This document shows positions 1-64,000 of a DNA stretch of 64,000 nucleotides, in pieces. Positions within the stretch are counted from its first letter, which is position 1, and every line of letters begins with the position of its first letter. Both the position numbers and the translations under genes were made by a program. Source of the DNA: Affinirhizobium lemnae (GTDB lineage Bacteria > Pseudomonadota > Alphaproteobacteria > Rhizobiales > Rhizobiaceae); NCBI RefSeq assembly GCF_022968395.1, contig NZ_JALJQZ010000004.1, positions 99,637-163,636 on the forward strand. Reading direction: 5' to 3'. A model generated the notes under the pieces. It was not told the origin of the DNA. It saw only the letters and a list, made by a program, of their open reading frames with translations, and made no database searches.

Positions 1-243
1 TACTGAAGCGTACCGGCGTGGACTCGAGTTTCTGAGGTGGCAGATCAGTCACCTCCTTTGCAGGCGGTTGTTTGTCTCTGCGTGTTGAAAACGGGCCAAT
101 TTTGGATGGCGGAGTGTCTTTTTCAGTCTTACTGAAGCGTACCGGCGTGGACTCGAGTTTCTGAGGTGGCAGATCAGTCACCTCCTTTGCAGGCGGTTGT
201 TTGTCTCCGCGTGTTGAAAGAGGGCCAATTTTGGATGGCGGAG
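1..243. repeat. Direct tandem repeat, 129-bp period
   Basis: Bases 1-114 recur at 130-243 with three mismatches, giving a period of 129 bp, exactly 43 codons of the minus-strand reading frame. Differences change Arg to Gly and Phe to Leu without breaking the frame. The array probably continues beyond the left edge. The intact frame and high identity suggest recent in-frame duplication of a coding repeat, not a CRISPR or noncoding satellite. Confidence 0.9.
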
Positions 244-370
244 GACTTGCCGGGGGGGCGAGCTTATTCTTTTTGGGAGGTAACTGATTTTTATCGTCTT
301 GAACCGAATTACTTTTATCTGTTGGAAAATCCTGGTTGACTTTACTTCTATTGACCGCTGACACAACCAT
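1..370 (-). CDS. Pro/Lys-rich protein with 43-residue tandem repeats (5' end only)
   Basis: An open frame runs from an ATG at 370 leftwards off the window with no stop (123 codons visible). The ATG has a strong ribosome binding site (GGAGGGG about 6 nt upstream), which decides the start over the overlapping 85-codon frame from 435. The protein is hydrophilic with no signal peptide or membrane segment. After about 40 residues rich in Lys, Asn, Asp and Pro it enters a repeat containing PPSKIGP, DKQPPAKEVTDLPPQKLE and TPVRFSKT. Two copies are visible, 43 codons apart and nearly identical in DNA. Such disordered, repetitive proteins include secreted effectors, surface-linked or scaffold proteins, but nothing here identifies a family. 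Function unknown; the rest of the gene lies outside the window. Confidence 0.72.
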   Translation of the reverse strand, partial: MVVSAVNRSKVNQDFPTDKSNSVQDDKNQLPPKKNKLAPPASPPPSKIGPLSTRGDKQPPAKEVTDLPPQKLESTPVRFSKTEKDTPPSKIGPFSTRRDKQPPAKEVTDLPPQKLESTPVRFS

Positions 371-461
371 AACACCCCTCCAATATCTAATTTATATGGT
401 TTGCTTATGTAAAACCCCAGATTTAATTCAAACATAGTTCAAGATTTAGGTAAAGAGTTAA

Positions 462-479
462 CTGTCATCTAACTTTCAT
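462..479 (+). promoter_or_regulatory. Pho-box-like direct repeat
   Basis: CTGTCAT (462-468) and CTTTCAT (473-479) are separated by 4 bp, the spacing and sequence of a PhoB-type box (two CTGTCAT-like 7-mers). It sits about 92-109 bp upstream of the repeat-protein ATG but points rightwards, where no gene starts, so its target is doubtful. A single near-consensus site may be chance. Confidence 0.3.
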
Positions 480-812
480 ACAGCAGAGATTATTGCCTCG
501 GTTTATGTGCATAAGTCAGGTGGCGTGATTGTGTAGCAACCGGCGGAAACGGGAAGTTTCCAGCCGCGTTATACCAAATGTGGATGATTTGGACCGGTTG
601 GGCCGGAGCCCTCTTCATCTCGCTGAAGCAGGAGGAATAGGCGCCTATAGCGGAACGCTGCCGCTCAAATAGCCTTATCATGGTCTTCAGACGGGTGATG
701 GCTTCGCGTTTGGTGGTAAGCGCCTGACTGTAAGCGAGTCGGCCGAGCACTGGGGTGGGTTATCGCCGCAATACCTAACGATTGCCACCCGCCGGACCGA
801 ATGGTGGAACGA

Positions 813-863
813 ATTTGACATTTGATTCGCGCCTGCGTCACGCTTTCAGCTCAAATGTCAAAT
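813..863. promoter_or_regulatory. 51-bp inverted-repeat element, left copy
   Basis: Perfect 13-bp arms ATTTGACATTTGA (813-825) and TCAAATGTCAAAT (851-863) enclose 25 bp. The reverse complement matches the element at 5758-5808 not only in its arms (TTTGAYATTTG) but also in a central CTGARAGCGTGMCG. It lies just past the amidase stop. It could be an operator, a transcript-end structure or the end of a mobilised module. Confidence 0.65.
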
Positions 864-883
864 CCGGGAATGATCAAAGCGAA

Positions 884-2326
884 TCACCAGAACGCATTAA
901 TAGGTGGAATTCTATGCGACCACGGGGCAGCCTTTTCGAGTTGTGCGGCCAGGGCGAAAAGGAGAGGTTCGCCACCGAAGGCCGCCGCGAAATGTGAGCC
1001 GATCGGCAGCCCGGCGGAGTTCCAATGCAACGGTACCGACATGGCAGGTTGACCGCTTGCGTTGAACAATGCCGTAAACGGAGAGAAGGAATGGAAGGTC
1101 TCGATGAGGCTGCCGATATCGTCTTCGTCCTTGACGACCAGTTCGCCGATCCTTGCAGGCGGTCGTGCCATCGTCGGTGTCAATAACACATCATAGCGCT
1201 GGAAAAGGGCAGCCATCCGCCTCCCGAAGGCATGAATATAATCAACAGCTGCTGCGTAATCCGCACCACTGAGATTGCCTTTGTCACGCAGAATTACACG
1301 GTGTCGGGCTTCCAGAAGCTGTTCGTCCATTGGATGGCCGGCCATGCGGCCCAGGAAGTTCATCAGGCTGCGTGTCTGCGAGCCGATGATTGTAAAGACC
1401 TGATCGTAGAATTCCAGTGCCTCGACCGGAAGGATGGTCTCCTCGACATGGTGACCAAGCGACTGGCATAGCTCTGCTGTCTTCTGTACCGCCTCGACAC
1501 AATCCGCATGGCTTTGCCAAGGTGAGATATGTGATACGAGCCCTATGCGAAGTCCTTTCGGCGCGGCACCAGTGGCGGCCGAGAGAAGCGATTGAACATG
1601 ATGCGGGGCAGCGTATGGGGCGCCGAGATCTGCACCGGCCAACTGATCAAGAGCAGCCGCACTGTCACGAACTGAAATGCTGATAACATGGCTGGTACTC
1701 ATACCCGCCCATCCTTCACCAACCGCTGGGCCCATGGGGGTCAGACCTCTGGATGGCTTCAGACCAAATACGCCACAGGCTGATGCAGGGACGCGCAATG
1801 ATCCGCCACCGTCGTTGCCATGCGCGACCGGAAGTACGCGAGCCGCGACCATGGCCGCCGCCCCACCGCTTGAGCCGCCGCAAATGTGGTCTAGCGACCA
1901 AGGATTGCGGGTAGCGCCGAAGAGCCTTGACTCTGTGGTATAGGACGATCCGAATTCGGGCGATGTGGTCGTTCCGAAGATGGTGAAGCCAGCCCGGCGA
2001 AGACGGATAGTAATTTCCGCGTCGAACGGCATGACGCTGTCCTTCAACGGCAACGAGCCGTTCGTCATCCGTGCGCCCCGGACTGGAGTGAAGAGGTCTT
2101 TGGTCAGGATCGGAACGCCTGCAAAAGGTCCCTCGGCAATGCCTGATTTGGCCTCTTCTGACGCTGTCTCGTAGAGCTTCTCGGCGATCGCGTTAAGCTG
2201 TGGATTGACCTTTTCAACCTTGCGGATGGCGTCAGAAAGGGCTTCGGCAGGTGTCAGGATGCCCTTCTGGATCTGAGACGCAAGATCCAGGCCGTCGGTT
2301 GTCGTCTTACTGGCTGAAATATTCAT
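884..2326 (-). CDS. Amidase-signature family amidohydrolase
   Basis: This 480-residue protein belongs to the amidase signature family, which hydrolyses C-N amide bonds with a Ser-cisSer-Lys triad. Lys76 (in LTKDLF), the GGSSGG loop (Ser152/153) and nucleophile Ser176 in GNDGGGSLR are visible. The latter replaces the common GTDTGGS and resembles 6-aminohexanoate-cyclic-dimer hydrolase (NylA)-type members. There is no signal peptide, so it is cytoplasmic. The ATG has AAGGGA upstream. It is last in the AraC-porin-MFS-amidase run, 63 bp after the MFS gene. Next to an iac cluster it may release an aromatic acid such as indole-3-acetate from an amide, but that substrate is inference. Confidence 0.88.
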   Translation of the reverse strand: MNISASKTTTDGLDLASQIQKGILTPAEALSDAIRKVEKVNPQLNAIAEKLYETASEEAKSGIAEGPFAGVPILTKDLFTPVRGARMTNGSLPLKDSVMPFDAEITIRLRRAGFTIFGTTTSPEFGSSYTTESRLFGATRNPWSLDHICGGSSGGAAAMVAARVLPVAHGNDGGGSLRVPASACGVFGLKPSRGLTPMGPAVGEGWAGMSTSHVISISVRDSAAALDQLAGADLGAPYAAPHHVQSLLSAATGAAPKGLRIGLVSHISPWQSHADCVEAVQKTAELCQSLGHHVEETILPVEALEFYDQVFTIIGSQTRSLMNFLGRMAGHPMDEQLLEARHRVILRDKGNLSGADYAAAVDYIHAFGRRMAALFQRYDVLLTPTMARPPARIGELVVKDEDDIGSLIETFHSFSPFTALFNASGQPAMSVPLHWNSAGLPIGSHFAAAFGGEPLLFALAAQLEKAAPWSHRIPPINAFW

Positions 2327-2389
2327 GTCAGATCCCTTTCAGTGTCATTTTTGTTGGCGGCGCAGTTTCGGGCGCCGCCAAGTTCGACT

Positions 2390-3613
2390 TTACCCGGCGA
2401 CGGTCTGTTCGGGCTGCCTGCTTCTGGTGATTCCGACGAACAACCAGGCTGCCGCCAGTAGAGTAGCGAAGAGACCCCAAATGATGATCGCCGATGCGAG
2501 ACCTGCAGGCATGCCGCCGAACGGTATTGCAATACCAGCGACAATAAGTGGGGAGGCGAACTGCCCGAGATACAGACAGGACGTGAATCCTCCGACGCCC
2601 CGTGCCCGCAAGCGCGGCGGCAGTTTCAGAAGCAGCGGAAGCGAGGCATTGGAAACGAGGAAGCCAGCTCCGAACCCTTGAATGACCATCGCAACCAACA
2701 CGACTCCATAGGATGGGGCCAGCGCCAGTACAAATAGACCGCTCGCCATAAGAAGCAGCAGGAGGACGTTGACACCGGGTACACCAATTCGATCTCGCAC
2801 GAACGACCAAGCGACCGAGCCGAGCAAGGTGCACAGGATCGCAAGTCCCGCCGCTGCACCGATCAATGAGGTGGAGGTCACGCCAAGGCCAACGAGAACC
2901 GTCGGTGTCTGAACTGTGACGACAAAGCAGGTGACCATACCGGCAAAGATCAGGAAGTAGGAAGAGGCAATGGTAAGCCTGAGCTTCTGCCCCGGAGCTG
3001 CAGGGACCGCAGTCTCTTCAGCGCGACGATCCGGCTCCCAGAGCCATGCCAGAATTGCCGGCATCATAAGCAATGGTGCAAGATAAAGCAGGAAGGGCGT
3101 TCGCCAGGACCCTTCTCCGGCAATGCCGCCGATCACGAAGAAGAGTGCTCCGACAACTCCGATCGTGATCACCTGACGGTTGATATAGCGCATTCTTTCT
3201 GCGGGTGCCCAGTAGTCGGCAATCAGCGTCGTGCAGCAGGTCATGATGATGGCTTCGGCGAAACCAAAAAACAGACGAGACAGCAGGATAAGCTTAATAT
3301 CGGCGATAATCGCCGGGAGAGCACCGAACAGGGCGTAAAGAAGACAACCGACCAAAAGCATAGTCTTGCGTCCGAAGCGGTCTGCCAGAATGCCCGCAAC
3401 AGGCGCGAACAGTGCAATGGCGAGTGCCGGAGCCGCTACGATCAAAGGCACCATATCGACCGATGCCGGATCGTTGGCAGCAACTTCTGCCGTAATCTTC
3501 GGCAACATCGGCGCGATCATCACGGAGCCCATGATTGTCAGGCTGCTGGCAAACTGGATAATCAACCCCTGCCGTGTGCCGGCGGTTCTGCTTTCGTGCG
3601 TTACATGTCCCAT
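2390..3613 (-). CDS. MFS transporter
   Basis: The 407-residue protein has about 12 hydrophobic segments and the motif-A loop GILADRFGRK (residues 74-83) between helices 2 and 3, typical of the major facilitator superfamily. It should sit in the inner membrane and move a small organic solute by proton or solute coupling. The start is well supported by GAGGAGG eight bases upstream. It is 10 bp from the porin gene upstream and 63 bp from the amidase, so all three are probably one transcript. The likely cargo is the amide or acid handled by the neighbours; the direction of transport cannot be read from sequence. Confidence 0.88.
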   Translation of the reverse strand: MGHVTHESRTAGTRQGLIIQFASSLTIMGSVMIAPMLPKITAEVAANDPASVDMVPLIVAAPALAIALFAPVAGILADRFGRKTMLLVGCLLYALFGALPAIIADIKLILLSRLFFGFAEAIIMTCCTTLIADYWAPAERMRYINRQVITIGVVGALFFVIGGIAGEGSWRTPFLLYLAPLLMMPAILAWLWEPDRRAEETAVPAAPGQKLRLTIASSYFLIFAGMVTCFVVTVQTPTVLVGLGVTSTSLIGAAAGLAILCTLLGSVAWSFVRDRIGVPGVNVLLLLLMASGLFVLALAPSYGVVLVAMVIQGFGAGFLVSNASLPLLLKLPPRLRARGVGGFTSCLYLGQFASPLIVAGIAIPFGGMPAGLASAIIIWGLFATLLAAAWLFVGITRSRQPEQTVAG

Positions 3614-3623
3614 GGCAACCTCC

Positions 3624-4565
3624 TCAGAAGCTCATGGCTACACGAAGTGCGACGTTATAGCCTTCGGCACGGTTTTCAGCGCCGAATTCCTTGTAGGCAT
3701 GCAGACTGACCAGCGGTAGACCCGGCTTGAAGAAGCTGATCGCCGGGCCAACGGCAAAGACTCGGGCGCGATTGCCGTCGGTGATGCCAGGCCCCTTGTC
3801 GTCGCTAATCTGCTGGTAGGCATAGCCAGCCACGCCGAACGTCCAATCCTGAACGTGTTGACCGATAGCGAATTCCTGTCGGTATTCGATGCCGCTTCGA
3901 TAGTCGGTGTCCGGATTGACCGTATTGAAATTCAGCGTCGCCTGGGTGGAAATTTCGAAGCCGCTGTCGGAGAGATAGGTGACACCGAGAAACGGCGTAA
4001 ACGTCCAGTGATTTGTGCCGGCATTGAAGGCATTCGACGTGCTGTAGGCTCCCGTCGGAGCCTGAACCTGGAGACCGGCATTGATGAACATGTTCGGAGG
4101 CGCCTGCCATCCGAGAATGAGAGGCAGGATCTGTATATCACCAACGCCGAAGTCATCACCAGCAATTGCGAGCGGCCCACCAGGGGTCCGTACATTGAGA
4201 CGACCGTCGATGCTGATCATTGGCAGCACGCCACCGAAGCCGACCTTTGCACCGAATAGTTCCATGTCGGTCATATAGAAGTAGGCAAGCGCCAGAGATT
4301 CAACATTTATATTGAAGTTGTTGGGTATTTCGTTGCCTGATCCATCCTTCAATGTGGTTGCTGAGTAGTACGAGGCCCTGATCCCGACAGTGCCGTAGGG
4401 CGTGCTTGGCGGCAGAATTCCCGCACCGAAATCTGTGATCCCCATTGGGGTAATCGTTGCGCCTTGTTCGACAGCTAGAACTGGCTCGGAAAAGAGCGTC
4501 AGCATTGAAATCGCAGGTAGAGTAAGAAGTGCTGAGCGTTTGAGCACACGTTTAAAATTTGTCAT
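3624..4565 (-). CDS. Outer-membrane channel of the phenol-degradation (MetA-pathway) type
   Basis: The 313-residue protein starts with a Sec signal peptide (basic n-region, hydrophobic core, predicted cleavage after VLA at residue 31). It ends in a Phe preceded by alternating residues, as in outer-membrane beta-barrels. Glycine- and aromatic-rich amphipathic strands and phrases such as GITDFGAG and FTPFLGVTYL resemble the putative phenol-degradation transporter family linked to uptake of aromatic or hydrophobic substrates. GGGGAA precedes the ATG. It lies 64 bp after the AraC gene and 10 bp before the MFS gene, suggesting a dedicated outer plus inner membrane uptake route for the amidase substrate. 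Confidence 0.8.
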   Translation of the reverse strand: MTNFKRVLKRSALLTLPAISMLTLFSEPVLAVEQGATITPMGITDFGAGILPPSTPYGTVGIRASYYSATTLKDGSGNEIPNNFNINVESLALAYFYMTDMELFGAKVGFGGVLPMISIDGRLNVRTPGGPLAIAGDDFGVGDIQILPLILGWQAPPNMFINAGLQVQAPTGAYSTSNAFNAGTNHWTFTPFLGVTYLSDSGFEISTQATLNFNTVNPDTDYRSGIEYRQEFAIGQHVQDWTFGVAGYAYQQISDDKGPGITDGNRARVFAVGPAISFFKPGLPLVSLHAYKEFGAENRAEGYNVALRVAMSF

Positions 4566-4629
4566 TGATGTTCCCCAAGGTTTCTAGTTGAACCAGTGAG
4601 GAAACTGTAAAATGCTAGTCTGGAGCGCG

Positions 4630-5658
4630 TTATCCGTTTTGGGAAGTAACTGCGGTTTTACTTCGGTCGTTTTGATCACTATTGCGCAGCGTTTCCGAAG
4701 GGAGTTCGGCGAACATGTCTCTGTAATCGGCGGCGAACCGGCTTAAGTGCCAGAACCCCCACTGCGCGGCAATGTCGCCAATGACGGCGTTCTTGTTGTT
4801 GAGCCTCGCCTCAATCAACGCCTTTCGAACCATGTTTAACCGTTCTGCCCGAATAAACTCGGTGGCGGTCAGGCCAACGGATTTGTTGAAGCACGTCTGC
4901 AAATGGCGGCGGCTGATGCCTAAGTGCGCGGCAACCTCAGCGACGGTTGGTAGATCGGCGCCATCGCGGAACATCAGGCGACGCGCCTTGTCGATGATAC
5001 GCTTGCTATTGGTATCGCTCACGGCCTCGATCTTGCGGGCTGAGGTAAGCGTCGTCAGCAGAAAATCAAAGACACAGTTTTGGACAGATGAGGCAACCGG
5101 CAAAAGCTGCATTGGTTGCACGGCGCTAAAATCCGACAGCAGCCGCAGAAATTGCGGGTCAAACGAAGGCCGCTCATCGTGCCACATGGCAATCGACGGA
5201 GAGGTGCGGATGTAGCCGGCCAGCCGGTCTTGCCCGTAGGTGGTCAGTTGTGCCGCGAGCCAAGCACGATTGATTGCGACATAGACGAGGTCAAGCGAGT
5301 GCGGTGTCACGATCTCCGGCAGAAACTGCCCATCCACCACGAGGCTGATCTGCGGATCAACCTCGTGCCCCGAAAGCCAGCCGGTACCTTGTGCATTGAT
5401 AACGAAACTGAGAACGAGCGAGCCTGGCCAACTCGTGCCACGCTTCAGAAGCGACTTATCCGCTCGTTCGCGGAAGATCTGTATCATTCCGAGTTGCAGC
5501 GCAGAAAGCGAATAGGTGATCCTGCCCGGCGACATTTGCATGAGATCGAGTTGCCAGCCGCTCATGGCAAGCTCTGCTTCACCGAGCGAATGGACCGTTT
5601 TTGCGCAAAATTTTTGCGCTGCCCAACTGTCAGCAATTTCCATATCTACTGCCACCAC
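4630..5658 (-). CDS. AraC-family regulator
   Basis: The 342-residue protein has an N-terminal ligand-sensing region like the AraC_binding_2 group (regulators of nitrile, amide and aromatic catabolism). The C-terminal domain carries two helix-turn-helix units, about 237-256 (AEVAAHLGISRRHLQTCF) and 292-313 (IGDIAAQWGFWHLSRFAADY). The first codon used is GTG with GGGGGAAGG upstream; an in-frame ATG five codons later (5643) is a possible alternative. It is the first gene of a same-strand run with porin, MFS and amidase and most likely controls them. The palindromic element at 5758-5808 is a candidate binding region. Confidence 0.88.
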   Translation of the reverse strand: MVAVDMEIADSWAAQKFCAKTVHSLGEAELAMSGWQLDLMQMSPGRITYSLSALQLGMIQIFRERADKSLLKRGTSWPGSLVLSFVINAQGTGWLSGHEVDPQISLVVDGQFLPEIVTPHSLDLVYVAINRAWLAAQLTTYGQDRLAGYIRTSPSIAMWHDERPSFDPQFLRLLSDFSAVQPMQLLPVASSVQNCVFDFLLTTLTSARKIEAVSDTNSKRIIDKARRLMFRDGADLPTVAEVAAHLGISRRHLQTCFNKSVGLTATEFIRAERLNMVRKALIEARLNNKNAVIGDIAAQWGFWHLSRFAADYRDMFAELPSETLRNSDQNDRSKTAVTSQNG

Positions 5659-5700
5659 GCCTTCCCCCTGAACTTGCTGTGTGATGGTCGGTCTTCAAGC

Positions 5701-5720
5701 GTCTCATCAATGAGTGAGAC
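5701..5720. promoter_or_regulatory. Inverted repeat upstream of AraC gene
   Basis: GTCTCA (5701-5706) and TGAGAC (5715-5720) are perfect 6-bp arms around 8 bp, about 45 bp upstream of the AraC start. It may be an operator or a leader hairpin. No regulator can be assigned. Confidence 0.4.
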
Positions 5721-5757
5721 AGTTCATTTCATAGTATCATTATAATTGAATTTCCGA

Positions 5758-5808
5758 GTTTGATATTTGCTCTGAGAGCGTGCCGAAGAGGAAAACCAAA
5801 TATCAAAT
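5758..5808. promoter_or_regulatory. 51-bp inverted-repeat element, right copy
   Basis: TTTGATATTTG (5759-5769) and CAAATATCAAA (5797-5807) are perfect 11-bp arms around 27 bp. The copy at 813-863 has TTTGACATTTG and CAAATGTCAAA, also around 27 bp. The interior CTGAGAGCGTGCCG matches the other copy in inverted orientation. It lies about 100 bp upstream of the AraC start, where an AraC-type activator or LysR operator would be expected. Confidence 0.65.
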
Positions 5809-6007
5809 TCATTCCACTATTGCCGAACATTATTTCATGTGGCCAACTTGATGTCCACTTCTAACCGTCGAAACGAGTTTTCACGCGAAGCGGAAGGTTT
5901 ACTTTTTGCTCCCATATGCCAAGCGCAATAGCGGCTCTTCGATGAGCTTTGCTGCGCCGGATCCGGGTGGCGCACCATCACAAACTATGGTCGGCGGAAT
6001 GTTTATG

Positions 6008-6733
6008 CTATTCGACCCCGCCACCCAGATAGGTTGCCATGACACGCGGATCGCTTGCCATGTCGGCCGCCTTGCCTTCGAGAACGAATTCGCCTGTGTC
6101 CATCACATAGGCATAATCCGCAACATCCAGCGCAGCGCGTGCATTCTGCTCGACAAGCAGGATTGAAACGCCTTGGTCGCGTAGTCCACGCACGCGTTTG
6201 AGAACATCGCGCACAATGGTGGGCGCAAGTCCAAGACTTGGCTCGTCGAGCAGGAGCAGGCGTGGCTGGGACATCAGTGCCCGGCCAATCGCCAACATCT
6301 GCCGTTCCCCTCCGGAAAGGGTCTGCGCCAGCTGCGCCTGTCGTTCCGCCAGCCTCGGAAACTGCTCAAAAACGCTTTCTAGGCTGTTCTTGACGTAGGC
6401 CTTGTCGCGGCGACGGACGAACGCACCCAAAAGCAGGTTGTCGAGAACTGGCATGTCACCGAATAGAGCCCTCTGTTCCGGCACCAGGCAAAAGCCTCGT
6501 TCCACTCTGTCTTCAACGGTCATGCGTGACAGGTCTTCTCCTTGATACCTTGCCCGCCCGCTCCAGGGCAGAAGCCCTGCCGCGGCGGAAAGGAGCGTGG
6601 TCTTGCCAGCCCCGTTTGCGCCGATCACGGTGGTAATCTGCCCCTCGCCAAGTGCAAGGTTGACACCACGCACGGCCTCAACCTTGCCATAGGCCACATG
6701 GATGGCTTCCAACGATAACAAAGCGTCGTTCAT
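6008..6733 (-). CDS. ABC transporter ATP-binding protein, LivF type
   Basis: The 241-residue ATPase has Walker A GANGAGKT (residues 38-45), signature LSGGERQ and Walker B LLLLDEPSLGL, in the arrangement of branched-chain amino acid (HAAT) importer LivF subunits. It should bind the cytoplasmic face of the permeases encoded upstream. Its ATG overlaps the stop of the fused permease-ATPase gene (ATGA), indicating translational coupling, and it ends the operon livK-H-MG-F. Liv-type importers carry amino acids but also aromatic acids and amides. The position beside iacR suggests indole-3-acetate or a related acid, which is inference. Confidence 0.92.
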   Translation of the reverse strand: MNDALLSLEAIHVAYGKVEAVRGVNLALGEGQITTVIGANGAGKTTLLSAAAGLLPWSGRARYQGEDLSRMTVEDRVERGFCLVPEQRALFGDMPVLDNLLLGAFVRRRDKAYVKNSLESVFEQFPRLAERQAQLAQTLSGGERQMLAIGRALMSQPRLLLLDEPSLGLAPTIVRDVLKRVRGLRDQGVSILLVEQNARAALDVADYAYVMDTGEFVLEGKAADMASDPRVMATYLGGGVE

Positions 6734-8490
6734 GCGAGACCTCCGAGATAAGCTTCCTGTACAGCCGGGTCCCGGCGGATTGTCGTTGGATCGCCTTCAC
6801 GCAATTTCTGTCCGAAGACCATGACGACGATACGATCCACGAGATTCATGACGAAATCCATGTCGTGTTCGACGATCAGGATGGTCAAACCGTCGTCACG
6901 CAGTTTTCTCAGAAGTGCGGCAAGCGCATCCTTCTCCTTCTTGCGAAGGCCGGCCGCCGGCTCGTCGAGGATCAAGAGGACCGGATCGAGTGCCAGGGCA
7001 CGGGCAATCTCCAGCACCCTTTGCTGACCCAGCGGCAGGTCTCCAGCCAGATCGTGCGCACGCTCGGCAAGACCAACCTGCTCCAGCCGCATGAGTGCTT
7101 CAAGCCGAGCGCGCTCTTCTTCCTCACGGTCGAGCTTGAGGCCGCTTTTGATGTAGCCAGCCTGGGTGCGCAGGTAGGTGCCGCCAACCACATTATCGAG
7201 CAGGGACATGGCGGGGCGCAATTTCACATGCTGGAAGGTGCGTGCGCAACCAAGGGCGGCGATCTGGCGTTGTGACAGGCGTCTGGTGTCCTTGCCAAGA
7301 AAGCGCACAGTGCCGCTGCTGACAGATAGCGTTCCCGTAATCAGGTTGAACATAGTGCTTTTTCCGGCGCCGTTAGGGCCGATCAGACCGACAATCTCGC
7401 CCGCCTTGACGTTGAAACTCACCTTGTTGACAGCGACAAGACCGCCGAAACGTCGCTCCACCGCATCAACCTCCAGCACTGTTTCGCCGGTCGCTGGCAA
7501 CCTCCGCTTTGGCAAAAGGCCCGCCTGGACATCGACCGGACGCGGCATGCGTTTGACCAGTTTGAGAACCAGTGGCATCAGCCCGCTTCGCGCAAAACGC
7601 AGGATGAGGATCAGCATCAGCGCAAAGGCCACCTGCTCCAGTTGGGCAGGATTATCCGTAAGGTGCGGTAGCAGATCCTGAAGCCAGTTCTTGATCAGAA
7701 CGATGAGGCTGGCCCCAACTGTTGCTCCCGCAACTTGAGAGGCGCCTCCAGTCATTGCCATCAGCAGGTATTCGATGGAGATCTTTACCTCAAACGGCGC
7801 CGGGCTGATGAAGCGGGTCATATGGGCATAGAGCCAGCCAGCGAGACCTGCAAGAATCCCTGCTATCACAAACACCCGCAGCCTCGTGCGGAATGTGTCC
7901 ATGCCGATGCTTCCCATGAGATGCGCGCCGCCGCGCAGGAGACGCAGCGCCCTGCCCTCACGCGAGTCGAGCAGGTTCAGGCAAAAGAGCGTCGCCAGAA
8001 GCGTGAAGGTCCATATGAGATAGTACATCGCCGTCTGCGACATGAAGGAGACCGGTCCGAGCGTGATGGGCGGAATGTTCAGCATGCCGCTATGACGGCC
8101 GAGTGGCTCCAGATTGCCGAAGAGATAATAGATCGACAGGCCCCAGGCGATTGTCGACAACGGCAGGAAGTGTCCGCCCAGCCTGAGCGTAATTGCGCCG
8201 ATGGCCAGAGCACTGGCCGCCGTGAGGGCGAGGGCGAACACCAGACCCAGCCATGGCGACCAGCCAAGCGCAGTTGTCAGCCAGCCGGTGGTGTAGGCGG
8301 CGATGCCTACAAAGGCTGCTTGACCGAACGACATCATGCCGCCGATGCCTGTCAGCAGAACAAGGCCCAGGACAACAAGCGAACTAACGCCGACATGGCT
8401 CATGAGGGTGACGAGAAAGGGAGGTGCCACGGCCGGGAGCGCCAGTAGCGCAAGGACCGCGAAAAGGGCGAATGAACGGGCGGGGATCAT
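6730..8490 (-). CDS. Fused LivM permease - LivG ATPase of a HAAT importer
   Basis: The first half (about residues 1-300) is a multi-helix permease of the LivM type. The second half is a LivG-type ATPase with Walker A GPNGAGKS, LPLGQQRVLEIAR as signature region and Walker B LLILDEPAAGL. The fusion gives about 586 residues and forces one permease per one ATPase. The start chosen is ATG 8490 (GAGGAG about 10 nt upstream, one base after the livH stop). A longer frame begins at TTG 8538 inside livH and is less likely. It is coupled to LivF by an ATGA overlap. Confidence 0.9.
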   Translation of the reverse strand: MIPARSFALFAVLALLALPAVAPPFLVTLMSHVGVSSLVVLGLVLLTGIGGMMSFGQAAFVGIAAYTTGWLTTALGWSPWLGLVFALALTAASALAIGAITLRLGGHFLPLSTIAWGLSIYYLFGNLEPLGRHSGMLNIPPITLGPVSFMSQTAMYYLIWTFTLLATLFCLNLLDSREGRALRLLRGGAHLMGSIGMDTFRTRLRVFVIAGILAGLAGWLYAHMTRFISPAPFEVKISIEYLLMAMTGGASQVAGATVGASLIVLIKNWLQDLLPHLTDNPAQLEQVAFALMLILILRFARSGLMPLVLKLVKRMPRPVDVQAGLLPKRRLPATGETVLEVDAVERRFGGLVAVNKVSFNVKAGEIVGLIGPNGAGKSTMFNLITGTLSVSSGTVRFLGKDTRRLSQRQIAALGCARTFQHVKLRPAMSLLDNVVGGTYLRTQAGYIKSGLKLDREEEERARLEALMRLEQVGLAERAHDLAGDLPLGQQRVLEIARALALDPVLLILDEPAAGLRKKEKDALAALLRKLRDDGLTILIVEHDMDFVMNLVDRIVVMVFGQKLREGDPTTIRRDPAVQEAYLGGLA

Positions 8491-8491
8491 C

Positions 8492-9547
8492 TCAGGCAAG
8501 CTCCTCGATTTCTTCGTCGCCGTCTCGATGAACGGCAAATGAGCGCCAGATCAGGACGGGAATGACAACGCTGAAGATGATGATTTCCTTATAGTCACTC
8601 GCAAGAAATGAGGCCCAGCTTTCGAGGATGCCGATGAACACGGAGCCTATGGCCGTGATCGGATAGCTGGCCATGCCGCCGATGATTGCGCCCACGGAAG
8701 CCTTAAGCCCGATCATGAAGCCGGAATCGTAGTACATGGTGGTCACGGGCGCGATCAGAATGCCCACGATTGCCGCAAGTCCGGAGGCGATGAGGTATGC
8801 CGTCGCGGCTGCTCGCTCGGGCCGGATGCCCATGAGCCGTGCTCCGACGCGGTTTGACGCAGTGGCGCGCAGGGCCTTGCCCGTGATGGAGCGGCCAAAG
8901 AACAAATAGAAGACGAAGCTCAGCAGCAGGGCCACAATCATCATCAAGATCTGTTGTGCCGGCACGACGACACCGCCCGGCAGCGTAGTGACGCCGTCGA
9001 GAATGGGGTTCGTGCGCACGCCCTCGGGCCCGAAGACGATAAGGCCGATGCCGGCGATCAGGAAATGAACAGCGATTGCCACGATGAAGAGAATAAGCGT
9101 CGATGATGTGGCAAGGGGCCTTAGCGTCAGGCGGTCTATCAGTACACCCATAGGCAGGATCAAGGCCATCGTCGTAACAATCCGCAGTGCTTCCGGCACA
9201 TCCTGTTTGGCGATCATCAGCCCGACGATGCAGGGTATGAGCGGCAAGACGGCGTAGAAGAAAATGGCATGCGGCAAACGCCGGGCGGTGCCGTTGCGCA
9301 GATGGGTCATGCACTCCGCCAGACAGGCAAGAGCCGCCATGGCCGCTACGAGCCAGATCGAGCCGGGCACGGTACGGCTTTGAAAGGCCGCAAGCGTTAG
9401 CGCTGCAAAGGCAGCAATATCCCCGGAGGGAATGAAGATCACGCGGGTTACCGAGAAAACCAGCACGAAACCCAGCCCGGCAAGCAGGTAAATCGCGCCG
9501 GTCGACAGCCCGTCGATCAGCAAAATCAATATGATGTCCAAAGACAT
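8492..9547 (-). CDS. Branched-chain amino acid-type permease, LivH
   Basis: The 351-residue integral membrane protein starts MSLDIILILLIDGLSTGA, the classical LivH opening, and continues with 8-9 hydrophobic helices, including GMASYPITAIGSVFIGILES near the end. The ATG at 9547 is preceded by GGGAG, whereas the frame can be extended 38 codons upstream only through a Pro/Arg-rich non-membrane stretch. It forms the membrane channel with the fused LivMG protein. It lies 91 bp after the binding-protein gene, with strong hairpins in the gap. Confidence 0.9.
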   Translation of the reverse strand: MSLDIILILLIDGLSTGAIYLLAGLGFVLVFSVTRVIFIPSGDIAAFAALTLAAFQSRTVPGSIWLVAAMAALACLAECMTHLRNGTARRLPHAIFFYAVLPLIPCIVGLMIAKQDVPEALRIVTTMALILPMGVLIDRLTLRPLATSSTLILFIVAIAVHFLIAGIGLIVFGPEGVRTNPILDGVTTLPGGVVVPAQQILMMIVALLLSFVFYLFFGRSITGKALRATASNRVGARLMGIRPERAAATAYLIASGLAAIVGILIAPVTTMYYDSGFMIGLKASVGAIIGGMASYPITAIGSVFIGILESWASFLASDYKEIIIFSVVIPVLIWRSFAVHRDGDEEIEELA

Positions 9548-9574
9548 TTGCGGACTCCCGAACATGGTGCAAGT

Positions 9575-9623
9575 CGGCCTCGGTCGAGGCCGGCGAATGG
9601 CGGCGGATACATGTATCCGCCGC
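9575..9623. promoter_or_regulatory. Two intercistronic palindromes between binding-protein and permease genes
   Basis: CGGCCTCG/CGAGGCCG (9575-9592, 2-nt loop) is followed by a perfect 24-bp palindrome at 9600-9623 whose half is GCGGCGGATACA. On the minus-strand transcript they lie directly after the stop of the substrate-binding protein gene. Such structures commonly protect the upstream message or partly terminate, giving more binding protein than permease. There is no T-run, so full termination is unlikely. Confidence 0.6.
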
Positions 9624-9638
9624 GTCCAGCTCCATGGT

Positions 9639-10877
9639 TCAGGAGATGAGCTGCCAGGCACCTTTCTCGAGTTTTACCAGAACGCGAGAGCGTTCGTCAT
9701 TGCCGTAGCGCGAGCCCGGCTTGAAAGTGTAGACCCCATGCGAGCCGACCACTTCGCTGGCATTGGTGAGAGCCTCGCGCATTGCAAGCTTGAATTCCGC
9801 CGTGCCCGGTGCCGCGGTCTTGATCGCAGTTTCGGCGGCAGTAAGGAATAGGATCCAGGCATCGAACGAGTAGCCGGAAAAGGCATTCGGCACGGCATCT
9901 GGCTGTGTTGCCTTCAGTGCCCTGGCGAATTCCTTTGAGACCGCCTTGGTTGGGTTGGAGTCTGGTAGCTGCTCGAAGACCACGACCGGGCCGGTGGATG
10001 CGATCAGACCTTCCACGGCGCTACCGCCAACCTTGACGAATGCCGGGTTGATGATGGCGGGCGTTCCGTAGAACTGGCCCTTGTAGCCGCGCTCCCGCAA
10101 CGCAAGATAGGGAAGTGCCCCGGGCGTGCCGGAACCGCCAGCGACGAATACGTCCGGACGGGTTGCGAAGACCTTAAGTGCCTGTCCCGTTACGGAGGTA
10201 TCGGCGCGGGCGTATCTTTCGTTCGATGTGACCTTGATCCCAGCGGCTGGCGTCGCTTCTATAAGCGCATTGTAAACGAGGTCGCCCCAAGGGTCGGCAA
10301 AACCCATGTATCCAACCGATTTGACGCCTGCTTGCTTCATGTGGGCTACTGCGCCCGCAATCATCAGTGGCGCAGGCTGCGGTATGGTAATTGTCCAATT
10401 GCCGGGCTCACCCTGGGGATTGGCGTTGGCAATACAGATCAACGGTGTCTTGGTTTCGGCGCATACGGTGGCGATTGCAAGCGCCCCTGGCGAACCTGCC
10501 GTGCCGATGATCACATCGACATTATTTTCCTGAATGAGCTTGCGCGCGTTGACTGCAGCAATGGTCGGATCGGATGCATCGTCCAGCGCGATCAGCTTGA
10601 CTGTCTTGCCAGCAACCTGATTCTTGAAGGCGACAGCTGCCTTCAACCCCTGGTCATAGGGTATGCCGAGCGAAGATACAGGTCCGGACATCGAGGTGAT
10701 GAAGCCAACGACAATGGTGCCGTCTGCGGCGCGGGCCGGTGACACCAAGCCCGTCGGCAAGGTCGACATCGCTGCGGCTGCCGCAAAAGTACTTGCACTG
10801 GTTTTGAGGAACTGCCGGCGGCCGAGATCGCCTGCTGTGCGCGTCAATAGCGAATGGATGGAACCCAGATTTTTCAT
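9639..10877 (-). CDS. Periplasmic substrate-binding protein, LivK type, Tat-exported
   Basis: The 412-residue protein has a twin-arginine motif GRRQFLK (Arg20-Arg21), a hydrophobic stretch and a predicted cleavage after ARA (residue 50). The mature part begins TIVVGFITSMSGPVSSLG, the usual Venus-flytrap opening of periplasmic binding proteins type 1 used by HAAT importers. The ATG has GGGGAG upstream. It is first in livK-H-MG-F and read divergently from iacR, so the shared 445-bp region probably contains both promoters. The ligand is unknown; an auxin-related or other aromatic acid fits the context. Confidence 0.92.
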   Translation of the reverse strand: MKNLGSIHSLLTRTAGDLGRRQFLKTSASTFAAAAAMSTLPTGLVSPARAADGTIVVGFITSMSGPVSSLGIPYDQGLKAAVAFKNQVAGKTVKLIALDDASDPTIAAVNARKLIQENNVDVIIGTAGSPGALAIATVCAETKTPLICIANANPQGEPGNWTITIPQPAPLMIAGAVAHMKQAGVKSVGYMGFADPWGDLVYNALIEATPAAGIKVTSNERYARADTSVTGQALKVFATRPDVFVAGGSGTPGALPYLALRERGYKGQFYGTPAIINPAFVKVGGSAVEGLIASTGPVVVFEQLPDSNPTKAVSKEFARALKATQPDAVPNAFSGYSFDAWILFLTAAETAIKTAAPGTAEFKLAMREALTNASEVVGSHGVYTFKPGSRYGNDERSRVLVKLEKGAWQLIS

Positions 10878-11039
10878 GTCATGCTCCCCTGAGAGTTGAG
10901 TAAGATCTCGTTTGTGAAGATCCAGACGCTGCGGGCATTGTTTCGCCTCATCAGAGCATCCGGCAAAGCTTTGCCGTTGACGGACTTCGCACGCGAAGGC
11001 CGCCTCCCATCATTTTGGCACTATGGCCGCCAAAAAAGA

Positions 11040-11056
11040 AAATTCACGTGAAAATT
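11040..11056. promoter_or_regulatory. Candidate IacR operator (liv/iacR)
   Basis: ATTCACGTGAAAATT lies here with a fully palindromic core TTCACGTGAA (11043-11052). It matches the TTTACGTGAWTRTTACCG motifs before iacH and iacI in its ACGTGA core and following AT-rich half. It lies about 165 bp upstream of the livK-like ATG and 270 bp upstream of iacR. A MarR-type regulator would be expected to bind such a short palindrome; assignment to IacR is inference. Confidence 0.45.
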
Positions 11057-11209
11057 CTACTTTTCGACTTGATGATTTTCAAGCGCCGTTCTGTTGTTCA
11101 CGTCGAATTCTTCTTCGAATTCAGACTTCTCCTTTCATTTTGTCTTATGCGTTCGAATGGATGGGCCATCGGGCCCAGAAGGATTCTGTCTCTGGCGTAA
11201 GAGTTGCGA

Positions 11210-11229
11210 ATAGTGGATTTTTCCACTAT
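11210..11229. promoter_or_regulatory. Inverted repeat upstream of iacR
   Basis: ATAGTGGA (11210-11217) and TCCACTAT (11222-11229) are perfect 8-bp arms with a TTTT loop, extendable by CG pairs with one bulge. Its location about 95 bp before the iacR ATG suits an autoregulatory MarR operator or a leader hairpin. Confidence 0.4.
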
Positions 11230-11322
11230 CGCCTTGAGCGTCGACTTGGCGCGCAAGCAGTTGCTGCTTCGGCGCCGAAGCTTTCCGAGAAGCCCGAAAG
11301 ACCAAACAGGCGCGAGAAACCC

Positions 11323-11805
11323 ATGTCTGAAAACACAGCCTCCAATGCTGCCAACCACACTGGAGTCACCGCAGAAAAACGAATGAAGAAAGATTGGCCG
11401 TTTTATTGGGTCTCTCGGGTGAATGCACGCTATGCACAAGTTCTGGAACGTCGGCTTAAGCCGTTGGATCTCGATGTGGCCCGCTGGCGCGTTCTGATGT
11501 CGCTGTACGAGGACGAACACCTGAGCGTCTCGGAAATCGCCGATTATGCTGTTATCAAGCTCAACACCGTGACGAAGATAGTTCAGCGCATGATTGCCGA
11601 CGGACTTGTTGTCACACGCGTCCGGCCCAATGACGGGCGCGTGACCGAAGTCTGCCTCACCCCTGAAGGGGACCGTCTGCGTCGTCTCGCCCGCAAGGAG
11701 GCCGACCACGTTTTTGCCTCTTCCTTCGTCAACATTACGCCGGACCAGCTGGCGCAACTGAACAGCCTTCTGGAGAACGTATTCCAGCAACTCGAAGGGG
11801 CGTGA
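11323..11805 (+). CDS. iacR: MarR-family regulator, IacR-like
   Basis: This 160-residue winged-helix protein has the MarR layout: LDVARWRVLMSLYE, recognition region LSVSEIADYAVIKLNTVTKIV and wing VTRVRPNDGRVTEV. MarR proteins usually repress catabolic genes until an aromatic acid binds, and IacR of known iac clusters is of this family. The ATG at 11323 is chosen because the family domain begins just after it; a longer frame from 11023 adds a low-complexity, unrelated leader. It converges on iacG with 14 bp between stops and diverges from the Liv-type importer. Likely ligands are indole-3-acetate or a pathway intermediate. Confidence 0.85.
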   Translation: MSENTASNAANHTGVTAEKRMKKDWPFYWVSRVNARYAQVLERRLKPLDLDVARWRVLMSLYEDEHLSVSEIADYAVIKLNTVTKIVQRMIADGLVVTRVRPNDGRVTEVCLTPEGDRLRRLARKEADHVFASSFVNITPDQLAQLNSLLENVFQQLEGA

Positions 11806-11819
11806 GGTTGTATAGGCCA

Positions 11820-12338
11820 TCAATGCGGCTTCAGCGGATGGAAGGCACGGTCAAACCATACGAGGCCGTTGGCTTCCCCTTCAGCAACCTCGGTCGAGAT
11901 CACTTCGCAAAAAAAGACGCTGTGCGTGCCACGAAGCTGCTGATCGACAATGCGGCAGTCGAAGGCAACTGCGGCATTCGCCAGAACCGGTGCACCCGTC
12001 GTCCGCACGTGCCATTCGGTGGTGGCGAAACGATCTTCGCCGGTCCAGCGAGCGAAGGCACGTGAGAGATCTTGATGCGCAGGGCCTAGAACATTAACGC
12101 AGATGGCACCGTTTTGAACGAAGGCATCGTGCGAGAATGCTCTGCTGTTGATGCAGACAAGTAGCGTCGGTGGCTGGTCGGTGACCGAGCACACGGCTGA
12201 GACCGTGAGGCCGTGGCGCCCAGCCGGACCGTCTGTGGTGACGATGTTAACGGCAGCGCCCAGACGGCTCATACCGTTTCGAAACGCCTGCGCTTCAGGA
12301 GTGGGAGGTTGAGGAGCGGTATCTTGGGTCATTGTCAT
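11820..12338 (-). CDS. iacG: Flavin reductase, IacG-like
   Basis: The 172-residue protein is of the HpaC/flavin-reductase-like FMN-binding family (FRNGMSRLGAAVNIVTTDG near the start, then LTVSAVCSVTDQPPTLLVCIN and CVNVLG). It should reduce free flavin with NAD(P)H to feed a two-component monooxygenase, here most likely IacA. The ATG at 12338 overlaps the iacF stop as ATGA, so it is translationally coupled; the frame continues 20 codons upstream but without support. It is the last gene of the iac operon. Homologues in other iac clusters have the same neighbour set. Confidence 0.87.
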   Translation of the reverse strand: MTMTQDTAPQPPTPEAQAFRNGMSRLGAAVNIVTTDGPAGRHGLTVSAVCSVTDQPPTLLVCINSRAFSHDAFVQNGAICVNVLGPAHQDLSRAFARWTGEDRFATTEWHVRTTGAPVLANAAVAFDCRIVDQQLRGTHSVFFCEVISTEVAEGEANGLVWFDRAFHPLKPH

Positions 12339-13303
12339 ACATCCAATACCAGGGTGGGAGTGGCAGCGCGTGAGCAGCAGGCGCAGATCATTGAGCATTC
12401 CTCGCGCTCCTCATCGGTGAGGAACTTGTCGCGATGGTCGGGTATGCCTTCCATTACATCCGTGACGCAGGTGCCGCACACACCTTCCTCGCATTTCACT
12501 TCGATCTTCACACCGGCAGCGGCAAGCGCTTTCGCAATTGTGTTACCTTCCTCGACGCGCACCGTGACGCCGGAGCGCTTGGCAACGACTTCGAACCCGC
12601 CGCCCGACTGGTCGACATTCGCCGAGAAGTATTCGCGGTGAACATTTGCCTTGGCATGGCCTGCACCTTCTGCGGTGCTGATCACCCAGTCCATGAAACC
12701 CTGAGGGCCGCAGACATAGAGATGGGTGTCGGGGGCTGGAGCAGGGAGATCCCGTACAAGATCGAGCCGCTGCTCTGCCGCCTGATCGTCGAAATGGAAA
12801 ACCACCTTACTGCCCCAGGGCGCAGTTGCGATGAGGCCCCGGAAGGCTGTCACGTTTTCCGAGCGTGTGCAGTAGTGCAGCACAAAATCGCGCCCGAGCG
12901 CGTGCAGGCGCTGCGCCATGGCGAGCATGGGCGTGATTCCGATGCCGCCGCCTAGGAGGACTGACTTTTCAGCCGTCTCCTCCAGTGGAAAGTGGTTGCG
13001 AGGGCCTTCGACCTCGAAGGTGGTGCCGATCTGTGCAAGCCGATGCACTGCAAGCGAGCCTCCGCGCGATTTCGGGTCCAGTAGCACGCCGATTTCATAA
13101 GCGTCCTGCGTTGCCGGATTGGAGCAGAGCGAATACTGCCGCCAAAGGTCCATGGAGCCTTCGACGAGATGCAGATCGAGATGCGCGCCGGCCTCGAAGG
13201 TCGGCAGCATTGCACCTGACGCTTCAACAAGCCTCAGGTGCAGGATGTTGCCGGGCTCTTCGATCCGTTCGGCAACTTTCAGTTTCAGTGCGTTTGTGCT
13301 CAT
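12335..13303 (-). CDS. iacF: Dioxygenase reductase (FMN/NAD + 2Fe-2S), IacF-like
   Basis: About 322 residues of the phthalate-dioxygenase-reductase/VanB type: flavin-binding barrel (RQYSLCSNP), NAD domain (VLLGGGIGITPMLAMAQ, VCGPQGFMDWV) and a C-terminal plant-type ferredoxin with CEEGVCGTC and a final Cys in SMICACC. It passes electrons from NADH to the Rieske dioxygenase IacCD. The start at ATG 13303 is set by GAGGAGG upstream and lies 10 bp after the iacE stop. An extended frame inside iacE is rejected. Confidence 0.9.
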   Translation of the reverse strand: MSTNALKLKVAERIEEPGNILHLRLVEASGAMLPTFEAGAHLDLHLVEGSMDLWRQYSLCSNPATQDAYEIGVLLDPKSRGGSLAVHRLAQIGTTFEVEGPRNHFPLEETAEKSVLLGGGIGITPMLAMAQRLHALGRDFVLHYCTRSENVTAFRGLIATAPWGSKVVFHFDDQAAEQRLDLVRDLPAPAPDTHLYVCGPQGFMDWVISTAEGAGHAKANVHREYFSANVDQSGGGFEVVAKRSGVTVRVEEGNTIAKALAAAGVKIEVKCEEGVCGTCVTDVMEGIPDHRDKFLTDEEREECSMICACCSRAATPTLVLDV

Positions 13304-13313
13304 GACTGCCTCC

Positions 13314-14075
13314 TCATCGCATGTAGATGCCGCCATTGACGTCCCAGCAGGCGCCACTGACGAAGGATGCTTTCGGCCCGGCGAGAAGCGCCACCAGTTC
13401 GGCGACGAAGACCGGATCGCCGAGCTCTCCGACCGGGATATTGGCGAGCGCCGCCGCCATCTTTTCCGGCGTGATCACAGAGCGGACCATGGGCGTGTCC
13501 ATTGGTCCCGGCGCGATTGCATTGCAGGTCACGCCATAGGGGGCGAGATCGCGGGCAAAAACCTTGGTGAGCGTCAGGATCGCGCCCTTGGAGGCCGCAT
13601 AATGCGCGCCCGTTGCGGTGCCGCCATTCTGGCCCGCCAGCGACGCCAGATTGACGATCCGCCCATAGCCGCGAGCCTTGAAATGCCGACCGAAGATCTG
13701 GCTGCCAACAAAGGTACCGCCGGCATTGGTCGCCAGGATCGCGTTGAAGTCGGCGGGGTCGATATCGAGGACCGGTTTGACCGCTGTGCGCGCGGCATTG
13801 TTGACCAGCACTTCCACCGACCCCCAGCGCTCGACGCATTTGTCGAGAACCTCCTGAAAGTCTGCGGGCTTCATGACGTCCAGCGTTGCTGTCACCGCCA
13901 TTTCTCCGGCAAGGTCGAGTTCGGAAGCGAGCGACGCGCCTGCCTCTGCCTCGACGTCGGTGATGACGACACGGAAGCCTGAACTATGGAGTGAGCGCAC
14001 GATCTCCGCCCCAAGGCCACGGGCGCCGCCCGTCACCACGGCGGTCTGGATCTTTTCAGGAAGAGGGGCCGCCAT
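13314..14075 (-). CDS. iacE: Short-chain dehydrogenase/reductase, IacE-like
   Basis: A 253-residue SDR with the NAD(P) motif TGGARGLG (15-22), NNA (92-94), catalytic Ser145 and YAASK (Tyr159, Lys163). In iac clusters IacE acts on an oxidised indole-3-acetate intermediate between IacA and the dioxygenase; the exact step is taken from family knowledge. Its ATG shares one base with the iacD stop (TGATG), and it is followed by iacF after 10 bp. Confidence 0.9.
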   Translation of the reverse strand: MAAPLPEKIQTAVVTGGARGLGAEIVRSLHSSGFRVVITDVEAEAGASLASELDLAGEMAVTATLDVMKPADFQEVLDKCVERWGSVEVLVNNAARTAVKPVLDIDPADFNAILATNAGGTFVGSQIFGRHFKARGYGRIVNLASLAGQNGGTATGAHYAASKGAILTLTKVFARDLAPYGVTCNAIAPGPMDTPMVRSVITPEKMAAALANIPVGELGDPVFVAELVALLAGPKASFVSGACWDVNGGIYMR

Positions 14076-14569
14076 CAGAACAGATAGCTGAACGAGTTCA
14101 GCACCCCATCTGAGTTGAGCAGACGCACCACCTTGGCGCGGATCTTGAAGCCCTGTTCCGAAACGACCAGCGTGTGCTTCATATTTGCTGCCCAGACGCG
14201 CTGGCGGCCGAACTTGTCCTCAATCACATGCTCGGCACTGGAAACCGTCACCGTATCACCCTCAGCGCTGTCAATGACAAAGCGGGAGACCGTGCGCACG
14301 GTAAGCGCCGGCGGGGCCGAGGAAATCGAGAAGCCCTGCTTGAAGCGCTGGATACGGTCGCGCCGCATCCGGTCGTTGTCGTGGCAGAGGTTCAACTGAT
14401 TGTCAAAATCCTCGCCTTCACCGATCGGCAGGGTGTAGAAGCCTTCGGTTAGCCAGAGCGCCAGCCAGGCGTCGTAATCCTTGTCGTCCAGCAGAGCGGC
14501 TTCCGCCCACAGAAAGGCGCTGACCTTTTGCAGCAGCCCAAGATCGTTCACGTTGCTGATCATGTTCAT
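14075..14569 (-). CDS. iacD: Ring-hydroxylating dioxygenase small subunit, IacD-like
   Basis: The 164-residue protein has the cone-shaped beta-subunit fold of aromatic dioxygenases (FLWAEAALLDDKDYDAWLALW near the N-terminus, DNDRMRRDRIQR in the middle). It has no cofactor motifs and stabilises the alpha-subunit oligomer. The start at ATG 14569 overlaps the iacC stop (ATGA); the annotated frame upstream of this Met is a shadow of iacC. Pairing with a Rieske alpha subunit immediately upstream supports the assignment. Confidence 0.9.
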   Translation of the reverse strand: MNMISNVNDLGLLQKVSAFLWAEAALLDDKDYDAWLALWLTEGFYTLPIGEGEDFDNQLNLCHDNDRMRRDRIQRFKQGFSISSAPPALTVRTVSRFVIDSAEGDTVTVSSAEHVIEDKFGRQRVWAANMKHTLVVSEQGFKIRAKVVRLLNSDGVLNSFSYLF

Positions 14570-15840
14570 CGCGACATCATCCTCTTCCACATCTTGTAGG
14601 CGGCGCGCATGCCGGTTTCGGCGCTGATATGGCCTCGGGGGCCAAGCGTGCCGGGTGTTTCGTCGACCAGGCCGCGATTGACCAGGATCGGCAGATCCTC
14701 CCCGCCCTTGGTGCCGCGCTGCACGCGTTCCCACACTTCCGCATCGTCTGGCGAGCCAAAGCCCATGGGGCCCTGGAAATGCTCGTGCAGGCGAAGGCGC
14801 ATACGGTTTGCGGCAGCCGGACCGCCCTCCATGCCCAGAGCGATATGGCGGATATCGGTCTTCTCCACGTTGACAGGTGTCAGCACACGGAAGAAGGCGA
14901 GGGAGAAGGAGACGTTGGGAAACAGGTTAAGGTTGAAGCCCGCACCGCCCACAGCACGCACAATCTTCAAGACCTGATCTTCCGGGTAGCCATCGTCGCG
15001 CAACTCCTTGACGAGCGGCTGGAAGCGCTCCTCGATGGGATCGTCGAGATGCTCGTCGAGATCGATGCGCTCGGGGATCATCACCATGACCGAGTGGCCG
15101 TTGCCCAGATCCTCGACATAGCCCTTGCCGGTATCGAGGAACTTGAATGCCTCTTCCGCATCGCCGTCGAGCGACTGCATGAAGCTCTTGTGCACGACCG
15201 GGAAATGATAGGCGTCGGTCGTATTTTCGAGCTGAACCTTCCAGTTCATCGGTACGGAGAACTGATGCTCGCCCAGAACCTTGACCGGGAAACCGCCACC
15301 CTGCTTCATGAACAGGTCTATATAGCGGCACACTTCCGGCCCCAGGAAATCGACCAGCGGCTCGATCTCGTCGTTGAAGGTCGCGAAGATCATGCCGTTA
15401 TAGCTTTCGGTGCGCAGCGTCTTGAGGCCATGCGCGCCCTTGTCGAAATCTGCGCCATATTGTTCGGGATAGGGCAGGCCGCGCAGCGATCCATCGAGAC
15501 CATAGCCCCAGCCATGATACGGGCACTGGAAGGACGAGGTCTTGCCCTTCTTGACCTCGCAGACGGTCGCGGCGCGGTGGCGACACCGATTAACCAGTAC
15601 GTTCACCTCGCCCTTGCGGTCACGCACTACTATGACTGGTTCGAGCCCGACATTCGAAAGCTTGAAAGACCCCTTATCCGCCAGTTCGCTGTCATGGGCG
15701 ACCCACACCCAGGTCCGCTTGAAGATGCGCTCCATCTCCTCGCTGAAAAGATCGGCATCCTCGTACATCGATGTCGCAACTTTAGCATCGGGTGAGTAGA
15801 GCGCGTCGAGATCGCTGAATTTTTCGCTAGCGTGCAACAT
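14566..15840 (-). CDS. iacC: Ring-hydroxylating dioxygenase large subunit, IacC-like
   Basis: A 424-residue Rieske oxygenase alpha subunit. The Rieske cluster ligands are Cys86/His88 (NRCRHRA) and Cys106/His109 (CPYHGW); the mononuclear iron site shows ENTTDAYHFPVVH (Asp209, His212, His217). In iac systems this dioxygenase converts an oxidised indole-3-acetate intermediate towards catechol. The ATG is preceded by AAAGGAG. It lies 18 bp after the iacB stop and overlaps iacD. A 388-codon frame on the other strand is a shadow. Confidence 0.93.
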   Translation of the reverse strand: MLHASEKFSDLDALYSPDAKVATSMYEDADLFSEEMERIFKRTWVWVAHDSELADKGSFKLSNVGLEPVIVVRDRKGEVNVLVNRCRHRAATVCEVKKGKTSSFQCPYHGWGYGLDGSLRGLPYPEQYGADFDKGAHGLKTLRTESYNGMIFATFNDEIEPLVDFLGPEVCRYIDLFMKQGGGFPVKVLGEHQFSVPMNWKVQLENTTDAYHFPVVHKSFMQSLDGDAEEAFKFLDTGKGYVEDLGNGHSVMVMIPERIDLDEHLDDPIEERFQPLVKELRDDGYPEDQVLKIVRAVGGAGFNLNLFPNVSFSLAFFRVLTPVNVEKTDIRHIALGMEGGPAAANRMRLRLHEHFQGPMGFGSPDDAEVWERVQRGTKGGEDLPILVNRGLVDETPGTLGPRGHISAETGMRAAYKMWKRMMSR

Positions 15841-15858
15841 GGCAGCTCCTTTCAAATC

Positions 15859-16221
15859 TCAAAGTTCGGGAATGGTGAGCGCTCGGCCCATGCGGGCCTC
15901 AACGCGCATGTATTTCCAAAGGCGATGATCCTCGTCATCGACAACGATGGTTCTCAGCAGGTTACAGGCGGCAATCACCGACTGGCGGTCAGGGAAATCG
16001 CACAGCATGTACCAGGTCCAGGGAAAGGAGGGCGATGTGCCGACCTGCGTCTGGTCGTCATCCAGCGTGCCGAGGACGGTCACGCCTTCCAGTTTTGAAA
16101 CTCCAGACATAAAGGCCTGCGTTGCCTTCCATACGCCGCCGATCTGGCCGAAAGGCAGATCGAAGAAGGAGGGCTGCACGGCAAGGCATAGAAGCGTGCG
16201 GATGGGTGTCGGTTCTGACAT
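15859..16221 (-). CDS. iacB: Small conserved protein of iac operon, IacB-like
   Basis: A 120-residue soluble protein starting MSEPTPIRTLLCLAVQPSFF, with no signal peptide, cofactor or catalytic motif I can name. Its place between the acyl-CoA-dehydrogenase-like IacA and the dioxygenase alpha subunit is exactly that of iacB in known iac clusters, where its function is poorly defined. Its size and alternating hydrophobic pattern would fit a ferredoxin-like or Dabb-like small fold, but this is speculative. It is co-transcribed with iacA (37 bp before) and iacC (18 bp after). Confidence 0.75.
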   Translation of the reverse strand: MSEPTPIRTLLCLAVQPSFFDLPFGQIGGVWKATQAFMSGVSKLEGVTVLGTLDDDQTQVGTSPSFPWTWYMLCDFPDRQSVIAACNLLRTIVVDDEDHRLWKYMRVEARMGRALTIPEL

Positions 16222-16260
16222 GGTGTCAATCCTGTCGGCAAGGGTTCTGGCTAAGGTGGC

Positions 16261-17400
16261 TCATGGGTAGCCGGGCGGGGTCTGCTGGTCGAAGAGTGCA
16301 GCGCCGGCGGCCTGCCAGCTGCCGGAATTGATGAAGGCGTGCTGAGCCACGCAGGCTGCATCGATCATCTTGCGGCCGAGCGGATGGCCGGTCGCCATGG
16401 CTTCCGAACCACCCATGACGAAGGCCAGGCGGGCGGCTTCCGCGCCGTCCTGTGCCGCCTTCGAGGCGGCGTGGCGCAGGCGCACCAGCGTCGGCCGGTC
16501 AACCTCGCCGTTCATCTGCATCTGCCGCCAGCCTTCCTCGATGGCATCGTAGAAGGCGGAGCGAGCGCCCATCAGAAGCCCTTCGGCCCGGGCAAAATCG
16601 ATCTGGACATAGGCGCGCGCGGCCGGGCTGGGGGCACCTGTGACAGACGCACGGGTGAGTGCGTTGGTTTTCACCCAGTCGAGCGCCGAGCGGGCAGTGC
16701 CAAGCGCAACCACGGCCAGAACCTGTGCCGCAAGTGCCATGGCTGGATAGCGGAAGATCAGATCGTCCTGCTGCGGCTTGCCACCGCGAATGAAGGTCCA
16801 TTCTTCCTGTACTATGGCCTTTTCGATGACGATGTCATGGCTGCCGGTAGCACGAAGGCCAACTGTGTCCCAGGTCTCATCGACCGTCGCATTTGCACGC
16901 GGCAAAACAGCGGTTCGAGGCAAAGGGCTATTCTCGCCTTCAATCTTGATGCCAGCACCGACAATTGATGCCCCCATGACTCCTGAACCCCAAGGCCAGC
17001 GGCCCGAGATTTCCAGCCCTTCCGGCGTCCGTCGTGCGGGCTGCGGTGGGAACATTGCTCCGGCAAAGACAGTGTTTGGGTCGGTGCCGTAGATCTGGGC
17101 ATAGGTTTCTGGCGGCAAAGCCGCCAGATAGGTGGCCGAAACGCCAAAACTTGCTACCCAGCCGGCAGACGCGTCAGCGGTTGAGATGGCTTCCACCAGG
17201 CGACAGAATTCGTGGGGCGGCAGCTCATCGCCGCCAAACCGCTTTGGTACGAAGGCACGGTAGACGCCTATTTTCTGGAACTGGGCAACAATATCTGCAG
17301 GAATGTGCCGCAACGCCTGAAATTCCTCAGCACGTATGGAGATCTCCGCTTTCAACGCCTCGAGTGTTTCGGCAGGAGTGGGAGGGGCATGATAATTCAT
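16261..17400 (-). CDS. iacA: Flavin-dependent monooxygenase of acyl-CoA dehydrogenase fold, IacA-like
   Basis: A 379-residue protein with the acyl-CoA dehydrogenase fold: N-terminal helical domain (LRHIPADIVAQFQKIGVYRAFVPKRFGGDE), central beta domain with ISGRWPWGSG and a C-terminal helical bundle. It lacks an obvious acyl-CoA catalytic glutamate region and resembles group D flavin monooxygenases, which use reduced flavin from a separate reductase (IacG here). IacA starts indole-3-acetate attack by indole-ring oxidation. Its ATG overlaps the iacH stop as ATGA. Confidence 0.88.
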   Translation of the reverse strand: MNYHAPPTPAETLEALKAEISIRAEEFQALRHIPADIVAQFQKIGVYRAFVPKRFGGDELPPHEFCRLVEAISTADASAGWVASFGVSATYLAALPPETYAQIYGTDPNTVFAGAMFPPQPARRTPEGLEISGRWPWGSGVMGASIVGAGIKIEGENSPLPRTAVLPRANATVDETWDTVGLRATGSHDIVIEKAIVQEEWTFIRGGKPQQDDLIFRYPAMALAAQVLAVVALGTARSALDWVKTNALTRASVTGAPSPAARAYVQIDFARAEGLLMGARSAFYDAIEEGWRQMQMNGEVDRPTLVRLRHAASKAAQDGAEAARLAFVMGGSEAMATGHPLGRKMIDAACVAQHAFINSGSWQAAGAALFDQQTPPGYP

Positions 17401-18590
17401 CGTCTCATTCCTTCGTCTGGGCGAGCCTTTGTCTGGAAAATGGGATTCGTTTCGATGAGCCGCCGGGCCGCCGCAAGCAGACGAGCGTCTGCGCCCTTGG
17501 CCGCAACGAGCTGAATGCCGGAGGGTAGGCCGTCAGACGTTGTCGTCGGCAGCACGAGGGCCGGGTGGCCCGAGAGATTGAACGGCCGCAGATACCGCGT
17601 AAGTGTCAGGACCTTTGCCGGCTCGCTTGCTTCGGCAAGCAACGGTGGCGGCACGGGCAGGACCGGTGTCAGAAGCATGTCGACGCGTTCGAGAAGCGCC
17701 TCAACCTCCGCCGTGAAGCGGGCGCGGACTTCTTCCGCTTCTGCTATGTCAGTACTCGTAATGTTTCTTGCGGCTTCCAGCCGGTTGCGTACGTCTTCGC
17801 CCAGCAGGTCTGGCTGCTTCAGAAGCGATACATTGGCGGCAAGCGTTTCACGGCCGATGATGGCGATGGCCGCCTTGAAGGCAGCATCGAGCAATGGCAG
17901 CTCGATTACCTCGATGACGCCGCCTCGCGGGGCCTCGACAGCCAGCATCGCTTTAGCCATGCCCGGTTCGATACTGCCATCCAACTGGAGCCTGCCGATG
18001 CGGAGCGGGGCGTCGAGCATCGCGGTCTGAAAGCCGGGATCGAGGACATGCATGGCACGCTCGATCATGGAAATGTTCCGAGCAAAGGGGCCGATGCAAT
18101 CCAGCGAGGACTGTGCCGGTAGAGCGCCTTTGCGGCTGATGCGACCGAAGGTCGGCTTGAAGCCGATGACACCACAGCAGATCGCGGGCTGGCGAATAGA
18201 GCCGCCGGTGTCCGTGCCGATAGCGAAGTCAACGAGGCCTGCCGCCACGGCTGAAGCCGATCCGGAAGACGAACCACCAGGAATAAGCTGCGGGAAGGAA
18301 GGGTTTCGCGGAGTGCCCTCGAAATGGTTAACACCGGTCATGCCAAACGCAAGCTCATGCATCTTCGTTTTGCCGACGATCCGGCATCCGGCTGAAAGGA
18401 GACGCGTCACAATCTCTGCATTGCTTGTAGCAGGAGCGGAATGGGTGAGCGCACGGCTGCCACAGCGGGTCACCATGCCCTCAATATCAATGCAATCCTT
18501 GACTGCAACAGTCAGCCCGTCCTTTGCGCCCAACGCAAATTCAGACACAAAAGCTCTGATGGCGTTCTTATCGCTCGTTTCGTTTGACAT
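17397..18590 (-). CDS. iacH: Amidase-signature enzyme, IacH-like
   Basis: A 397-residue amidase-signature hydrolase with Lys31 (VAVKDC), PGGSSSG (Ser107/108) and GTDTGGSIRQP (nucleophile Ser131). It is shorter than the amidase at 0.9-2.3 kb, and the two are only distant relatives. In known iac clusters IacH is an amidase-like protein; it may cleave an amide or lactam intermediate. ATG 18590 is the most plausible start, since an upstream extension to 18737 reads through the operator and has a hydrophobic leader unlike the family. It is the first gene of the iac minus-strand operon, unlike the A-first order described for Pseudomonas. Confidence 0.85.
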   Translation of the reverse strand: MSNETSDKNAIRAFVSEFALGAKDGLTVAVKDCIDIEGMVTRCGSRALTHSAPATSNAEIVTRLLSAGCRIVGKTKMHELAFGMTGVNHFEGTPRNPSFPQLIPGGSSSGSASAVAAGLVDFAIGTDTGGSIRQPAICCGVIGFKPTFGRISRKGALPAQSSLDCIGPFARNISMIERAMHVLDPGFQTAMLDAPLRIGRLQLDGSIEPGMAKAMLAVEAPRGGVIEVIELPLLDAAFKAAIAIIGRETLAANVSLLKQPDLLGEDVRNRLEAARNITSTDIAEAEEVRARFTAEVEALLERVDMLLTPVLPVPPPLLAEASEPAKVLTLTRYLRPFNLSGHPALVLPTTTSDGLPSGIQLVAAKGADARLLAAARRLIETNPIFQTKARPDEGMRR

Positions 18591-18619
18591 TGCTCGTCGG
18601 GCTTTGGCCCGTTCCCCGT

Positions 18620-18645
18620 TATTTACGTGAATGTTACCGTAAATA
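18620..18645. promoter_or_regulatory. Candidate IacR operator before iacH
   Basis: TATTTACG (18620-18627) and CGTAAATA (18638-18645) are perfect 8-bp arms around 10 bp. The left half continues as ATTTACGTGAATGTTACCG, matching the site at 18939 in 17 of 19 positions. It lies 30-55 bp upstream of the iacH ATG, a position suited to repression. Confidence 0.6.
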
Positions 18646-18938
18646 CTCCGGCTGTCAATGAGCAACGCTATAAAAATCTGAAAATTAATGTTTCGTATCA
18701 AGGGGATAATGCAAAAAAGGAACGGCTTCGCCCTCACGGCAAAACCGTTCCTCAGAAATTCGAAAAATGCAAAATGTTACAGCGATCCCTGGCAGCAGGA
18801 TATCCGCAGTCCAACTATTAGCACGCGAGAGCCGACATTATTCTTGCGGAATTCGGAAAACTCTTTTCTAGACATGCAGTGTTTACCTCAGGTCCAGCAA
18901 GAACAGTGGCTTGACATGGTATCGGTGTCCCATTTGAA

Positions 18939-18957
18939 ATTTACGTGATTATTACCG
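18939..18957. promoter_or_regulatory. Candidate IacR operator before iacI
   Basis: ATTTACGTGATTATTACCG here repeats the left 19 bases of the iacH operator with two changes, but the right arm is not conserved (CTTGAC instead of TAAATA). It lies about 85 bp upstream of the chosen iacI start. Confidence 0.5.
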
Positions 18958-19041
18958 CTTGACGGTTGCCATGTCAGGAATAGGCTTTTTCGGGAAGGTG
19001 CCCTCGCGGGGGCTTAACCGGCCTTGAAACGGGATTTTATC

Positions 19042-19608
19042 ATGAACGAAGAGTTAGACATCGCGGCGCTCGTGCGACGCATCGAAACGCTGGAAGCCGA
19101 AGCGGATATCCGCCGCATTCAGGCGCGCTACATGTTTCTCTGCGACACACCGAACCCGGAATTCGGTGTGGCCGACGATGCTGCGCGCATCGACCTGATC
19201 ATGCAGCTCTACACGGAGGATGCCGTGTGGGAAGGTGTCGGCGAATACTACGATAATCAGTTTGGTCGAGCAGTTGGTGCTGACGCCATCCGCAAGCATT
19301 TCCAAGGCTTTTGGGGCGGTAAGACGGATCCGGCACTGATCCTTAACTGCCACTACCTGACCTCGGAACAGATCCATGTTCACGCCAACGGTACGACGGC
19401 AGACGGGCAATGGGTGCATATGCAGCCCTGGCTATTCTCCGATGGCAAGGCACTCTTACGCTCCTCGCGCCTCAACAACACGTTTCGCAAGGAGCCCGAC
19501 GGCGTGTGGAAGATTACCCGCACCCGCACTGAAAACGTCTTCGTCGCACCGCTTCCCGCCACCTGGGCATCGGATTATCCTTCGAAATCGGTGCTTATGA
19601 AGCCGTAA
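19042..19608 (+). CDS. iacI: SnoaL/NTF2-like protein, IacI-like
   Basis: A 188-residue protein with the NTF2-like fold of the SnoaL group: an N-terminal helix (LEAEADIRRIQARYMFLCDT), LYTEDAVWEG and a late strand region GVWKITRTRTENVF. Such proteins are isomerases, dehydratases or small dioxygenase-like partners. Location next to iacH and the shared operator make iacI the best candidate, but I cannot verify homology. ATG 19042 (GGGA upstream) is preferred to the TTG at 19024. It is read away from the main iac operon. Confidence 0.65.
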   Translation: MNEELDIAALVRRIETLEAEADIRRIQARYMFLCDTPNPEFGVADDAARIDLIMQLYTEDAVWEGVGEYYDNQFGRAVGADAIRKHFQGFWGGKTDPALILNCHYLTSEQIHVHANGTTADGQWVHMQPWLFSDGKALLRSSRLNNTFRKEPDGVWKITRTRTENVFVAPLPATWASDYPSKSVLMKP

Positions 19609-19622
19609 GGATAACGCCCACA

Positions 19623-19666
19623 ATAGAGCATTTCCGGTTAAAACGGGATCACCTGTAATACTCTAT
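19623..19666. repeat. Short ATAGAG-ended repeat
   Basis: ATAGAG (19623-19628) and CTCTAT (19661-19666) bound a segment with TTTCCGGTTAAAACGGGATC. From memory this style of intergenic repeat is common in Rhizobiales genomes; copy number must be checked against the genome. Confidence 0.4.
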
Positions 19667-19691
19667 CTCTTTGTCTTTACGCAGTCTGGAC

Positions 19692-19870
19692 TTAGAGCGC
19701 TTCAGGGTTAAATGGAAACAGTTCTGTTTGGGAGGGCCGGATCATTTTCAGCCATTATCTGCGGCTTTTGTCTCGATCGTACCTTGCGGGTATGCCCTTC
19801 GCCAAAAGCCTTGATCCTGACTGAAACCGAGCACGGCAGAACGATTCCATTGAGCCCTGAAACGCTCTAA
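19692..19870. repeat. MITE-like palindromic element (about 179 bp)
   Basis: The left arm starts TTAGAGCGCTTCAGGG (19692-19726) and the right arm (19837-19870) is its imperfect reverse complement, starting TTAGAGCGTTTCAGGG on the minus strand. Inner arms GGCTTTTG/CAAAAGCC also pair, so the whole element can fold into one long stem. No transposase is present. The element at 58494-58654 begins with the same TTTTAGAGCG flank. Confidence 0.6.
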
Positions 19871-19936
19871 AACCGCTAACGTACTTTTACTGGACCTGCT
19901 TTCAGAATGTCTCGTCGATCGTCTTGCAGAACGAAA

Positions 19937-19960
19937 AAGGGCCGGCATCCACCGGCCCTT
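19937..19960 (-). terminator. Rho-independent terminator of the aldehyde dehydrogenase operon
   Basis: Perfect stem AAGGGCCGG/CCGGCCCTT with a 6-nt loop lies 24 bp past the stop at 19984. On the minus strand it is followed by TTT, making a standard intrinsic terminator for the dabb-macA-dioxygenase-ALDH transcript. Confidence 0.8.
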
Positions 19961-19983
19961 CGCCATGCATGGCGTGCTGTCCA

Positions 19984-21492
19984 TCACCGGTAGGCAATGC
20001 AGACAGCTTTGGTTTCGAGATAGTTTTCCAGCGCCCGGCTGCCATGCTCACGGCCTATTCCAGATTGCTTGCGGCCGCCGAAGGGCATGTTCTGGTCGGG
20101 AATATTGTGGCTGTTGACCCAGACGGTACCCGCCTCGATCTTCGGCACATAGCGCATGACCTTGTTGAGATCGTTGGTCCAGATCGATGCGCCAAGGCCG
20201 TAGCGGGTGTCGTTGGCAAGACGAACTGCTTCGTCCGGGTCATCGAATGGCGTGATGGTCACGACCGGGCCGAAGACTTCATCCTGCATGAGCGCCATGT
20301 CCTGTCGGACATCCGTGAAGAGTTCCGGTGCAACGAAGAAACCCTTGTCGGGCGCGCTGGCACCTAGAACTGGCTTTGCGCCATCTTCGATCCCGCGCGC
20401 GATGCAGGCTTTTACGTGGGACTGATGTTTGGCAGAGACCAGTGGATTGATCTGGTTCATCGGATTGAGGCCCGAACCCACCGCAAGGCTGCGCGAAACA
20501 TTCGCAATCACCTCCAGCGCTTTTTCGTAAATGCCCTTCTGAGCATAGATGCGTGTGCCGGCGCAGCAGGTCTGTCCGGTATTGAAGAAGACGCCTATGC
20601 CGGCGGCGGCGCCGAGCAGATCGAGATCCATGTCGTCGAACATGATCATCGGCGCTTTGCCACCGAGTTCCAGCGTCACGCGTTTCATGTCCTTCATGGC
20701 TTGAACGCCGATCAGCTTACCGGTCTCGGTGGAGCCGGTAAAGGTAATCTTGGCAACGCCGGGATGGGCAACGAGTGCCGCCCCCGCCGTCTCGCCCATG
20801 CCGGTCACGACATTGACCACGCCTTCCGGAAAGCCGGCTTCAAGGCACAACTCGGCAAGTCGGATGGAGGTGAGCGGCGTTTCCTCGGCTGGCTTCAGAA
20901 CAACGGTACAGCCGGCAGCGAGCGCCGGGGCGATCTTCCACGCGGCCATATTGAGCGGGAAGTTCCACGGCGTGATGGCGGCAACGACGCCGACTGGCTC
21001 CTTGCGGGTGTGGGCCTGATAGCGCATGCCCGGCGGGATACCGATAGAGACATCTAGCGTTGCGCCCTCGATCTTGGTCGCGCAGCCAGCCATGTAACGG
21101 AAATACTCGGCCGAGGACTGCACCTCGATCAGGCGTGACAGGAGGATCGACTTGCCTTGGTTGAGCGTTTCAAGCTGTGCCAGTTCCTCGCCGTTTTCTT
21201 CAATCAGATCGGCGAGCTTCAGGAGGAGTGACTGGCGCTGTACCGGCAGCATTTTCGACCAAGGACCTTCGAATGCCGCTGCCGCAGCCCTCACAGCGAG
21301 ATCGATATCGTTTGCATCGCAGGCGGGCACATGGGCCAGCACTTCGCCGGTGGCAGGGTTCGTTACCGTGTAAGTGGCGCCGGACGTCGCTGCGGATGAC
21401 TGCCCGCCTATCAACACCCTGGGCGATTTCAGGAAGTCGGTCACGGCATCGCATACCGATTCAACGACACTATCTGGTCGTGCAATTTTCAT
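19984..21492 (-). CDS. NAD(P)-dependent aldehyde dehydrogenase
   Basis: The 502-residue enzyme has the ALDH catalytic set: Asn177 (PWNFPL), Glu275 (LELGGKAP) and Cys309 (GQTCCAG), with FTGSTETG in the cofactor site. It resembles betaine- and aryl-aldehyde dehydrogenases. It lies 48 bp after the dioxygenase gene and probably ends that operon. Within an auxin island an indole-3-acetaldehyde or aromatic aldehyde substrate is plausible, but the sequence does not decide it. Confidence 0.88.
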   Translation of the reverse strand: MKIARPDSVVESVCDAVTDFLKSPRVLIGGQSSAATSGATYTVTNPATGEVLAHVPACDANDIDLAVRAAAAAFEGPWSKMLPVQRQSLLLKLADLIEENGEELAQLETLNQGKSILLSRLIEVQSSAEYFRYMAGCATKIEGATLDVSIGIPPGMRYQAHTRKEPVGVVAAITPWNFPLNMAAWKIAPALAAGCTVVLKPAEETPLTSIRLAELCLEAGFPEGVVNVVTGMGETAGAALVAHPGVAKITFTGSTETGKLIGVQAMKDMKRVTLELGGKAPMIMFDDMDLDLLGAAAGIGVFFNTGQTCCAGTRIYAQKGIYEKALEVIANVSRSLAVGSGLNPMNQINPLVSAKHQSHVKACIARGIEDGAKPVLGASAPDKGFFVAPELFTDVRQDMALMQDEVFGPVVTITPFDDPDEAVRLANDTRYGLGASIWTNDLNKVMRYVPKIEAGTVWVNSHNIPDQNMPFGGRKQSGIGREHGSRALENYLETKAVCIAYR

Positions 21493-21540
21493 ATCTAATC
21501 CCTCTTTGATTGTTGTTGGCTTTAGTGCCTGCTCTGCCTG

Positions 21541-22383
21541 TCAGTCAGCCTGTCGGCATAGGGTAAAGTCGTAATTGGCACGCCATGCTTCTGTGTCGGA
21601 ATCGACTTTAAGGTAGTCGACGATCAGAGATTCCTTGACACCGAACACGGCGTCCGAGGCAAGGTATCGATCTCCCGCCACGAAGATGTGCGTGATCAAA
21701 CGGCAGTGGCCCGCTGCCGTGACCATGAAATGCATGTGTGCGGGCCGCCATGGATGTCGCCCAAGCGCTGCCAGCATCCGGCCTACTGGTCCATCGTCTG
21801 GGATCGGATAGGAAACCGGCTTGATGCCTCTAAACGCGTAAGTCCCATCCGGGCCGGTGCGGAAACGGCCGCGATTGTTAAAGGCCGGCTGAAGGTCGGG
21901 CTGCTGGACATCGTAAAAACCGTCCTCATTATCGGACCACACATCGACCACGGCATTTTCCAGAGGCTTGCCATGCAGATCGAGCACACGGCCGGTGTAG
22001 AGGCAAATCTCGCCTTTGCCATCGAGACTGATATTGCTTCCCATGGCACGCTCCGGTGCACCATCAACATGGAATGGGCCGAACACGGTAGTTTCCGTGG
22101 CCCCATTGGGGGCGCGGTGGTTGATGGCATCGACCAGCATGGACGCCCCGAGCGTATCGGAGAGAAGAATAAATTCCTGCCGACTGCCGGAGCAGGTCTG
22201 ACCGGTTTGCGTAAGAAATTCTATTGCCTGCTCCCACTCGGCTTCAGTCAGTTCCACATCCCGAATGAAAGCATGTAGATGGCCAACCAGTGAGGTCATA
22301 ATCCTGCGCAATCGAGGCGATGTGTGCGGCCCGATGCGGTTGTTGACGACATCTGCGGATGTCTCCTCGGTGAAATAGCTCAT
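21541..22383 (-). CDS. Intradiol ring-cleavage dioxygenase, probable hydroxyquinol 1,2-dioxygenase
   Basis: A 280-residue non-haem Fe(III) intradiol dioxygenase with an N-terminal helical dimerisation domain and the ligand set Tyr157 (GFYDVQ), Tyr192 (VSYPIP), His216 and His218 (RPAHMHF). Its start overlaps the maleylacetate reductase stop (ATGA). That pairing is diagnostic for hydroxyquinol cleavage to maleylacetate, rather than for catechol; a chlorocatechol-type substrate is the alternative. A separate CatA gene nearby (23961-24899) supports division of labour. Confidence 0.85.
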   Translation of the reverse strand: MSYFTEETSADVVNNRIGPHTSPRLRRIMTSLVGHLHAFIRDVELTEAEWEQAIEFLTQTGQTCSGSRQEFILLSDTLGASMLVDAINHRAPNGATETTVFGPFHVDGAPERAMGSNISLDGKGEICLYTGRVLDLHGKPLENAVVDVWSDNEDGFYDVQQPDLQPAFNNRGRFRTGPDGTYAFRGIKPVSYPIPDDGPVGRMLAALGRHPWRPAHMHFMVTAAGHCRLITHIFVAGDRYLASDAVFGVKESLIVDYLKVDSDTEAWRANYDFTLCRQAD

Positions 22384-23462
22384 GCGGTTTTCCTTCCCTC
22401 AACCCATGGTGTCGCGCCGTCGAAGGCCCTTTGCATCAATTGCCTGATGGGTCCTGCCTCAAGCGGGCGCGGGTTCCAGTAGCTGTTCGTCAGAGCAATC
22501 TCGGTTGCTCGATCGAGGCCATCTGCGGGCATGCCAATCTCTGCGAGACTTATAGGGGCGCCAACGGATCTGGCGAGTTTCTGGAGTGCAAGGGCCGGTT
22601 CCTCCCCGAAAATGGTTTCCAGCGAAGCGATGACTTCGGGGATGGAAGGCGCATTGTAGGCCAGTGCGTGTGGCAGAACGATAGTGTGCGTTTCAGCATG
22701 CGGCAGATCGAAACTGCCGCCCAGCGTGTGACACAGCTTGTGATGCAACGCCATGCCGACAGCCCCCAGACAGGTTCCACATAACCACGCGCCATGAAGT
22801 GCATCGAAGCGCGCGTCGCGGTCACCGGGATCCTGGGCTATCTTCGGCAATGCACGGGCCAGGGCTGCGATTGCTTCGAGGGCCAGCACAGAGATGACAG
22901 GATTGCTGTCTCGCGCATAAAGTGCTTCCACCGCATGAGCGATTGCATTCATGCCGCTGGTGCCGGACAACGTTATTGGCAGGCTCATGGTTTGTTCCAC
23001 GTCGTAAATCACAACCTGCGGCAAGACCTTTGGCGTTGTCTGCGTTTTCTTGATGCCTTCATTGGTTTCCCCAAGAATTGGCGTCATCTCAGAACCAGCA
23101 TAGGTGGTGGGGAGCACCACCTGCGGAAGGCCGGTGCGAAGGGCAATCGCCTTGGCAAGTCCGGTTGTCGAACCACCGCCGATTGCCACTATGGCATCAA
23201 CCCTCTTCTGCGATGCAAGAGCGACTGCCTGTTCGCTGACATGGACCGGCGTGTGCATGACCGCGCCAGCAAACACGCCAGCAGCAGCTCCGCCCAGAAG
23301 CGCAGCCAACTGTTCGGCCTGTCCTTTCTGGGGAGGCGTGGAGAGGATCAGCGCGCGGGATGCACCAAGCCGTGCCACCTCTTCCGGCAATTGCCGAGTC
23401 GTTCCAAAACCGAAAATGACTCTGGCCGGATGGCTTGTGTAGACGAAATTGGAGCGCGACAT
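22380..23462 (-). CDS. Maleylacetate reductase
   Basis: A 360-residue iron-alcohol-dehydrogenase-fold protein containing GFGTTRQLPEEVARLG, the NAD(H) loop GGGSTTGLAKAIAL and LPTTYAGSEMTPI, all typical of maleylacetate reductase. It reduces maleylacetate to 3-oxoadipate. ATG 23462 follows the preceding stop by one base; an upstream extension to 23486 overlaps that gene and is less likely. It overlaps the dioxygenase gene by 4 bp. Confidence 0.9.
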   Translation of the reverse strand: MSRSNFVYTSHPARVIFGFGTTRQLPEEVARLGASRALILSTPPQKGQAEQLAALLGGAAAGVFAGAVMHTPVHVSEQAVALASQKRVDAIVAIGGGSTTGLAKAIALRTGLPQVVLPTTYAGSEMTPILGETNEGIKKTQTTPKVLPQVVIYDVEQTMSLPITLSGTSGMNAIAHAVEALYARDSNPVISVLALEAIAALARALPKIAQDPGDRDARFDALHGAWLCGTCLGAVGMALHHKLCHTLGGSFDLPHAETHTIVLPHALAYNAPSIPEVIASLETIFGEEPALALQKLARSVGAPISLAEIGMPADGLDRATEIALTNSYWNPRPLEAGPIRQLMQRAFDGATPWVEGRKTA

Positions 23463-23463
23463 T

Positions 23464-23724
23464 TCACGCCACCTTCCGTGACGCAATGAGGTAATCCATC
23501 TGATGGCGCGCTATACGCAGCCCTTTCAGCCTATTGCGAACGTATGATACGCCGTCTGTTTCCAGGCCTACCTCCAGCAAGGTCATACCCGGGATCTTGC
23601 TTCGAAGGCCCTCGAATTCGCGACAGACGGAAGCAATTGCCTCATTCTTCTGGTCCGCTGTAGAGCCAGCCACGTTCCACATAACGATATGGCACATGGC
23701 GCGCGTAGTCGTAGACATGGGCAT
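23464..23724 (-). CDS. Dabb (stress-responsive alpha/beta barrel)-like small protein
   Basis: An 86-residue protein with the Dabb opening CHIVMWNVAGSTADQK and LRSKIPGM. The family includes ferredoxin-like dimers, some of them cyclases or hydrolases on aromatic polyketides. The last third differs from usual Dabb proteins and the protein is slightly short, so it may be divergent or altered by an old frameshift. ATG 23724 has GGGGAA upstream. It is the first gene of the hydroxyquinol operon, behind an ACGTGA-type motif. Confidence 0.65.
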   Translation of the reverse strand: MPMSTTTRAMCHIVMWNVAGSTADQKNEAIASVCREFEGLRSKIPGMTLLEVGLETDGVSYVRNRLKGLRIARHQMDYLIASRKVA

Positions 23725-23786
23725 AAATGTTTCCCCGTGATGCTGACGCGGAAACTTTCCGCCGTTTGCGCACCCTCTCATTGACC

Positions 23787-23805
23787 AATTACGTGATAAA
23801 TCATG
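23787..23805. promoter_or_regulatory. ACGTGA-type motif upstream of hydroxyquinol operon
   Basis: AATTACGTGATAAATCATG shares TTACGTGA (23789-23796) with the iacH and iacI sites and lies about 65 bp before the Dabb gene. The second half is weak, so this may be a chance match, but the position fits control by the same regulator. Confidence 0.4.
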
Positions 23806-23929
23806 TTTTTTGGAAAAGTTTCTTGCGATTTTTGCAACAAAGAGATTCGGCAGCAGGGGCTTACGGAATTCGGAAGAACACGCTTAATGCCTCCGCCTTG
23901 TAGAGGCTGAAGGCAAACTGAAGGCATGA

Positions 23930-23954
23930 GGCGACCCGGTCATGCCGGGCCGCC
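23930..23954 (-). terminator. Hairpin after catA
   Basis: GGCG-CCCGG (23930-23939) pairs with CCGGG-CGCC (23945-23954), with an A/C mismatch, 6 bp beyond the catA stop. It lacks a clear T-run, so termination may be partial. Confidence 0.5.
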
Positions 23955-23960
23955 CATGGT

Positions 23961-24899
23961 TTACGCGGCGGCGCGTGGGCGCAGAGCGTTGACCTGATTG
24001 TCGACACCATCGACGAGGGCTGTCAGTTTGATGTCGAAGACGATCTCGGCAAACGGACCGCTCAGGCCGTTGGCCTTGATGCTGGCTTCGTCCGTGCGCT
24101 CGATCACGTCAGGCACCAGGCCGTCGCGAGTGGCATAGGCGAAATCGTCGTTTATCAGCGGATCGCCTGCAATATTGATCTGCGTCGTCAGCTTGCGGTG
24201 GCCATCGGCACTGACGAAGAAGTGGATGTGGGCGGGACGCTGGCCGTGGCGACCGAGCGCCGAAAGCAGCTTTTCGGTCGGGCTGCCCGGAGGCACGCCA
24301 TAGCCATGCGGCACGATGCTGCGGAACTTGTAGCGGCCATTCTCGTCCGTGATGATGGTACGGCGCATGTTGAAAGGCGCCTGCTTGCCCGTCGGATCGA
24401 AGTGCGAATAGAAGCCGCGCGTGTCGCAGTGCCAGACCTCGACCTTCGCTCCAGCGCTCGGCTTGCCGTCGGCGCCGTAGACTGTGCCGTGCATGATCAG
24501 CGTATGGCCGTCGGTATCCGTGCCGTCATCGAGACGGGCAAAGCCCTGACATTCCGGTGCGCCGGCCACATAGAGCGGCCCCTCGATGGTCCGCGGCGTC
24601 TCGTTCTTGATGCCGAGCGCATCGTCGATGGCATCCAGACGCTCGTCAAGGAAATGATCCAGACCGAGACCCGGCGATATCAGACCGGCCTGACCGGTCG
24701 CACCAATTTCATTGACCCAGGCAATCGCCGTCCAGTACTCGTCGGGCGTTACATCAAGATCGTCGATCGTCTTGAAAAGGTCCGATACGACCCGGTGGAC
24801 GATCTGCTTGACGCGCGGATTGCCCTCTTTTTGCTCAAAGCCGCTCAAGACCTTGAGAAAGTCCTGGATGTCGGGGCGATTGAAGATTTTTACGCTCAT
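23961..24899 (-). CDS. catA: Catechol 1,2-dioxygenase
   Basis: A 312-residue intradiol dioxygenase with iron ligands Tyr164 (RGFYSHFD), Tyr200 (PHGYGVP), His224 and His226 (RPAHIHFF), the numbering known for characterised CatA proteins. The N-terminal helical linker domain is complete. It cleaves catechol, the aromatic product of the iac pathway, to cis,cis-muconate. It follows catB and catC on the same strand (53 bp after catC), completing the ortho-cleavage set. There is no signal peptide. Confidence 0.95.
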   Translation of the reverse strand: MSVKIFNRPDIQDFLKVLSGFEQKEGNPRVKQIVHRVVSDLFKTIDDLDVTPDEYWTAIAWVNEIGATGQAGLISPGLGLDHFLDERLDAIDDALGIKNETPRTIEGPLYVAGAPECQGFARLDDGTDTDGHTLIMHGTVYGADGKPSAGAKVEVWHCDTRGFYSHFDPTGKQAPFNMRRTIITDENGRYKFRSIVPHGYGVPPGSPTEKLLSALGRHGQRPAHIHFFVSADGHRKLTTQINIAGDPLINDDFAYATRDGLVPDVIERTDEASIKANGLSGPFAEIVFDIKLTALVDGVDNQVNALRPRAAA

Positions 24900-24952
24900 G
24901 TCATGTCCTCCTCACATGGGATGAATTGAGCCGGATTGCTCCAGTGTTGTCG

Positions 24953-25243
24953 TCAGCGGTCGTCGTCGCGAACAGCAGAGGGATGGCGCAGCAACGGCAT
25001 CACCTCGATGTCCATGAACTTGAAAAGTGGCAGGCCGGAAAGCAGCACATGGAGTTCTTCGTTGTCGGCCACATCAAAAATGCTGATGTTTGCATAGTGG
25101 CCAGCAACCCGCCAGATATGCCGCCATTTGCCCTCTGCCTGCAGCGCCTGCGAATAGGCTTTTTCCCGTGCCAAGATGTCGGTTGCTTGGTCGGCAGGCA
25201 AATCATGCGGCAGATTGACGGTCATCTTGACGTGAAACAGCAT
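24953..25243 (-). CDS. catC: Muconolactone delta-isomerase
   Basis: A 96-residue protein opening MLFHVKMTVNLPHDLPADQA and containing GKWRHIWRVAGHYANISIFDV, the highly conserved core of CatC, a small ferredoxin-like decamer. It converts muconolactone to 3-oxoadipate enol-lactone. It lies 10 bp after catB and 53 bp before catA. Confidence 0.95.
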   Translation of the reverse strand: MLFHVKMTVNLPHDLPADQATDILAREKAYSQALQAEGKWRHIWRVAGHYANISIFDVADNEELHVLLSGLPLFKFMDIEVMPLLRHPSAVRDDDR

Positions 25244-25253
25244 CGTCTTCTCC

Positions 25254-26459
25254 TCAAGCCTGCGCCCTGGTCATGTGGCGTGATCCCTCACGGGTGAAAC
25301 GCTTGAGCCGGTCCTCATCCAGCGTGATGCCGAGACCGGGCGCTGTGGGGACGGCCAGCGAGAAATCGCTGTAGTCGAGCGGCGTCTCCAGAATTTCCTC
25401 GGTCAGAAGCAACGGGCCGAAGAGCTCGGTTCCCCATTGCAGCTCTGCGAAAGTCGAGAAGACATGCGCAGAAACGATCGTCCCGATTGCACCCTCAAGC
25501 ATGGTGCCGCCATAGAGGTCGATACCAGCCGCATCGGCAATGGCCGCCACGCGCTGGGCGTTGAAGGGTCCGCCGCTCTGCTCCACCTTGACGGCAAAGA
25601 CATCAGCGCCGTTGGTCCGTGCGATCTCGAAGGCGCTCTCCGGTCCAGTGAGGGACTCGTCCGCCATGACGGCAATGGGGAAGCGACGAACCAGACGGCC
25701 AAGCGCTGCGGTGGATTTGACCGGCTGCTCCACCAATTCACAGCCGGCATCGGCAAGGGCGGCAATCCCGAGATTGGCATCGGTTTCGGTCCATGCCATG
25801 TTGACGTCGACGCGCACAACGCCCCGGTCACCGAGCGCACGCTTGATCGCAGCAACATGGGCGACATCCTCGCGCACGGAGCGCAGGCCGATCTTCAGCT
25901 TGAAGATCGCATGACGGCGAAGCGAGAGCATCTGCTCGGCCTCGTCGATGTCGCGGGCGGTGTCCCCAGAGGCAAGCGTCCAGGCGACAGGCAGGCGATC
26001 ACGACGGCGCCCGCCAAGGAGTTCGCTAACGGACAGACCGACCCGCTTGCCTTGGGCGTCGAGAAGCGCCGTTTCCACGGCACTCTTGGCAAACCGATTA
26101 TCCTTCACCACCTTGCCGAGCCGTGCCATCAGGGACTGAACGCGCGTAGCATCCTGGCCCAGCATGACAGGTGCAAAATAGCGATCGATGGAAAGCTTCA
26201 TGCTTTCCGGGCTTTCACCGCCATAGGCCAGCCCGCCAATGGTGGTACCTTCACCGATCCCAACGATGCCGTCGCTGCAGTGGATCATGACCAACATCAG
26301 CGTCTGGCCGTTCATCGTCGCAACCGAGAGCTTATGCGGCCGGATTGTTGGTAGGTCGACGAGCATCGTTTCGATGCGTTCGATGCTCGGAGCGGCGACA
26401 GGCGCTTCAAGAGGTGGATGGAAAATCTTGTTCATGAGGCTGATGATGGAAAAGATCAT
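25254..26459 (-). CDS. catB: Muconate cycloisomerase
   Basis: The 401-residue enzyme belongs to the enolase superfamily. KLK (FKLKIG) provides the base pair, VDVNMAW, LVEQP and MADESL hold the metal ligands, and IETMLVDLPTIRPHKLS is the standard CatB start region. It lactonises cis,cis-muconate. The true start is uncertain: the ATG at 26459 or one eight codons later (26435) both lack a strong ribosome site. It is first in catBCA; the palindrome at 26492-26508 lies just upstream. Confidence 0.94.
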   Translation of the reverse strand: MIFSIISLMNKIFHPPLEAPVAAPSIERIETMLVDLPTIRPHKLSVATMNGQTLMLVMIHCSDGIVGIGEGTTIGGLAYGGESPESMKLSIDRYFAPVMLGQDATRVQSLMARLGKVVKDNRFAKSAVETALLDAQGKRVGLSVSELLGGRRRDRLPVAWTLASGDTARDIDEAEQMLSLRRHAIFKLKIGLRSVREDVAHVAAIKRALGDRGVVRVDVNMAWTETDANLGIAALADAGCELVEQPVKSTAALGRLVRRFPIAVMADESLTGPESAFEIARTNGADVFAVKVEQSGGPFNAQRVAAIADAAGIDLYGGTMLEGAIGTIVSAHVFSTFAELQWGTELFGPLLLTEEILETPLDYSDFSLAVPTAPGLGITLDEDRLKRFTREGSRHMTRAQA

Positions 26460-26491
26460 GCGCCCCGTCCAAGACCATTTAGGTGTCGTTT

Positions 26492-26508
26492 GATACCCTC
26501 AAGGTATC
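26492..26508. promoter_or_regulatory. Palindrome in the catB promoter
   Basis: GATACC (26492-26497) and GGTATC (26503-26508) are perfect arms around CTCAA, 33 bp before the catB start. A related GAGTATC appears at about 26535. It is likely an operator for the cat regulator, possibly the AraC protein encoded upstream. Confidence 0.45.
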
Positions 26509-26716
26509 GTAGTTGTTTTATCTGCTGGATTTTGAGTATCTGTTGCAGATCCTTGGACGTATGGCGCAGATGTGGGAAGTGACACGACGGGTGGGTCTCA
26601 ACCGGAACGGTGATCTTCGGGCGACCTCGCCACAATGATTGTCAGACCACAAGCTGCCTCCTTCGTGCGCATCCAGAACCCAGATTGCGTGCTGGCGCCA
26701 ACCTTGCGAACCACAA

Positions 26717-27781
26717 TCATTCCTCTGGCGGTGGCAGCTTTCGAGATCGGTGGGGTCTTACTTCTCTAGGCGATCGTCCGGTCCAATCCTTGAAGGCGCG
26801 GGAGAAGGCGGCACCGTCGGCATAGCCAAGGGCGAGTGCGACGTTGGCTGCGAGGGTATCCGGACGCTCCAAAAGGCCAGCAGCGAGTTCCGACCTGTGC
26901 TGGCGCATCAATGCTCGCACCGATGTGCCCTCGCCGTCGAGACGCCGTTGAAGTGTGCGCAGGCTCATGCCAAGTTCCTGTGCCAGGAAGGTCGTGGTCA
27001 CAGGACGACGGCCGAGATAGAGCTGTATAAGAGAAGCCACCTTTGCGGAAAGTGCTTCGTCTGGCTTCATTTCCTGGATCAGGTCGCCAATATGGCGCTC
27101 GAGCGTGGCGACAAGAAACTTGTCCTCGTTACGGTAGATGCGACCCGTGTCCTCAGCGTCGAAGATCAAACGATTGCTGGATTGCGAAAACCGGATCGGG
27201 GCTCGGAAAATTCGTTTCAACGGCTCGATGTTGGCTGGCCGTTCATGCTCCAGATGCACCTCAAGCGGGTTGAGAGTGGCGCGAAAGCAGGATCGCACCA
27301 GCTCGCAGGTCGCCGCCATGGAGTATTCCGCATCCTGTCTGCGCGGCCAGATGGTGCGATCCGTCAAAGCGTAGCTCCAGGTCAGCGTCCCGTCTTGTTC
27401 CATGACGCCGGAATTGGTCCCCCCCTGCAAGGAGTTGGCGAGGCGGGCAATCCGCCGGAGGGCGATCTGAATGGTCTGGGAGACGGAAAACAAGATCCCC
27501 ATGGGGCCGATATCGGCAGGTTTAAGGTGGGCGCCGACCTTTGCACCGAACGCTTCATCACCCGTCGCTGCTGCAGCCTCTTCCAGAAATGCGACGAAGT
27601 GATGGAGGGGGATCAGTGCATAGGAATCGCTGAGTTGGCTTGAAGGAATGTTATGTCGTTCGAGCAAGGTGGCTGGCGAAACCCCCGCATTCTGCAGATA
27701 CTCGATGAACGGTGTCAGGGCGGCAACACGGATAAACGTAACAGAGTGCCGCCCCCGGACCGGCGCTAGGTCTTCAGGCAT
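26717..27781 (-). CDS. AraC-family regulator with arabinose_bd-type sensor
   Basis: A 354-residue AraC protein of the long-sensor class: the N-terminal two-thirds (FIEYLQNAGVSPATLLERHNIP, LIPLHHFVAFLEEAAAATGD) match the PF12625-type domain. The C-terminal HTHs lie in TTTFLAQELGMSLRTLQRRL and NVALALGYADGAAFSRAFKDWTGRSPREVR. It sits between the catBCA operon (257 bp downstream) and a divergent amine permease operon (121 bp upstream) and could control either. Related proteins regulate amino-acid and aromatic catabolism. Confidence 0.85.
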   Translation of the reverse strand: MPEDLAPVRGRHSVTFIRVAALTPFIEYLQNAGVSPATLLERHNIPSSQLSDSYALIPLHHFVAFLEEAAAATGDEAFGAKVGAHLKPADIGPMGILFSVSQTIQIALRRIARLANSLQGGTNSGVMEQDGTLTWSYALTDRTIWPRRQDAEYSMAATCELVRSCFRATLNPLEVHLEHERPANIEPLKRIFRAPIRFSQSSNRLIFDAEDTGRIYRNEDKFLVATLERHIGDLIQEMKPDEALSAKVASLIQLYLGRRPVTTTFLAQELGMSLRTLQRRLDGEGTSVRALMRQHRSELAAGLLERPDTLAANVALALGYADGAAFSRAFKDWTGRSPREVRPHRSRKLPPPEE

Positions 27782-27806
27782 CGCAGATTCCCTCTCAATC
27801 TGGCAT

Positions 27807-27846
27807 AAAATATCAAATAAATGTCACTTAGGGCAATGTCCAAGTG
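27807..27846. promoter_or_regulatory. Half-sites and inverted repeat in AraC / permease promoter
   Basis: AAATATCAAA and AAATGTCA stand side by side at 27808-27826, each like an arm of the 51-bp element at 813/5758. They are followed by CACTT (27825-27829) and AAGTG (27842-27846). The short gap between divergent genes makes these plausible operator half-sites. Confidence 0.35.
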
Positions 27847-27901
27847 GCCGGTGCTCTCTCATCTTTCTTAACAATAAACAAAGAAACCGTGAGGGGTTCA
27901 C

Positions 27902-29347
27902 ATGACTGTCACCAATAGCGCGTCAGCGTCCACAGGACGGCTGGCCCGAAATTCTGTGGGCATGGCCCATATCGTCTTCTTCGTTGTCGCTGCAGCAGCG
28001 CCGCTGACTGCCGTTGTCGGTGCAACACCGCCGGCTTTCGCTTTCGGGAATGGTGCCGGTGTTCCCGGCGCTTTTGTGCTTGCCGGTTTGCTCTACCTCA
28101 TCTTTTCGGTCGGCTTTACGACCATGGGCCGACATGTCGGCGGGGCAGGGGCTTTCTACACGTACATCACACAGGGCATCGGCAAGCCAGCTGGTGTAGG
28201 TGGTGCCTTTATCGCGCTTCTAACCTACAGCTCGGTCCAGATTGCGATCTACGCTCTGCTGGGTTTTTCCACCCAGAGCATGATGGCTCCCTTTGGCATC
28301 GATCTGCCATGGTATGTGTGGGCGCTCGGATTTCTCGCCTTGGTGCATCTGGCTGGCCAACGCAACATCGCCTTCTCCGGCACCATCCTTGGCCTTTGCA
28401 TGGTGGCAGAAATCGTCATCCTGCTTGTTCTCAACATCGCCATCCTGATTGCTGGCGGTGGCCCCGAGGGTATCAACTTTTCGTCGTTCGAACCGTCAAC
28501 CGTCTTCAGCGCGGGTCTTGGTGTAACTTTGGTGTTCGTCGTCGGCTCCTTCATTGGTTTCGAGGCAACCGCAATTTTTGCCGAGGAGGTTGATCGTCCT
28601 GAGATCACGATTCCGAGGGCGACCTATATCTCCATTGTGCTGATTGCGGTGTTCTATGCTTTCTCAACCTGGACAATTGGGCTGCATTTCGGTCCATCCA
28701 AGGTTCAGGAAGCAGCAACCGCCTTGCTGGGTGCTTTTTATTTTGACGCAGCAACAAACGTGCTCGGCGCGTGGTCGGCTACCACAATGAATGTCCTCCT
28801 TGTAACGAGCTTGTTTGCCTGTGTTCTGTCTTTCCACAACACACTGAACCGTTACTTTTTTGCTCTGGGCCGGGAGGGGCTTGCGGCCCGTGCGCTCGGC
28901 AAGGTTCATGCGCTGCACGGATCACCTTATGTAGCCGGCATTCTTCAGTCTATTTCCGCAGCAACCGTTATCGTCGTGTTCGCTATTGCCGGACAAGATC
29001 CCTTCACCGTCGTCTTCCCTTACATGTCGGCACTGACGGTCATCGGCATCCTCACGGTGCAGGCGGTGGTATGCATCGCGGTCATCCTGTATTTCAGGAA
29101 GAACAGCCATGGACATGGTCTCTGGCAGACACTGATTGCACCGGCGCTTGCCTTTGTCGGTCTCGTCGGAGCGCTTGGACTGGTCATCTCCAATCTCGAA
29201 CTGCTGGCAGGTGCCTCCAACATCGTCGTCGATAGCTTCCCTCTGATCGTGGCGCTTGTTGGCCTTGGCGGTCTCGTCTTTGCGATGCGGATCAAGGGTT
29301 CCGATCCCGTTCGCTATGCGGCTCTCGGCAAGGTGTTCGAGGCGTAA
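27902..29347 (+). CDS. APC-family amino acid/amine permease
   Basis: The 481-residue protein has about 12 hydrophobic segments, the early APC motif GGAGAFYTYITQGIGKPAG and SFIGFEATAIFAEE in the substrate region. Such transporters import amino acids or amines by proton symport. GTGAGGGG precedes the ATG. It is the first gene of an operon with the OCD-like, RidA and FAD-oxidase genes and divergent from an AraC regulator, so it probably brings in the amine they oxidise. Confidence 0.88.
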   Translation: MTVTNSASASTGRLARNSVGMAHIVFFVVAAAAPLTAVVGATPPAFAFGNGAGVPGAFVLAGLLYLIFSVGFTTMGRHVGGAGAFYTYITQGIGKPAGVGGAFIALLTYSSVQIAIYALLGFSTQSMMAPFGIDLPWYVWALGFLALVHLAGQRNIAFSGTILGLCMVAEIVILLVLNIAILIAGGGPEGINFSSFEPSTVFSAGLGVTLVFVVGSFIGFEATAIFAEEVDRPEITIPRATYISIVLIAVFYAFSTWTIGLHFGPSKVQEAATALLGAFYFDAATNVLGAWSATTMNVLLVTSLFACVLSFHNTLNRYFFALGREGLAARALGKVHALHGSPYVAGILQSISAATVIVVFAIAGQDPFTVVFPYMSALTVIGILTVQAVVCIAVILYFRKNSHGHGLWQTLIAPALAFVGLVGALGLVISNLELLAGASNIVVDSFPLIVALVGLGGLVFAMRIKGSDPVRYAALGKVFEA

Positions 29348-29462
29348 CGCTACTCCCATCACTGCGGGACGGGGACAAACCGTTCCGCTCCTTCCCAACC
29401 GCTCCTCGATCCTGTCGCCTCGACCGGACGCGATGTGCTGCAACCAAACGAAAGCATCAGCT

Positions 29463-30617
29463 ATGAACGACATGACAGCAATCCAAAGCACAAAGATCGA
29501 TTTCATCTACCTGTCGGAAGAAGACATGATCAAGGCCGGCGTGACCGACATGCCTGCCTGCGTTGACGCCATGGAAGAAATGTTCGGCCTGCTCTATCAC
29601 GGCGATTACCGGATGGCTGGCCCGAACAGCGATAGTCATGGCGCCATGATCTCCTTCCCGGAAAACTCGCCTTTCCCTGATATGCCGAAGCCGACCGCCG
29701 ATCGTCGCTTCATGGCCATGCCTGCCTATATTGGTGGCCGTTTCCGTACTGCGGGGATGAAATGGTACGGCTCCAACATCGAGAACCGCGAAAAGGGTCT
29801 GCCGCGCTCGATCCTGATGTTCTGCCTGAACGATGCCGATACGGGCGCACCACTCGCCTTCATGTCGGCGAACCTGCTTTCGGCCTACCGCACTGGTGCC
29901 ATTCCGGGCGTCGGTGCACGTCATCTCGCACGCAAGGACAGTCGCATCGTCGGCATTCTTGGACCGGGTGTCATGGCAAAGACTACGCTTGCGGCTTTCA
30001 TGGCAGCATGCCCTCATATCGATACGCTGAAGGTGAAGGGTCGTGGCGAAAAGAGCCTCAAGAGCTTCCTTGCCTGGGTTGCCGAAACCTATCCGCAGAT
30101 CACGTCCGTCACCGTGGTCGACAGCATCGAGGCCGTCGTCCGCGACAGTGACCTCGTCAGCTATTGCAATTCGGGTGCCGTCGGCGATCCCTCTACCTAT
30201 CCCATCGTGAAACGCGAATGGGTCAAGCCCGGCGCGTTCCTGGCGATGCCGGCGCTTTGCAACATTGACGAGGCCATGGAGGCTCGTGATGTCCGCAAAG
30301 TGCTCGACAATACCGGCCTCTATGACGCCTGGTATCACGAATTGCCCAAGCCTGCGCATGTACATGTGCCGATCATCGGCGTGAAGTTCATGGACATGAT
30401 CACCGAAGGCCGCATGGATCGCGCCGATCTCGAAGACATCGGCAAGATCGTCGCTGGTGATGCGCCCGGTCGCCAGAACGATGAAGAGATCATCATCATG
30501 TCCGTCGGCGGCATGCCGGTCGAGGATGTCGCCTGGGGCACCATCGTCTACCGGAATGCGATCGCCCGAGGCATCGGCGTCAAGCTCAACCTCTGGGACG
30601 TTCCCGTCCTGCGCTGA
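29463..30617 (+). CDS. Ornithine cyclodeaminase/mu-crystallin family protein
   Basis: A 384-residue member of the OCD/mu-crystallin family with Rossmann motif VGILGPGVMAKTTL and conserved GMKWYGSN and SAYRTGA. Known members deaminate or reduce amino and imino acids with NAD(P). Long members are often annotated as tyramine oxidase subunit B, which fits the RidA and FAD-oxidase neighbours. The ATG at 29463 is chosen over the longer frame from 29256, whose leader overlaps the permease gene end and has no family similarity. Confidence 0.85.
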   Translation: MNDMTAIQSTKIDFIYLSEEDMIKAGVTDMPACVDAMEEMFGLLYHGDYRMAGPNSDSHGAMISFPENSPFPDMPKPTADRRFMAMPAYIGGRFRTAGMKWYGSNIENREKGLPRSILMFCLNDADTGAPLAFMSANLLSAYRTGAIPGVGARHLARKDSRIVGILGPGVMAKTTLAAFMAACPHIDTLKVKGRGEKSLKSFLAWVAETYPQITSVTVVDSIEAVVRDSDLVSYCNSGAVGDPSTYPIVKREWVKPGAFLAMPALCNIDEAMEARDVRKVLDNTGLYDAWYHELPKPAHVHVPIIGVKFMDMITEGRMDRADLEDIGKIVAGDAPGRQNDEEIIIMSVGGMPVEDVAWGTIVYRNAIARGIGVKLNLWDVPVLR

Positions 30618-30702
30618 TTTTCCTGGCGCCAACTTGCCGGGCGGTGAGCGATATCGTCGCCCGCCCGGCCTTCTCTTTCTCAAGACAACAGCGAGTGCCA
30701 CC

Positions 30703-31125
30703 ATGACCAAGATCGTCAAGATCAAGACCGGATCCAAGTTCGAAGACCACGGCAGTTACTCCCGCCTTGTCGCGGTCGATAACTGGATCTTCGTGTCCAA
30801 TACCGCAGGCCGCGATCCGGTCACCAAGGAAATCCCGGAAGAGATTACCGCGCAGACGCTTCAGGTCTTCTCCAATATCGAAGCAGCCTTGGCCGCGGTG
30901 GATTCCGGGCTTTCCGATGTCGTTGCGTCGCGTGTCTTCATCCAGGATCCGAACGACACCGTGGCCGTGATGACGGTTGTCGGGGATAAGTTTCGCGGTA
31001 TCAACCCAGCCAGTACAGTTACATGCCCACCGCTCGGCTCGACAGTCTACAAGGTCGAGATCGAGGTAACGGCCTATCGCGGGGCGGGGAAGGCCGAGAC
31101 TGAAGCACGGGTCATCTCCCTCTAA
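30703..31125 (+). CDS. RidA/YjgF-family enamine/imine deaminase
   Basis: The 140-residue RidA-like protein contains NWIFVSNTAGRD, VASRVFIQDP and CPPLGSTVYKVEIEVTAYRG. The family hydrolyses reactive enamines and imines made by amine oxidases. Its position between an OCD-like enzyme and an FAD oxidase fits clean-up of their imine product. The frame can extend back to 30457 into the OCD gene, but ATG 30703 is the family start. Confidence 0.88.
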   Translation: MTKIVKIKTGSKFEDHGSYSRLVAVDNWIFVSNTAGRDPVTKEIPEEITAQTLQVFSNIEAALAAVDSGLSDVVASRVFIQDPNDTVAVMTVVGDKFRGINPASTVTCPPLGSTVYKVEIEVTAYRGAGKAETEARVISL

Positions 31126-31189
31126 TCCAGCTTCCGGGAGGTCTATGATCCATCCCTCCGTCATTTCCAGAAACTCCAGGTTTGTAGCC

Positions 31190-32488
31190 ATGGCACCCAC
31201 TATCCTACCCGTTCAGACAGACTCCTCCTTTCCAGCGCAAACAACTGTCGTCGTCATTGGCGGCGGAATTGTCGGGCTGACTGCCGCCCTCGTCCTTGCC
31301 GAACGTGGTATTCCCGTGGTGCTGCTCGAAAAGGGTCGCGTCGCAGGCGAACAGTCCTCCCGCAATCTTGGCTGGATACGCAAGATGGGGCGCTCGGCAC
31401 CGGACGTGCCGATGGCGCAGGCTGCTGACCGTCTCTGGGCCACCATGTCCGAACGCGTCGGAATCGATGTCGGATATCGGCAGGCAGGCATCATGTATCT
31501 CGCCCGCACGGAAGCCGAGATGGAGATGCATCGCCAATGGATGAAGACGGTCGAATGTCTGAAGCTTGATTCCCAGATGCTCAGCGCCCGGGAGATCGAT
31601 GATCGGGTGCCCGGCGGGCAGGGGACCTGGGCCGGAGGTATCTATACGGCCTCAGACGGCCGTGCCGAGCCGACGCTTGCATCCAGCGCGATTGCACGCG
31701 CTGCGATCGCGAAAGGGGCCCTGATTGTCGAAAACTGTGCCGTGCGCACGCTCGTCCGGTCCGCTGGTCGCGTCACCGGCGTGGCAACTGAAAAAGGCGA
31801 AATCCGCTGCGATCAGGTTCTGCTCGCCGGGGGACTATGGTCGCGCAAGTTCCTTGCCAATCTTGGAGTCGACCTCCCTACTCTGCCGTTGATCTGCTCG
31901 GTCATCCGCACGGCCCCCATGGAAGGGCCTACAGAAATCGCCGTTGGTGGTCCGGACTTTTCCTTCCGCAAGCGCCTCGACGGTGGCTATACGATTACCC
32001 AACGCGGTGCTCTCGGCGCACCGCTGATGCTCGATCACCTGCTGATCGGCATGCGTTACCTCCACATGCTGCGCGGTCAGCGGCAATTGCTGCGCATCAG
32101 CCTCGGGTCCGATTTCATGAAGGACATCTCGTTGCCGCGTCGCTGGGGCGCAAAATCCCGGTCTCCGTTCGAGCGGGTGCGAGTGATGGATCCGCCAGCA
32201 AATCAAGATATCAACGCCGAAGCGATGCGTAATCTGACGGCAGCGTGGCCGCTGTTCAACAAGGCGGTGATCGAAGAAGTCTGGGCAGGCATGATGGACA
32301 TCACGCCAGATTCCCTGCCGGTGCTCGGTCCGGTGGCCGGGATTCCTGGCTTGACGCTTGCGACCGGGTTTTCGGGCCATGGTTTTGGTACGGGACCCGC
32401 TGCCGGACAGCTTGCCGCAGACCTGGTGACTGCATCTTCCACGCCCTTGCTCGACCCCGCACCCTACCGTCTGGAGCGATTTTCCTGA
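31190..32488 (+). CDS. FAD-dependent amine/D-amino acid oxidase-like protein
   Basis: The 432-residue DAO-family flavoprotein has VVVIGGGIVGLTAAL as FAD-binding motif and a C-terminal GFSGHGFGTGPAAGQLAADL. It is clearly paralogous to the protein at 37749-39065 (EKGR, EQSSRN and GFSGHGFG are shared). That alignment places the start at ATG 31190; an ATG at 31145 follows a strong GGGAGG but only 3 nt before it. It probably oxidises the C-N bond of the amine imported by the permease. Confidence 0.88.
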   Translation: MAPTILPVQTDSSFPAQTTVVVIGGGIVGLTAALVLAERGIPVVLLEKGRVAGEQSSRNLGWIRKMGRSAPDVPMAQAADRLWATMSERVGIDVGYRQAGIMYLARTEAEMEMHRQWMKTVECLKLDSQMLSAREIDDRVPGGQGTWAGGIYTASDGRAEPTLASSAIARAAIAKGALIVENCAVRTLVRSAGRVTGVATEKGEIRCDQVLLAGGLWSRKFLANLGVDLPTLPLICSVIRTAPMEGPTEIAVGGPDFSFRKRLDGGYTITQRGALGAPLMLDHLLIGMRYLHMLRGQRQLLRISLGSDFMKDISLPRRWGAKSRSPFERVRVMDPPANQDINAEAMRNLTAAWPLFNKAVIEEVWAGMMDITPDSLPVLGPVAGIPGLTLATGFSGHGFGTGPAAGQLAADLVTASSTPLLDPAPYRLERFS

Positions 32489-32531
32489 GCCATCGCAAGA
32501 CTACCGATCGACGGTCAGCGGTCGGACGAAT

Positions 32532-32551
32532 GGCGGGTTCCGGTGCCCGCC
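32532..32551. terminator. Hairpin between convergent oxidase and VOC genes
   Basis: GGCGGG (32532-32537) and CCCGCC (32546-32551) pair around 8 bp in the 74-bp gap between convergent stops. Short and GC-rich without a T-run, it may end transcription both ways in part. Confidence 0.45.
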
Positions 32552-32562
32552 GTCCCAGTTGT

Positions 32563-32961
32563 TCAGGCTTGTCGGGGGTCAAGATTGCGCACGGTTTCAA
32601 CCGCGTTGCGGGTGTCGGGTAGGAATTCGAGCAGCAACCCGTCGGGCATCTCTACCCAATGGGCGCCCTTGTCCAACGACTTGCCGCCATGGGCCAGTGC
32701 GCCCTGGATGGCTGCCGGAACATCGCCGCAAATCAAACCGAGATGCGCGAAGCGACCTTCAGGACCAGTGAAGGCTGGATCCTCGGCAATCTGCAGGCCG
32801 CCCAGAAGCCAGACCTGACTTGGCGTTTCTTCCGGACCGTCACGTTTGGTCACGGTCATGCCGAGTACATCGCGGAAGAAGATCAGATGCGGGGCGATGT
32901 CGCGAACGGTAAAGGCGACGTGGTCGAGATAGGCCTTCGTCGTACTCTTCAATTCAGGCAT
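32563..32961 (-). CDS. VOC (glyoxalase/bleomycin-resistance) family protein
   Basis: A 132-residue metal-binding-fold protein: DHVAFTVRDIAPHLIFFRDVLGM opens the first VOC module and LGLICGDVPAAIQGALAHG the second. Members are glyoxalases, epimerases, extradiol dioxygenases or resistance proteins. It follows the LysR gene on the same strand (63 bp), suggesting co-expression. No substrate can be inferred. Confidence 0.82.
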   Translation of the reverse strand: MPELKSTTKAYLDHVAFTVRDIAPHLIFFRDVLGMTVTKRDGPEETPSQVWLLGGLQIAEDPAFTGPEGRFAHLGLICGDVPAAIQGALAHGGKSLDKGAHWVEMPDGLLLEFLPDTRNAVETVRNLDPRQA

Positions 32962-33024
32962 GGGAAATCCTTTTCCTTCTAAGGCGAGCAGCGCTTACAG
33001 CCCGATGGGCGCGCCGCCTTGCTT

Positions 33025-33960
33025 TTACTGCAGGGGGCTCAATGCGACCTGCTGCCAGGTTCGTTCGAGATCGTTTTCGCGAAAATGCCGGACCAACGCA
33101 TCAATGAAGAGCCGTGTGCGGGCCGGAAGATGAGTTCGCGAAGGAAAGACGATGTTCATAGTCAGGCCCGGCAGTGCCCAGTCGGTCAGGACCGGTACGA
33201 GCCGTCCGGCGACAATGTCCTCATGGACTACGTAGGCGGGCTGGACCAGCAGCCCCATGCCGGAAAGTGCCGCTTGGCGCAGTAGCTGCCCGTCATTGCA
33301 TGCCAATTCTGCCGAAACGTGAACCCTTCGCTCTTCGCTTCCACACGTAAAGCTTAGTTGATCCCAGTTGTCCGAGAGGGTGTAGAGAAGAAGCGCATGG
33401 TGTTCCAGATCTTCAGGTATCTTGGGAACCCCATTTCGTGCAAGGTACTCCTTGGTTGCTACCATGAGACGAGGCATCTCAGCCAGTTTCCTCATCGTCA
33501 CACTGCTGTCGACCTCCGCCCGCCGCGTACGGATCGCGAGATCAAGTCCGTTCTCAATGATATCGCAATAGCGGTTTGAGACTTGTAGATCGACACGCAC
33601 CTGTGGGTGGCGTGCTTTGAACGTGGTAATCACAGGCATCAAATGCAGCAATCCAAAAGAGAGCGATGCGCCGATCCGCAACACGCCAGTCGGTTCGGCC
33701 GAAACCCAGCTGACGGTTTCTTCAGCCTCTTGCAGCGCGGCAAGGATATCGCGCGCGCTGCGCGCAAAACGCTTCCCCTCCAACGTCAGTGATAGAGCCC
33801 GTGTGGTACGTTGAACCAGCCGTACACCAAGGCGAGTTTCCAGATTGGTGAGATGCCGACTGACGCCAGAAACCGACAGGCCCATCTCTTGTGCTGCGCG
33901 CGTCAGATTTGCTTCGTCAGCAATGCGTGTGAAGACCTCAAGTTCGACGAAACGATCCAT
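33025..33960 (-). CDS. LysR-family regulator
   Basis: A 311-residue LysR protein with N-terminal HTH (LEVFTRIADEANLTRAAQEMGLSVSGVSRHLTNLETRLGVRLVQRTTR) and a periplasmic-binding-like sensor domain. It lies upstream of and codirectional with the VOC gene. Unusually, its promoter region (34014-33994, minus strand) carries a variant of the iac operator motif, hinting at control by the auxin regulator; this needs testing. Its own targets are unknown. Confidence 0.9.
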   Translation of the reverse strand: MDRFVELEVFTRIADEANLTRAAQEMGLSVSGVSRHLTNLETRLGVRLVQRTTRALSLTLEGKRFARSARDILAALQEAEETVSWVSAEPTGVLRIGASLSFGLLHLMPVITTFKARHPQVRVDLQVSNRYCDIIENGLDLAIRTRRAEVDSSVTMRKLAEMPRLMVATKEYLARNGVPKIPEDLEHHALLLYTLSDNWDQLSFTCGSEERRVHVSAELACNDGQLLRQAALSGMGLLVQPAYVVHEDIVAGRLVPVLTDWALPGLTMNIVFPSRTHLPARTRLFIDALVRHFRENDLERTWQQVALSPLQ

Positions 33961-33993
33961 CTCTCACCTAGTCTGTAACGTTTCCCCTCTAAT

Positions 33994-34014
33994 AACGGTA
34001 ATATTCACCTAAAT
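33994..34014 (-). promoter_or_regulatory. Variant iac-type operator before LysR gene
   Basis: On the minus strand ATTTAGGTGAATATTACCGTT matches the iacH site ATTTACGTGAATGTTACCG in 17 of 19 positions, 34 bp before the LysR start. It lies 15 kb from the iac operon, so it could reflect a wider regulon or a different regulator with the same site. Confidence 0.5.
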
Positions 34015-34035
34015 TGGCGAACTTTCAAGTGATGT

Positions 34036-34073
34036 TGGAGCGTAATCCGACCGGAGTGAAACGACGACCGCAA
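34036..34073. repeat. Dispersed 38-bp repeat, copy 1
   Basis: TGGAGCGTAATCCGACCGG and following GAGTGAAACGACGACCG recur at 56735-56772 with a few substitutions. The copy lies just outside the LysR gene. Its origin is unknown; it looks like a noncoding repeat family. Confidence 0.55.
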
Positions 34074-34162
34074 AGATTATGCTGTGCATATTCCCTGGTT
34101 TCTCGGCCTGATCTCGTCACAAGCCACGTGAGATCGACCTGACCATCGCTAGGACAGAAAAG

Positions 34163-34195
34163 CACCGGGAAACAGCGAACCTGTTACCCGGTGCG
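34163..34195 (-). terminator. Terminator of the chemoreceptor gene
   Basis: GCACCGGG/CCCGGTGC with an inner AACAG/CTGTT helix forms a strong hairpin 14 bp beyond the stop. On the minus strand it is followed by TTTTC, a good intrinsic terminator. Confidence 0.8.
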
Positions 34196-34208
34196 CAAGA
34201 GCCCTGCC

Positions 34209-36152
34209 TTAGAACTCTTCCCAGCTTTCTCCAGCTGAACGACCTTGTCCTACGGCCCTCAATCGAGGTGCGGGCGCTGTGACACGATGATCAGGTCTGG
34301 CGGTAGATGCTTTCGGATTTCGTGCTGCAAGCACAACGTCATCTTCTTTGTGTTTGTGCCGACTTGTCGCCAGCGAGAATTGAGCGATCAATCCACGAAG
34401 CTTGGCGACTTCATCCATGAGAGCATTGGATGCCGCGCTCGACTCCTCGACCATTGCCGCATTTTGCTGCGTGGTTTGATCCATCGAGCTAACGGCCTGA
34501 TTAACTTCACTCAGTCCCGTGAACTGCTCTTTGGCCGAAAGAGCAATGACGTCCATGTGCGCGTTCATTTCAACAATCAGAGATCCGATAGTCCTCAAGG
34601 TTTCGCCCGTTTTACGGACAAGATCCACGCCACTTGAGACTTCGCCCGTCGAGTTCTGAATGAGCGCCTTGATTTCTTTCGCTGCGGTCGCCGATCTTTG
34701 CGCAAGCTCACGCACTTCCTGTGCAACCACTGCGAAGCCCTTGCCTGCTTCACCGGCGCGAGCGGCTTCGACACCAGCGTTCAGTGCGAGCAGGTTTGTT
34801 TGAAATGCGATCTCATCGATCACGCCAATAATGTTGGAAATTTGCTGCGATGAACCTTCAATTCGTTTCATGGCCTCTTCAGCTAGGGCAACCACCTCGG
34901 ATGACTCGTTTGCAGAAAGCTTTGCCTGGCTTGCGACCTGTCGCGCATCTTGCGTGCGTTGTGTGGAGTTCTTGACATTTGAAGTGATTTCCTCAACCGC
35001 CGCCGCCGTTTCCTCCAAGGAGGCCGCCTGCTGCTCGGTACGCTTGGAAAGCTGGTTTGCACCAACAGCAATTTCGTTGGATCCGGTATCGATCAAAGCG
35101 ATACTCTGACTGACAGCCGAAAGGGTATCATTAAGTTGCTTCACAGACTGGTTGAAATCGAGTCGCAAAGGCTCAAATTCGGGCGAGAATTTTTCTTCGA
35201 GTTGGAAGCTGAGATCGCCGTTGGCAAGAAGCTTAAGCCCACGTGCCAGGCCGCCGGTCGCGACACGAAGCCTCTCATCAGCCTGAGCTTCCGCAAGCGC
35301 TTGAGCTGCCTGGCGCTCGGCATCTGTTCGCTGCCGCATCTCTTCTGCCTCTTTCTGCAGCTGAGCGTTTGCTACCGTTGCATCTCGAAAGGTTTCGAGT
35401 GCAGCGTACATCATTCCAATCTCGTCTCGCTGGTTGGCGAGAGTAAAACTGACGTTCGTATCTCCTTGAGAAAGGCGTACTGTTGCGTCGGTCAAGTCCT
35501 TTATTGGCTTTATCACGCTCCGCCAGAGTACAAAGGCCGTCAGTAGCAGCACTCCCAATATGCTAAATTCAATCAGGTCGGAAATCCAACGTTGTTTCAC
35601 TTTCGTTTCCGCAAGCCTGTCCTTCGCTTCCTGGGTAAAGTGCTTTGCATTGGTGATTGAAGCGTCGATGGCCTTTTTAGCCGCCGTGCTTATCGGCACC
35701 GTTGACTGCGCACGGAAGGCATCCAGTTGCTTGAGATTCGTGAAATTGTTGTCTCGTACGTAATTCGCGACCACTGTGGACGCTTTCGCGTATTCCTTGA
35801 GAGACGTTTGTATATCCTTCAGGACGTCTGGCTTCATTGCGATCCGGATGGACTCGTCCAGACCTCTTTGCCCAGCTTCAGAAACGGGCGCAATTTGGGA
35901 AAGAGCCTTGTCAAGTTCATCTGGCGTATCCGCGAGGCTGATATCGCGCAGATAGATTTGTAACTGAAGCAAAGTCTTCTCAGCTTGAGCGATCCCGTCG
36001 AAAATGATCTGCTCTCGTTGAACGACGCCCTCGGCATCAGTGATGGCCGCTTGCGCCAGATAATCATTCACAATGAGTCCGGCGATCATGGAGATTGCCA
36101 GACCAGACGCTATGTAGATCTTTTTTGACACCGAAATAGTTGGGAAAACCAT
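34209..36152 (-). CDS. Methyl-accepting chemotaxis protein
   Basis: A 647-residue chemoreceptor. TM1 is at about residues 10-30 ([17 protein letters not shown]), followed by a helical periplasmic sensor, TM2 ([15 protein letters not shown]), a HAMP linker and a second HAMP-like stretch, then the signalling hairpin with [24 protein letters not shown]. It ends in SWEEF, matching the CheR/CheB-tethering pentapeptide (aromatic-x-x-aromatic), which implies adaptation methylation. ATG 36152 is favoured over the GTG at 36185. It is a single gene; the ligand is unknown, perhaps an amine or auxin given the neighbours. Confidence 0.92.
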
Positions 36153-36832
36153 CGTATTGCCCCCGGCGGTTACGTTCACAAGCACTGATATAGTTTTCTA
36201 ATAATTAATGAATTTAAAGGATCTGATTACAACATTTAATCTAGTAAATAATGTGGGTAAAAATCCAAATTAGCTCTCATGTTTTTTATATTTGGTATCG
36301 GTTATCAGATTTATATTATGCTGTCCTTCAGTATTAAACTAAAATAATACAACATATAATATCTAATAATACTTGAATATTAAAGTATTATGGAAGAAAT
36401 ATAAATAATATAATGAAAATATAAATTCCACTCTATAATGGCGGCTGTACCCCTTGATAGCACTGAAAAAATGGGGGTAAGGTCGCTAAAATAGGTGCCG
36501 TTCTATCATCCACGACGGAAAGTAGGCCACCCTGTGACGCCCGCCGCCCCGAACGGACGCGAGACTGTCAAAACCGGCAGTTCCAAAATCGCCATAAAAC
36601 ATAGCGGTAACCCCAGAAATCAGCGTCAGATGCGATTTCAAACTTCGCCGGGGCGACATGCGATAAGGTTCTCGCGGAATACACCGGCTTGGTCTCACGG
36701 GATGATACAATCAGGCCGACCTCTAGAGTATCCGTTACCCTTTCAGAATGATATGCTGGAAACTTGTGCAGCACAGCTGCATCTTTTGTCCGCAATCGAT
36801 AGGATCATCGTCTAAAATGACAGGATTCAAAC
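36153..36832. other. AT-rich gap between chemoreceptor and acetyltransferase
   Basis: About 680 bp, with 36190-36440 strikingly AT-rich and free of coding signal. TACCCC (36448-36453) and GGGGTA (36474-36479) form an inverted repeat. Several short frames at 36490-36800 on both strands lack a family and a consistent ribosome site. A stretch starting TGTCAAAACCGGCAGTTCC (36566) resembles the terminal sequences of some IS elements, but without a transposase this is only a hint of an old insertion. Confidence 0.5.
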
Positions 36833-37696
36833 GTGCGCGCTAATCTCACCAAGGTGCTTGATAGTTACGAATTGACTCTTACCGACATGTTGCCGGAAGA
36901 TGTTCCGCGTCTTTACGAACTATCAATTGCAGTTAACTGGCCCCATCGCCCGAAAGACTGGGAAATGGCGATAAATCTTGGCCGCGGCTATGTAGCGCGG
37001 GACGAAATTGGTCGTGTGCTCGGTTCGGCGATGTGGTTTCCTATGGGCGAGACACTTGCCTCGATCGGTATGGTCATCACATCACCTCGACTGCAGGATC
37101 ACGGTGCGGGGCGCTGGCTCATGCAGCATGTGTTGGCCGACACGAGGGCGCGCAGCAAGGTGCTGAACGCTACCAAGGCTGCATACCGTTTGTATCTTTC
37201 GCTCGGATTTTCATCACGAACCAGCGTTTTCCAGCATAACGGGATTGCTTCCAAGGTTCCGGACGGACCGGACCATGCGCGGCCAATGCTCGCGGATCAT
37301 GCGCAGGCGATCGTCGCTTTGGATGCGCTGGCTTATGGCGCTGACCGTCGGGCACTATTCGAGCGGCTTTTTCCGGTGTCGGAAGGAACCGTGATACTGC
37401 AGGATGGCATAGTGTGCGGTTTTGCGTTGTGTCGCGAATTCGGCCGTGGAAGGGTCATCGGTCCTGTGGTTGCCAAAACTGAACAGGATGCGATAGCACT
37501 TATCCGTCCACATGTGATTGCCCACAAGGATCAGTTCCTGCGCATGGACACGCGCGCCGAGGGCGGGCTGTTGCGTCGCTTTCTCGACGAGGCGGGCATT
37601 GCCTTTTACGATACCGTCACGACAATGACACTTGGGGAGGTTCCTCACGGCGGTTCCGTCACAACTTACGGTCTGGCCAATCAAGCCTTTGGCTGA
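36833..37696 (+). CDS. GNAT acetyltransferase-like protein, double domain
   Basis: The 287-residue protein has an N-terminal GNAT fold: start LTDMLPEDVPRLYELSIAVNW, pyrophosphate-binding region RLQDHGAGRWLMQ and LYLSLGF. A C-terminal half of GNAT-related type ends in LRRFLDEAGI. It is paralogous to the protein at 47556-48410 (shared HRxxDW, GRGxVIGPVVAxT-like and RMDTR/RVDTG regions). The start is GTG 36833 with AGGA upstream; a closer ATG runs into a stop. It may acetylate an amine in the adjacent catabolic route, but the substrate is unknown. Confidence 0.78.
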   Translation: MRANLTKVLDSYELTLTDMLPEDVPRLYELSIAVNWPHRPKDWEMAINLGRGYVARDEIGRVLGSAMWFPMGETLASIGMVITSPRLQDHGAGRWLMQHVLADTRARSKVLNATKAAYRLYLSLGFSSRTSVFQHNGIASKVPDGPDHARPMLADHAQAIVALDALAYGADRRALFERLFPVSEGTVILQDGIVCGFALCREFGRGRVIGPVVAKTEQDAIALIRPHVIAHKDQFLRMDTRAEGGLLRRFLDEAGIAFYDTVTTMTLGEVPHGGSVTTYGLANQAFG

Positions 37697-37748
37697 TCAA
37701 TTATACTAATATCAATTCTCGTCGGATGCGACTGATTGCTCTTCGGCG

Positions 37749-39065
37749 TTAAAATTCCGCCACCTTGCCCCAAGAATTTTCACGGAATCGAGAAGGATGG
37801 TAGGGTCTTGGATCGAGCGCGGGCTCCTTACCCATTACGATGTCGGCGATCATATCGCCGGCCCCGGTTCCAATACCGAAGCCGTGACCGCTGAAACCGG
37901 CAGCGAGCACAAAGCCTGGAATTTCTGTCTCCCCAATGGCCGGTACGCCGTCAGGTGTGCTGTCGATATAGCCCGCCCAGGCGGCGGTGACCTGGCTTGC
38001 CATGAGTGCCGGGATCAGGTTTCGTGCCCGCTTCAGCGTTTCGTCGATCTGCTTCTGGTCAGGCTTCGGGTCCAGGATTCGTACTCGTTCCATGGGTGTT
38101 TCCCGGTCGAGAACCCAGCGGCTGAGCGTTTCGTGTCCCGAGTACAATCCCTCAAGGCCACCAATGGCCAGCGATTTGTGACGCTTCAGGAACATTGGAA
38201 TGAAAGTGCTACCGAAGCGTAGCATCTGACCTGTCGGATCGACGCGGGCCTTGCCGGATATGGCCAGCGTATGACCGCCGTGGCGGGCAGTGAGCGAAAC
38301 TTGTGCAGTATGCAGCGCATCCGGCATACCGTCGGCCTTGCTCACAGACAGGATCGAGGCGCGGACAGAGGCCTGCGGAAACCGGATCCCCAACTGTCGG
38401 CAAAAGCTTGAGGCCCAAGCGCCGCCTGCCATAATGGCGGTGGGTGTCCGTATGGTGCCACGCTCGGTCACCACGCCGCAAACTTTACCCGAAGCCAGTT
38501 CCAGCCCACGCACGGCGCAGTTCTGCAGTACCCGTCCGCCATGGGTTTCCACGGCCCTGGCAATCAAAGGCACGGCCCGCGATGTATCGGCAATCCCATC
38601 CGTCGGTGAGAAGACACCGCCTTTCCAGCGCTTGCTCGTTACCTTTCCTCGTTCGGCCGCCTGCGCAGCCGTCAGCATGTGAGTTTCGATGTTCTGTCTG
38701 CGTGCAAAATCGCCCCAGCGTGCCCAGCTCTCCAGCTCGGCCTCATCGTTCGACAGATATAGGAGTCCACAACGACGGAACCCGAGATCGGGACCAATTT
38801 CCTTGGCCATTTCATCCCATAACGCCAGACTACGAGTCGCCATAGGCAATTCACGGGCGTCCCGATTTTGCTGGCGACACCACCCCCAGTTTCGGCTCGA
38901 CTGTTCGGCGCCCGGCCGTCCCTTTTCGACAAGGACAACCTTCATGCCTTGTCGGGCGAGATAGTAAGCCGTGCATGTTCCGACAATGCCGGCGCCGATA
39001 ACGACCACATCGGCCTCTCGGGGCATGGTGCTGGCGGTCTCTATGGTGAGGAGGGGTGCGGGCAT
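37749..39065 (-). CDS. FAD-dependent amine/D-amino acid oxidase-like protein (paralogue)
   Basis: The 438-residue DAO-family protein has VVVIGAGIVGTCTAYYLARQGMKVVLVEKGR as FAD site, GAEQSSRNWGWCRQQNRD, and FVLAAGFSGHGFGIGTGAGD near its end. It is divergent from an Lrp regulator (208 bp), the usual setting for an amino-acid-induced oxidase. It converges with the acetyltransferase gene, 52 bp away. It probably oxidises an amino acid or secondary amine. Confidence 0.88.
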   Translation of the reverse strand: MPAPLLTIETASTMPREADVVVIGAGIVGTCTAYYLARQGMKVVLVEKGRPGAEQSSRNWGWCRQQNRDARELPMATRSLALWDEMAKEIGPDLGFRRCGLLYLSNDEAELESWARWGDFARRQNIETHMLTAAQAAERGKVTSKRWKGGVFSPTDGIADTSRAVPLIARAVETHGGRVLQNCAVRGLELASGKVCGVVTERGTIRTPTAIMAGGAWASSFCRQLGIRFPQASVRASILSVSKADGMPDALHTAQVSLTARHGGHTLAISGKARVDPTGQMLRFGSTFIPMFLKRHKSLAIGGLEGLYSGHETLSRWVLDRETPMERVRILDPKPDQKQIDETLKRARNLIPALMASQVTAAWAGYIDSTPDGVPAIGETEIPGFVLAAGFSGHGFGIGTGAGDMIADIVMGKEPALDPRPYHPSRFRENSWGKVAEF

Positions 39066-39273
39066 GGATAAGCTCCTTTATTGGCACCTTATCGTCGCTT
39101 TGTCGTTTTGGGCTGCCGCATTGAGCTTGAGTTGCAAAATATTATGCTGATTCAAGCGCAAGAAATGCATTTAATTTACAAGCGTTATGGGAGGATATTC
39201 GCCTGTGAAGGCCGGTTACAGGTTGCAAAATCGGCATTTCATGCTTAGCCTGCATTCCAGCACGAGGATTATC

Positions 39274-39750
39274 ATGAAGCTGGACCGCATCGACATCCGC
39301 ATCCTGCACGAGTTGCAGAAAAATGGTCGCATCACGAATGTTGAGCTTGCCGAACTCGTGCATCTCTCGCCAAGCCCATGCCTCATGCGGGTTAAGAAGC
39401 TGCAGCAGGCTGGCTACATTATCGGCTATGCCGCGCAGATAGATCTTGCCAAACTTGGCCCAACCCTCACGGTCTTCACGGAAATCACTCTCAAAAACCA
39501 CCGCAAGATGGACTTCGACCGCTTCCAGCAGGCCGCCGAGAAGGTCGAGGAGATCATCGAATGCCACCTGATTTCGGGCGGCTACGATTATCTACTCAAA
39601 TTTGTCACCGGCAGTATTGGTGACTACCAGGCGATCATGGAGCGGATGATCGACATGGACATGGGCATCGACAAGTACTTCAGTTTTGTGGTGATGAAGT
39701 CGCCCTTCGTAAAATCGCATCTGCCCCTCAAGACGATCTTCCCCATGTAG
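39274..39750 (+). CDS. Lrp/AsnC-family regulator
   Basis: A 158-residue Lrp/AsnC regulator with HTH LDRIDIRILHELQKNGRITNVELAELVHLSPSPCLMRVKKL and a C-terminal RAM domain (SGGYDYLLKFVTGSIGDY). It senses amino acids and typically controls a divergent gene, here the FAD oxidase. ATG 39274 has GAGGA upstream; a longer frame from 39187 is not supported. It converges with the ABC transporter operon. Confidence 0.9.
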   Translation: MKLDRIDIRILHELQKNGRITNVELAELVHLSPSPCLMRVKKLQQAGYIIGYAAQIDLAKLGPTLTVFTEITLKNHRKMDFDRFQQAAEKVEEIIECHLISGGYDYLLKFVTGSIGDYQAIMERMIDMDMGIDKYFSFVVMKSPFVKSHLPLKTIFPM

Positions 39751-39751
39751 T

Positions 39752-39767
39752 GGCGGCACCGGCCGCC
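39752..39767. terminator. Hairpin between Lrp and ABC genes
   Basis: GGCGGC (39752-39757) and GCCGCC (39762-39767) pair around 4 bp immediately after the Lrp stop. It is a compact GC-rich stem without a T-run, a weak bidirectional terminator at best. Confidence 0.45.
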
Positions 39768-39821
39768 TGGAGCGACCGACAGCATCGTCTCTACGGGGTG
39801 TCACACCTTTGCCGATAGACA

Positions 39822-41477
39822 TCAGGCGTGCTCGGAAATATCGGTCGGCAGTCCGTCCAACCAGCCGGGATCGAGCTTTGGAACGGATGCGAAAAGCAGT
39901 TTCGAATAGGGGTGGCGCGCACCGGCAGGCAATTGGTCATTGGCCAGCATTTCGACCATTTCTCCATGCTGCATCACCATAACCTGATCGCAGATCGACT
40001 GTACTGTGGAAAGATCGTGGCTGATGAAGACATAGGATAGCCCCAGTTCTCGCTGCAGGTTCTTTAGCAGGTCGATGATGGCTGCGGCAACGACTGTGTC
40101 GAGGGCCGAGGTTATCTCGTCACATAGGATGATTGCGGGCTTGGCAGCCAGTGCTCTGGCAAAGTTGACGCGCTGCTTCTGGCCACCGGACAATTCGCCC
40201 GGCATTCGATGACGTAGGGCGCGGGGTAGTTGGACCATATCGAGGAGTTCGCCAACGCGGGCTTCACGAGCTGCGCCCGTCTGGCCATGATAGAAGGTCA
40301 ATGGCCTGCCGAGAATATCGGCGACGGAGCGCGACGGATTGAGCGCAGTATCTGCCAGCTGGAAGACGATCTGCATGCGGCGCAGTTGCTCCTTGCTCCG
40401 CGCGCCAGCCGTCGGATCCAGTTCCCGTCCGTCGAGTTGCACATGGCCACGTGCCGCCGGCAGCAATCCGGCAATCACCCGTGCGAGCGTGGACTTGCCC
40501 GAGCCGCTTTCGCCGATCAGGCCAAGATTGTGGCCCCGTTCGAGCTTGCAGCTGACATTCCGAAGTACTGTCTTGTACGGTAGTCCGTTCGATTGGATTG
40601 GCCCGAAACCGGCGAAGATGTCGGTGACTTCAAGGAGGGGACGCTGGACTGAGGTTTCCGCTGCTGCCGGTGTCGGTGCAGCGAAAGGCTTGGGCTGGAA
40701 GGCGGCGAGCAGCTGGCGTGTGTAAGGATGGTTGGCAGATTCGAGGATCTGTGCGGTCGAGCCCTCTTCCTGAATTTCCCCACCTTTCAGCACGATGATA
40801 CGGTCGGCAATCTGCGCGACGACTGCCAGGTCATGCGAGACATAAACCCCCGCCATGCCCCCTTTGCGCATGACGGATTTGAAGGCACGCAGCACTTCGA
40901 TCTGGGTGGTCACGTCCAGCGCCGTGGTTGGTTCGTCGAAGATGACCAGCCTCGGGCCGCCAATCAAAGCCATGGCAGCAGCCAGACGTTGCAGCTGGCC
41001 ACCGGAGACCTGATGCGGGTAGCGGTCTCCTATGGTCTCGGGATCCGGAAGTGCGAGTGCGTGAAAAAGCTCTATCGCCTTGATCTTTGCCTCGGTGCGG
41101 GACATCAACCGGTGAATACCAGCGACTTCGATGACCTGATCGATCAGGCGATGCGACGGATTGAAGGCAGCCGCAGCACTCTGCGGGACATAGGCCACAT
41201 CCGTACCGCGCAGCTTCTGCCGGTCGCGTTCCGACATGGTGACGAGATCCCTCCCGCCGAGAAGCGTCTTGCCGCCGCTGATTCTGCAGCCGGTGCGCGT
41301 GTAGCCCATCAGAGTCAGGGCAATGGTGGTCTTGCCGGATCCGCTTTCGCCGATCAAGGCTACGATCTCGCCCTCATTGATGGTGAGGCTGACCCCCTTT
41401 ATGATTTCAACCCGACGCCCGGCATCGGTTTGGGCTTCGACACGGAGGTCCTGGACTTCGACGAGCGGTTTGGTCAT
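39822..41477 (-). CDS. ABC importer, fused dipeptide-type ATPases (DppD-DppF)
   Basis: A 551-residue protein with two complete nucleotide-binding domains: Walker A GESGSGKTT and GESGSGKST, signature VSGGQLQRLAAAMA and LSGGQKQRVNFARA, Walker B LVIFDEPTTALD and IILCDEITSALD. It powers the peptide/opine/nickel-type importer made by the next three genes upstream. The start at 41477 shares one base with the preceding permease stop; the extended frame inside that gene is rejected. It probably ends the operon. Confidence 0.92.
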   Translation of the reverse strand: MTKPLVEVQDLRVEAQTDAGRRVEIIKGVSLTINEGEIVALIGESGSGKTTIALTLMGYTRTGCRISGGKTLLGGRDLVTMSERDRQKLRGTDVAYVPQSAAAAFNPSHRLIDQVIEVAGIHRLMSRTEAKIKAIELFHALALPDPETIGDRYPHQVSGGQLQRLAAAMALIGGPRLVIFDEPTTALDVTTQIEVLRAFKSVMRKGGMAGVYVSHDLAVVAQIADRIIVLKGGEIQEEGSTAQILESANHPYTRQLLAAFQPKPFAAPTPAAAETSVQRPLLEVTDIFAGFGPIQSNGLPYKTVLRNVSCKLERGHNLGLIGESGSGKSTLARVIAGLLPAARGHVQLDGRELDPTAGARSKEQLRRMQIVFQLADTALNPSRSVADILGRPLTFYHGQTGAAREARVGELLDMVQLPRALRHRMPGELSGGQKQRVNFARALAAKPAIILCDEITSALDTVVAAAIIDLLKNLQRELGLSYVFISHDLSTVQSICDQVMVMQHGEMVEMLANDQLPAGARHPYSKLLFASVPKLDPGWLDGLPTDISEHA

Positions 41478-42316
41478 CAGCTGCGGTCCCGGATCTTGAC
41501 TGGCAGATTGTCGATCAGGAGGTTGACGCTGATCGTTAGGCTGGCGATGGCGAGGCATGGGGCGATGACGGCAGGCGCTGCAAAGGCGAGGCCGCCGATG
41601 TTTTCCTTCACCAGTGACCCCCAGTCGGCGTTGGGCGGTTGTACGCCAAGACCAAGGAAAGAGAGACCGGACAGAAGCAGCACGATGAAGACGAAGCGCA
41701 GACCGAGATCAGCAAGCACCGGACCAGTTATGTTCGGCAGGATCTCCTGGAAGATAAGATAGAGCGTCTTTTCACCGCGGGCACGGGCCACTGCCACGTA
41801 GTCCATAGTGTTGCAATTGACTGCGAGCGCCCGGGCGAAGCGGTAGGAGCCGGGCGTGTATATGACCGCCAGAAGGATTACCAGAACCGGGATCGAAGAG
41901 CCGATTGCCGCGACCATGACCAGACCAAACAACTTGGATGGGATCGAGTTGAGCGCATCCAGGACCCTGCTCAGAATGGTGTCGAAATACCCTCCGGTTA
42001 CTGCAGCCGTCATGCCCAGGACCACGCCCGAAAAACAGGCGATGCAGACCGCGCCGAAGGAAATGCCAACTGTATAGCGTGTTCCGAGCAGGATCCGTGA
42101 GAAGATGTCCCGACCAAGATAGTCTGAGCCCAACCAGAGCTGTTCGGACATGGGGCCGAAGAAATCGAAGTCGACGATATCGCCTGGGGCGTGCGGGGCG
42201 AAGGTCGGGCCGATGACCGCGATGACCGCCCAACACAGGATGATCAGACCGGAGATAATGCCGGTCGCGTTCATCCGCATGCCGAAACGAGGCGAAGAAA
42301 CGGGTGTCTGGCTCAT
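41477..42316 (-). CDS. Dipeptide-type ABC permease (DppC-like)
   Basis: The 279-residue permease opens with an N-terminal helix (IISGLIILCWAVIAVIG) and has the EAA-type cytoplasmic loop (VAVARARGEKTLYLIFQEILPN) typical of DppC/OppC. It pairs with the DppB-like protein to form the channel. The ATG overlaps the preceding permease stop (ATGA). Confidence 0.92.
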   Translation of the reverse strand: MSQTPVSSPRFGMRMNATGIISGLIILCWAVIAVIGPTFAPHAPGDIVDFDFFGPMSEQLWLGSDYLGRDIFSRILLGTRYTVGISFGAVCIACFSGVVLGMTAAVTGGYFDTILSRVLDALNSIPSKLFGLVMVAAIGSSIPVLVILLAVIYTPGSYRFARALAVNCNTMDYVAVARARGEKTLYLIFQEILPNITGPVLADLGLRFVFIVLLLSGLSFLGLGVQPPNADWGSLVKENIGGLAFAAPAVIAPCLAIASLTISVNLLIDNLPVKIRDRS

Positions 42317-43266
42317 TTGCGCAGCCTCGGATTGGAGAGAATGGCAATGATGTCGGCGATGGTGATCAAAAGCAGGAATCCGAAGCAGAAGATCATGGCG
42401 CAGCTCTGGATCAACGGCAGGTCGCGCGTTGATACTGCGTCCACCATCAGTTTGGCTATGCCGGGATAGTTGAAGATGGTCTCGACAATAATCACGCCTC
42501 CCAAGAGATAGGAGAGGGACAGGGCAATGGCATTGGCGATCGGTCCGATGGCATTGGGCAGGGCATGGCGCAGCACCATGCGGGTGGGGGACGCGCCTTT
42601 CAGCAGTGCCATTTCAACATAGGGCATTTTCAGTGCGTCGATCACGGCAGCGCGGGTCATGCGGATCATCTGGGCCGAGATCACGAAGGTGAGAGTGATC
42701 ACCGGCATGGCGAAGACCTTCAGCAGTTGCCCGAAACCCTGAACTTCATTTGCGAGCGAGAGGGCCGGCAGCCACTTGAGCCAGACGGCAAAGACGAGCA
42801 CGGCGAAAGTTGCGATCAGAAACTCCGGAACTGAGATGACCGAAACGATCGCAGCCGTGACCATGCGGTCGTAGGACGAGCCACGATACATGGCGGTGGT
42901 GACACCGAGAAACAGAGCGAGCGGCACTGCGATCGCACTCGTTACAGCTGCCAGTCGCAGGGTGTTGGCGAGCCGTCCGCCGATCATGTCCGCAATCGGC
43001 ATGTTGTTGGCATAGGACATGCCAAAATCGCCTTGCGCCATACCCAGCAGCCACTGGCCATAGCGGACAAGAGCTGGGGAATCGAGATGCATGGCTTCGC
43101 GCAGGCCTGCTACCGCTTCGGGTGTCGCGGCCTGACCCAGCAGTATTTCTACAACATCGCCCGGCAAAAGCAGGGTAGCGCCGAAGACGACGAAGGATAC
43201 GATGAGGAGCGTGAGCAGTGTCACGCCGAGCCGGCCAAGGACCAGCAATGTCATTTGTCCCGGCAT
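42313..43266 (-). CDS. Dipeptide-type ABC permease (DppB-like)
   Basis: The 317-residue permease has the usual DppB opening (RLGVTLLTLLIVSFVVFGATLLLPGD), six hydrophobic segments and the EAA loop region (YVEMALLKGASPTRMVLRHALPN). It lies 72 bp after the binding-protein gene, and its stop overlaps the next permease start. Confidence 0.92.
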   Translation of the reverse strand: MPGQMTLLVLGRLGVTLLTLLIVSFVVFGATLLLPGDVVEILLGQAATPEAVAGLREAMHLDSPALVRYGQWLLGMAQGDFGMSYANNMPIADMIGGRLANTLRLAAVTSAIAVPLALFLGVTTAMYRGSSYDRMVTAAIVSVISVPEFLIATFAVLVFAVWLKWLPALSLANEVQGFGQLLKVFAMPVITLTFVISAQMIRMTRAAVIDALKMPYVEMALLKGASPTRMVLRHALPNAIGPIANAIALSLSYLLGGVIIVETIFNYPGIAKLMVDAVSTRDLPLIQSCAMIFCFGFLLLITIADIIAILSNPRLRK

Positions 43267-43338
43267 TCTGGCTGTCCTCAGATGCAGTCGGAAGAGAGAA
43301 CCGGAAGTTTTTGCCTCCGGTTCGATCCTTGTAGCATA

Positions 43339-44952
43339 TCAGGCTTCGATCCAGACATATTCCGCCATAGCGTAGCCCATCTGCCCGCCCAGCGGATTGG
43401 GTTCGAGACCTTTCAGCTTGGTCTGCTTGGCGTCCACATTGGAGAGATAGACCGGAATGACTGTGCCAGCCTCGTTGGCCACCATCGTCTGCATCTCGCC
43501 ATAGATGGTCTTTCGTTTCGCAGTGTCCAGTTCACCTCGAGCCTCAAGCAGCATGGCATCGAATTTCGCGGACTTGTAACGGCTTTCGTTCCACGGCGCA
43601 TCCGATGCATAAAGCAGCGAGAACAGAATGTCGGGGGTTGGTCGTGGATTGATATTGCCGAAGTGAACCGGGGCTTTGAGCCAGTAGTTGGACCAGTATC
43701 CGTCCGAGGGAACACGCTGGATATCGAATGTCATGCCGATCTTGCTGCCAGCCTGTTGCAGGACGGTGGCCATTTCGACCGATGCCGTGGCGGCATCAGA
43801 TGCCACGACAGGAATAGTCTGTCCAATGAGGCCACCTTTCTTGAAGTGGAATTTTGCCTTTTCCGGGTCAAAGGCGCGAGGCTTCAGATCCGCGTTATGG
43901 TATATGTTCATTGCCGATATCGGTTGGTCATTGGCAATCTCCGCCAAGCCCCGCATAACCGACTTCTGGATCAGCGCGCGATCGAAGAGCGATTTGACGC
44001 CTTCAATCAGGTCCATCTTGCTGCCGGGCTCCATGTCCATGCGGAAATTCAGATTGGTGTAGTTGCCTGAGGTCGATTTTACCACCTCGACACCCTTTGC
44101 GTTTTCCAGCAGGCGCATAGACTGCGGCTTGATCGAAGCGCCGACATGAATATCACCCGAGAGCACTGCGTTGACGCGGGCCATATCGTCGGAGATCGCG
44201 AAGTATTCGAAGCTGTCGACATGGGCGCCGCCGGGCTTGAAATAGTTTTCATTGCGGCTCATCAGCGAGCGGACGCCCGGTTCGAAGCGTTCCAGTTTGA
44301 AGGCGCCAGTGCCGATCCCCTTGCTGAAATCGGTGGTCCCATCCTGCACGATCATGAAATGATGCATGGCCAGGATGGTCGGCAGGTCCGCATTCGGTGC
44401 GGAAAGTGTGATCTCGACGGTCAGCGGGTCGAGGGACTTGATCTGCTCCATCTGTTTGGCAATCGCGTTAACTTTGGAGCCGGTCGCCTCGTCGAGGTGA
44501 CGCTTTAAGGAGTATACAACATCGGCCGAAGTCAACGACTTGCCGTCATGGAAGGTCACGCCCGACTTTAGCTTGACGATCCAGACCTTGGCGTCCTTGC
44601 TTTCGATGCTGTCGGCAAGCTCCATTTGCAGCGTTCCACCGTTGGCGAGGAAGGTCAATCGGTTGTAAAGAGCGCAACAGCGAACATAGTCTGTTGAAAG
44701 CGAGGCCTTGGCCGGATCAAGCGTGTCCGATGTCGATGATGACCAGCCGGCGGCCTTGAAGTGACCGCCCTTTACCGGCGTTGCGGCGATGGCAGAAGTT
44801 GCCCGTGCAAAGAGCGAGCCGCCTGCGGCAAGCCCGATGCCGCCGGCAAGAAACATGAGAAGCATGTCTCGGCGTGTCGCGCCAAGACGAATTGCATTTT
44901 CGACCATCGCGTCGTCGGCGTCGGTCCAATTGGTGATTTCGTTGTTGCTCAT
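43339..44952 (-). CDS. Dipeptide-type ABC substrate-binding protein, probably Tat-exported
   Basis: A 537-residue extracytoplasmic solute-binding protein of family 5: DSIESKDAKVWIVKLKSGVTFHDGKSLTSADVV and later YFKPGGAHVDSFEYF are typical. The N-terminus TRRDMLLMFLAGGIGLAAGG has a twin-Arg start and hydrophobic run, consistent with Tat export. Family 5 ligands include peptides, opines and amino acid derivatives. It leads the importer operon, 260 bp after the D-2-hydroxyacid dehydrogenase gene on the same strand. Confidence 0.9.
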   Translation of the reverse strand: MSNNEITNWTDADDAMVENAIRLGATRRDMLLMFLAGGIGLAAGGSLFARATSAIAATPVKGGHFKAAGWSSSTSDTLDPAKASLSTDYVRCCALYNRLTFLANGGTLQMELADSIESKDAKVWIVKLKSGVTFHDGKSLTSADVVYSLKRHLDEATGSKVNAIAKQMEQIKSLDPLTVEITLSAPNADLPTILAMHHFMIVQDGTTDFSKGIGTGAFKLERFEPGVRSLMSRNENYFKPGGAHVDSFEYFAISDDMARVNAVLSGDIHVGASIKPQSMRLLENAKGVEVVKSTSGNYTNLNFRMDMEPGSKMDLIEGVKSLFDRALIQKSVMRGLAEIANDQPISAMNIYHNADLKPRAFDPEKAKFHFKKGGLIGQTIPVVASDAATASVEMATVLQQAGSKIGMTFDIQRVPSDGYWSNYWLKAPVHFGNINPRPTPDILFSLLYASDAPWNESRYKSAKFDAMLLEARGELDTAKRKTIYGEMQTMVANEAGTVIPVYLSNVDAKQTKLKGLEPNPLGGQMGYAMAEYVWIEA

Positions 44953-45212
44953 CGTGATTCCCCTTTTATTTGAGCTTGCTTAGTTTTGATCATTGGCAAG
45001 CGGCCACGGCTTGGGAGGATCGCAGTCGCTACCAACAGCATTTTCTATCGGGGCTCCCGTCCCGACATCTCAGCGGTTAGAGCCCTTGATGCGCTTTTGC
45101 AGGAGGTATCTTTCGAGACGTAGTGTGCGTCCCTTTGCTGCCGCGAATGCTCCGAATATCCGCTCTGTGCGGCATAAAATGCCGTTTTTGACGCGTGTCT
45201 GGGATACAGACA

Positions 45213-46127
45213 TCAATAGCCCCTCGTGCGATCAACCAGCCCAGGTATCGGAAGACCCGCTTTGTGCGCCCGGATGCCGGCGATCACATGTCGTGCTCCA
45301 TCGTCTGCTCGGGTCTGGCAGGCGATGTGCGGTGTCAGCACGATCTGCTGATGGTTCCAGAAAGGATGCTCGGCCGGTAGGGGTTCTGGCTCCGTCACGT
45401 CTAGCCACGCGTTTGAGAGCTGGCCGCTGGCCAGCGCCTCTAGCAGCGCATTGTGATCGAGCTGGCGACCGCGCCCGGCGTGAACCAGAGCCGCGCCTGG
45501 CGGCAGCTTAGAGAAGAGCCCAGCATCGAGAATACCAGCAGTATCTGGCGTGAGCGGCAGCAGGCAGATCAGAATGTCCGTGCGGGAGAGGAAGGTGGAG
45601 AGGTCCGTAAAGGTTTCCACGCCAGGGATCTGTCGGGCGCTGCGGCTCCATCCGGCCAGCGGAAAGCCGAAGGGTGTCAAAGCCTGCAGCACCGCTTTTC
45701 CGAGTTGACCGAGACCCATGATGCCCACTCGTCTTTCGCGCGCGGGAACGTTGCGTCCCGGTTGCCAGAGGCTTGAGGGCCGCTGATGGATGTAGCGTGG
45801 CAAGTCACGGTGAAGGGCAAGTACCGCGAGCGTAACGTATTCCTGCATCTGCTCGGCCAGTCCAGGCTCCAGCATCCGTACAACGTCGACTTTCCGCGGG
45901 AGGGCCGCGAGGTCGAGCTGGTCGACGCCTGCGCCGACCGAGAATAGCAGCTTCAGATTAGGGTAGCGGCTCGCGACATCCGGCGGGGCGGTCCAGGCAA
46001 CGAGATATTCTATTGCCGCGGGGTCCGGAGCCGTGTCTCGGTGGAAGGGCAGGTCTGGCAGTTCGGTGGCGAAATGCGCGGCAAAGACTTCGCCACGCTG
46101 CGCCTCTGAGGTGTAAAGTACAGCCAT
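45213..46127 (-). CDS. D-2-hydroxyacid dehydrogenase (GhrA-like)
   Basis: The 304-residue NAD(P)-dependent dehydrogenase contains GIMGLGQLGKAVLQALTPFG (Rossmann GxGxxG), GRGRQLDHNALLEAL (Arg site) and LTPHIACQT (catalytic His). It is of the glyoxylate/hydroxypyruvate reductase A type. It follows the aminotransferase gene by 3 bp, suggesting it reduces the keto acid or glyoxylate formed by transamination. Confidence 0.88.
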   Translation of the reverse strand: MAVLYTSEAQRGEVFAAHFATELPDLPFHRDTAPDPAAIEYLVAWTAPPDVASRYPNLKLLFSVGAGVDQLDLAALPRKVDVVRMLEPGLAEQMQEYVTLAVLALHRDLPRYIHQRPSSLWQPGRNVPARERRVGIMGLGQLGKAVLQALTPFGFPLAGWSRSARQIPGVETFTDLSTFLSRTDILICLLPLTPDTAGILDAGLFSKLPPGAALVHAGRGRQLDHNALLEALASGQLSNAWLDVTEPEPLPAEHPFWNHQQIVLTPHIACQTRADDGARHVIAGIRAHKAGLPIPGLVDRTRGY

Positions 46128-46130
46128 GTC

Positions 46131-47507
46131 TCAAGCCATCGCTGCCCGGACATCCGGGTCCGCCAAGGTCTGGTCCAAGGTCTTGCGGGTGCGCTCAATG
46201 ATTTCGGCGATGTCATCCTCGGTGCAGCAGAGCGGAGGGGCGTAACCAACCACACCTTGCATAAAGGCACGAATGACCAGGCCGTTGTCCCAGGCCCGGT
46301 CGAAAATGCGAGTGGAAGCCTTGGCGCTCGCCGGCAGTGGAGTCTTTCGTTCCTTGTCGGTGACCAGTTCCAGCGCGGCCAGCATACCGCGACCGCGCAC
46401 GTTGCCGACCAGCGGATGGTCTGCCAGCGAGGCAAGCCCCTGCTGGAGCAAGGCCCCGACCTTGCGTCCGTTGTCGAACAGGCCATTTTCGTAGAGGTCG
46501 AGGACTGCCAAGCCGATAGCAGCGCTGACAGGATGGGCGGAATAGGTGAAGCCGTGGCCGATGGCGGCAGGGCCGGCTGCATCGGCCATCACCTGGTACA
46601 TATGGTCCGACAGGAATAAAGCACCCATCGGTACATAACCTGAGGTCAGACCTTTTGCGGTGGTCATCATATCGGGGACGATGTCTTCTTCCAGGCATGC
46701 AAAAATGGGACCGGTGCGTCCAAAGCCGGTGATGACCTCGTCTGCAATGAAGAGAATGTCCATGGCCTTGCAGGCCTCACGCATGGCCTTGACCCAGCCT
46801 GTCGGCGGTACGATGACGCCGCCTGATCCCTGGATCGGCTCAAGATAGAAGGCTGCCACCTTGTCTGCGCCGCCCAGCGCCTCGACCTTGGCCGTGAGGG
46901 CAGCCAGCGAGGCGGCTATGATCGCCTCCGGACGGTCGCCCGCCGGATTGCGATAGCTGTAATGCGAGGGGATCTTGTGCTGCCAAGTATAGGGAACGCC
47001 GAATCCGGTATGGAAGGCAGGCAGGGCAGTGAGGCCCGAACCCACTGTCGTGGATCCATGATAGCCCTGCTCGACAGAGAGGAAGTGTTCCTTCTGCGGC
47101 TGACCCTTGGCCTGCCAGTAGTAGCGCACGAAGCGGACAGTGGTATCGATTGCATCCGAACCGCCGAGCGTGAAGAACACATGAGTCAAATCGCCCGGGG
47201 CATGTTCGGCTAGGCGCGAAGCCAGCCGGATGGCGGGTTCCGAGCCCAGGCCGAAATAACCGGTCGCATAGGGCAGTTCCCGCAGCTGCTTCGTTGCAGC
47301 TTCGATGATGCTCTCGTGTCCATAACCCGCATTGACGCACCAAAGACCGGCAAAGCCGTCGAGCAGCGTACGGCCGCTCGCATCGGTCACGGTTGCCCCC
47401 TTTGCAGATTTCAAAACGCGGACCCCGGCCGCTTCATGGCCCCGCCAGCTGGCGACAGGATGGATGAGGTGGGCACGGTCGAGTTCGACCAGCGAATTCG
47501 CAAGCAT
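46131..47507 (-). CDS. Class III aminotransferase (omega-amino acid type)
   Basis: A 458-residue PLP enzyme: FIADEVITGFGRTG and TAKGLTSGYVPMGAL (catalytic Lys) mark class III. GLWCVNAGYGHESI and TLGGSDAIDTTVRFVRYY resemble omega-amino acid-pyruvate or polyamine-pyruvate transaminases. It transfers an amino group from an amine or omega-amino acid to pyruvate or glyoxylate. It lies directly before the dehydrogenase gene and 48 bp after the acetyltransferase gene. Confidence 0.9.
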   Translation of the reverse strand: MLANSLVELDRAHLIHPVASWRGHEAAGVRVLKSAKGATVTDASGRTLLDGFAGLWCVNAGYGHESIIEAATKQLRELPYATGYFGLGSEPAIRLASRLAEHAPGDLTHVFFTLGGSDAIDTTVRFVRYYWQAKGQPQKEHFLSVEQGYHGSTTVGSGLTALPAFHTGFGVPYTWQHKIPSHYSYRNPAGDRPEAIIAASLAALTAKVEALGGADKVAAFYLEPIQGSGGVIVPPTGWVKAMREACKAMDILFIADEVITGFGRTGPIFACLEEDIVPDMMTTAKGLTSGYVPMGALFLSDHMYQVMADAAGPAAIGHGFTYSAHPVSAAIGLAVLDLYENGLFDNGRKVGALLQQGLASLADHPLVGNVRGRGMLAALELVTDKERKTPLPASAKASTRIFDRAWDNGLVIRAFMQGVVGYAPPLCCTEDDIAEIIERTRKTLDQTLADPDVRAAMA

Positions 47508-47555
47508 GGAAGGTCCTTTCTTACCAGGCCGACATTTTGTCGGGGCGGCATGGGT

Positions 47556-48410
47556 TCAGCCGAGCGCCTGCGCGGCAAGTGCAAATGTTTGGTAGCTTCC
47601 GGCCGACCTGTTCTGTGTCGGTCCGAGCCGCATCGCGATACCGCCGCCGACATGGATCAAGCCCCGTTCTGCAAGCCATGGGGCAAGGCCAGTCGTTGCG
47701 CCGGTATCGACGCGCAGGAAGCGTCCAGCACTCTCGGCGAGGATATGGGACAGCAGACGGCGCGCCTGGTCCGTGTTTCGGGCGATGACAGGGCCGGCGA
47801 CTTCACCAAAGCCGAAGGCACGCACCGAAGCATAGGCTGTGATCGCGCGGTTTTCTCGGATAACAATGATCCGGCCGAGTTTGACGAGTTCGCCGATGAG
47901 TCTTGTTCGATCCATTCCGGTTGCTGCCTCATCAAGCTTTGCCAGCATCGTCACGTCATACTCGCACGCTATCCCCAGGTCTCCATCGTCGCAAAGTTCT
48001 GTAGTCCCTGTAGGGACTAAAGCGGTGCCCTGTAGTTGAAGGATCTCACCGACTGCCCGGAAGCCTAGCTTTTCGTAAAGCGGCAAGCCCTCACGGGTCG
48101 CCACGAGCCGCCACTCTCTGGGATGCAGAAGGCTCATGACGTTCGTCATCATCTTTCGTCCAAGACCTTTGCCGCGCATGCGCCCATCGACGATGATCAT
48201 GTTGATTGTCGCGGTATCCCCAAAGGGCGTGGCAAGCGCGGTCGCGACAACATCGCCATTCTCTACGGCAACTATGCCTTTAGACAGGGTCAGGAAGAGT
48301 TTCCAGTCCTCGGCCCTGTGAGGCCATTTCTCTGCCTGCGACAGTTGCAGGGCTCCGGCGAGATGCCGGGGCTCCATCGGCTGAATGGTGAAGGTGTCAT
48401 CGGTCAACAT
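47556..48410 (-). CDS. GNAT acetyltransferase-like protein, double domain (paralogue)
   Basis: About 284 residues from ATG 48410. GNAT motifs are INMIIVDGRMRGKGLGRKMM (acetyl-CoA pyrophosphate loop) and YEKLGFRAVGE, and the C-terminal half has AGPVIARNTDQARRLL. Length and domain order match the paralogue at 36833-37696. The frame runs upstream to 48551, but that extra leader has no counterpart in the paralogue. It is the first gene of a same-strand run with the aminotransferase and dehydrogenase. Confidence 0.75.
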   Translation of the reverse strand: MLTDDTFTIQPMEPRHLAGALQLSQAEKWPHRAEDWKLFLTLSKGIVAVENGDVVATALATPFGDTATINMIIVDGRMRGKGLGRKMMTNVMSLLHPREWRLVATREGLPLYEKLGFRAVGEILQLQGTALVPTGTTELCDDGDLGIACEYDVTMLAKLDEAATGMDRTRLIGELVKLGRIIVIRENRAITAYASVRAFGFGEVAGPVIARNTDQARRLLSHILAESAGRFLRVDTGATTGLAPWLAERGLIHVGGGIAMRLGPTQNRSAGSYQTFALAAQALG

Positions 48411-48751
48411 GTGAACCTGCGCTGGAGAAGGGCTGATGTCTCCAATATTAAGTCCGGGATCAGCAAAGATGCCGCGCTTGGCCTTTGTGCTGGCGGTATC
48501 TTTGGCTGTTCGGATACCACCTGAAAGCATGATCTGCCAGAATGATGGCAAGGCGGGGCCAGTTGAGGGACCGGTGCCTTGTGAAGGCGCAATAAGTTGC
48601 CGAGATGGCTGCCGGATACGGCTGAATATGCTTCTGGATGGGGTGAATGCGGCGGTGGCTTTCCCCTCGGCCGGATAGGATTAAGTCAAGGGCCCGGTTC
48701 GGGCTTCAATTGCACCTCCCGCCATCCGGCGGCTACATCACGGGGATAAAG
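48411..48751. other. Divergent promoter region of acetyltransferase and HAD genes
   Basis: The 341-bp gap carries the divergent promoters. The acetyltransferase frame continues to 48551 without a counterpart in its paralogue, so part of it could be coding if an upstream start is used. I saw no strong palindrome or small gene. Confidence 0.5.
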
Positions 48752-49417
48752 ATGACCTTCCGTCCAAAATACGTGACCTTCGATTGTTATGGCACTCTCA
48801 TTAACTTCGACATGGCTGGTGCCGCGCGGCGCATTTATGGCGACATTCTGGACGAAGCGCAGATGACCGTATTCATCCGTGACTTCGCCGCCTATAGGCT
48901 TGATGAGGTACTGGGGGCATGGAAGCCTTACGCGGATGTAGTGCACAATGCCCTGAAGCGCAGCTGCAAGCGTAACGGCGTGGTGTTTCGCGAAGAAGAT
49001 GCACTGCGTGTCTATCATGAGGTGCCGACCTGGGGTCCCCATCCGGACGTTCCGGAAGGTCTTGCCAGACTTGCCAAGGAGATCCCGCTCGTCATCCTCT
49101 CCAACGCAATGAACAGTCAGATCATGTCGAATGTGGAGAAACTCGGCGCGCCCTTCCACAAAGTCATCACGGCGGAAGATGCCGGCAGCTACAAGCCGCA
49201 GATGAACGGCTTTGAATACATGTTCGATATACTTGGCTGCGGGCCGCAAGACGTGACCCATGTGTCGTCCTCGTTCCGCTACGATCTGATGACGGCTTAC
49301 GATCTCGGGATCAAGTCTAAGGTTTGGGTCAACCGCCGTCACGAGCCGGCCAATCCATTCTACGAATACACCGAGATCAAGGACATCGGCGGCTTGCCCG
49401 GCGTATTCGGCATCTGA
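48752..49417 (+). CDS. HAD hydrolase, haloacid dehalogenase type II-like
   Basis: The 221-residue HAD enzyme has motif I DCYGTL (nucleophile Asp11), LSNAMN (motif II), a Lys in SYKPQ (motif III) and VSSSFRYDLMTAYDLG (motif IV area), the pattern of L-2-haloacid dehalogenase-like proteins. It may be a phosphatase or dehalogenase. ATG 48752 with GGGGAT upstream is chosen over a longer frame from 48647. It is 39 bp before the FAD oxidase gene. Confidence 0.85.
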   Translation: MTFRPKYVTFDCYGTLINFDMAGAARRIYGDILDEAQMTVFIRDFAAYRLDEVLGAWKPYADVVHNALKRSCKRNGVVFREEDALRVYHEVPTWGPHPDVPEGLARLAKEIPLVILSNAMNSQIMSNVEKLGAPFHKVITAEDAGSYKPQMNGFEYMFDILGCGPQDVTHVSSSFRYDLMTAYDLGIKSKVWVNRRHEPANPFYEYTEIKDIGGLPGVFGI

Positions 49418-49456
49418 GATCCGGCGAGGAGCCGCACAAGCTTCAGGAACTGACCC

Positions 49457-50734
49457 ATGAAATTTGCATCTTATTGGCAGGATACGGCGCCTGCCTTCAC
49501 CGGCGGCGCAATTGCTGTACCTTCAGGGGTCTATGACGTTGCTGTGATCGGGGCTGGGTTTACGGGGCTCGGCGCCGCGCGGCGTCTGGCAAAGGAAGGT
49601 CGCCGGGTGATTGTGCTAGAGGCTGAAACCGTCGGCTTTGGCGCCTCGGGGCGTAATGGTGGCCATCTCAATAACGGCGTAGCCCACAGCTTCACCGGTG
49701 CCATCGCTACCTATGGGGTGGAGACGGCCAAGGCCATGTACAAGGCTTTCGATGACGGTATCGACACCATAGAGCGGATCATTGCGGAGGAGGGGATCGA
49801 TTGTAGTTTTCGCCGGGCCGGTAAGCTGAAGCTGGCCTCCAAGCAGCAGCACTACGAGGGCCTTGCCCGCAATCTCGACGCGATCAACCGCACGGTCGAT
49901 CCCGACACCGCAATGCTCACGAGAGCAGAGCTTGCCGGGGAAATCGGTTCCGACATCTTCCACGGCGCCATGCTGCAAAAGAAGAGCGCGATGATGCATA
50001 TGGGCCGTTTCGTTGTGGCACTGGCGGAAGCGGCAGCCCGGCACGGAGCCCACATCCATGAGAAAACGCCCGTGACCGGTCGGCGCCAGATGGCCGCTGG
50101 GCATGAGTTGGAAACGCCTAAGGGCATCGTGCAGGCGAGGAAGGTGGTGCTGGCGACCGGTGCATATACGCCCAAGACGTTTAGCTTCTTCCGTCGCCGC
50201 ATCGTGCCCGTCGGCAGCTTCCTGCTCGCTACCCGTCCTCTGACGGATACGGAAGTGCAGTCGGTCATGCCGGGCAACCGCACCTGTGTTACATCGCTGA
50301 ATGTAGGCAATTACTTCCGCCTGGCACCCGACAACCGCCTGATCTTTGGCGGTCGTGCGCGGTTTGCCGCGACCTCGAACCAGACCTCGGACGAAAAGAG
50401 CAGCCGCATCCTCAAGGATGCACTCAAGGGCATCTTTCCTCAGCTGGGGGATATCGCAGTAGACTATTGCTGGGGTGGTCTGGTCGATATGACAAAAGAC
50501 CGTTTCCCGCGCGCAGGTGAAGCGGACGGCGTGCATTTCGCCATGGGCTATTCCGGCCACGGAGCACAAATCGCCACCCATATGGGCGAAATCCTTGCCG
50601 ATCAGCTGCTCGGCCTCACTCGGAGCAATCCCTGGGCCGATCTCCCCTGGCCCGCTATCCCCGGCCATCTTGGCCAGCCGTGGTTCCTGCCGCTGGTTGG
50701 CGCCTACTACAAGTTCAAGGATCGGATCGGATAA
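49457..50734 (+). CDS. FAD-dependent oxidoreductase, PuuB-like
   Basis: A 425-residue DAO-family protein starting MKFASYWQDTAP, then VAVIGAGFTGLGAARRLAKEG and GFGASGRNGGHLNNG, the profile of gamma-glutamylputrescine oxidase-type enzymes. It oxidises an amine of an acylated polyamine or amino acid to an aldehyde, matching the two aldehyde dehydrogenases opposite. It converges with the succinate-semialdehyde-dehydrogenase-like gene. Confidence 0.88.
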   Translation: MKFASYWQDTAPAFTGGAIAVPSGVYDVAVIGAGFTGLGAARRLAKEGRRVIVLEAETVGFGASGRNGGHLNNGVAHSFTGAIATYGVETAKAMYKAFDDGIDTIERIIAEEGIDCSFRRAGKLKLASKQQHYEGLARNLDAINRTVDPDTAMLTRAELAGEIGSDIFHGAMLQKKSAMMHMGRFVVALAEAAARHGAHIHEKTPVTGRRQMAAGHELETPKGIVQARKVVLATGAYTPKTFSFFRRRIVPVGSFLLATRPLTDTEVQSVMPGNRTCVTSLNVGNYFRLAPDNRLIFGGRARFAATSNQTSDEKSSRILKDALKGIFPQLGDIAVDYCWGGLVDMTKDRFPRAGEADGVHFAMGYSGHGAQIATHMGEILADQLLGLTRSNPWADLPWPAIPGHLGQPWFLPLVGAYYKFKDRIG

Positions 50735-50763
50735 ACAGCCCCGATCAAATCAGGTATGGAAAT

Positions 50764-50786
50764 TGGGCGGGCAGCGAACCCGCCCA
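50764..50786. terminator. Bidirectional terminator between oxidase and SSADH genes
   Basis: TGGGCGGG (50764-50771) and CCCGCCCA (50779-50786) form a perfect 8-bp stem with a 7-nt loop in the convergent gap. It is followed by TTCGTTTC on the plus strand. Confidence 0.65.
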
Positions 50787-50792
50787 TTCGTT

Positions 50793-52268
50793 TCAAAGGC
50801 CACCGATGTGGAAGGCCTTGGTTTCCAGATATTCTTCGATCCCTTCTCGTGCGCCCTCGCGGCCAAGGCCGGATTGCTTAACACCGCCAAAAGGGGAAAC
50901 GGCCATGGAAATGGCACCGGTATTGAGACCGACCATACCCGATTCCAAGGCTTCGCCTACACGCCAGGCGCGAGCCATGTCGCGAGTATAGAAATAGGCG
51001 GCAAGGCCGAAGGGGGTGTCGTTGGCGATATTCACCGCTTCCTCCTCCGTCTCGAAGCGGAAGAGGGGGGCTACGGGGCCAAAGGTTTCCTCGGATGCCA
51101 GCTGCATCTCCGTGGTGCAACCGGTGAGCACCAGCGGAGCGGCAAACCGGCTCCCTTCAGGTGTCTCGGCGCTGGCCGCGATTGTCGCACCCTTGGCGAG
51201 CGCATCCGTCACGTGGCGGTTGATCTTCTCCACTGCCGCGCTGTTGATCATCGGCCCGATGACCACTCCACTCTCCAGACCGGAGCCAACTTTCATCGCG
51301 GAGACCCGCTCAGATAGCTTCGCGGCAAAGGCGTCATAGATACCCGACTGTACGAGAATACGATTGGAGCAGACGCAAGTCTGGCCGCCATTTCGGAACT
51401 TCGAGGCAATGGCGCCTTCAACGGCAGCATCCAGATCCGCGTCGTCGAAGACAATGAAAGGCGCGTTTCCGCCCAGTTCTAGGCTGAGGCGCTTCACCGT
51501 CGGAGCGCACTGCGCCATCAGCAAGGAGCCGACGCGTGTGGAACCTGTAAAGGACAGCTTACGCACGATCGGGTTGGCGGTGAGTTCGGCTCCGATCTCA
51601 GCTGGCAAGCCAGTGACAATGTTGATGACGCCCGCCGGAATGCCAGCGCGCTCGGCCAGCACCGCGAGCGCCAGCGCCGAATAGGGGGTGAAGTCGGATG
51701 GCTTGATCACCACGGTGCAGCCTGCGGCCAGTGCTGGAGCCACTTTGCGGGTGATCATTGCATTGGGGAAATTCCATGGCGTGATGATCGCCGAAACTCC
51801 CACCGGCTCCTTGAGGGCCAGGATCTTTCGATCAGTGCTCGGCGAGGGGATGATACCGCCCTCTATGCGTCGTGCTTCCTCGGCAAACCATTTCACGAAG
51901 GATGCGCCGTAGATGATTTCGCCACGTGCCTCGGTCAGCGGCTTGCCCTGCTCCAGCGTCAGGATGAGCGCAAGATCCTCCGTATGCGTCTCCATCATGG
52001 TGAACCAGCGCTCAAGCTTAGCTGCCCGTTCGGCATTCGGCACCTGGCGCCAGCTGCGGAATGCAGCCTCTGCGGCTTCTATTGCGCGGCGGGTGTCTTC
52101 AGCTGACATATCCGGGACCATGCCGATGGTCTGGCTGGTGGCAGGATCGGTGACCTCGATGGTTTTGCCAGTCGAAGCGTCACACCAGACGCCGCCGATC
52201 ACGCTCTGTTGGCGGAACAGGTCCGAATCCTTGAGGCCGGCCAGAAGGTCAGAGATTGCATTCGTCAT
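50793..52268 (-). CDS. Succinate-semialdehyde dehydrogenase-like ALDH
   Basis: A 491-residue aldehyde dehydrogenase with PWNFPNAM, LELGGNAPFIVFDDADLD (general base Glu), GGQTCVCSNR (catalytic Cys) and SFTGSTRVGSLL, closest in style to GabD. It would oxidise succinate semialdehyde or a related omega-aldehyde made by the oxidase or aminotransferase nearby. ATG 52268 is 10 bp after the dehydrogenase stop; an extension to 52316 is inside that gene. Confidence 0.9.
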   Translation of the reverse strand: MTNAISDLLAGLKDSDLFRQQSVIGGVWCDASTGKTIEVTDPATSQTIGMVPDMSAEDTRRAIEAAEAAFRSWRQVPNAERAAKLERWFTMMETHTEDLALILTLEQGKPLTEARGEIIYGASFVKWFAEEARRIEGGIIPSPSTDRKILALKEPVGVSAIITPWNFPNAMITRKVAPALAAGCTVVIKPSDFTPYSALALAVLAERAGIPAGVINIVTGLPAEIGAELTANPIVRKLSFTGSTRVGSLLMAQCAPTVKRLSLELGGNAPFIVFDDADLDAAVEGAIASKFRNGGQTCVCSNRILVQSGIYDAFAAKLSERVSAMKVGSGLESGVVIGPMINSAAVEKINRHVTDALAKGATIAASAETPEGSRFAAPLVLTGCTTEMQLASEETFGPVAPLFRFETEEEAVNIANDTPFGLAAYFYTRDMARAWRVGEALESGMVGLNTGAISMAVSPFGGVKQSGLGREGAREGIEEYLETKAFHIGGL

Positions 52269-52278
52269 TATCTTGTCC

Positions 52279-53313
52279 TCAATCCAGTGCCGAGATGACG
52301 GCCTGGGTAATCTCATCCGTCTTGTTCTGCCCCGGCACGGTACCGATGCCTTGGGCGGTTACCGTTTCCATGGCGGTCATGATGCGGGCCGCCGCTTCTA
52401 CTTCGCCCAGATGTTCCAGCATCATGGCGACAGACCAGATGGCTGCCAGCGGGTTGGCGATGCCCAGATGCGCGATATCAGGCGCGGAGCCATGAACCGG
52501 TTCGAACATGGAGGGGGCGGAGCGGTCCGGGTTGATGTTGGCGGAGGCGGCAAAGCCTAGACCGCCCTGGATGGCTGCTCCCAGGTCGGTCAGGATGTCG
52601 CCGAAGAGATTGGAGGCGACCACCACGTCTAGGCTTTCCGGCGCCATCACCATACGGGCGGCAATGGCATCGATGTGATAGTGGCTGATGGCAACGTCCG
52701 GATATTCGGCGGCCAACTCCTTCGTCACCTCGTCCCAGAAGACCATGGAGTATTTCTGCGCATTGGATTTGGTGACAGAAGCCAGTCTGCCGCTGCGCTT
52801 GCGGGCCTGCTCGAAGCCGAAACGCAGGATACGTTCGACGCCAGCGCGGGTGAAGACAGCGGTTTCGACGGCCACCTCGTCCTTCGTGCCCTGATGCACG
52901 CGCCCGCCTGCCCCCGAATACTCGCCTTCCGTATTCTCGCGGATGCAGAGAATGTCAAAGCCGCCCTTGCGTAGCGGGCCTTCAACACCGGGCAGAAGCC
53001 GGTGCGGACGGATGTTGGCATATTGCACGAAGGCCTTTCGGATCGGCAGCAGCAGGCCATGCAGGGAGACCGAATCCGGCACCTTTTCGGGCCAGCCGAC
53101 GGCGCCCAGACAAATGGCGTCAAAGCTGCGCAGAGTGTCGATGCCATCCTGCGGCATCATCTGCCCGGTCTGCAGATAGAAATCGCAGGACCAGGGGAAG
53201 GTGACGGCTTCCAGTCTGCCCGGCAGGGCCTTTGCGGCAACGACAAGCGCGGCTTCTGTGACCGGAATACCAATGCCGTCGCCGGGGATAACTGCAATAC
53301 GATAGGTGGTCAT
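52279..53313 (-). CDS. Tartrate/D-malate-type beta-decarboxylating dehydrogenase
   Basis: A 344-residue member of the isocitrate/isopropylmalate dehydrogenase family. It opens IAVIPGDGIGIPVTEAAL and contains CIRENTEGEYSGAGG and NLFGDILTDLGAAIQGGLG, features of TtuC/DmlA-like tartrate or D-malate dehydrogenases. It oxidises and decarboxylates a 2-hydroxy acid with NAD. It lies between two aldehyde dehydrogenase genes (6 and 10 bp away), so all three are one transcript. Confidence 0.9.
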   Translation of the reverse strand: MTTYRIAVIPGDGIGIPVTEAALVVAAKALPGRLEAVTFPWSCDFYLQTGQMMPQDGIDTLRSFDAICLGAVGWPEKVPDSVSLHGLLLPIRKAFVQYANIRPHRLLPGVEGPLRKGGFDILCIRENTEGEYSGAGGRVHQGTKDEVAVETAVFTRAGVERILRFGFEQARKRSGRLASVTKSNAQKYSMVFWDEVTKELAAEYPDVAISHYHIDAIAARMVMAPESLDVVVASNLFGDILTDLGAAIQGGLGFAASANINPDRSAPSMFEPVHGSAPDIAHLGIANPLAAIWSVAMMLEHLGEVEAAARIMTAMETVTAQGIGTVPGQNKTDEITQAVISALD

Positions 53314-53319
53314 GTTCCC

Positions 53320-54783
53320 TCACAGGCCGATGAGCACGCTCTTTGAGCGGCGATTGGCGTGGTAGGCGTCCCGCCCTAGATCTTTACCGATGCCGGACGA
53401 CTTGTAGCCTCCCGTCGGCAGGATGTGATCGCGCGAGCGCCCATAGCGGTTGATCCAGATGGTGCCTGCCTCGATGCGGTGAAGGCTCTTCAGAGCCCGG
53501 GAGAGGTCGCGTGTATAGATCCCGGCAGCGAGGCCATAGGTGAGATGCTCGGCCAGCGAGAAGGCTTCTTCATCCGTCTCGAAGGTCTGCAAAGTCAGCA
53601 CTGGGCCGAACACTTCCTCGCGCACAGCGGTGTTGTCCTGGGCCACATTGGTGAGTAGCGTCGGCTGGTAGAAATAGCCTGGATGATCTATCTCGCGTGC
53701 GCCGGTCAGCACCTCTGCGCCCTCACTGATCGCAGCCTGCACAAGGCTGTGGACACGGGCACGCTGCCGGGCAGAGATGCACGGTGAATAGTCGGTGGTC
53801 TCGTCCCAGCCAGGGCCGGGCTGCGGACCACTCATTAGCGAGGTCAGCCGCTCTGCCAACTCATTTGCGATGCTGCTATGGGCAATGACACGGCTCCCGG
53901 CCACACAGGCCTGCCCACCGTTGAAGAGGATGGAGCGGGCGATACAATCCGCAGCAAGCGCGATGTCCGCGTCGGCAAAGACGAGCTGCGGGCTCTTGCC
54001 TCCAAGCTCCAGCGTCATTGGCTTGATGCCGGTGCGTGCGATATTTGCCATGATGGCTGCGCCCGCTGCCGTAGAACCGGTGAAGCTGACCTTGGCGACA
54101 TCGGGGTGGCCGGTCAACGCATTGCCTGTAACTGGGCCATCTCCCAGGACCACGTTAACGAGCCCGGCGGGAATGCCCGCCTCGACTGATAGCGCGGCCA
54201 TACGCAGGGTGGCGAATGGCGTCATTTCAGAGGGTTTCAAAACCACCGCATTTCCAGCTGCGAGGGCGGGTGCCATCTTCCACCCGGCCATGGAAAGGGG
54301 AAAGTTCCACGGCGTAATGGCACCGACGACGCCATAGGGCTCCGTCACGATCATGCCGAACTGGTTGCCGGCAGTCGGCACCACATTCCCGCCTTCCTTG
54401 TCGGCAAGTTCTGCAAAGAAGCGGATCTGTTCGGCTGTCACGGCAATGTCGCCGGCAATCAACTGGTTGATCAGGCGCGTCGAGGGTACGGCTTCCAGTT
54501 GCGCAAGTTCTTCTGCATGCCGTTCGATCAGATCCGCCCAGCGGAGCAGCGCATTGGTGCGTTCTCGCGGGCGGCAGGTGCCCCAGCCGGTCTCCTTCTG
54601 CGCCTTGCGGGCGGTAGTGACTGCCTGATCCACACGGGTCGCATCGGCGACCGGGCAAGCGGCGAATTCCATACCATCCGACGGGCGGTGCATGGCCAAG
54701 ACCGGCACATCTTCCACGAAGCTGCCGCCGATGAAATGGCCGGACCGGAAGGAAACTGAGTCGGGATCGAAGGAGATGGACAT
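53320..54783 (-). CDS. Aldehyde dehydrogenase
   Basis: A 487-residue ALDH with TPWNFPLSMAGWKMAP, LELGGKSPQLVFADADI and GGQACVAGSR (catalytic Cys), resembling betaine- or gamma-aminobutyraldehyde-type enzymes. ATG 54783 is preferred to the longer frame from 54843. It is first of the ALDH-dehydrogenase-ALDH operon, divergent from the M20 deacylase gene. Confidence 0.9.
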   Translation of the reverse strand: MSISFDPDSVSFRSGHFIGGSFVEDVPVLAMHRPSDGMEFAACPVADATRVDQAVTTARKAQKETGWGTCRPRERTNALLRWADLIERHAEELAQLEAVPSTRLINQLIAGDIAVTAEQIRFFAELADKEGGNVVPTAGNQFGMIVTEPYGVVGAITPWNFPLSMAGWKMAPALAAGNAVVLKPSEMTPFATLRMAALSVEAGIPAGLVNVVLGDGPVTGNALTGHPDVAKVSFTGSTAAGAAIMANIARTGIKPMTLELGGKSPQLVFADADIALAADCIARSILFNGGQACVAGSRVIAHSSIANELAERLTSLMSGPQPGPGWDETTDYSPCISARQRARVHSLVQAAISEGAEVLTGAREIDHPGYFYQPTLLTNVAQDNTAVREEVFGPVLTLQTFETDEEAFSLAEHLTYGLAAGIYTRDLSRALKSLHRIEAGTIWINRYGRSRDHILPTGGYKSSGIGKDLGRDAYHANRRSKSVLIGL

Positions 54784-55051
54784 TTTTGGGCTCCGGTAAA
54801 TCTCCGCCGATCCTATCGGCTGGTCCCCGCAAGCATCCGCCAATTGTCATGACCGGGCGGCGTATTGCTCTGTTCACAAGGGCGGCGACGCAATTCTGTG
54901 CGGCTGCTTGTGGGCTGGCGAAGCCTGATCATGAAGGATAGGGCAGCTTTGCCGCAGTATATCCTGCTGCAAGGCACTTCTTCGGCATGAACTGTGCAGC
55001 AAAGCGCAGATGATGGTCGGCAGAGACGTGCTCGGCATGGAGACTTTTTGA

Positions 55052-56218
55052 ATGGGTTTTTCTGATCCAGCTTTTTCGGTCGAAATGCTGCTGGCGGATC
55101 TTGTGGCCTTCCCGGTACTACCGGGTGCGGCAAATGATGCGATTGCTCAGTATGTGCGCAGCTATCTCGCCTCCCACGGGGTAGAGTGTACGGTGCTGCC
55201 CGGACCGGATGGCGATCGGGTCAATCTGTTTGCCACCATCGGCCCGAAAGACGTGCCCGGTTATGTTCTCTCGGGCCATATGGATGTCGTCTCGGTTGAG
55301 GGACAGAAATGGTCTGCCGATCCCTTTCGCCTGACAGATCGTGACGGGAGGCTGACAGGGCGGGGCACCACCGATATGAAGGGGTTTCTTGCCTGCATGC
55401 TGGCAGCCGTTCCCCTATTTCAGGCGGCAGGGCTTAAACGTCCCGTGCATCTCGCCTTTTCCTATGACGAGGAGATCGGCTGCCGGGGCGTACCGCACAT
55501 GATCGCCAGACTGCCGGATCTCTGCGCACCGCCGAAAGGTTGCATTGTCGGCGAGCCCACCGACATGCGGCCGGTCCTCTCTCACAAGGGAAAGCAGGCG
55601 ATAGAGATCACCTTCACCGGAAAGGCGGCACACAGCTCTCAGCCGGCGCTAGGAGAAAACGCTCTTTATCCAGCGGCAGAACTCATCCTGTTCATTCGTG
55701 ATCTTTTGGCGCGCATGGAAGCAGAAGGGCCCTTCGACACGCGCTTCTCCCCGCCGTCTTCGACAATTGTGGCTGGCATTGTGTTGGGAGGGAGCGCGGT
55801 CAACATCATTCCTGATCTGTGCCGACTCGCTTTTGAGGTACGCTCGGTTCCGGGTGTGGCCCCACAGGATGTGAGCGCCAAAGTTCTCGAAAAGTTGCAC
55901 TTGCTGCTTGGTTCTGCCGAGGCGGCAGGGCGGAAGATTTCAGCTACCTGGACGGAGCTTTCGAGCTATCCCGCTCTCGCTCCCACGCAGGACGCTGCCT
56001 TCGTAGACATCGTAGAACGGTTGTCGGGCGGTCTGGCGATCCCATCGGTCAGCTATGGGACGGAAGCCGGGCTTTTCCAGGAGGCTGGCATCCCCTCGAT
56101 TGTCTGCGGCCCTGGTTCAATCACACGAGCGCATCGCCCGGACGAATACATCCTAAGAGACGAGCTTGCTGCCTGCATGACCATGCTGCAGCGACTGGCG
56201 CGAGGACTGGCGGCCTGA
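55052..56218 (+). CDS. M20 metallo-deacylase, acetylornithine deacetylase-like
   Basis: A 388-residue M20-family zinc enzyme with SGHMDVVS (His76, Asp78), RGTTDMKGF (Asp108) and YDEEIGCRG (catalytic Glu140/Glu141), like ArgE. It removes an acyl group from an N-acyl amino acid or amine, so it may undo acetylation by the local GNAT proteins or process an imported conjugate. Divergent from the ALDH operon, followed by the convergent cupin gene. Confidence 0.87.
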   Translation: MGFSDPAFSVEMLLADLVAFPVLPGAANDAIAQYVRSYLASHGVECTVLPGPDGDRVNLFATIGPKDVPGYVLSGHMDVVSVEGQKWSADPFRLTDRDGRLTGRGTTDMKGFLACMLAAVPLFQAAGLKRPVHLAFSYDEEIGCRGVPHMIARLPDLCAPPKGCIVGEPTDMRPVLSHKGKQAIEITFTGKAAHSSQPALGENALYPAAELILFIRDLLARMEAEGPFDTRFSPPSSTIVAGIVLGGSAVNIIPDLCRLAFEVRSVPGVAPQDVSAKVLEKLHLLLGSAEAAGRKISATWTELSSYPALAPTQDAAFVDIVERLSGGLAIPSVSYGTEAGLFQEAGIPSIVCGPGSITRAHRPDEYILRDELAACMTMLQRLARGLAA

Positions 56219-56237
56219 AGGACGCCAGTGGCGGGCA

Positions 56238-56591
56238 TCAGTAGCACACTACGTAGATCTTGCGCACGGTCTCGATGGTCCGCCATGTCCCGACGAAACC
56301 AGGTTTCATGACGAAGCTGTCCCCGGCCCTATAGGTAATTGGCTCTTGGCCGGTCTCGGTGATCTCCACCACGCCCTCAATGATATGGCAAAATTCGAAG
56401 GTCTCGCCCTTGATGGAATGGGTAAGGCCCGGTGTTGCCTGCCAGACGCCCGACTTGATTTTGCCATCCCGGGATTCGTCCATTGCCCAGGTCGAGAACT
56501 CAGGCGTGCCTGAAATCAATCGTTCGGGTGCAGGGAAGGCAAGGGTGGGTTCAAAGGTGGGGTTGTGGTCAAGGGTCTTGATGTGGCTCAT
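56238..56591 (-). CDS. Small cupin-domain protein
   Basis: A 117-residue single cupin (FEFCHIIEGVVEITETGQEPITYRAGDSFVMKPGFVGTW) of the Cupin_3 type often found near amine and ureide catabolism. It may be a metal-binding enzyme or a ligand sensor. ATG 56591 has GGAG upstream; a longer frame from 56633 is not supported. It converges with the M20 gene. Confidence 0.78.
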   Translation of the reverse strand: MSHIKTLDHNPTFEPTLAFPAPERLISGTPEFSTWAMDESRDGKIKSGVWQATPGLTHSIKGETFEFCHIIEGVVEITETGQEPITYRAGDSFVMKPGFVGTWRTIETVRKIYVVCY

Positions 56592-57166
56592 ATCTGCTCC
56601 GGATCGTGACTTTTTCCGGACCATCAGACCCAATTATGACGCTCGCTTTGTGCTGTCGTTCGCAGTCAATCAGGATGTCATGCGGAATTTGGGGGCCAAG
56701 CCAAAGATCCTGCGGCGATTGCTTCACTTTCTGCTGGAGCAAAATCCGAGCGGAGTGAAACGAGGATCGAAGCGATGAAGTATCGCCTAGGTGGTGTGAT
56801 CATCATCGTCACGCATGCCGGTCCCCGGATCGATGTGGCAGCTGTGGTGGAGAGGCTGGGCTGGTCGTGTCAAGGATTATGAAGGCGGCGCATGGGCGCA
56901 TTTCTTTGCAAACCCCGTTGTCGGCGTTGGCACTGCAAAAGTCGTGCTGCTGACCTGCTACGAGCAGCTCCTTGTTTTGCCGATCCTGCAATCGGCATTT
57001 TACCACACCGACGCCATCGTAGCGGCTGGAAACGGCTGGTGGACTGAGGGAACGTCGGTCATCGATATTCAGAAGGCGAGCAGCAAAGCCGGGGCACGCC
57101 TGTATTGTTTAAAAACGGACGGATTTGTACTTTAAAATGGACGCTTATTAAGTTAAGAATGGTCGC
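56592..57166. other. Degenerate boundary region before the ATPase gene
   Basis: About 575 bp with a copy of the dispersed 38-bp repeat (56735-56772) and a plus-strand 106-codon frame (56815-57135) with no recognised domain, possibly a gene remnant. Just before the ATPase gene an AT-rich spacer starts. It marks the end of the amine catabolism region. Confidence 0.45.
56735..56772. repeat. Dispersed 38-bp repeat, copy 2
   Basis: TGGAGCAAAATCCGAGCGG and following GAGTGAAACGAGGATCG match the copy at 34036-34073. The two copies are 22.7 kb apart, flanking much of the amine catabolism region. Confidence 0.55.
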
Positions 57167-58420
57167 ATGCCTGAAAAGTCAAATTCGAAATCCCTTGTCG
57201 ACCGTAAAGTCCTACCTCTTATAGAGGCAGCTCTCACTGACACCCGTGTAGTATTGATATCTGGGCCACGACAATCGGGCAAGACGACCCTCGCGCGCAT
57301 GTTCTCGGACAGGAATCGACCATATATCACATTGGATGATGCGGGTACTTTAAACGCCGCTAAAGCCGATCCCACAGGGTTTATACGGGGGATTAAGCGA
57401 GCGGTTATCGACGAGGTCCAACGAGCCCCTGATCTGATACTTGCGATCAAGGCAAGCGTGGATGACGATCAGGAGCCGGGGCGGTTTCTGCTCACGGGCT
57501 CCGCCAATCTCGCGACCATTCCGGCGATTGCTGACTCGCTCGCAGGCCGAATGGCAGTCGTTCCGCTTCTTCCCTTCGCGCAGGCCGAAATCCGGTCAAG
57601 TCCCGGCCTCATGCTTGATCGACTTTTCGCAGGGGAGGAGCCCGCGATCGAAGGTGAGGTTGTTCTGGGCAAGGACATGATGAACATGGTTCTGGCTGGC
57701 GGCTATCCTGAAGCCTTGAGGCGAACCACGGCGGCCCGGCGCGTCTCATGGCTGGAAGACTATGTCAGTCTGATTCTGGACCGCGACGTGCGCGACATTG
57801 CCAACATCGATCAGCTCGATCGGTTGCCGCGCCTCCTGAACGTCCTCGCGGAACATGCCGGGCAGCTGATCAACAATAGCAGCTTCGGTTCTGCCTTGGG
57901 ATTATCCGGGGTCACCGCTCAGAAATACATAGCAATCCTGGAGCGGCTATTCCTTATCAAAACTCTTGTGCCATGGTCGAACAACCGGCTCAGCCGACTT
58001 GTCAAGACGCCAAAGCTCCATTTCATCGATACAGGACTTCTGGCGGCATTGCGCGAAGACGAACTCGTCAGGCTATACGATGACAAGACCCGATTTGGCG
58101 CGCTGCTGGAGAGTTTTGTCGTCTCCGAACTGATGAAGCTGGCGTCCTGGTCTGAGAGACGCGTATCTTTTTCGCACTACAGAACGAAGGATCTGGATGA
58201 GGTCGATGTCGTAATTGAAGATCGGCGTGGTCGGATCATCGGTATTGAAGTGAAGGCGTCTGCGACCGTCAAGACCGACGATTTTCGCGGGTTGCGCCAG
58301 CTACAGGCCGCGGTGGGTGATCGATTCATACGTGGACTTGTCTTGCATGATCATGACCGCATCACGCCGTTCGCAGAACGCCTGCAGGCAGCACCGCTAT
58401 CAATCCTTTGGTCGATGTGA
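57167..58420 (+). CDS. AAA ATPase with DUF4143-type C-terminus
   Basis: A 417-residue protein with Walker A GPRQSGKT (33-40), a Walker B-type VIDEVQRAPDLI and RFLLTGSANL, then the DUF4143 region with ALGLSGVTAQKYIAILERLFLI. Near the C-terminus DEVDVVIEDRRGRIIGIEVKAS has the D-x-ExK layout of PD-(D/E)XK nucleases. These proteins are widespread and poorly understood; some may be linked to mobile or defence loci. It stands alone on a repeat-rich boundary, with no toxin or antitoxin partner seen. Confidence 0.85.
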   Translation: MPEKSNSKSLVDRKVLPLIEAALTDTRVVLISGPRQSGKTTLARMFSDRNRPYITLDDAGTLNAAKADPTGFIRGIKRAVIDEVQRAPDLILAIKASVDDDQEPGRFLLTGSANLATIPAIADSLAGRMAVVPLLPFAQAEIRSSPGLMLDRLFAGEEPAIEGEVVLGKDMMNMVLAGGYPEALRRTTAARRVSWLEDYVSLILDRDVRDIANIDQLDRLPRLLNVLAEHAGQLINNSSFGSALGLSGVTAQKYIAILERLFLIKTLVPWSNNRLSRLVKTPKLHFIDTGLLAALREDELVRLYDDKTRFGALLESFVVSELMKLASWSERRVSFSHYRTKDLDEVDVVIEDRRGRIIGIEVKASATVKTDDFRGLRQLQAAVGDRFIRGLVLHDHDRITPFAERLQAAPLSILWSM

Positions 58421-58734
58421 AGTGGATTTATCGGCCTATGCGGTTTGCATTGTGGCAGCGGCAGCGAGAAACGCTTTGCGCTTTTAGAGCGGAGTTCGAC
58501 CTGATTGAATCATTCTGCGGCAAGGGATTTTCGTCAGGATCGGGGATTTTGCCGAAGGGCTTGGCCGTGTATGCGATAAGCTTCGCCACGCGCCCTTCGT
58601 CCCAAGTGGAACGAACCGGTTTGGGCCAACCGAATTGATCCAATCAGATCGAACCCCGGGTAGCAGCAATTTCTCCCTGATGTTCAACAGGCCGTTAACC
58701 GAGATAATTGCGACAGGCTCCCTTTTCTCCCTTT
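58421..58734. other. Noncoding region with palindromic element
   Basis: The 314-bp gap between the ATPase and LysR genes is dominated by the inverted-repeat element at 58494-58654. Short frames inside it have no support. Confidence 0.6.
58494..58654. repeat. MITE-like palindromic element (about 161 bp)
   Basis: GTTCGACCTGATTGAATCA (58494-58512) pairs with the reverse complement of 58636-58654 (GTTCGATCTGATTGGATCA). Inner arms CGAAGGGC (58553-58560) and GCCCTTCG (58592-58599) also pair. The upstream flank TTTTAGAGCG recalls the element at 19692-19870. No transposase is present. Confidence 0.6.
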
Positions 58735-59571
58735 TCAACGAAAGGCGCTTGCAATGGCCCGCAAGGTTTCCTTGGACTTTGCATCTGTCAGTGAGGAGTG
58801 CAGCACGATGGATGAAGAGGGAAGGGGCGGTAGACCAAACTTTTCGCCCACATCCTGAAATTCCGGCGGAGCCAGACGTCTCGGGAGCGCCGCTATGCCA
58901 AGCCCCGCAGACACTGCGGCGATGATCGCGCTTACGCCTCCTCCAGAGAAAGCCTCAATCCACGGAATTCCTGCATCGGTCAGGATTTGTGCAGCAAGGT
59001 TGGATACGCTGCAATGTGGACTAAGATTAACGACCCTGATCGGTCGACCTTTTCGATGCTCGTAATGTGCAGAAGCGAACCATCCTACGGGCTCAGGGCA
59101 TAGAAGTGTGCCATCCCGCCTGTCCTCATCGCTGCGGATGATAACGGCATCCAGCGTGCCATCCATGAACGCGTCCAGGAGCAGCCGCGAGCTATCGAGT
59201 CTGACTTCCATCGTGATGGCGGGGTCCAGTTCCTTCAACCGCCCCAAAAGAACCGGAACTTCAGGCCCCATTACATGGCAGGCAATCCCTAATCGGAACT
59301 GCCTTCGATGCACAGCCAGGTTCGACAATGCGCGTTCATGCGCGGCCAGAAAATCCTTGGCCGGTTCGATGAACATTTCACCCTGGGAGGAAAGACGTAC
59401 CATTCTCGGCGTACGCTCAAGAAGACGCTGACCCAATCGATCTTCCAATCGGCGAACCTTGACGCTCAAAGTTCCCTGGCTTGTACCCAAAGCCTCGGCC
59501 GCCCTAGTAAAGCTCTTCAGTTCCGAGATGGTTACAAAGGCCCGAACGGCTTCCACATCCAAAATGCTCAT
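58735..59571 (-). CDS. LysR-family regulator of the biosynthetic-like cluster
   Basis: A 278-residue LysR protein: HTH VEAVRAFVTISELKSFTRAAEALGTSQGTLSVKVRRLEDRLGQRLL and a shortened sensor domain. It is divergent from the MFS exporter gene, with nested inverted repeats in the 165-bp gap, the classical LysR arrangement. It most likely controls the exporter, ACP, KAS III and amidotransferase genes. Confidence 0.9.
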   Translation of the reverse strand: MSILDVEAVRAFVTISELKSFTRAAEALGTSQGTLSVKVRRLEDRLGQRLLERTPRMVRLSSQGEMFIEPAKDFLAAHERALSNLAVHRRQFRLGIACHVMGPEVPVLLGRLKELDPAITMEVRLDSSRLLLDAFMDGTLDAVIIRSDEDRRDGTLLCPEPVGWFASAHYEHRKGRPIRVVNLSPHCSVSNLAAQILTDAGIPWIEAFSGGGVSAIIAAVSAGLGIAALPRRLAPPEFQDVGEKFGLPPLPSSSIVLHSSLTDAKSKETLRAIASAFR

Positions 59572-59598
59572 CGGCTATCTCGATTTGTTGTCACAGTA

Positions 59599-59685
59599 AT
59601 ATACATCCATATCATTTTGTTGCGATGCATACAAATGTATATCGGTAGATATAAATCAGATTAAATTGTATTAATAAAATGATAT
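59599..59685. promoter_or_regulatory. Nested inverted repeats in LysR / MFS promoter
   Basis: ATATACAT/ATGTATAT (59599-59606, 59635-59642) and ATATCATTTT/AAAATGATAT (59609-59618, 59676-59685) are perfect and interleaved in an AT-rich gap. LysR proteins usually bind two or more such dyads in front of a divergent target. Confidence 0.55.
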
Positions 59686-59736
59686 GCGAAATGCATTTAA
59701 TTAATACAAATAGATTTTATAAAATAGGAAGTTAAC

Positions 59737-61251
59737 GTGCCAAATATATCTGCGCGCAATAAAATCGCTCTGGTGGCGGTATGTCTTTCAGCGGTCATGC
59801 TAGGATTGGAAATCACAAGCATTCCATCCATCCTGCCGGTGCTTGAGAAGGTACTGCCCGCGAATTTCAAGCAACTTCAGTGGATTATGAACGCCTACAC
59901 GATCGCGATGTGCTCGGTCCTTGTCGCGATGGGAGCATTGGCTGACCAGTTCGGCCGCAAACGCATGTTCCTGATTGGCATTTTCGTCTTTGGTCTGGCA
60001 TCGCTGCTGTGCGGCATTGCAACAAGCGCGCCTCTCCTGATCGCTGCACGCTTCCTGCAGGGATTGAGTGCGGCGGCGATGCTGGCCTGTCAGGTTGCCA
60101 TCCTTTCGCATCAATTTCAGAATGGACCCGAAAGGGGAGTTGCATTCGCCTGGTGGGGCATAATTTTTGGTCTCGGATTGGGTTTTGGACCCATCATAGG
60201 CGGTGCGCTTGTTGAGCTTACGAGCTGGCACTGGGTCTTCCTGATCCATGTCGCCATTGCCGCTTTGACAATTCTTCTGGCACGTAGCGGTGTTCAGGAA
60301 TCCGTAGATCCGAATGCCGGCAGGATCGATTTCCTGGGCATGGCAACTCTGTCAATCGGCGTTTTCGGGCTGGTTTATCTGATTACGCAAGGACAGGGCA
60401 CTGATCTTCTCAGCAAGCCCAATCTGGTCATCATCGCGATCAGCATTATCATGTTCGCCGTCTTTGCTGTTGTCGAAACAAGGGTTGCCCGCCCCATGTT
60501 CGACTTCCAGGCATTCCGCGTTAGGAATTTTTCTGGCGCTCTGATGGGGGCAAGCGGCATGAATTTCAGCTTTTGGCCCTTTGTCATCTATCTGCCGATC
60601 TATCTGCAGGCGGTCTTGGGCTATGACAGCTTTGCGGCAGGTCTTACGGTGCTTGCCTATACGCTGCCAACGATTATCGTCCCCCCGCTGGCGGAACGAC
60701 TTCTGATGAAGCGCGGCCCAGGATTTGTCATTCCCCTGGGATTGTCTGCAATCGGTATCGGTTTCATCTGCATGCGTCTGGTCATCGGAACCGATCAAGC
60801 CAGCTGGCTATCGCTCCTTCCTGGTTTCCTGTTGGCAGGCATAGGGCTTGGATTGACCAACACACCAGTTACCAACACGGCAAGCGGGTCCATGCCACCA
60901 GAACGCGCCGGCATGGCATCAGGTATGGAGTTCAGCGCCCGTATGATTTCACTTGCTCTTAACATCGCCGTGATGGGGTTCATCCTGGTCAAGGGCGTAT
61001 CCCTCAACCTGCAGGTTTATGTGACCGCCACTGTATCCGCAGACGACTTGACATCCTTGGCCAATGCGCTGGCTGCCGGCAATCTCGCTGCGGTGGAGCC
61101 TTATGGAGTGAACCCTGAGGAAGCCCGCGCTGCACTTGCTGGCGGTTTTGTCTGGGTGCTTACATACGGTGCTTTGGCGCCCCTTCTTCTCGCGGCTATA
61201 TCCCGCATCACCTTCACAAAACATCGCGAAACCTCTGCTGTGCAAAGTTGA
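59737..61251 (+). CDS. MFS drug/metabolite exporter, 14-helix (DHA2) type
   Basis: The 504-residue protein has about 14 hydrophobic segments, motif A GALADQFGRKRMFLIG and motif C-like GLGLGFGPIIGG, as in DHA2 drug-proton antiporters. It is first in a plus-strand run with ACP, KAS III and an amidotransferase, suggesting export of the product and self-resistance. The start is GTG 59737 with AGGAAG upstream. A drug-resistance role without link to the cluster is the alternative. Confidence 0.85.
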   Translation: MPNISARNKIALVAVCLSAVMLGLEITSIPSILPVLEKVLPANFKQLQWIMNAYTIAMCSVLVAMGALADQFGRKRMFLIGIFVFGLASLLCGIATSAPLLIAARFLQGLSAAAMLACQVAILSHQFQNGPERGVAFAWWGIIFGLGLGFGPIIGGALVELTSWHWVFLIHVAIAALTILLARSGVQESVDPNAGRIDFLGMATLSIGVFGLVYLITQGQGTDLLSKPNLVIIAISIIMFAVFAVVETRVARPMFDFQAFRVRNFSGALMGASGMNFSFWPFVIYLPIYLQAVLGYDSFAAGLTVLAYTLPTIIVPPLAERLLMKRGPGFVIPLGLSAIGIGFICMRLVIGTDQASWLSLLPGFLLAGIGLGLTNTPVTNTASGSMPPERAGMASGMEFSARMISLALNIAVMGFILVKGVSLNLQVYVTATVSADDLTSLANALAAGNLAAVEPYGVNPEEARAALAGGFVWVLTYGALAPLLLAAISRITFTKHRETSAVQS

Positions 61252-61291
61252 TCTCGTTGTACGAAGGCATTGAACTGTAAAGGATTTTTAT

Positions 61292-61519
61292 ATGCAAATA
61301 ACCATCGAAACTCTTTCTCCGGCTATGGCAAGAATCCTGGACGTCAGCGCTGACGAAATCAGTGCAACGACACCGCTTTGCGGGAATGAGAAATGGGATT
61401 CTTTCGCTGTGCTGTCCGCTGTCGCATTTGCCATCGAGCATACCGGCCGGCAATTGACGATCAAGGATCTGGCCAACCTTGAGACCGTTGAAGACTTTCT
61501 GAAAATACTTCGTCAGTGA
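61292..61519 (+). CDS. Free-standing acyl carrier protein
   Basis: A 75-residue acidic protein with four-helix ACP features: WDSFAVLS carries the phosphopantetheine serine (Ser37) and LTIKDLANLETVEDFLKIL the last helix. It differs from the housekeeping DSL motif (D-S-F) and therefore looks pathway-specific. It lies 40 bp after the exporter and 15 bp before KAS III. It would carry the acyl intermediate. Confidence 0.88.
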   Translation: MQITIETLSPAMARILDVSADEISATTPLCGNEKWDSFAVLSAVAFAIEHTGRQLTIKDLANLETVEDFLKILRQ

Positions 61520-61534
61520 GCTTCGGCCAGTCAG

Positions 61535-62557
61535 ATGCGTAACCGAAGTATTTCAGGCATTGCCATAAAGGCAATCACCGCTGCACTTCCGACGACAACC
61601 CTGGATACGGACTTCTTCTCCTCACTCTATGGAGAGAAGGAGGTTGCCCGGATTGTTAGGGGCACAGGGATCCGTTCAATTCGTGTTGCACAGCAGATAA
61701 GCACGTCTCAACTCATTGTCGCTGCGGTGAACCACCTCGCTCACAACACTCAACTCGACCTCGGGCAAGTCGATGGCTTGATCGTTGTCACCCAAACCCC
61801 GGACGATTGGAGTCCGGGTGTTGCCTATGCGGTGCATGAAGCATTGGATCTGGCTAAAGACGCGTTTGTCTGTGACATCAATGCGGGCTGTGCGGGCTAT
61901 GTGTGTGGTCTGATACAGGCGGCATCGCTGATCGCATCGGGCGCCTGCGACAAAGTTCTTCTTTGCACCGGCGACCGGAACACACGCCTCACGGCAAATG
62001 AAGATTATCAGGTTCGCATGTTGTTTGGCGATGCGGCGTCGGCCACTCTGATTTGCAAAGGTGAAGACAAACTCGATTTCGTGACCGGCGCTGATGGGAC
62101 CGGACGCAAATTGCTTGGTGTCGACCTGAGTTACGACAAGACCTCTGCTTCGGCAGCCACGGTTGCCTGCCTTAAAATGGATGGCGCGGCCGTCATGGGT
62201 TTCGTGATGAGCAGGGTGCCTGATGCCCTGATGTGCCTTTTGAATTCACTTCACCTTAAGGCGTCAGACATTGATCTTTTTGCCATGCATCAGCCGAACG
62301 AATTTGTCCTGAACTATTTGCGACGAAACATTGGCGTTGATGCCTCTGCGATGCCGATCGATGTTGATGGAGTCGGCAACACCAATTCAACCTCCATTCC
62401 ACTCGTCCTTTGCCGAACAGAGACCGGAACAGGCTTAGGCAAAGCTAACACTATTCTATGCGGCTTCGGGGTTGGGCTGGCATGGAATGCACTTCACCTC
62501 GATCTATCAAAAACAAGATTTATTCAGCCAATAGACGTCGAAGACAAAACATTTTGA
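61535..62557 (+). CDS. 3-oxoacyl-ACP synthase III-like condensing enzyme
   Basis: A 340-residue thiolase-fold enzyme with a Cys-His-Asn triad: Cys119 (NAGCAGYV), His252 (MHQPNEF) and Asn282 (GNTNSTS; FabH has GNTSAAS). The length and triad match KAS III. Divergence of the active-site loops suggests specialised chemistry (acyl transfer or condensation onto an amine or second acyl) rather than fatty acid initiation. It directly follows the ACP gene and precedes the amidotransferase gene by 38 bp. Confidence 0.88.
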   Translation: MRNRSISGIAIKAITAALPTTTLDTDFFSSLYGEKEVARIVRGTGIRSIRVAQQISTSQLIVAAVNHLAHNTQLDLGQVDGLIVVTQTPDDWSPGVAYAVHEALDLAKDAFVCDINAGCAGYVCGLIQAASLIASGACDKVLLCTGDRNTRLTANEDYQVRMLFGDAASATLICKGEDKLDFVTGADGTGRKLLGVDLSYDKTSASAATVACLKMDGAAVMGFVMSRVPDALMCLLNSLHLKASDIDLFAMHQPNEFVLNYLRRNIGVDASAMPIDVDGVGNTNSTSIPLVLCRTETGTGLGKANTILCGFGVGLAWNALHLDLSKTRFIQPIDVEDKTF

Positions 62558-62595
62558 GAATTTCTTAAAAACCGGATTTATCAATAGGATATTCA

Positions 62596-64000
62596 ATGTG
62601 TGGGATTGCAGGCTGGATTGACTTTAGCGGTCATTCTGCGGATCATCCGCGAATTCTCAAGGCTATGACAGATTCTATTTATCGCCGAGGCCCGGACGGA
62701 GAAGGCGCCTGGTCCGACTCCATCGCAGCGATAGGCCACAGACGCTTGGCGATCATTGATATCGAGCACGGCGCGCAACCGATGCAGTCGGTTGATGCGG
62801 ATGGCTGTCGTGCTGTCATTTCCTTCTGTGGCGAAATATTCAATTGGCAGGAACTCCGGGCTGAGCTGCAAACGTTCGGCTATCATTTCGAAACCAACAG
62901 CGACACCGAAGTCATCCTGAAAGGTTTCCTCCATTGGGGGCAAGATGTCGTTGAGCATCTCAACGGCATGTTTGCGATTGCAATATGGGAGCCCCGGCGC
63001 CAGACGTTGCTCCTTCTGCGGGACAGGCTGGGCGTAAAGCCTCTGTTCTATTATCCGACCAGCACAGGCGTCGTTTTCGGATCAGAACCAAAAGCACTAT
63101 TCCAGCATCCCCTGGTCAGTCCACGCGTGTCGCGAAACGGGCTGTGCGAAATTCTCGACATGACGAAGACGCCGGAAATGACGCCTTACGTCGGAATGTT
63201 CGAATTGCGGCCGGGCGGTCGGGCAGTCTTCGACCGCAACGGCTTCCGGAAAGACATTTATTGGCAGTTACAGGCCACGCATCACACGGACGATCTCGAG
63301 AGGACAATCGATACCGTAAGAAGTCTGCTCTCGGATACCGTACGGCGCCAACTCGTTTCAGACGTGCCTATCTGTACCCTTTTGTCAGGCGGCCTCGATT
63401 CGTCTGCGGTGACGGCACTGGCCGCCAATGTGCTTGGCAGGCAGCAACTAGCCTCCTTCTCCGTGGACTTTCGCCACAATCTTTCAAATTTCAGCGCTGA
63501 TGGTGTGCGTGGAGCGGCAGATGCTCCATTCGCCCGCGAACTGGCCACCCATGCCGCAACACGGCATACGGAATTGCTGCTCGATAGTGATGAGATGCTC
63601 GATGAGACCGTGCGGCGAAACGTGCTCCACGCTGTTGACGCGCCTCCCGCCTATTGGGGGGACATGTGGCCATCTCTCTATCTGCTGTTCAGAGAGCTTT
63701 CCAAGCATTCCGTGGTGGCCCTTTCTGGCGAGGCGGCGGATGAAGTCTTTGGTGGATATCAATGGTTCCGTAATCCGGCTGCCATTCACGGAAAGACATT
63801 TCCATGGCTGACTGCCGGCTCTTCTCGCTATTTTGGCGGCGTGCAACTGCTCTCCCAGGACCTGCTCAATACGCTCGATCGTGACACCTACCGTGCAGAA
63901 CGCTTTCAGGAGGCTCTGAGTGAGGTCCCTGTCCTCGAAGGCGAGTCGGATGTCGATCGCTCGATGCGCAGGGTTTCTTATCTTGCGCTGACACGGTTTC
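62596..64000 (+). CDS. Class II glutamine amidotransferase / asparagine synthetase-like (5' part)
   Basis: The open frame from ATG 62596 (AGGAT upstream) continues to the window end without a stop, about 468 codons. Cys2 starts the glutaminase domain (MCGIAGWIDF), with RRGPDGEG, HRRLAIID and SDTEVILKGF. The synthetase domain has the ATP PP-loop LLSGGLDSSAV near residue 263 and SGEAADEVFGGYQWF. In biosynthetic clusters such proteins amidate a carboxylate or form lactams. GEIYN is changed to GEIFN and YNGE to FCGE. The C-terminus is beyond the window. Confidence 0.85.
   Translation, partial: MCGIAGWIDFSGHSADHPRILKAMTDSIYRRGPDGEGAWSDSIAAIGHRRLAIIDIEHGAQPMQSVDADGCRAVISFCGEIFNWQELRAELQTFGYHFETNSDTEVILKGFLHWGQDVVEHLNGMFAIAIWEPRRQTLLLLRDRLGVKPLFYYPTSTGVVFGSEPKALFQHPLVSPRVSRNGLCEILDMTKTPEMTPYVGMFELRPGGRAVFDRNGFRKDIYWQLQATHHTDDLERTIDTVRSLLSDTVRRQLVSDVPICTLLSGGLDSSAVTALAANVLGRQQLASFSVDFRHNLSNFSADGVRGAADAPFARELATHAATRHTELLLDSDEMLDETVRRNVLHAVDAPPAYWGDMWPSLYLLFRELSKHSVVALSGEAADEVFGGYQWFRNPAAIHGKTFPWLTAGSSRYFGGVQLLSQDLLNTLDRDTYRAERFQEALSEVPVLEGESDVDRSMRRVSYLALTRF

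What the first reader, a model, noticed from the sequence alone, without database searches (positions are those of the whole stretch)
58735..64000. Possible undescribed small biosynthetic cluster: exporter, ACP, KAS III, amidotransferase
LysR, 14-helix MFS exporter, single ACP with a non-housekeeping D-S-F site, KAS III with an altered Asn loop (GNTNSTS) and an asparagine-synthetase-like enzyme are compactly arranged (40, 15 and 38 bp gaps). The MFS-to-amidotransferase genes are on one strand, with AT-rich control sequences. Seen directly: order, motifs, spacing. Known: AsnB-type enzymes amidate acids or close lactams in natural-product pathways. Inferred: an acyl-ACP is condensed by KAS III and amidated. 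The right end of the cluster is outside this window.
Basis: partly seen in the sequence, partly recalled or inferred. Interest (0 to 1): 0.75.

Follow-up and report, generated by a model that had tools for sequence, protein, structure and literature searches.

The report
Gram-negative butenolide cluster with dedicated amidotransferase
The genes seen at the window's edge are the start of a larger, rarely found gene cluster that probably makes and exports a small butenolide-type molecule carrying an amide group, a chemistry best known from Streptomyces signals and antibiotics.

Summary
In detail: LysR, 14-helix MFS, ACP, KAS III and an AsnB-type gene lie as described. The window cuts the cluster; the contig continues with an AfsA-type hotdog protein, an OYE flavoenzyme, two SDRs, a second ACP-like protein, a PPTase and a reductase. 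The block MFS-ACP-KASIII-AsnB-AfsA-OYE-SDR-SDR-ACP2 recurs in the same order in 3 of 8 loci found (Glaciimonas, Photobacterium, Pseudoalteromonas). Three others keep the AfsA core, both ACPs and KAS III but have an AMP-ligase and no AsnB. In the window's genus the AfsA is in 1 of 57 genomes, its own, so the cluster was probably acquired. AsnB is cluster-specific in the genomes searched and nearer to trichostatin hydroxyamidotransferase than to E. coli AsnB. Best reading: KAS III and two ACPs make a beta-ketoacyl thioester, AfsA condenses it to a butenolide, and AsnB adds an amide, perhaps on an ACP-bound dicarboxylic starter. The product and the amidated acid are unproved. New variant of a known kind.

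The parts
58735..59571 (-). LysR-family regulator, divergent
   Evidence: PF03466 4.4e-21, PF00126 1.6e-18; divergent and 45-46% identical in 2 of 3 sister clusters
59572..59736 (.). AT-rich LysR/MFS intergenic region, 26% GC
59737..61251 (+). DHA2-type MFS exporter, 504 aa
   Evidence: TIGR00711 233.7 bits, cut-off 230.2; 14 hydrophobic peaks; 66-70% identical in 3 of 3 sister clusters
61292..61519 (+). ACP1, 75 aa, WDSFA site
   Evidence: PF00550 E 0.0032, 18.1 bits, below cut-off 20.8; 41-45% identical in 3 of 3 sister clusters
61535..62557 (+). KAS III, Cys-His-Asn kept
   Evidence: PF08541, PF08545; alignment of 7; nearest solved sequence 4efi, E 5.7e-41
62596..64000 (+). AsnB-type amidotransferase, 613 aa, cut by the window's end (whole at L002 4596-6437; L002 position = window position - 58000). 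The rest of the cluster lies outside the window, all on +: AfsA-type hotdog protein L002 6447-7529; OYE flavoenzyme ~7526-8659; SDR1 8656-9426; SDR2 9450-10205; ACP2-like 10249-10566; PPTase ~10668-11411; F420_oxidored-family reductase 11353-12033
   Evidence: AsnB: PF00733, PF13537; nearest solved sequence 7ylz hydroxyamidotransferase, E 7.3e-168; MCGI start, SGGLDS and SGEAADE present in 4 of 4. Outside: frames; PF03756 2e-13, PF00724 3.5e-39, PF13561 7.5e-54, PF00106 2.2e-13, PF01648 2.9e-15; PF03807 9.5e-14; ACP2 has no Pfam match and is named from its LDSLS site and from 46-57% identical proteins at the same place in 3 of 3 sister clusters

Best explanation
A probably horizontally acquired cluster for a small exported butenolide- or butyrolactone-type metabolite with an amide. 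Shown: the gene content, its order, and its recurrence in three other genera. Inferred: the PPTase primes two ACPs; KAS III builds a beta-ketoacyl-ACP; the AfsA-type enzyme condenses it with dihydroxyacetone phosphate (or a similar hydroxyketone), which releases the chain as a phosphorylated butenolide; the OYE enzyme and the SDRs reduce ring and side chain; the AsnB-type enzyme converts a carboxylate to an amide with glutamine and ATP; the MFS pump exports the product; LysR controls the operon. For the amide I favour the distal carboxylate of a dicarboxylic starter (for example malonyl to malonamyl) on ACP1, because AfsA release leaves no free acid and no thioesterase was seen among the cluster's frames. 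The AsnB-less sister clusters have an AMP-ligase beside ACP1 and KAS III instead, as if starter modules were exchanged. That sub-step I hold at about 0.4; the AfsA-condensation core at about 0.7.
For: Downstream genes and families. Same block in same order in L007, L008, L009. In the 15 loci compared (all chosen by their AfsA), OYE and SDR1 go with AfsA in 15 of 15, SDR2 in 13 of 15 (window). Trees: the four AsnB clusters form one group for AfsA (98/99), OYE (100/99) and SDR1 (100/99), joined to the AMP-ligase clusters (100/100, 100/99, 100/100). HEH.PG and E.ARQ invariant in 15 of 15 AfsA rows. Hotdog-like core. AsnB at 68-70% identity only in the three sister-cluster genomes among the 12 AfsA-bearing genomes searched, and none at E<=1e-80 in 56 genus relatives; nearest solved relative 7ylz, named TsnB9 in PMC13284220. 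Chemistry from papers: an AfsA-like PKS domain condenses 3-ketothioesters with DHAP, and an AsnB homologue with an ACP is hypothesised to make malonamyl starters (PMC7756379, passages).
Against: No product is known to me for any of these clusters. The AfsA is far from characterised ones: NF041195 scores 47.8 bits against a cut-off of 200 and matches only profile positions 197-274 of 290. No phosphatase gene was seen in the cluster. AsnB passes NCBI's asparagine synthase model TIGR01536 (481.5 against 267.1), so sequence alone does not exclude asparagine synthesis. TsnB9-like SaHAT and SoaC act on free acids (passages), which speaks for late amidation. The whole-protein AfsA model is poor (mean pLDDT 59.6). 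ACP2 has no Pfam match. AMP-ligase and AsnB sit at different places in the two layouts, so 'swap' is only an analogy.
Confidence: 0.6

Rival explanations
1. Late amidation: the core makes an acid (for example a furan-3-carboxylic acid as in methylenomycin furans, or an opened lactone) and AsnB turns it into a primary amide at the end, as SoaC does with a free acid.
For: AsnB is closest among solved sequences to 7ylz, the trichostatin hydroxyamidotransferase; its kin SaHAT used benzoic acid and not benzoyl-CoA (PMC13418202 passages); SoaC amidates free sorbic acid (PMC13284220 passages). AfsA enzymes also lead to furan carboxylic acids (PMC7756379 passages).
Against: asnB sits between KAS III and afsA, not with the reductases, in 4 of 4 clusters; no thioesterase or hydrolase gene was seen among the frames of the block.
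Confidence: 0.3
2. The AsnB is an asparagine synthetase, or supplies an amide unrelated to the product, and merely sits in the operon.
For: TIGR01536 asparagine synthase score 481.5 against cut-off 267.1.
Against: Same neighbour genes in 4 of 4 clusters; no match at E<=1e-80 in 56 other genomes of the genus; the genome has two other AsnB-like genes of 35-39% identity; 166 bits to E. coli AsnB against 563 to 7ylz.
Confidence: 0.06
3. A methylenomycin-like route: ACP, KAS III and a butenolide synthase use a pentulose rather than DHAP and the product is a cyclopentanone.
For: There MmyA, MmyC and MmyD are proposed to assemble acetoacetyl-MmyA and condense it with a pentulose, MmyE resembles flavin-dependent enoylreductases and Mmr is a putative efflux pump (PMC12593393, Introduction and first part of Results).
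Against: MmyD is described there as AvrD-like, while this protein matched AfsA PF03756 and no other Pfam family. No direct comparison with MmyD or AvrD was made, and no MmyO or MmyF homologue was looked for.
Confidence: 0.1
4. The AfsA-like protein is not a butenolide synthase but another hotdog enzyme (dehydratase, thioesterase or cyclase) in a small type II polyketide route.
For: Foldseek's nearest folds are PaaI-type and acyl-ACP thioesterases and FabZ; similarity to the curated GBL synthase model is weak.
Against: PF03756 above its gathering score (51 against 24) and an E.ARQ motif kept in 15 of 15, which I recall as the catalytic region of ScbA.
Confidence: 0.15

Closest known systems
AfsA/ScbA-type gamma-butyrolactone and butenolide biosynthesis (Streptomyces)
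   Same: AfsA-family hotdog enzyme; beta-ketoacyl thioester logic; reductases (the last from recall)
   Different: Here KAS III, two ACPs, AsnB and an exporter are in the cluster; Pfam sees one AfsA domain; a PilZ-like C-terminal domain follows; below the cut-off of NF041195
Gladiostatin / glutarimide clusters (gds, smd, chx, ltm, mgs)
   Same: AsnB homologue with ACP, and in gds an AfsA-like domain for DHAP-dependent chain release (PMC7756379 passages)
   Different: No modular PKS or acyltransferase gene seen here; discrete KAS III; separate AfsA protein
Methylenomycin cluster (mmy)
   Same: ACP, KAS III, butenolide synthase, flavoenzyme, efflux pump (PMC12593393)
   Different: MmyD is described as AvrD-like; no amidotransferase in the parts that I read; Streptomyces
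Ruegeria pomeroyi DSS-3 GBL killing cluster
   Same: AfsA-domain protein with LysR regulators and an MFS transporter nearby in a Gram-negative; required for killing and suggested to be horizontally acquired (PMC7426152 passages)
   Different: No ACP, KAS III, AsnB or OYE among the genes listed around it (that gene table may be incomplete); its AfsA aligns to ours only around the E.ARQ motif
Trichostatin hydroxyamidotransferase TsnB9 (7ylz) and SoaC
   Same: AsnB-fold enzyme acting on a natural-product carboxylate
   Different: Acceptor unknown here; no glutamine-oxidising partner was looked for; neighbours are ACP, KAS III and AfsA

Membership tests
AfsA-type butenolide/GBL synthase | PF03756 above gathering score | tested here: met
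   51 bits against 24
AfsA-type butenolide/GBL synthase | Match to the curated ScbA/BarX equivalog model | tested here: not met
   47.8 bits against cut-off 200; so not filed as a ScbA/BarX orthologue
AfsA-type butenolide/GBL synthase | Hotdog fold with conserved E..R motif | tested here: met
   Foldseek hits to PaaI and FabZ, E from 3.7e-5, on a model of mean pLDDT 59.6; E149 and R152 invariant in 15 of 15. That these are catalytic residues is recalled
AfsA-type butenolide/GBL synthase | Condensation of a beta-ketoacyl thioester with DHAP | not testable with these tools
   needs enzymology
Natural-product AsnB-type amidotransferase | Glutaminase Cys2 and PP-loop intact | tested here: met
   MCGI and SGGLDS in 4 of 4
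Natural-product AsnB-type amidotransferase | Cluster-bound, distinct from other AsnB copies of the genome | tested here: met
Natural-product AsnB-type amidotransferase | Acts on a carboxylic acid other than aspartate | not testable with these tools
   needs enzymology; TIGR01536 asparagine synthase is also passed
Glutarimide malonamyl starter cassette | Acyltransferase + ACP + AsnB together | tested here: not met
   ACP and AsnB present; no acyltransferase family among the block's proteins scanned; works-like only
Methylenomycin-type cluster | AvrD-like MmyD | tested here: inconclusive
   Only PF03756 was reported for the AfsA protein at E<=0.001; no direct comparison with MmyD or AvrD was made
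PilZ c-di-GMP receptor | PilZ fold | tested here: met
   C-terminal domain model mean pLDDT 78.9; the first 37 Foldseek rows are, by title or recall, PilZ proteins or complexes holding one (12 say PilZ in the title), probability 0.87-1.00, but E 0.0016 or weaker; no Pfam match
PilZ c-di-GMP receptor | RxxxR and [D/N]xSxxG motifs | tested here: not met
   [DN]xSxxG in 0 of 9 rows; RxxxR at no shared place. Motifs recalled

The most novel reading that the evidence does not exclude
A Gram-negative family of diffusible butenolide amides (signals or antibiotics) made by a conserved AfsA-OYE-SDR core fed by exchangeable starter modules: ACP1-KASIII-AsnB in one branch (malonamyl-type starter), AMP-ligase-ACP1-KASIII in another, and a LuxI/LuxR-linked branch in Pseudomonas in which two lactone chemistries sit side by side. 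The AfsA enzyme carries a degenerate PilZ-like domain.
Probability: 0.35. Interest if true: 0.75.

Novelty: new variant of a known kind. Interest (0 to 1): 0.55.

Why it matters
AfsA chemistry underlies Streptomyces hormones and takes part in some antibiotics; in a Gram-negative it is tied genetically to killing (R. pomeroyi, PMC7426152 passages), but the passages that I saw name no molecule. A compact, conserved cluster of about 11 kb with its own acyl supply, amidotransferase, PPTase and exporter is small enough to clone and express, so the product of a Gram-negative AfsA pathway becomes directly testable. It also offers a test of whether AsnB enzymes amidate an ACP-bound starter, which PMC7756379 describes as hypothesised.

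Tried and rejected
Housekeeping asnB: rejected. Plasmid-borne relatives: none by near-identity DNA search for the in-window block or by tblastn for AfsA at E<=1e-3. Left flank: only the right flank (GntR onward) is conserved, over nearly the full query in 5 of 56 other genus genomes, so the right boundary lies between L002 12033 and 12280; the left one is not mapped. 'KAS III is unusual': rejected. PilZ domain as a c-di-GMP sensor: motifs absent. Solved AfsA homologue by sequence: none convincing. Pfam gave nothing above its cut-offs for ACP2, the isolated PilZ-like domain or the 207-aa partner protein of the Pseudomonas clusters. Literature: ten searches listed no title that I recognise as being on this AsnB-AfsA-KASIII cluster; two lists were capped (15 of 28, 15 of 163), and the library holds only open-licence PMC papers.
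Full report
What is there. The window ends inside the AsnB gene. The window lies at G000:C53:99637-163636, and the contig runs on for about 16 kb. The AsnB frame is whole (613 aa), and after a gap of nine bases an AfsA-type gene starts, followed on the same strand by an OYE-family flavoenzyme, a FabG-like SDR, a second SDR, a small ACP-like protein with an LDSLS site, a phosphopantetheinyl transferase and a Rossmann reductase of the F420_oxidored family. In L002 coordinates (window position minus 58000) these are 6447-7529, about 7526-8659, 8656-9426, 9450-10205, 10249-10566, about 10668-11411 and 11353-12033. Then come a GntR gene on the other strand and a separate run of genes (alpha/beta hydrolase, flavin reductase, luciferase-like monooxygenase, aldehyde dehydrogenase, solute-binding protein).

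Boundaries and origin. That right-hand run matches at 71% over nearly the whole query in 5 of the 56 other genomes of the genus. In the six stretches that I fetched to its left, blastn similarity begins within the GntR gene and nothing of the cluster is matched. One of the six was only 1.9 kb long, so its left side was hardly seen. The AfsA profile finds 1 of 57 genomes of the genus (E<=1e-6) and 1 of 247 of the family (E<=1e-8), in both cases the window's own. With the single protein it was found in 2 of 297 of the order (own and one MAG) and 1 of 398 of the phylum sample (own). These samples overlap. The cluster is 53.4% GC against 57.9% for window 1-58734 and 59.4% to its right. I infer horizontal acquisition. 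The left boundary is not mapped.

Relatives. Three (Glaciimonas MAG, Photobacterium lutimaris, Pseudoalteromonas sp.) carry MFS-ACP1-KASIII-AsnB-AfsA-OYE-SDR1-SDR2-ACP2 and the F420_oxidored-family gene in the window's order, at 41-76% identity. The LysR gene is divergent in 2 of these 3 and not found in the Glaciimonas locus; the PPTase is found in 2 of 3 (34-35% identical) and not in Photobacterium. Three (Pseudomonas fluorescens HKI0874, Pseudomonas sp. H1h, Oceanospirillum maris) carry AfsA-OYE-SDR1-SDR2-ACP2-AMPligase-ACP1-KASIII and a further small protein, with no AsnB, MFS or PPTase match of this cluster in the locus (AMP-binding tested by Pfam on one of the three). Two more (Methylosinus and the Hyphomicrobiales MAG) have AfsA-OYE-SDR1-SDR2; the MAG goes on with a Flavodoxin_2 protein and a homologue of that further small protein. 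Their contigs start 612 and 919 bases before AfsA, so upstream genes are unknown.

Third layout. In the genus of the HKI0874 genome, 6 of 298 genomes have an AfsA of this kind at E<=1e-15, that genome included; a second copy was seen in the H1h genome. I fetched the five others and this second copy (6 loci). OYE and SDR1 go with AfsA in 6 of 6, SDR2 in 4 of 6, and a Flavodoxin_2-like protein lies upstream in 4 of 6. A LuxI-type autoinducer synthase was confirmed by Pfam in 3 of 3 loci tested (L045, L046, L048), and LuxR in 2 of 3 frames tested (L045, L048; the L046 frame that I gave had no match). The other three loci were judged only from the first residues printed. A sample of 369 genomes in the class of the Photobacterium genome held the AfsA only in that genome (E<=1e-15).

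Evolution. Trees of AfsA, OYE and SDR1 (15 rows each) put the four AsnB clusters together (98/99, 100/99, 100/99) and these with the AMP-ligase clusters (100/100, 100/99, 100/100). The AMP-ligase group itself has 91/92 for AfsA and 75/77 for OYE and is not one group for SDR1. The program warned of long branches: L014 and L011 in all three trees, L013 in two, and the window's own row in the OYE tree. The core genes seem to have travelled together.

AsnB. It matches asparagine synthase models and passes NCBI's cut-off for that name. Its nearest solved relative is 7ylz, hydroxyamidotransferase, 562.9 bits over residues 1-604, against 166.4 bits for E. coli AsnB. MCGI, SGGLDS and SGEAADE are kept in 4 of 4. 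Among the 12 AfsA-bearing genomes searched, enzymes at 68-70% identity are in the three sister-cluster genomes only, inside the cluster; of the other nine, eight have 31-39% matches and one has none at E<=1e-20. The window's genome has two other AsnB-like genes (35% and, in two pieces, 37-39%) and one short match to the glutaminase part alone.

AfsA protein. PF03756 covers residues 118-225; HEH.PG and E149, A151, R152, Q153 are invariant in 15 of 15. The AlphaFold model from 9 sequences is poor at the N-terminus (mean pLDDT 59.6), but Foldseek's best rows are PaaI, acyl-ACP thioesterases and FabZ, with a PilZ protein (YcgR) among the first three. The last 116 residues, modelled apart from 7 sequences (mean pLDDT 78.9), resemble PilZ domains: the first 37 Foldseek rows are, by title or by my recall of the entries, PilZ proteins or complexes that hold one (12 name PilZ in the title), at E 0.0016 or weaker and none under 0.001. 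In the Hyphomicrobiales MAG a separate 108-aa frame sits at this place. The c-di-GMP signature motifs are not kept.

How it probably works. From PMC7756379 (passages): AfsA condenses a beta-keto thioester with DHAP, and in gladiostatin an AfsA-like domain was shown to do so, releasing the chain; an ACP and an AsnB homologue are hypothesised to make the malonamyl starter. By analogy, ACP1, KAS III and ACP2 would supply the beta-ketoacyl thioester, AfsA would release it as a phosphorylated butenolide, and the OYE and SDR enzymes would reduce it. AfsA release leaves no free carboxylate, and no thioesterase gene was seen, so a distal carboxylate on a dicarboxylic starter is the simplest AsnB substrate. 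Against this, the TsnB9-like SaHAT used a free acid (PMC13418202 passages), as does SoaC (PMC13284220 passages), so late amidation is a strong rival. Nothing here was tested at the bench.

What is known. Methylenomycin has a similar ACP/KAS III/butenolide synthase/pump logic (PMC12593393: abstract, Introduction, first part of Results), but MmyD is described as AvrD-like. R. pomeroyi DSS-3 kills competitors through a cluster with an AfsA gene (PMC7426152, passages). The genes listed around that AfsA include no ACP, KAS III, AsnB or OYE, and its AfsA aligns with ours only locally (15 residues by BLASTP, 88 columns by profile). AfsA genes with other partners have been noted in Chromobacterium subtsugae and in a Pseudomonas (PMC12114271 and PMC8719888, passages). 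I saw no paper on the AsnB-bearing cluster in the lists of ten searches; the library is partial and two lists were capped.

Verdict. A genuine, conserved and, as far as these searches go, undescribed biosynthetic cluster; a new variant of AfsA-type butenolide clusters. The product is unknown. Interest 0.55.

Noticed in passing
L045-L050 (six Pseudomonas loci): AfsA-OYE-SDR genes lie beside LuxI and LuxR genes (LuxI confirmed in the 3 loci tested, LuxR in 2), so acyl-homoserine lactone signalling may control, or share precursors with, an AfsA-type product.
   Followed up: partly
L002 7179-7526 (outside the window) and kin: The AfsA protein ends in a PilZ-like beta domain without c-di-GMP motifs; in the Hyphomicrobiales MAG (L006 1756-2082) a separate 108-aa frame stands at this place.
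   Followed up: partly
L010 17000-17623, L011 16772-17353, L012 17014-17637, L014 5399-5974: A protein of about 190-207 aa without a convincing Pfam match (L010 and the MAG frame tested) accompanies AfsA clusters that have no AsnB gene in the stretch seen.
   Followed up: partly
window 57167-58420: AAA_14/DUF4143 ATPase gene just left of the cluster, a kind that I recall from variable regions.
   Followed up: no
G948 (Pseudomonas sp. H1h genome): Two different AfsA clusters in one genome: the AMP-ligase type (L012) and the LuxI-linked type (L045).
   Followed up: partly
L002 about 10600-10655 (outside the window): Ahead of the PPTase frame a GGAG stretch precedes an ATG that is out of frame with it and opens only a short frame; the true PPTase start is unclear.
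   Followed up: no
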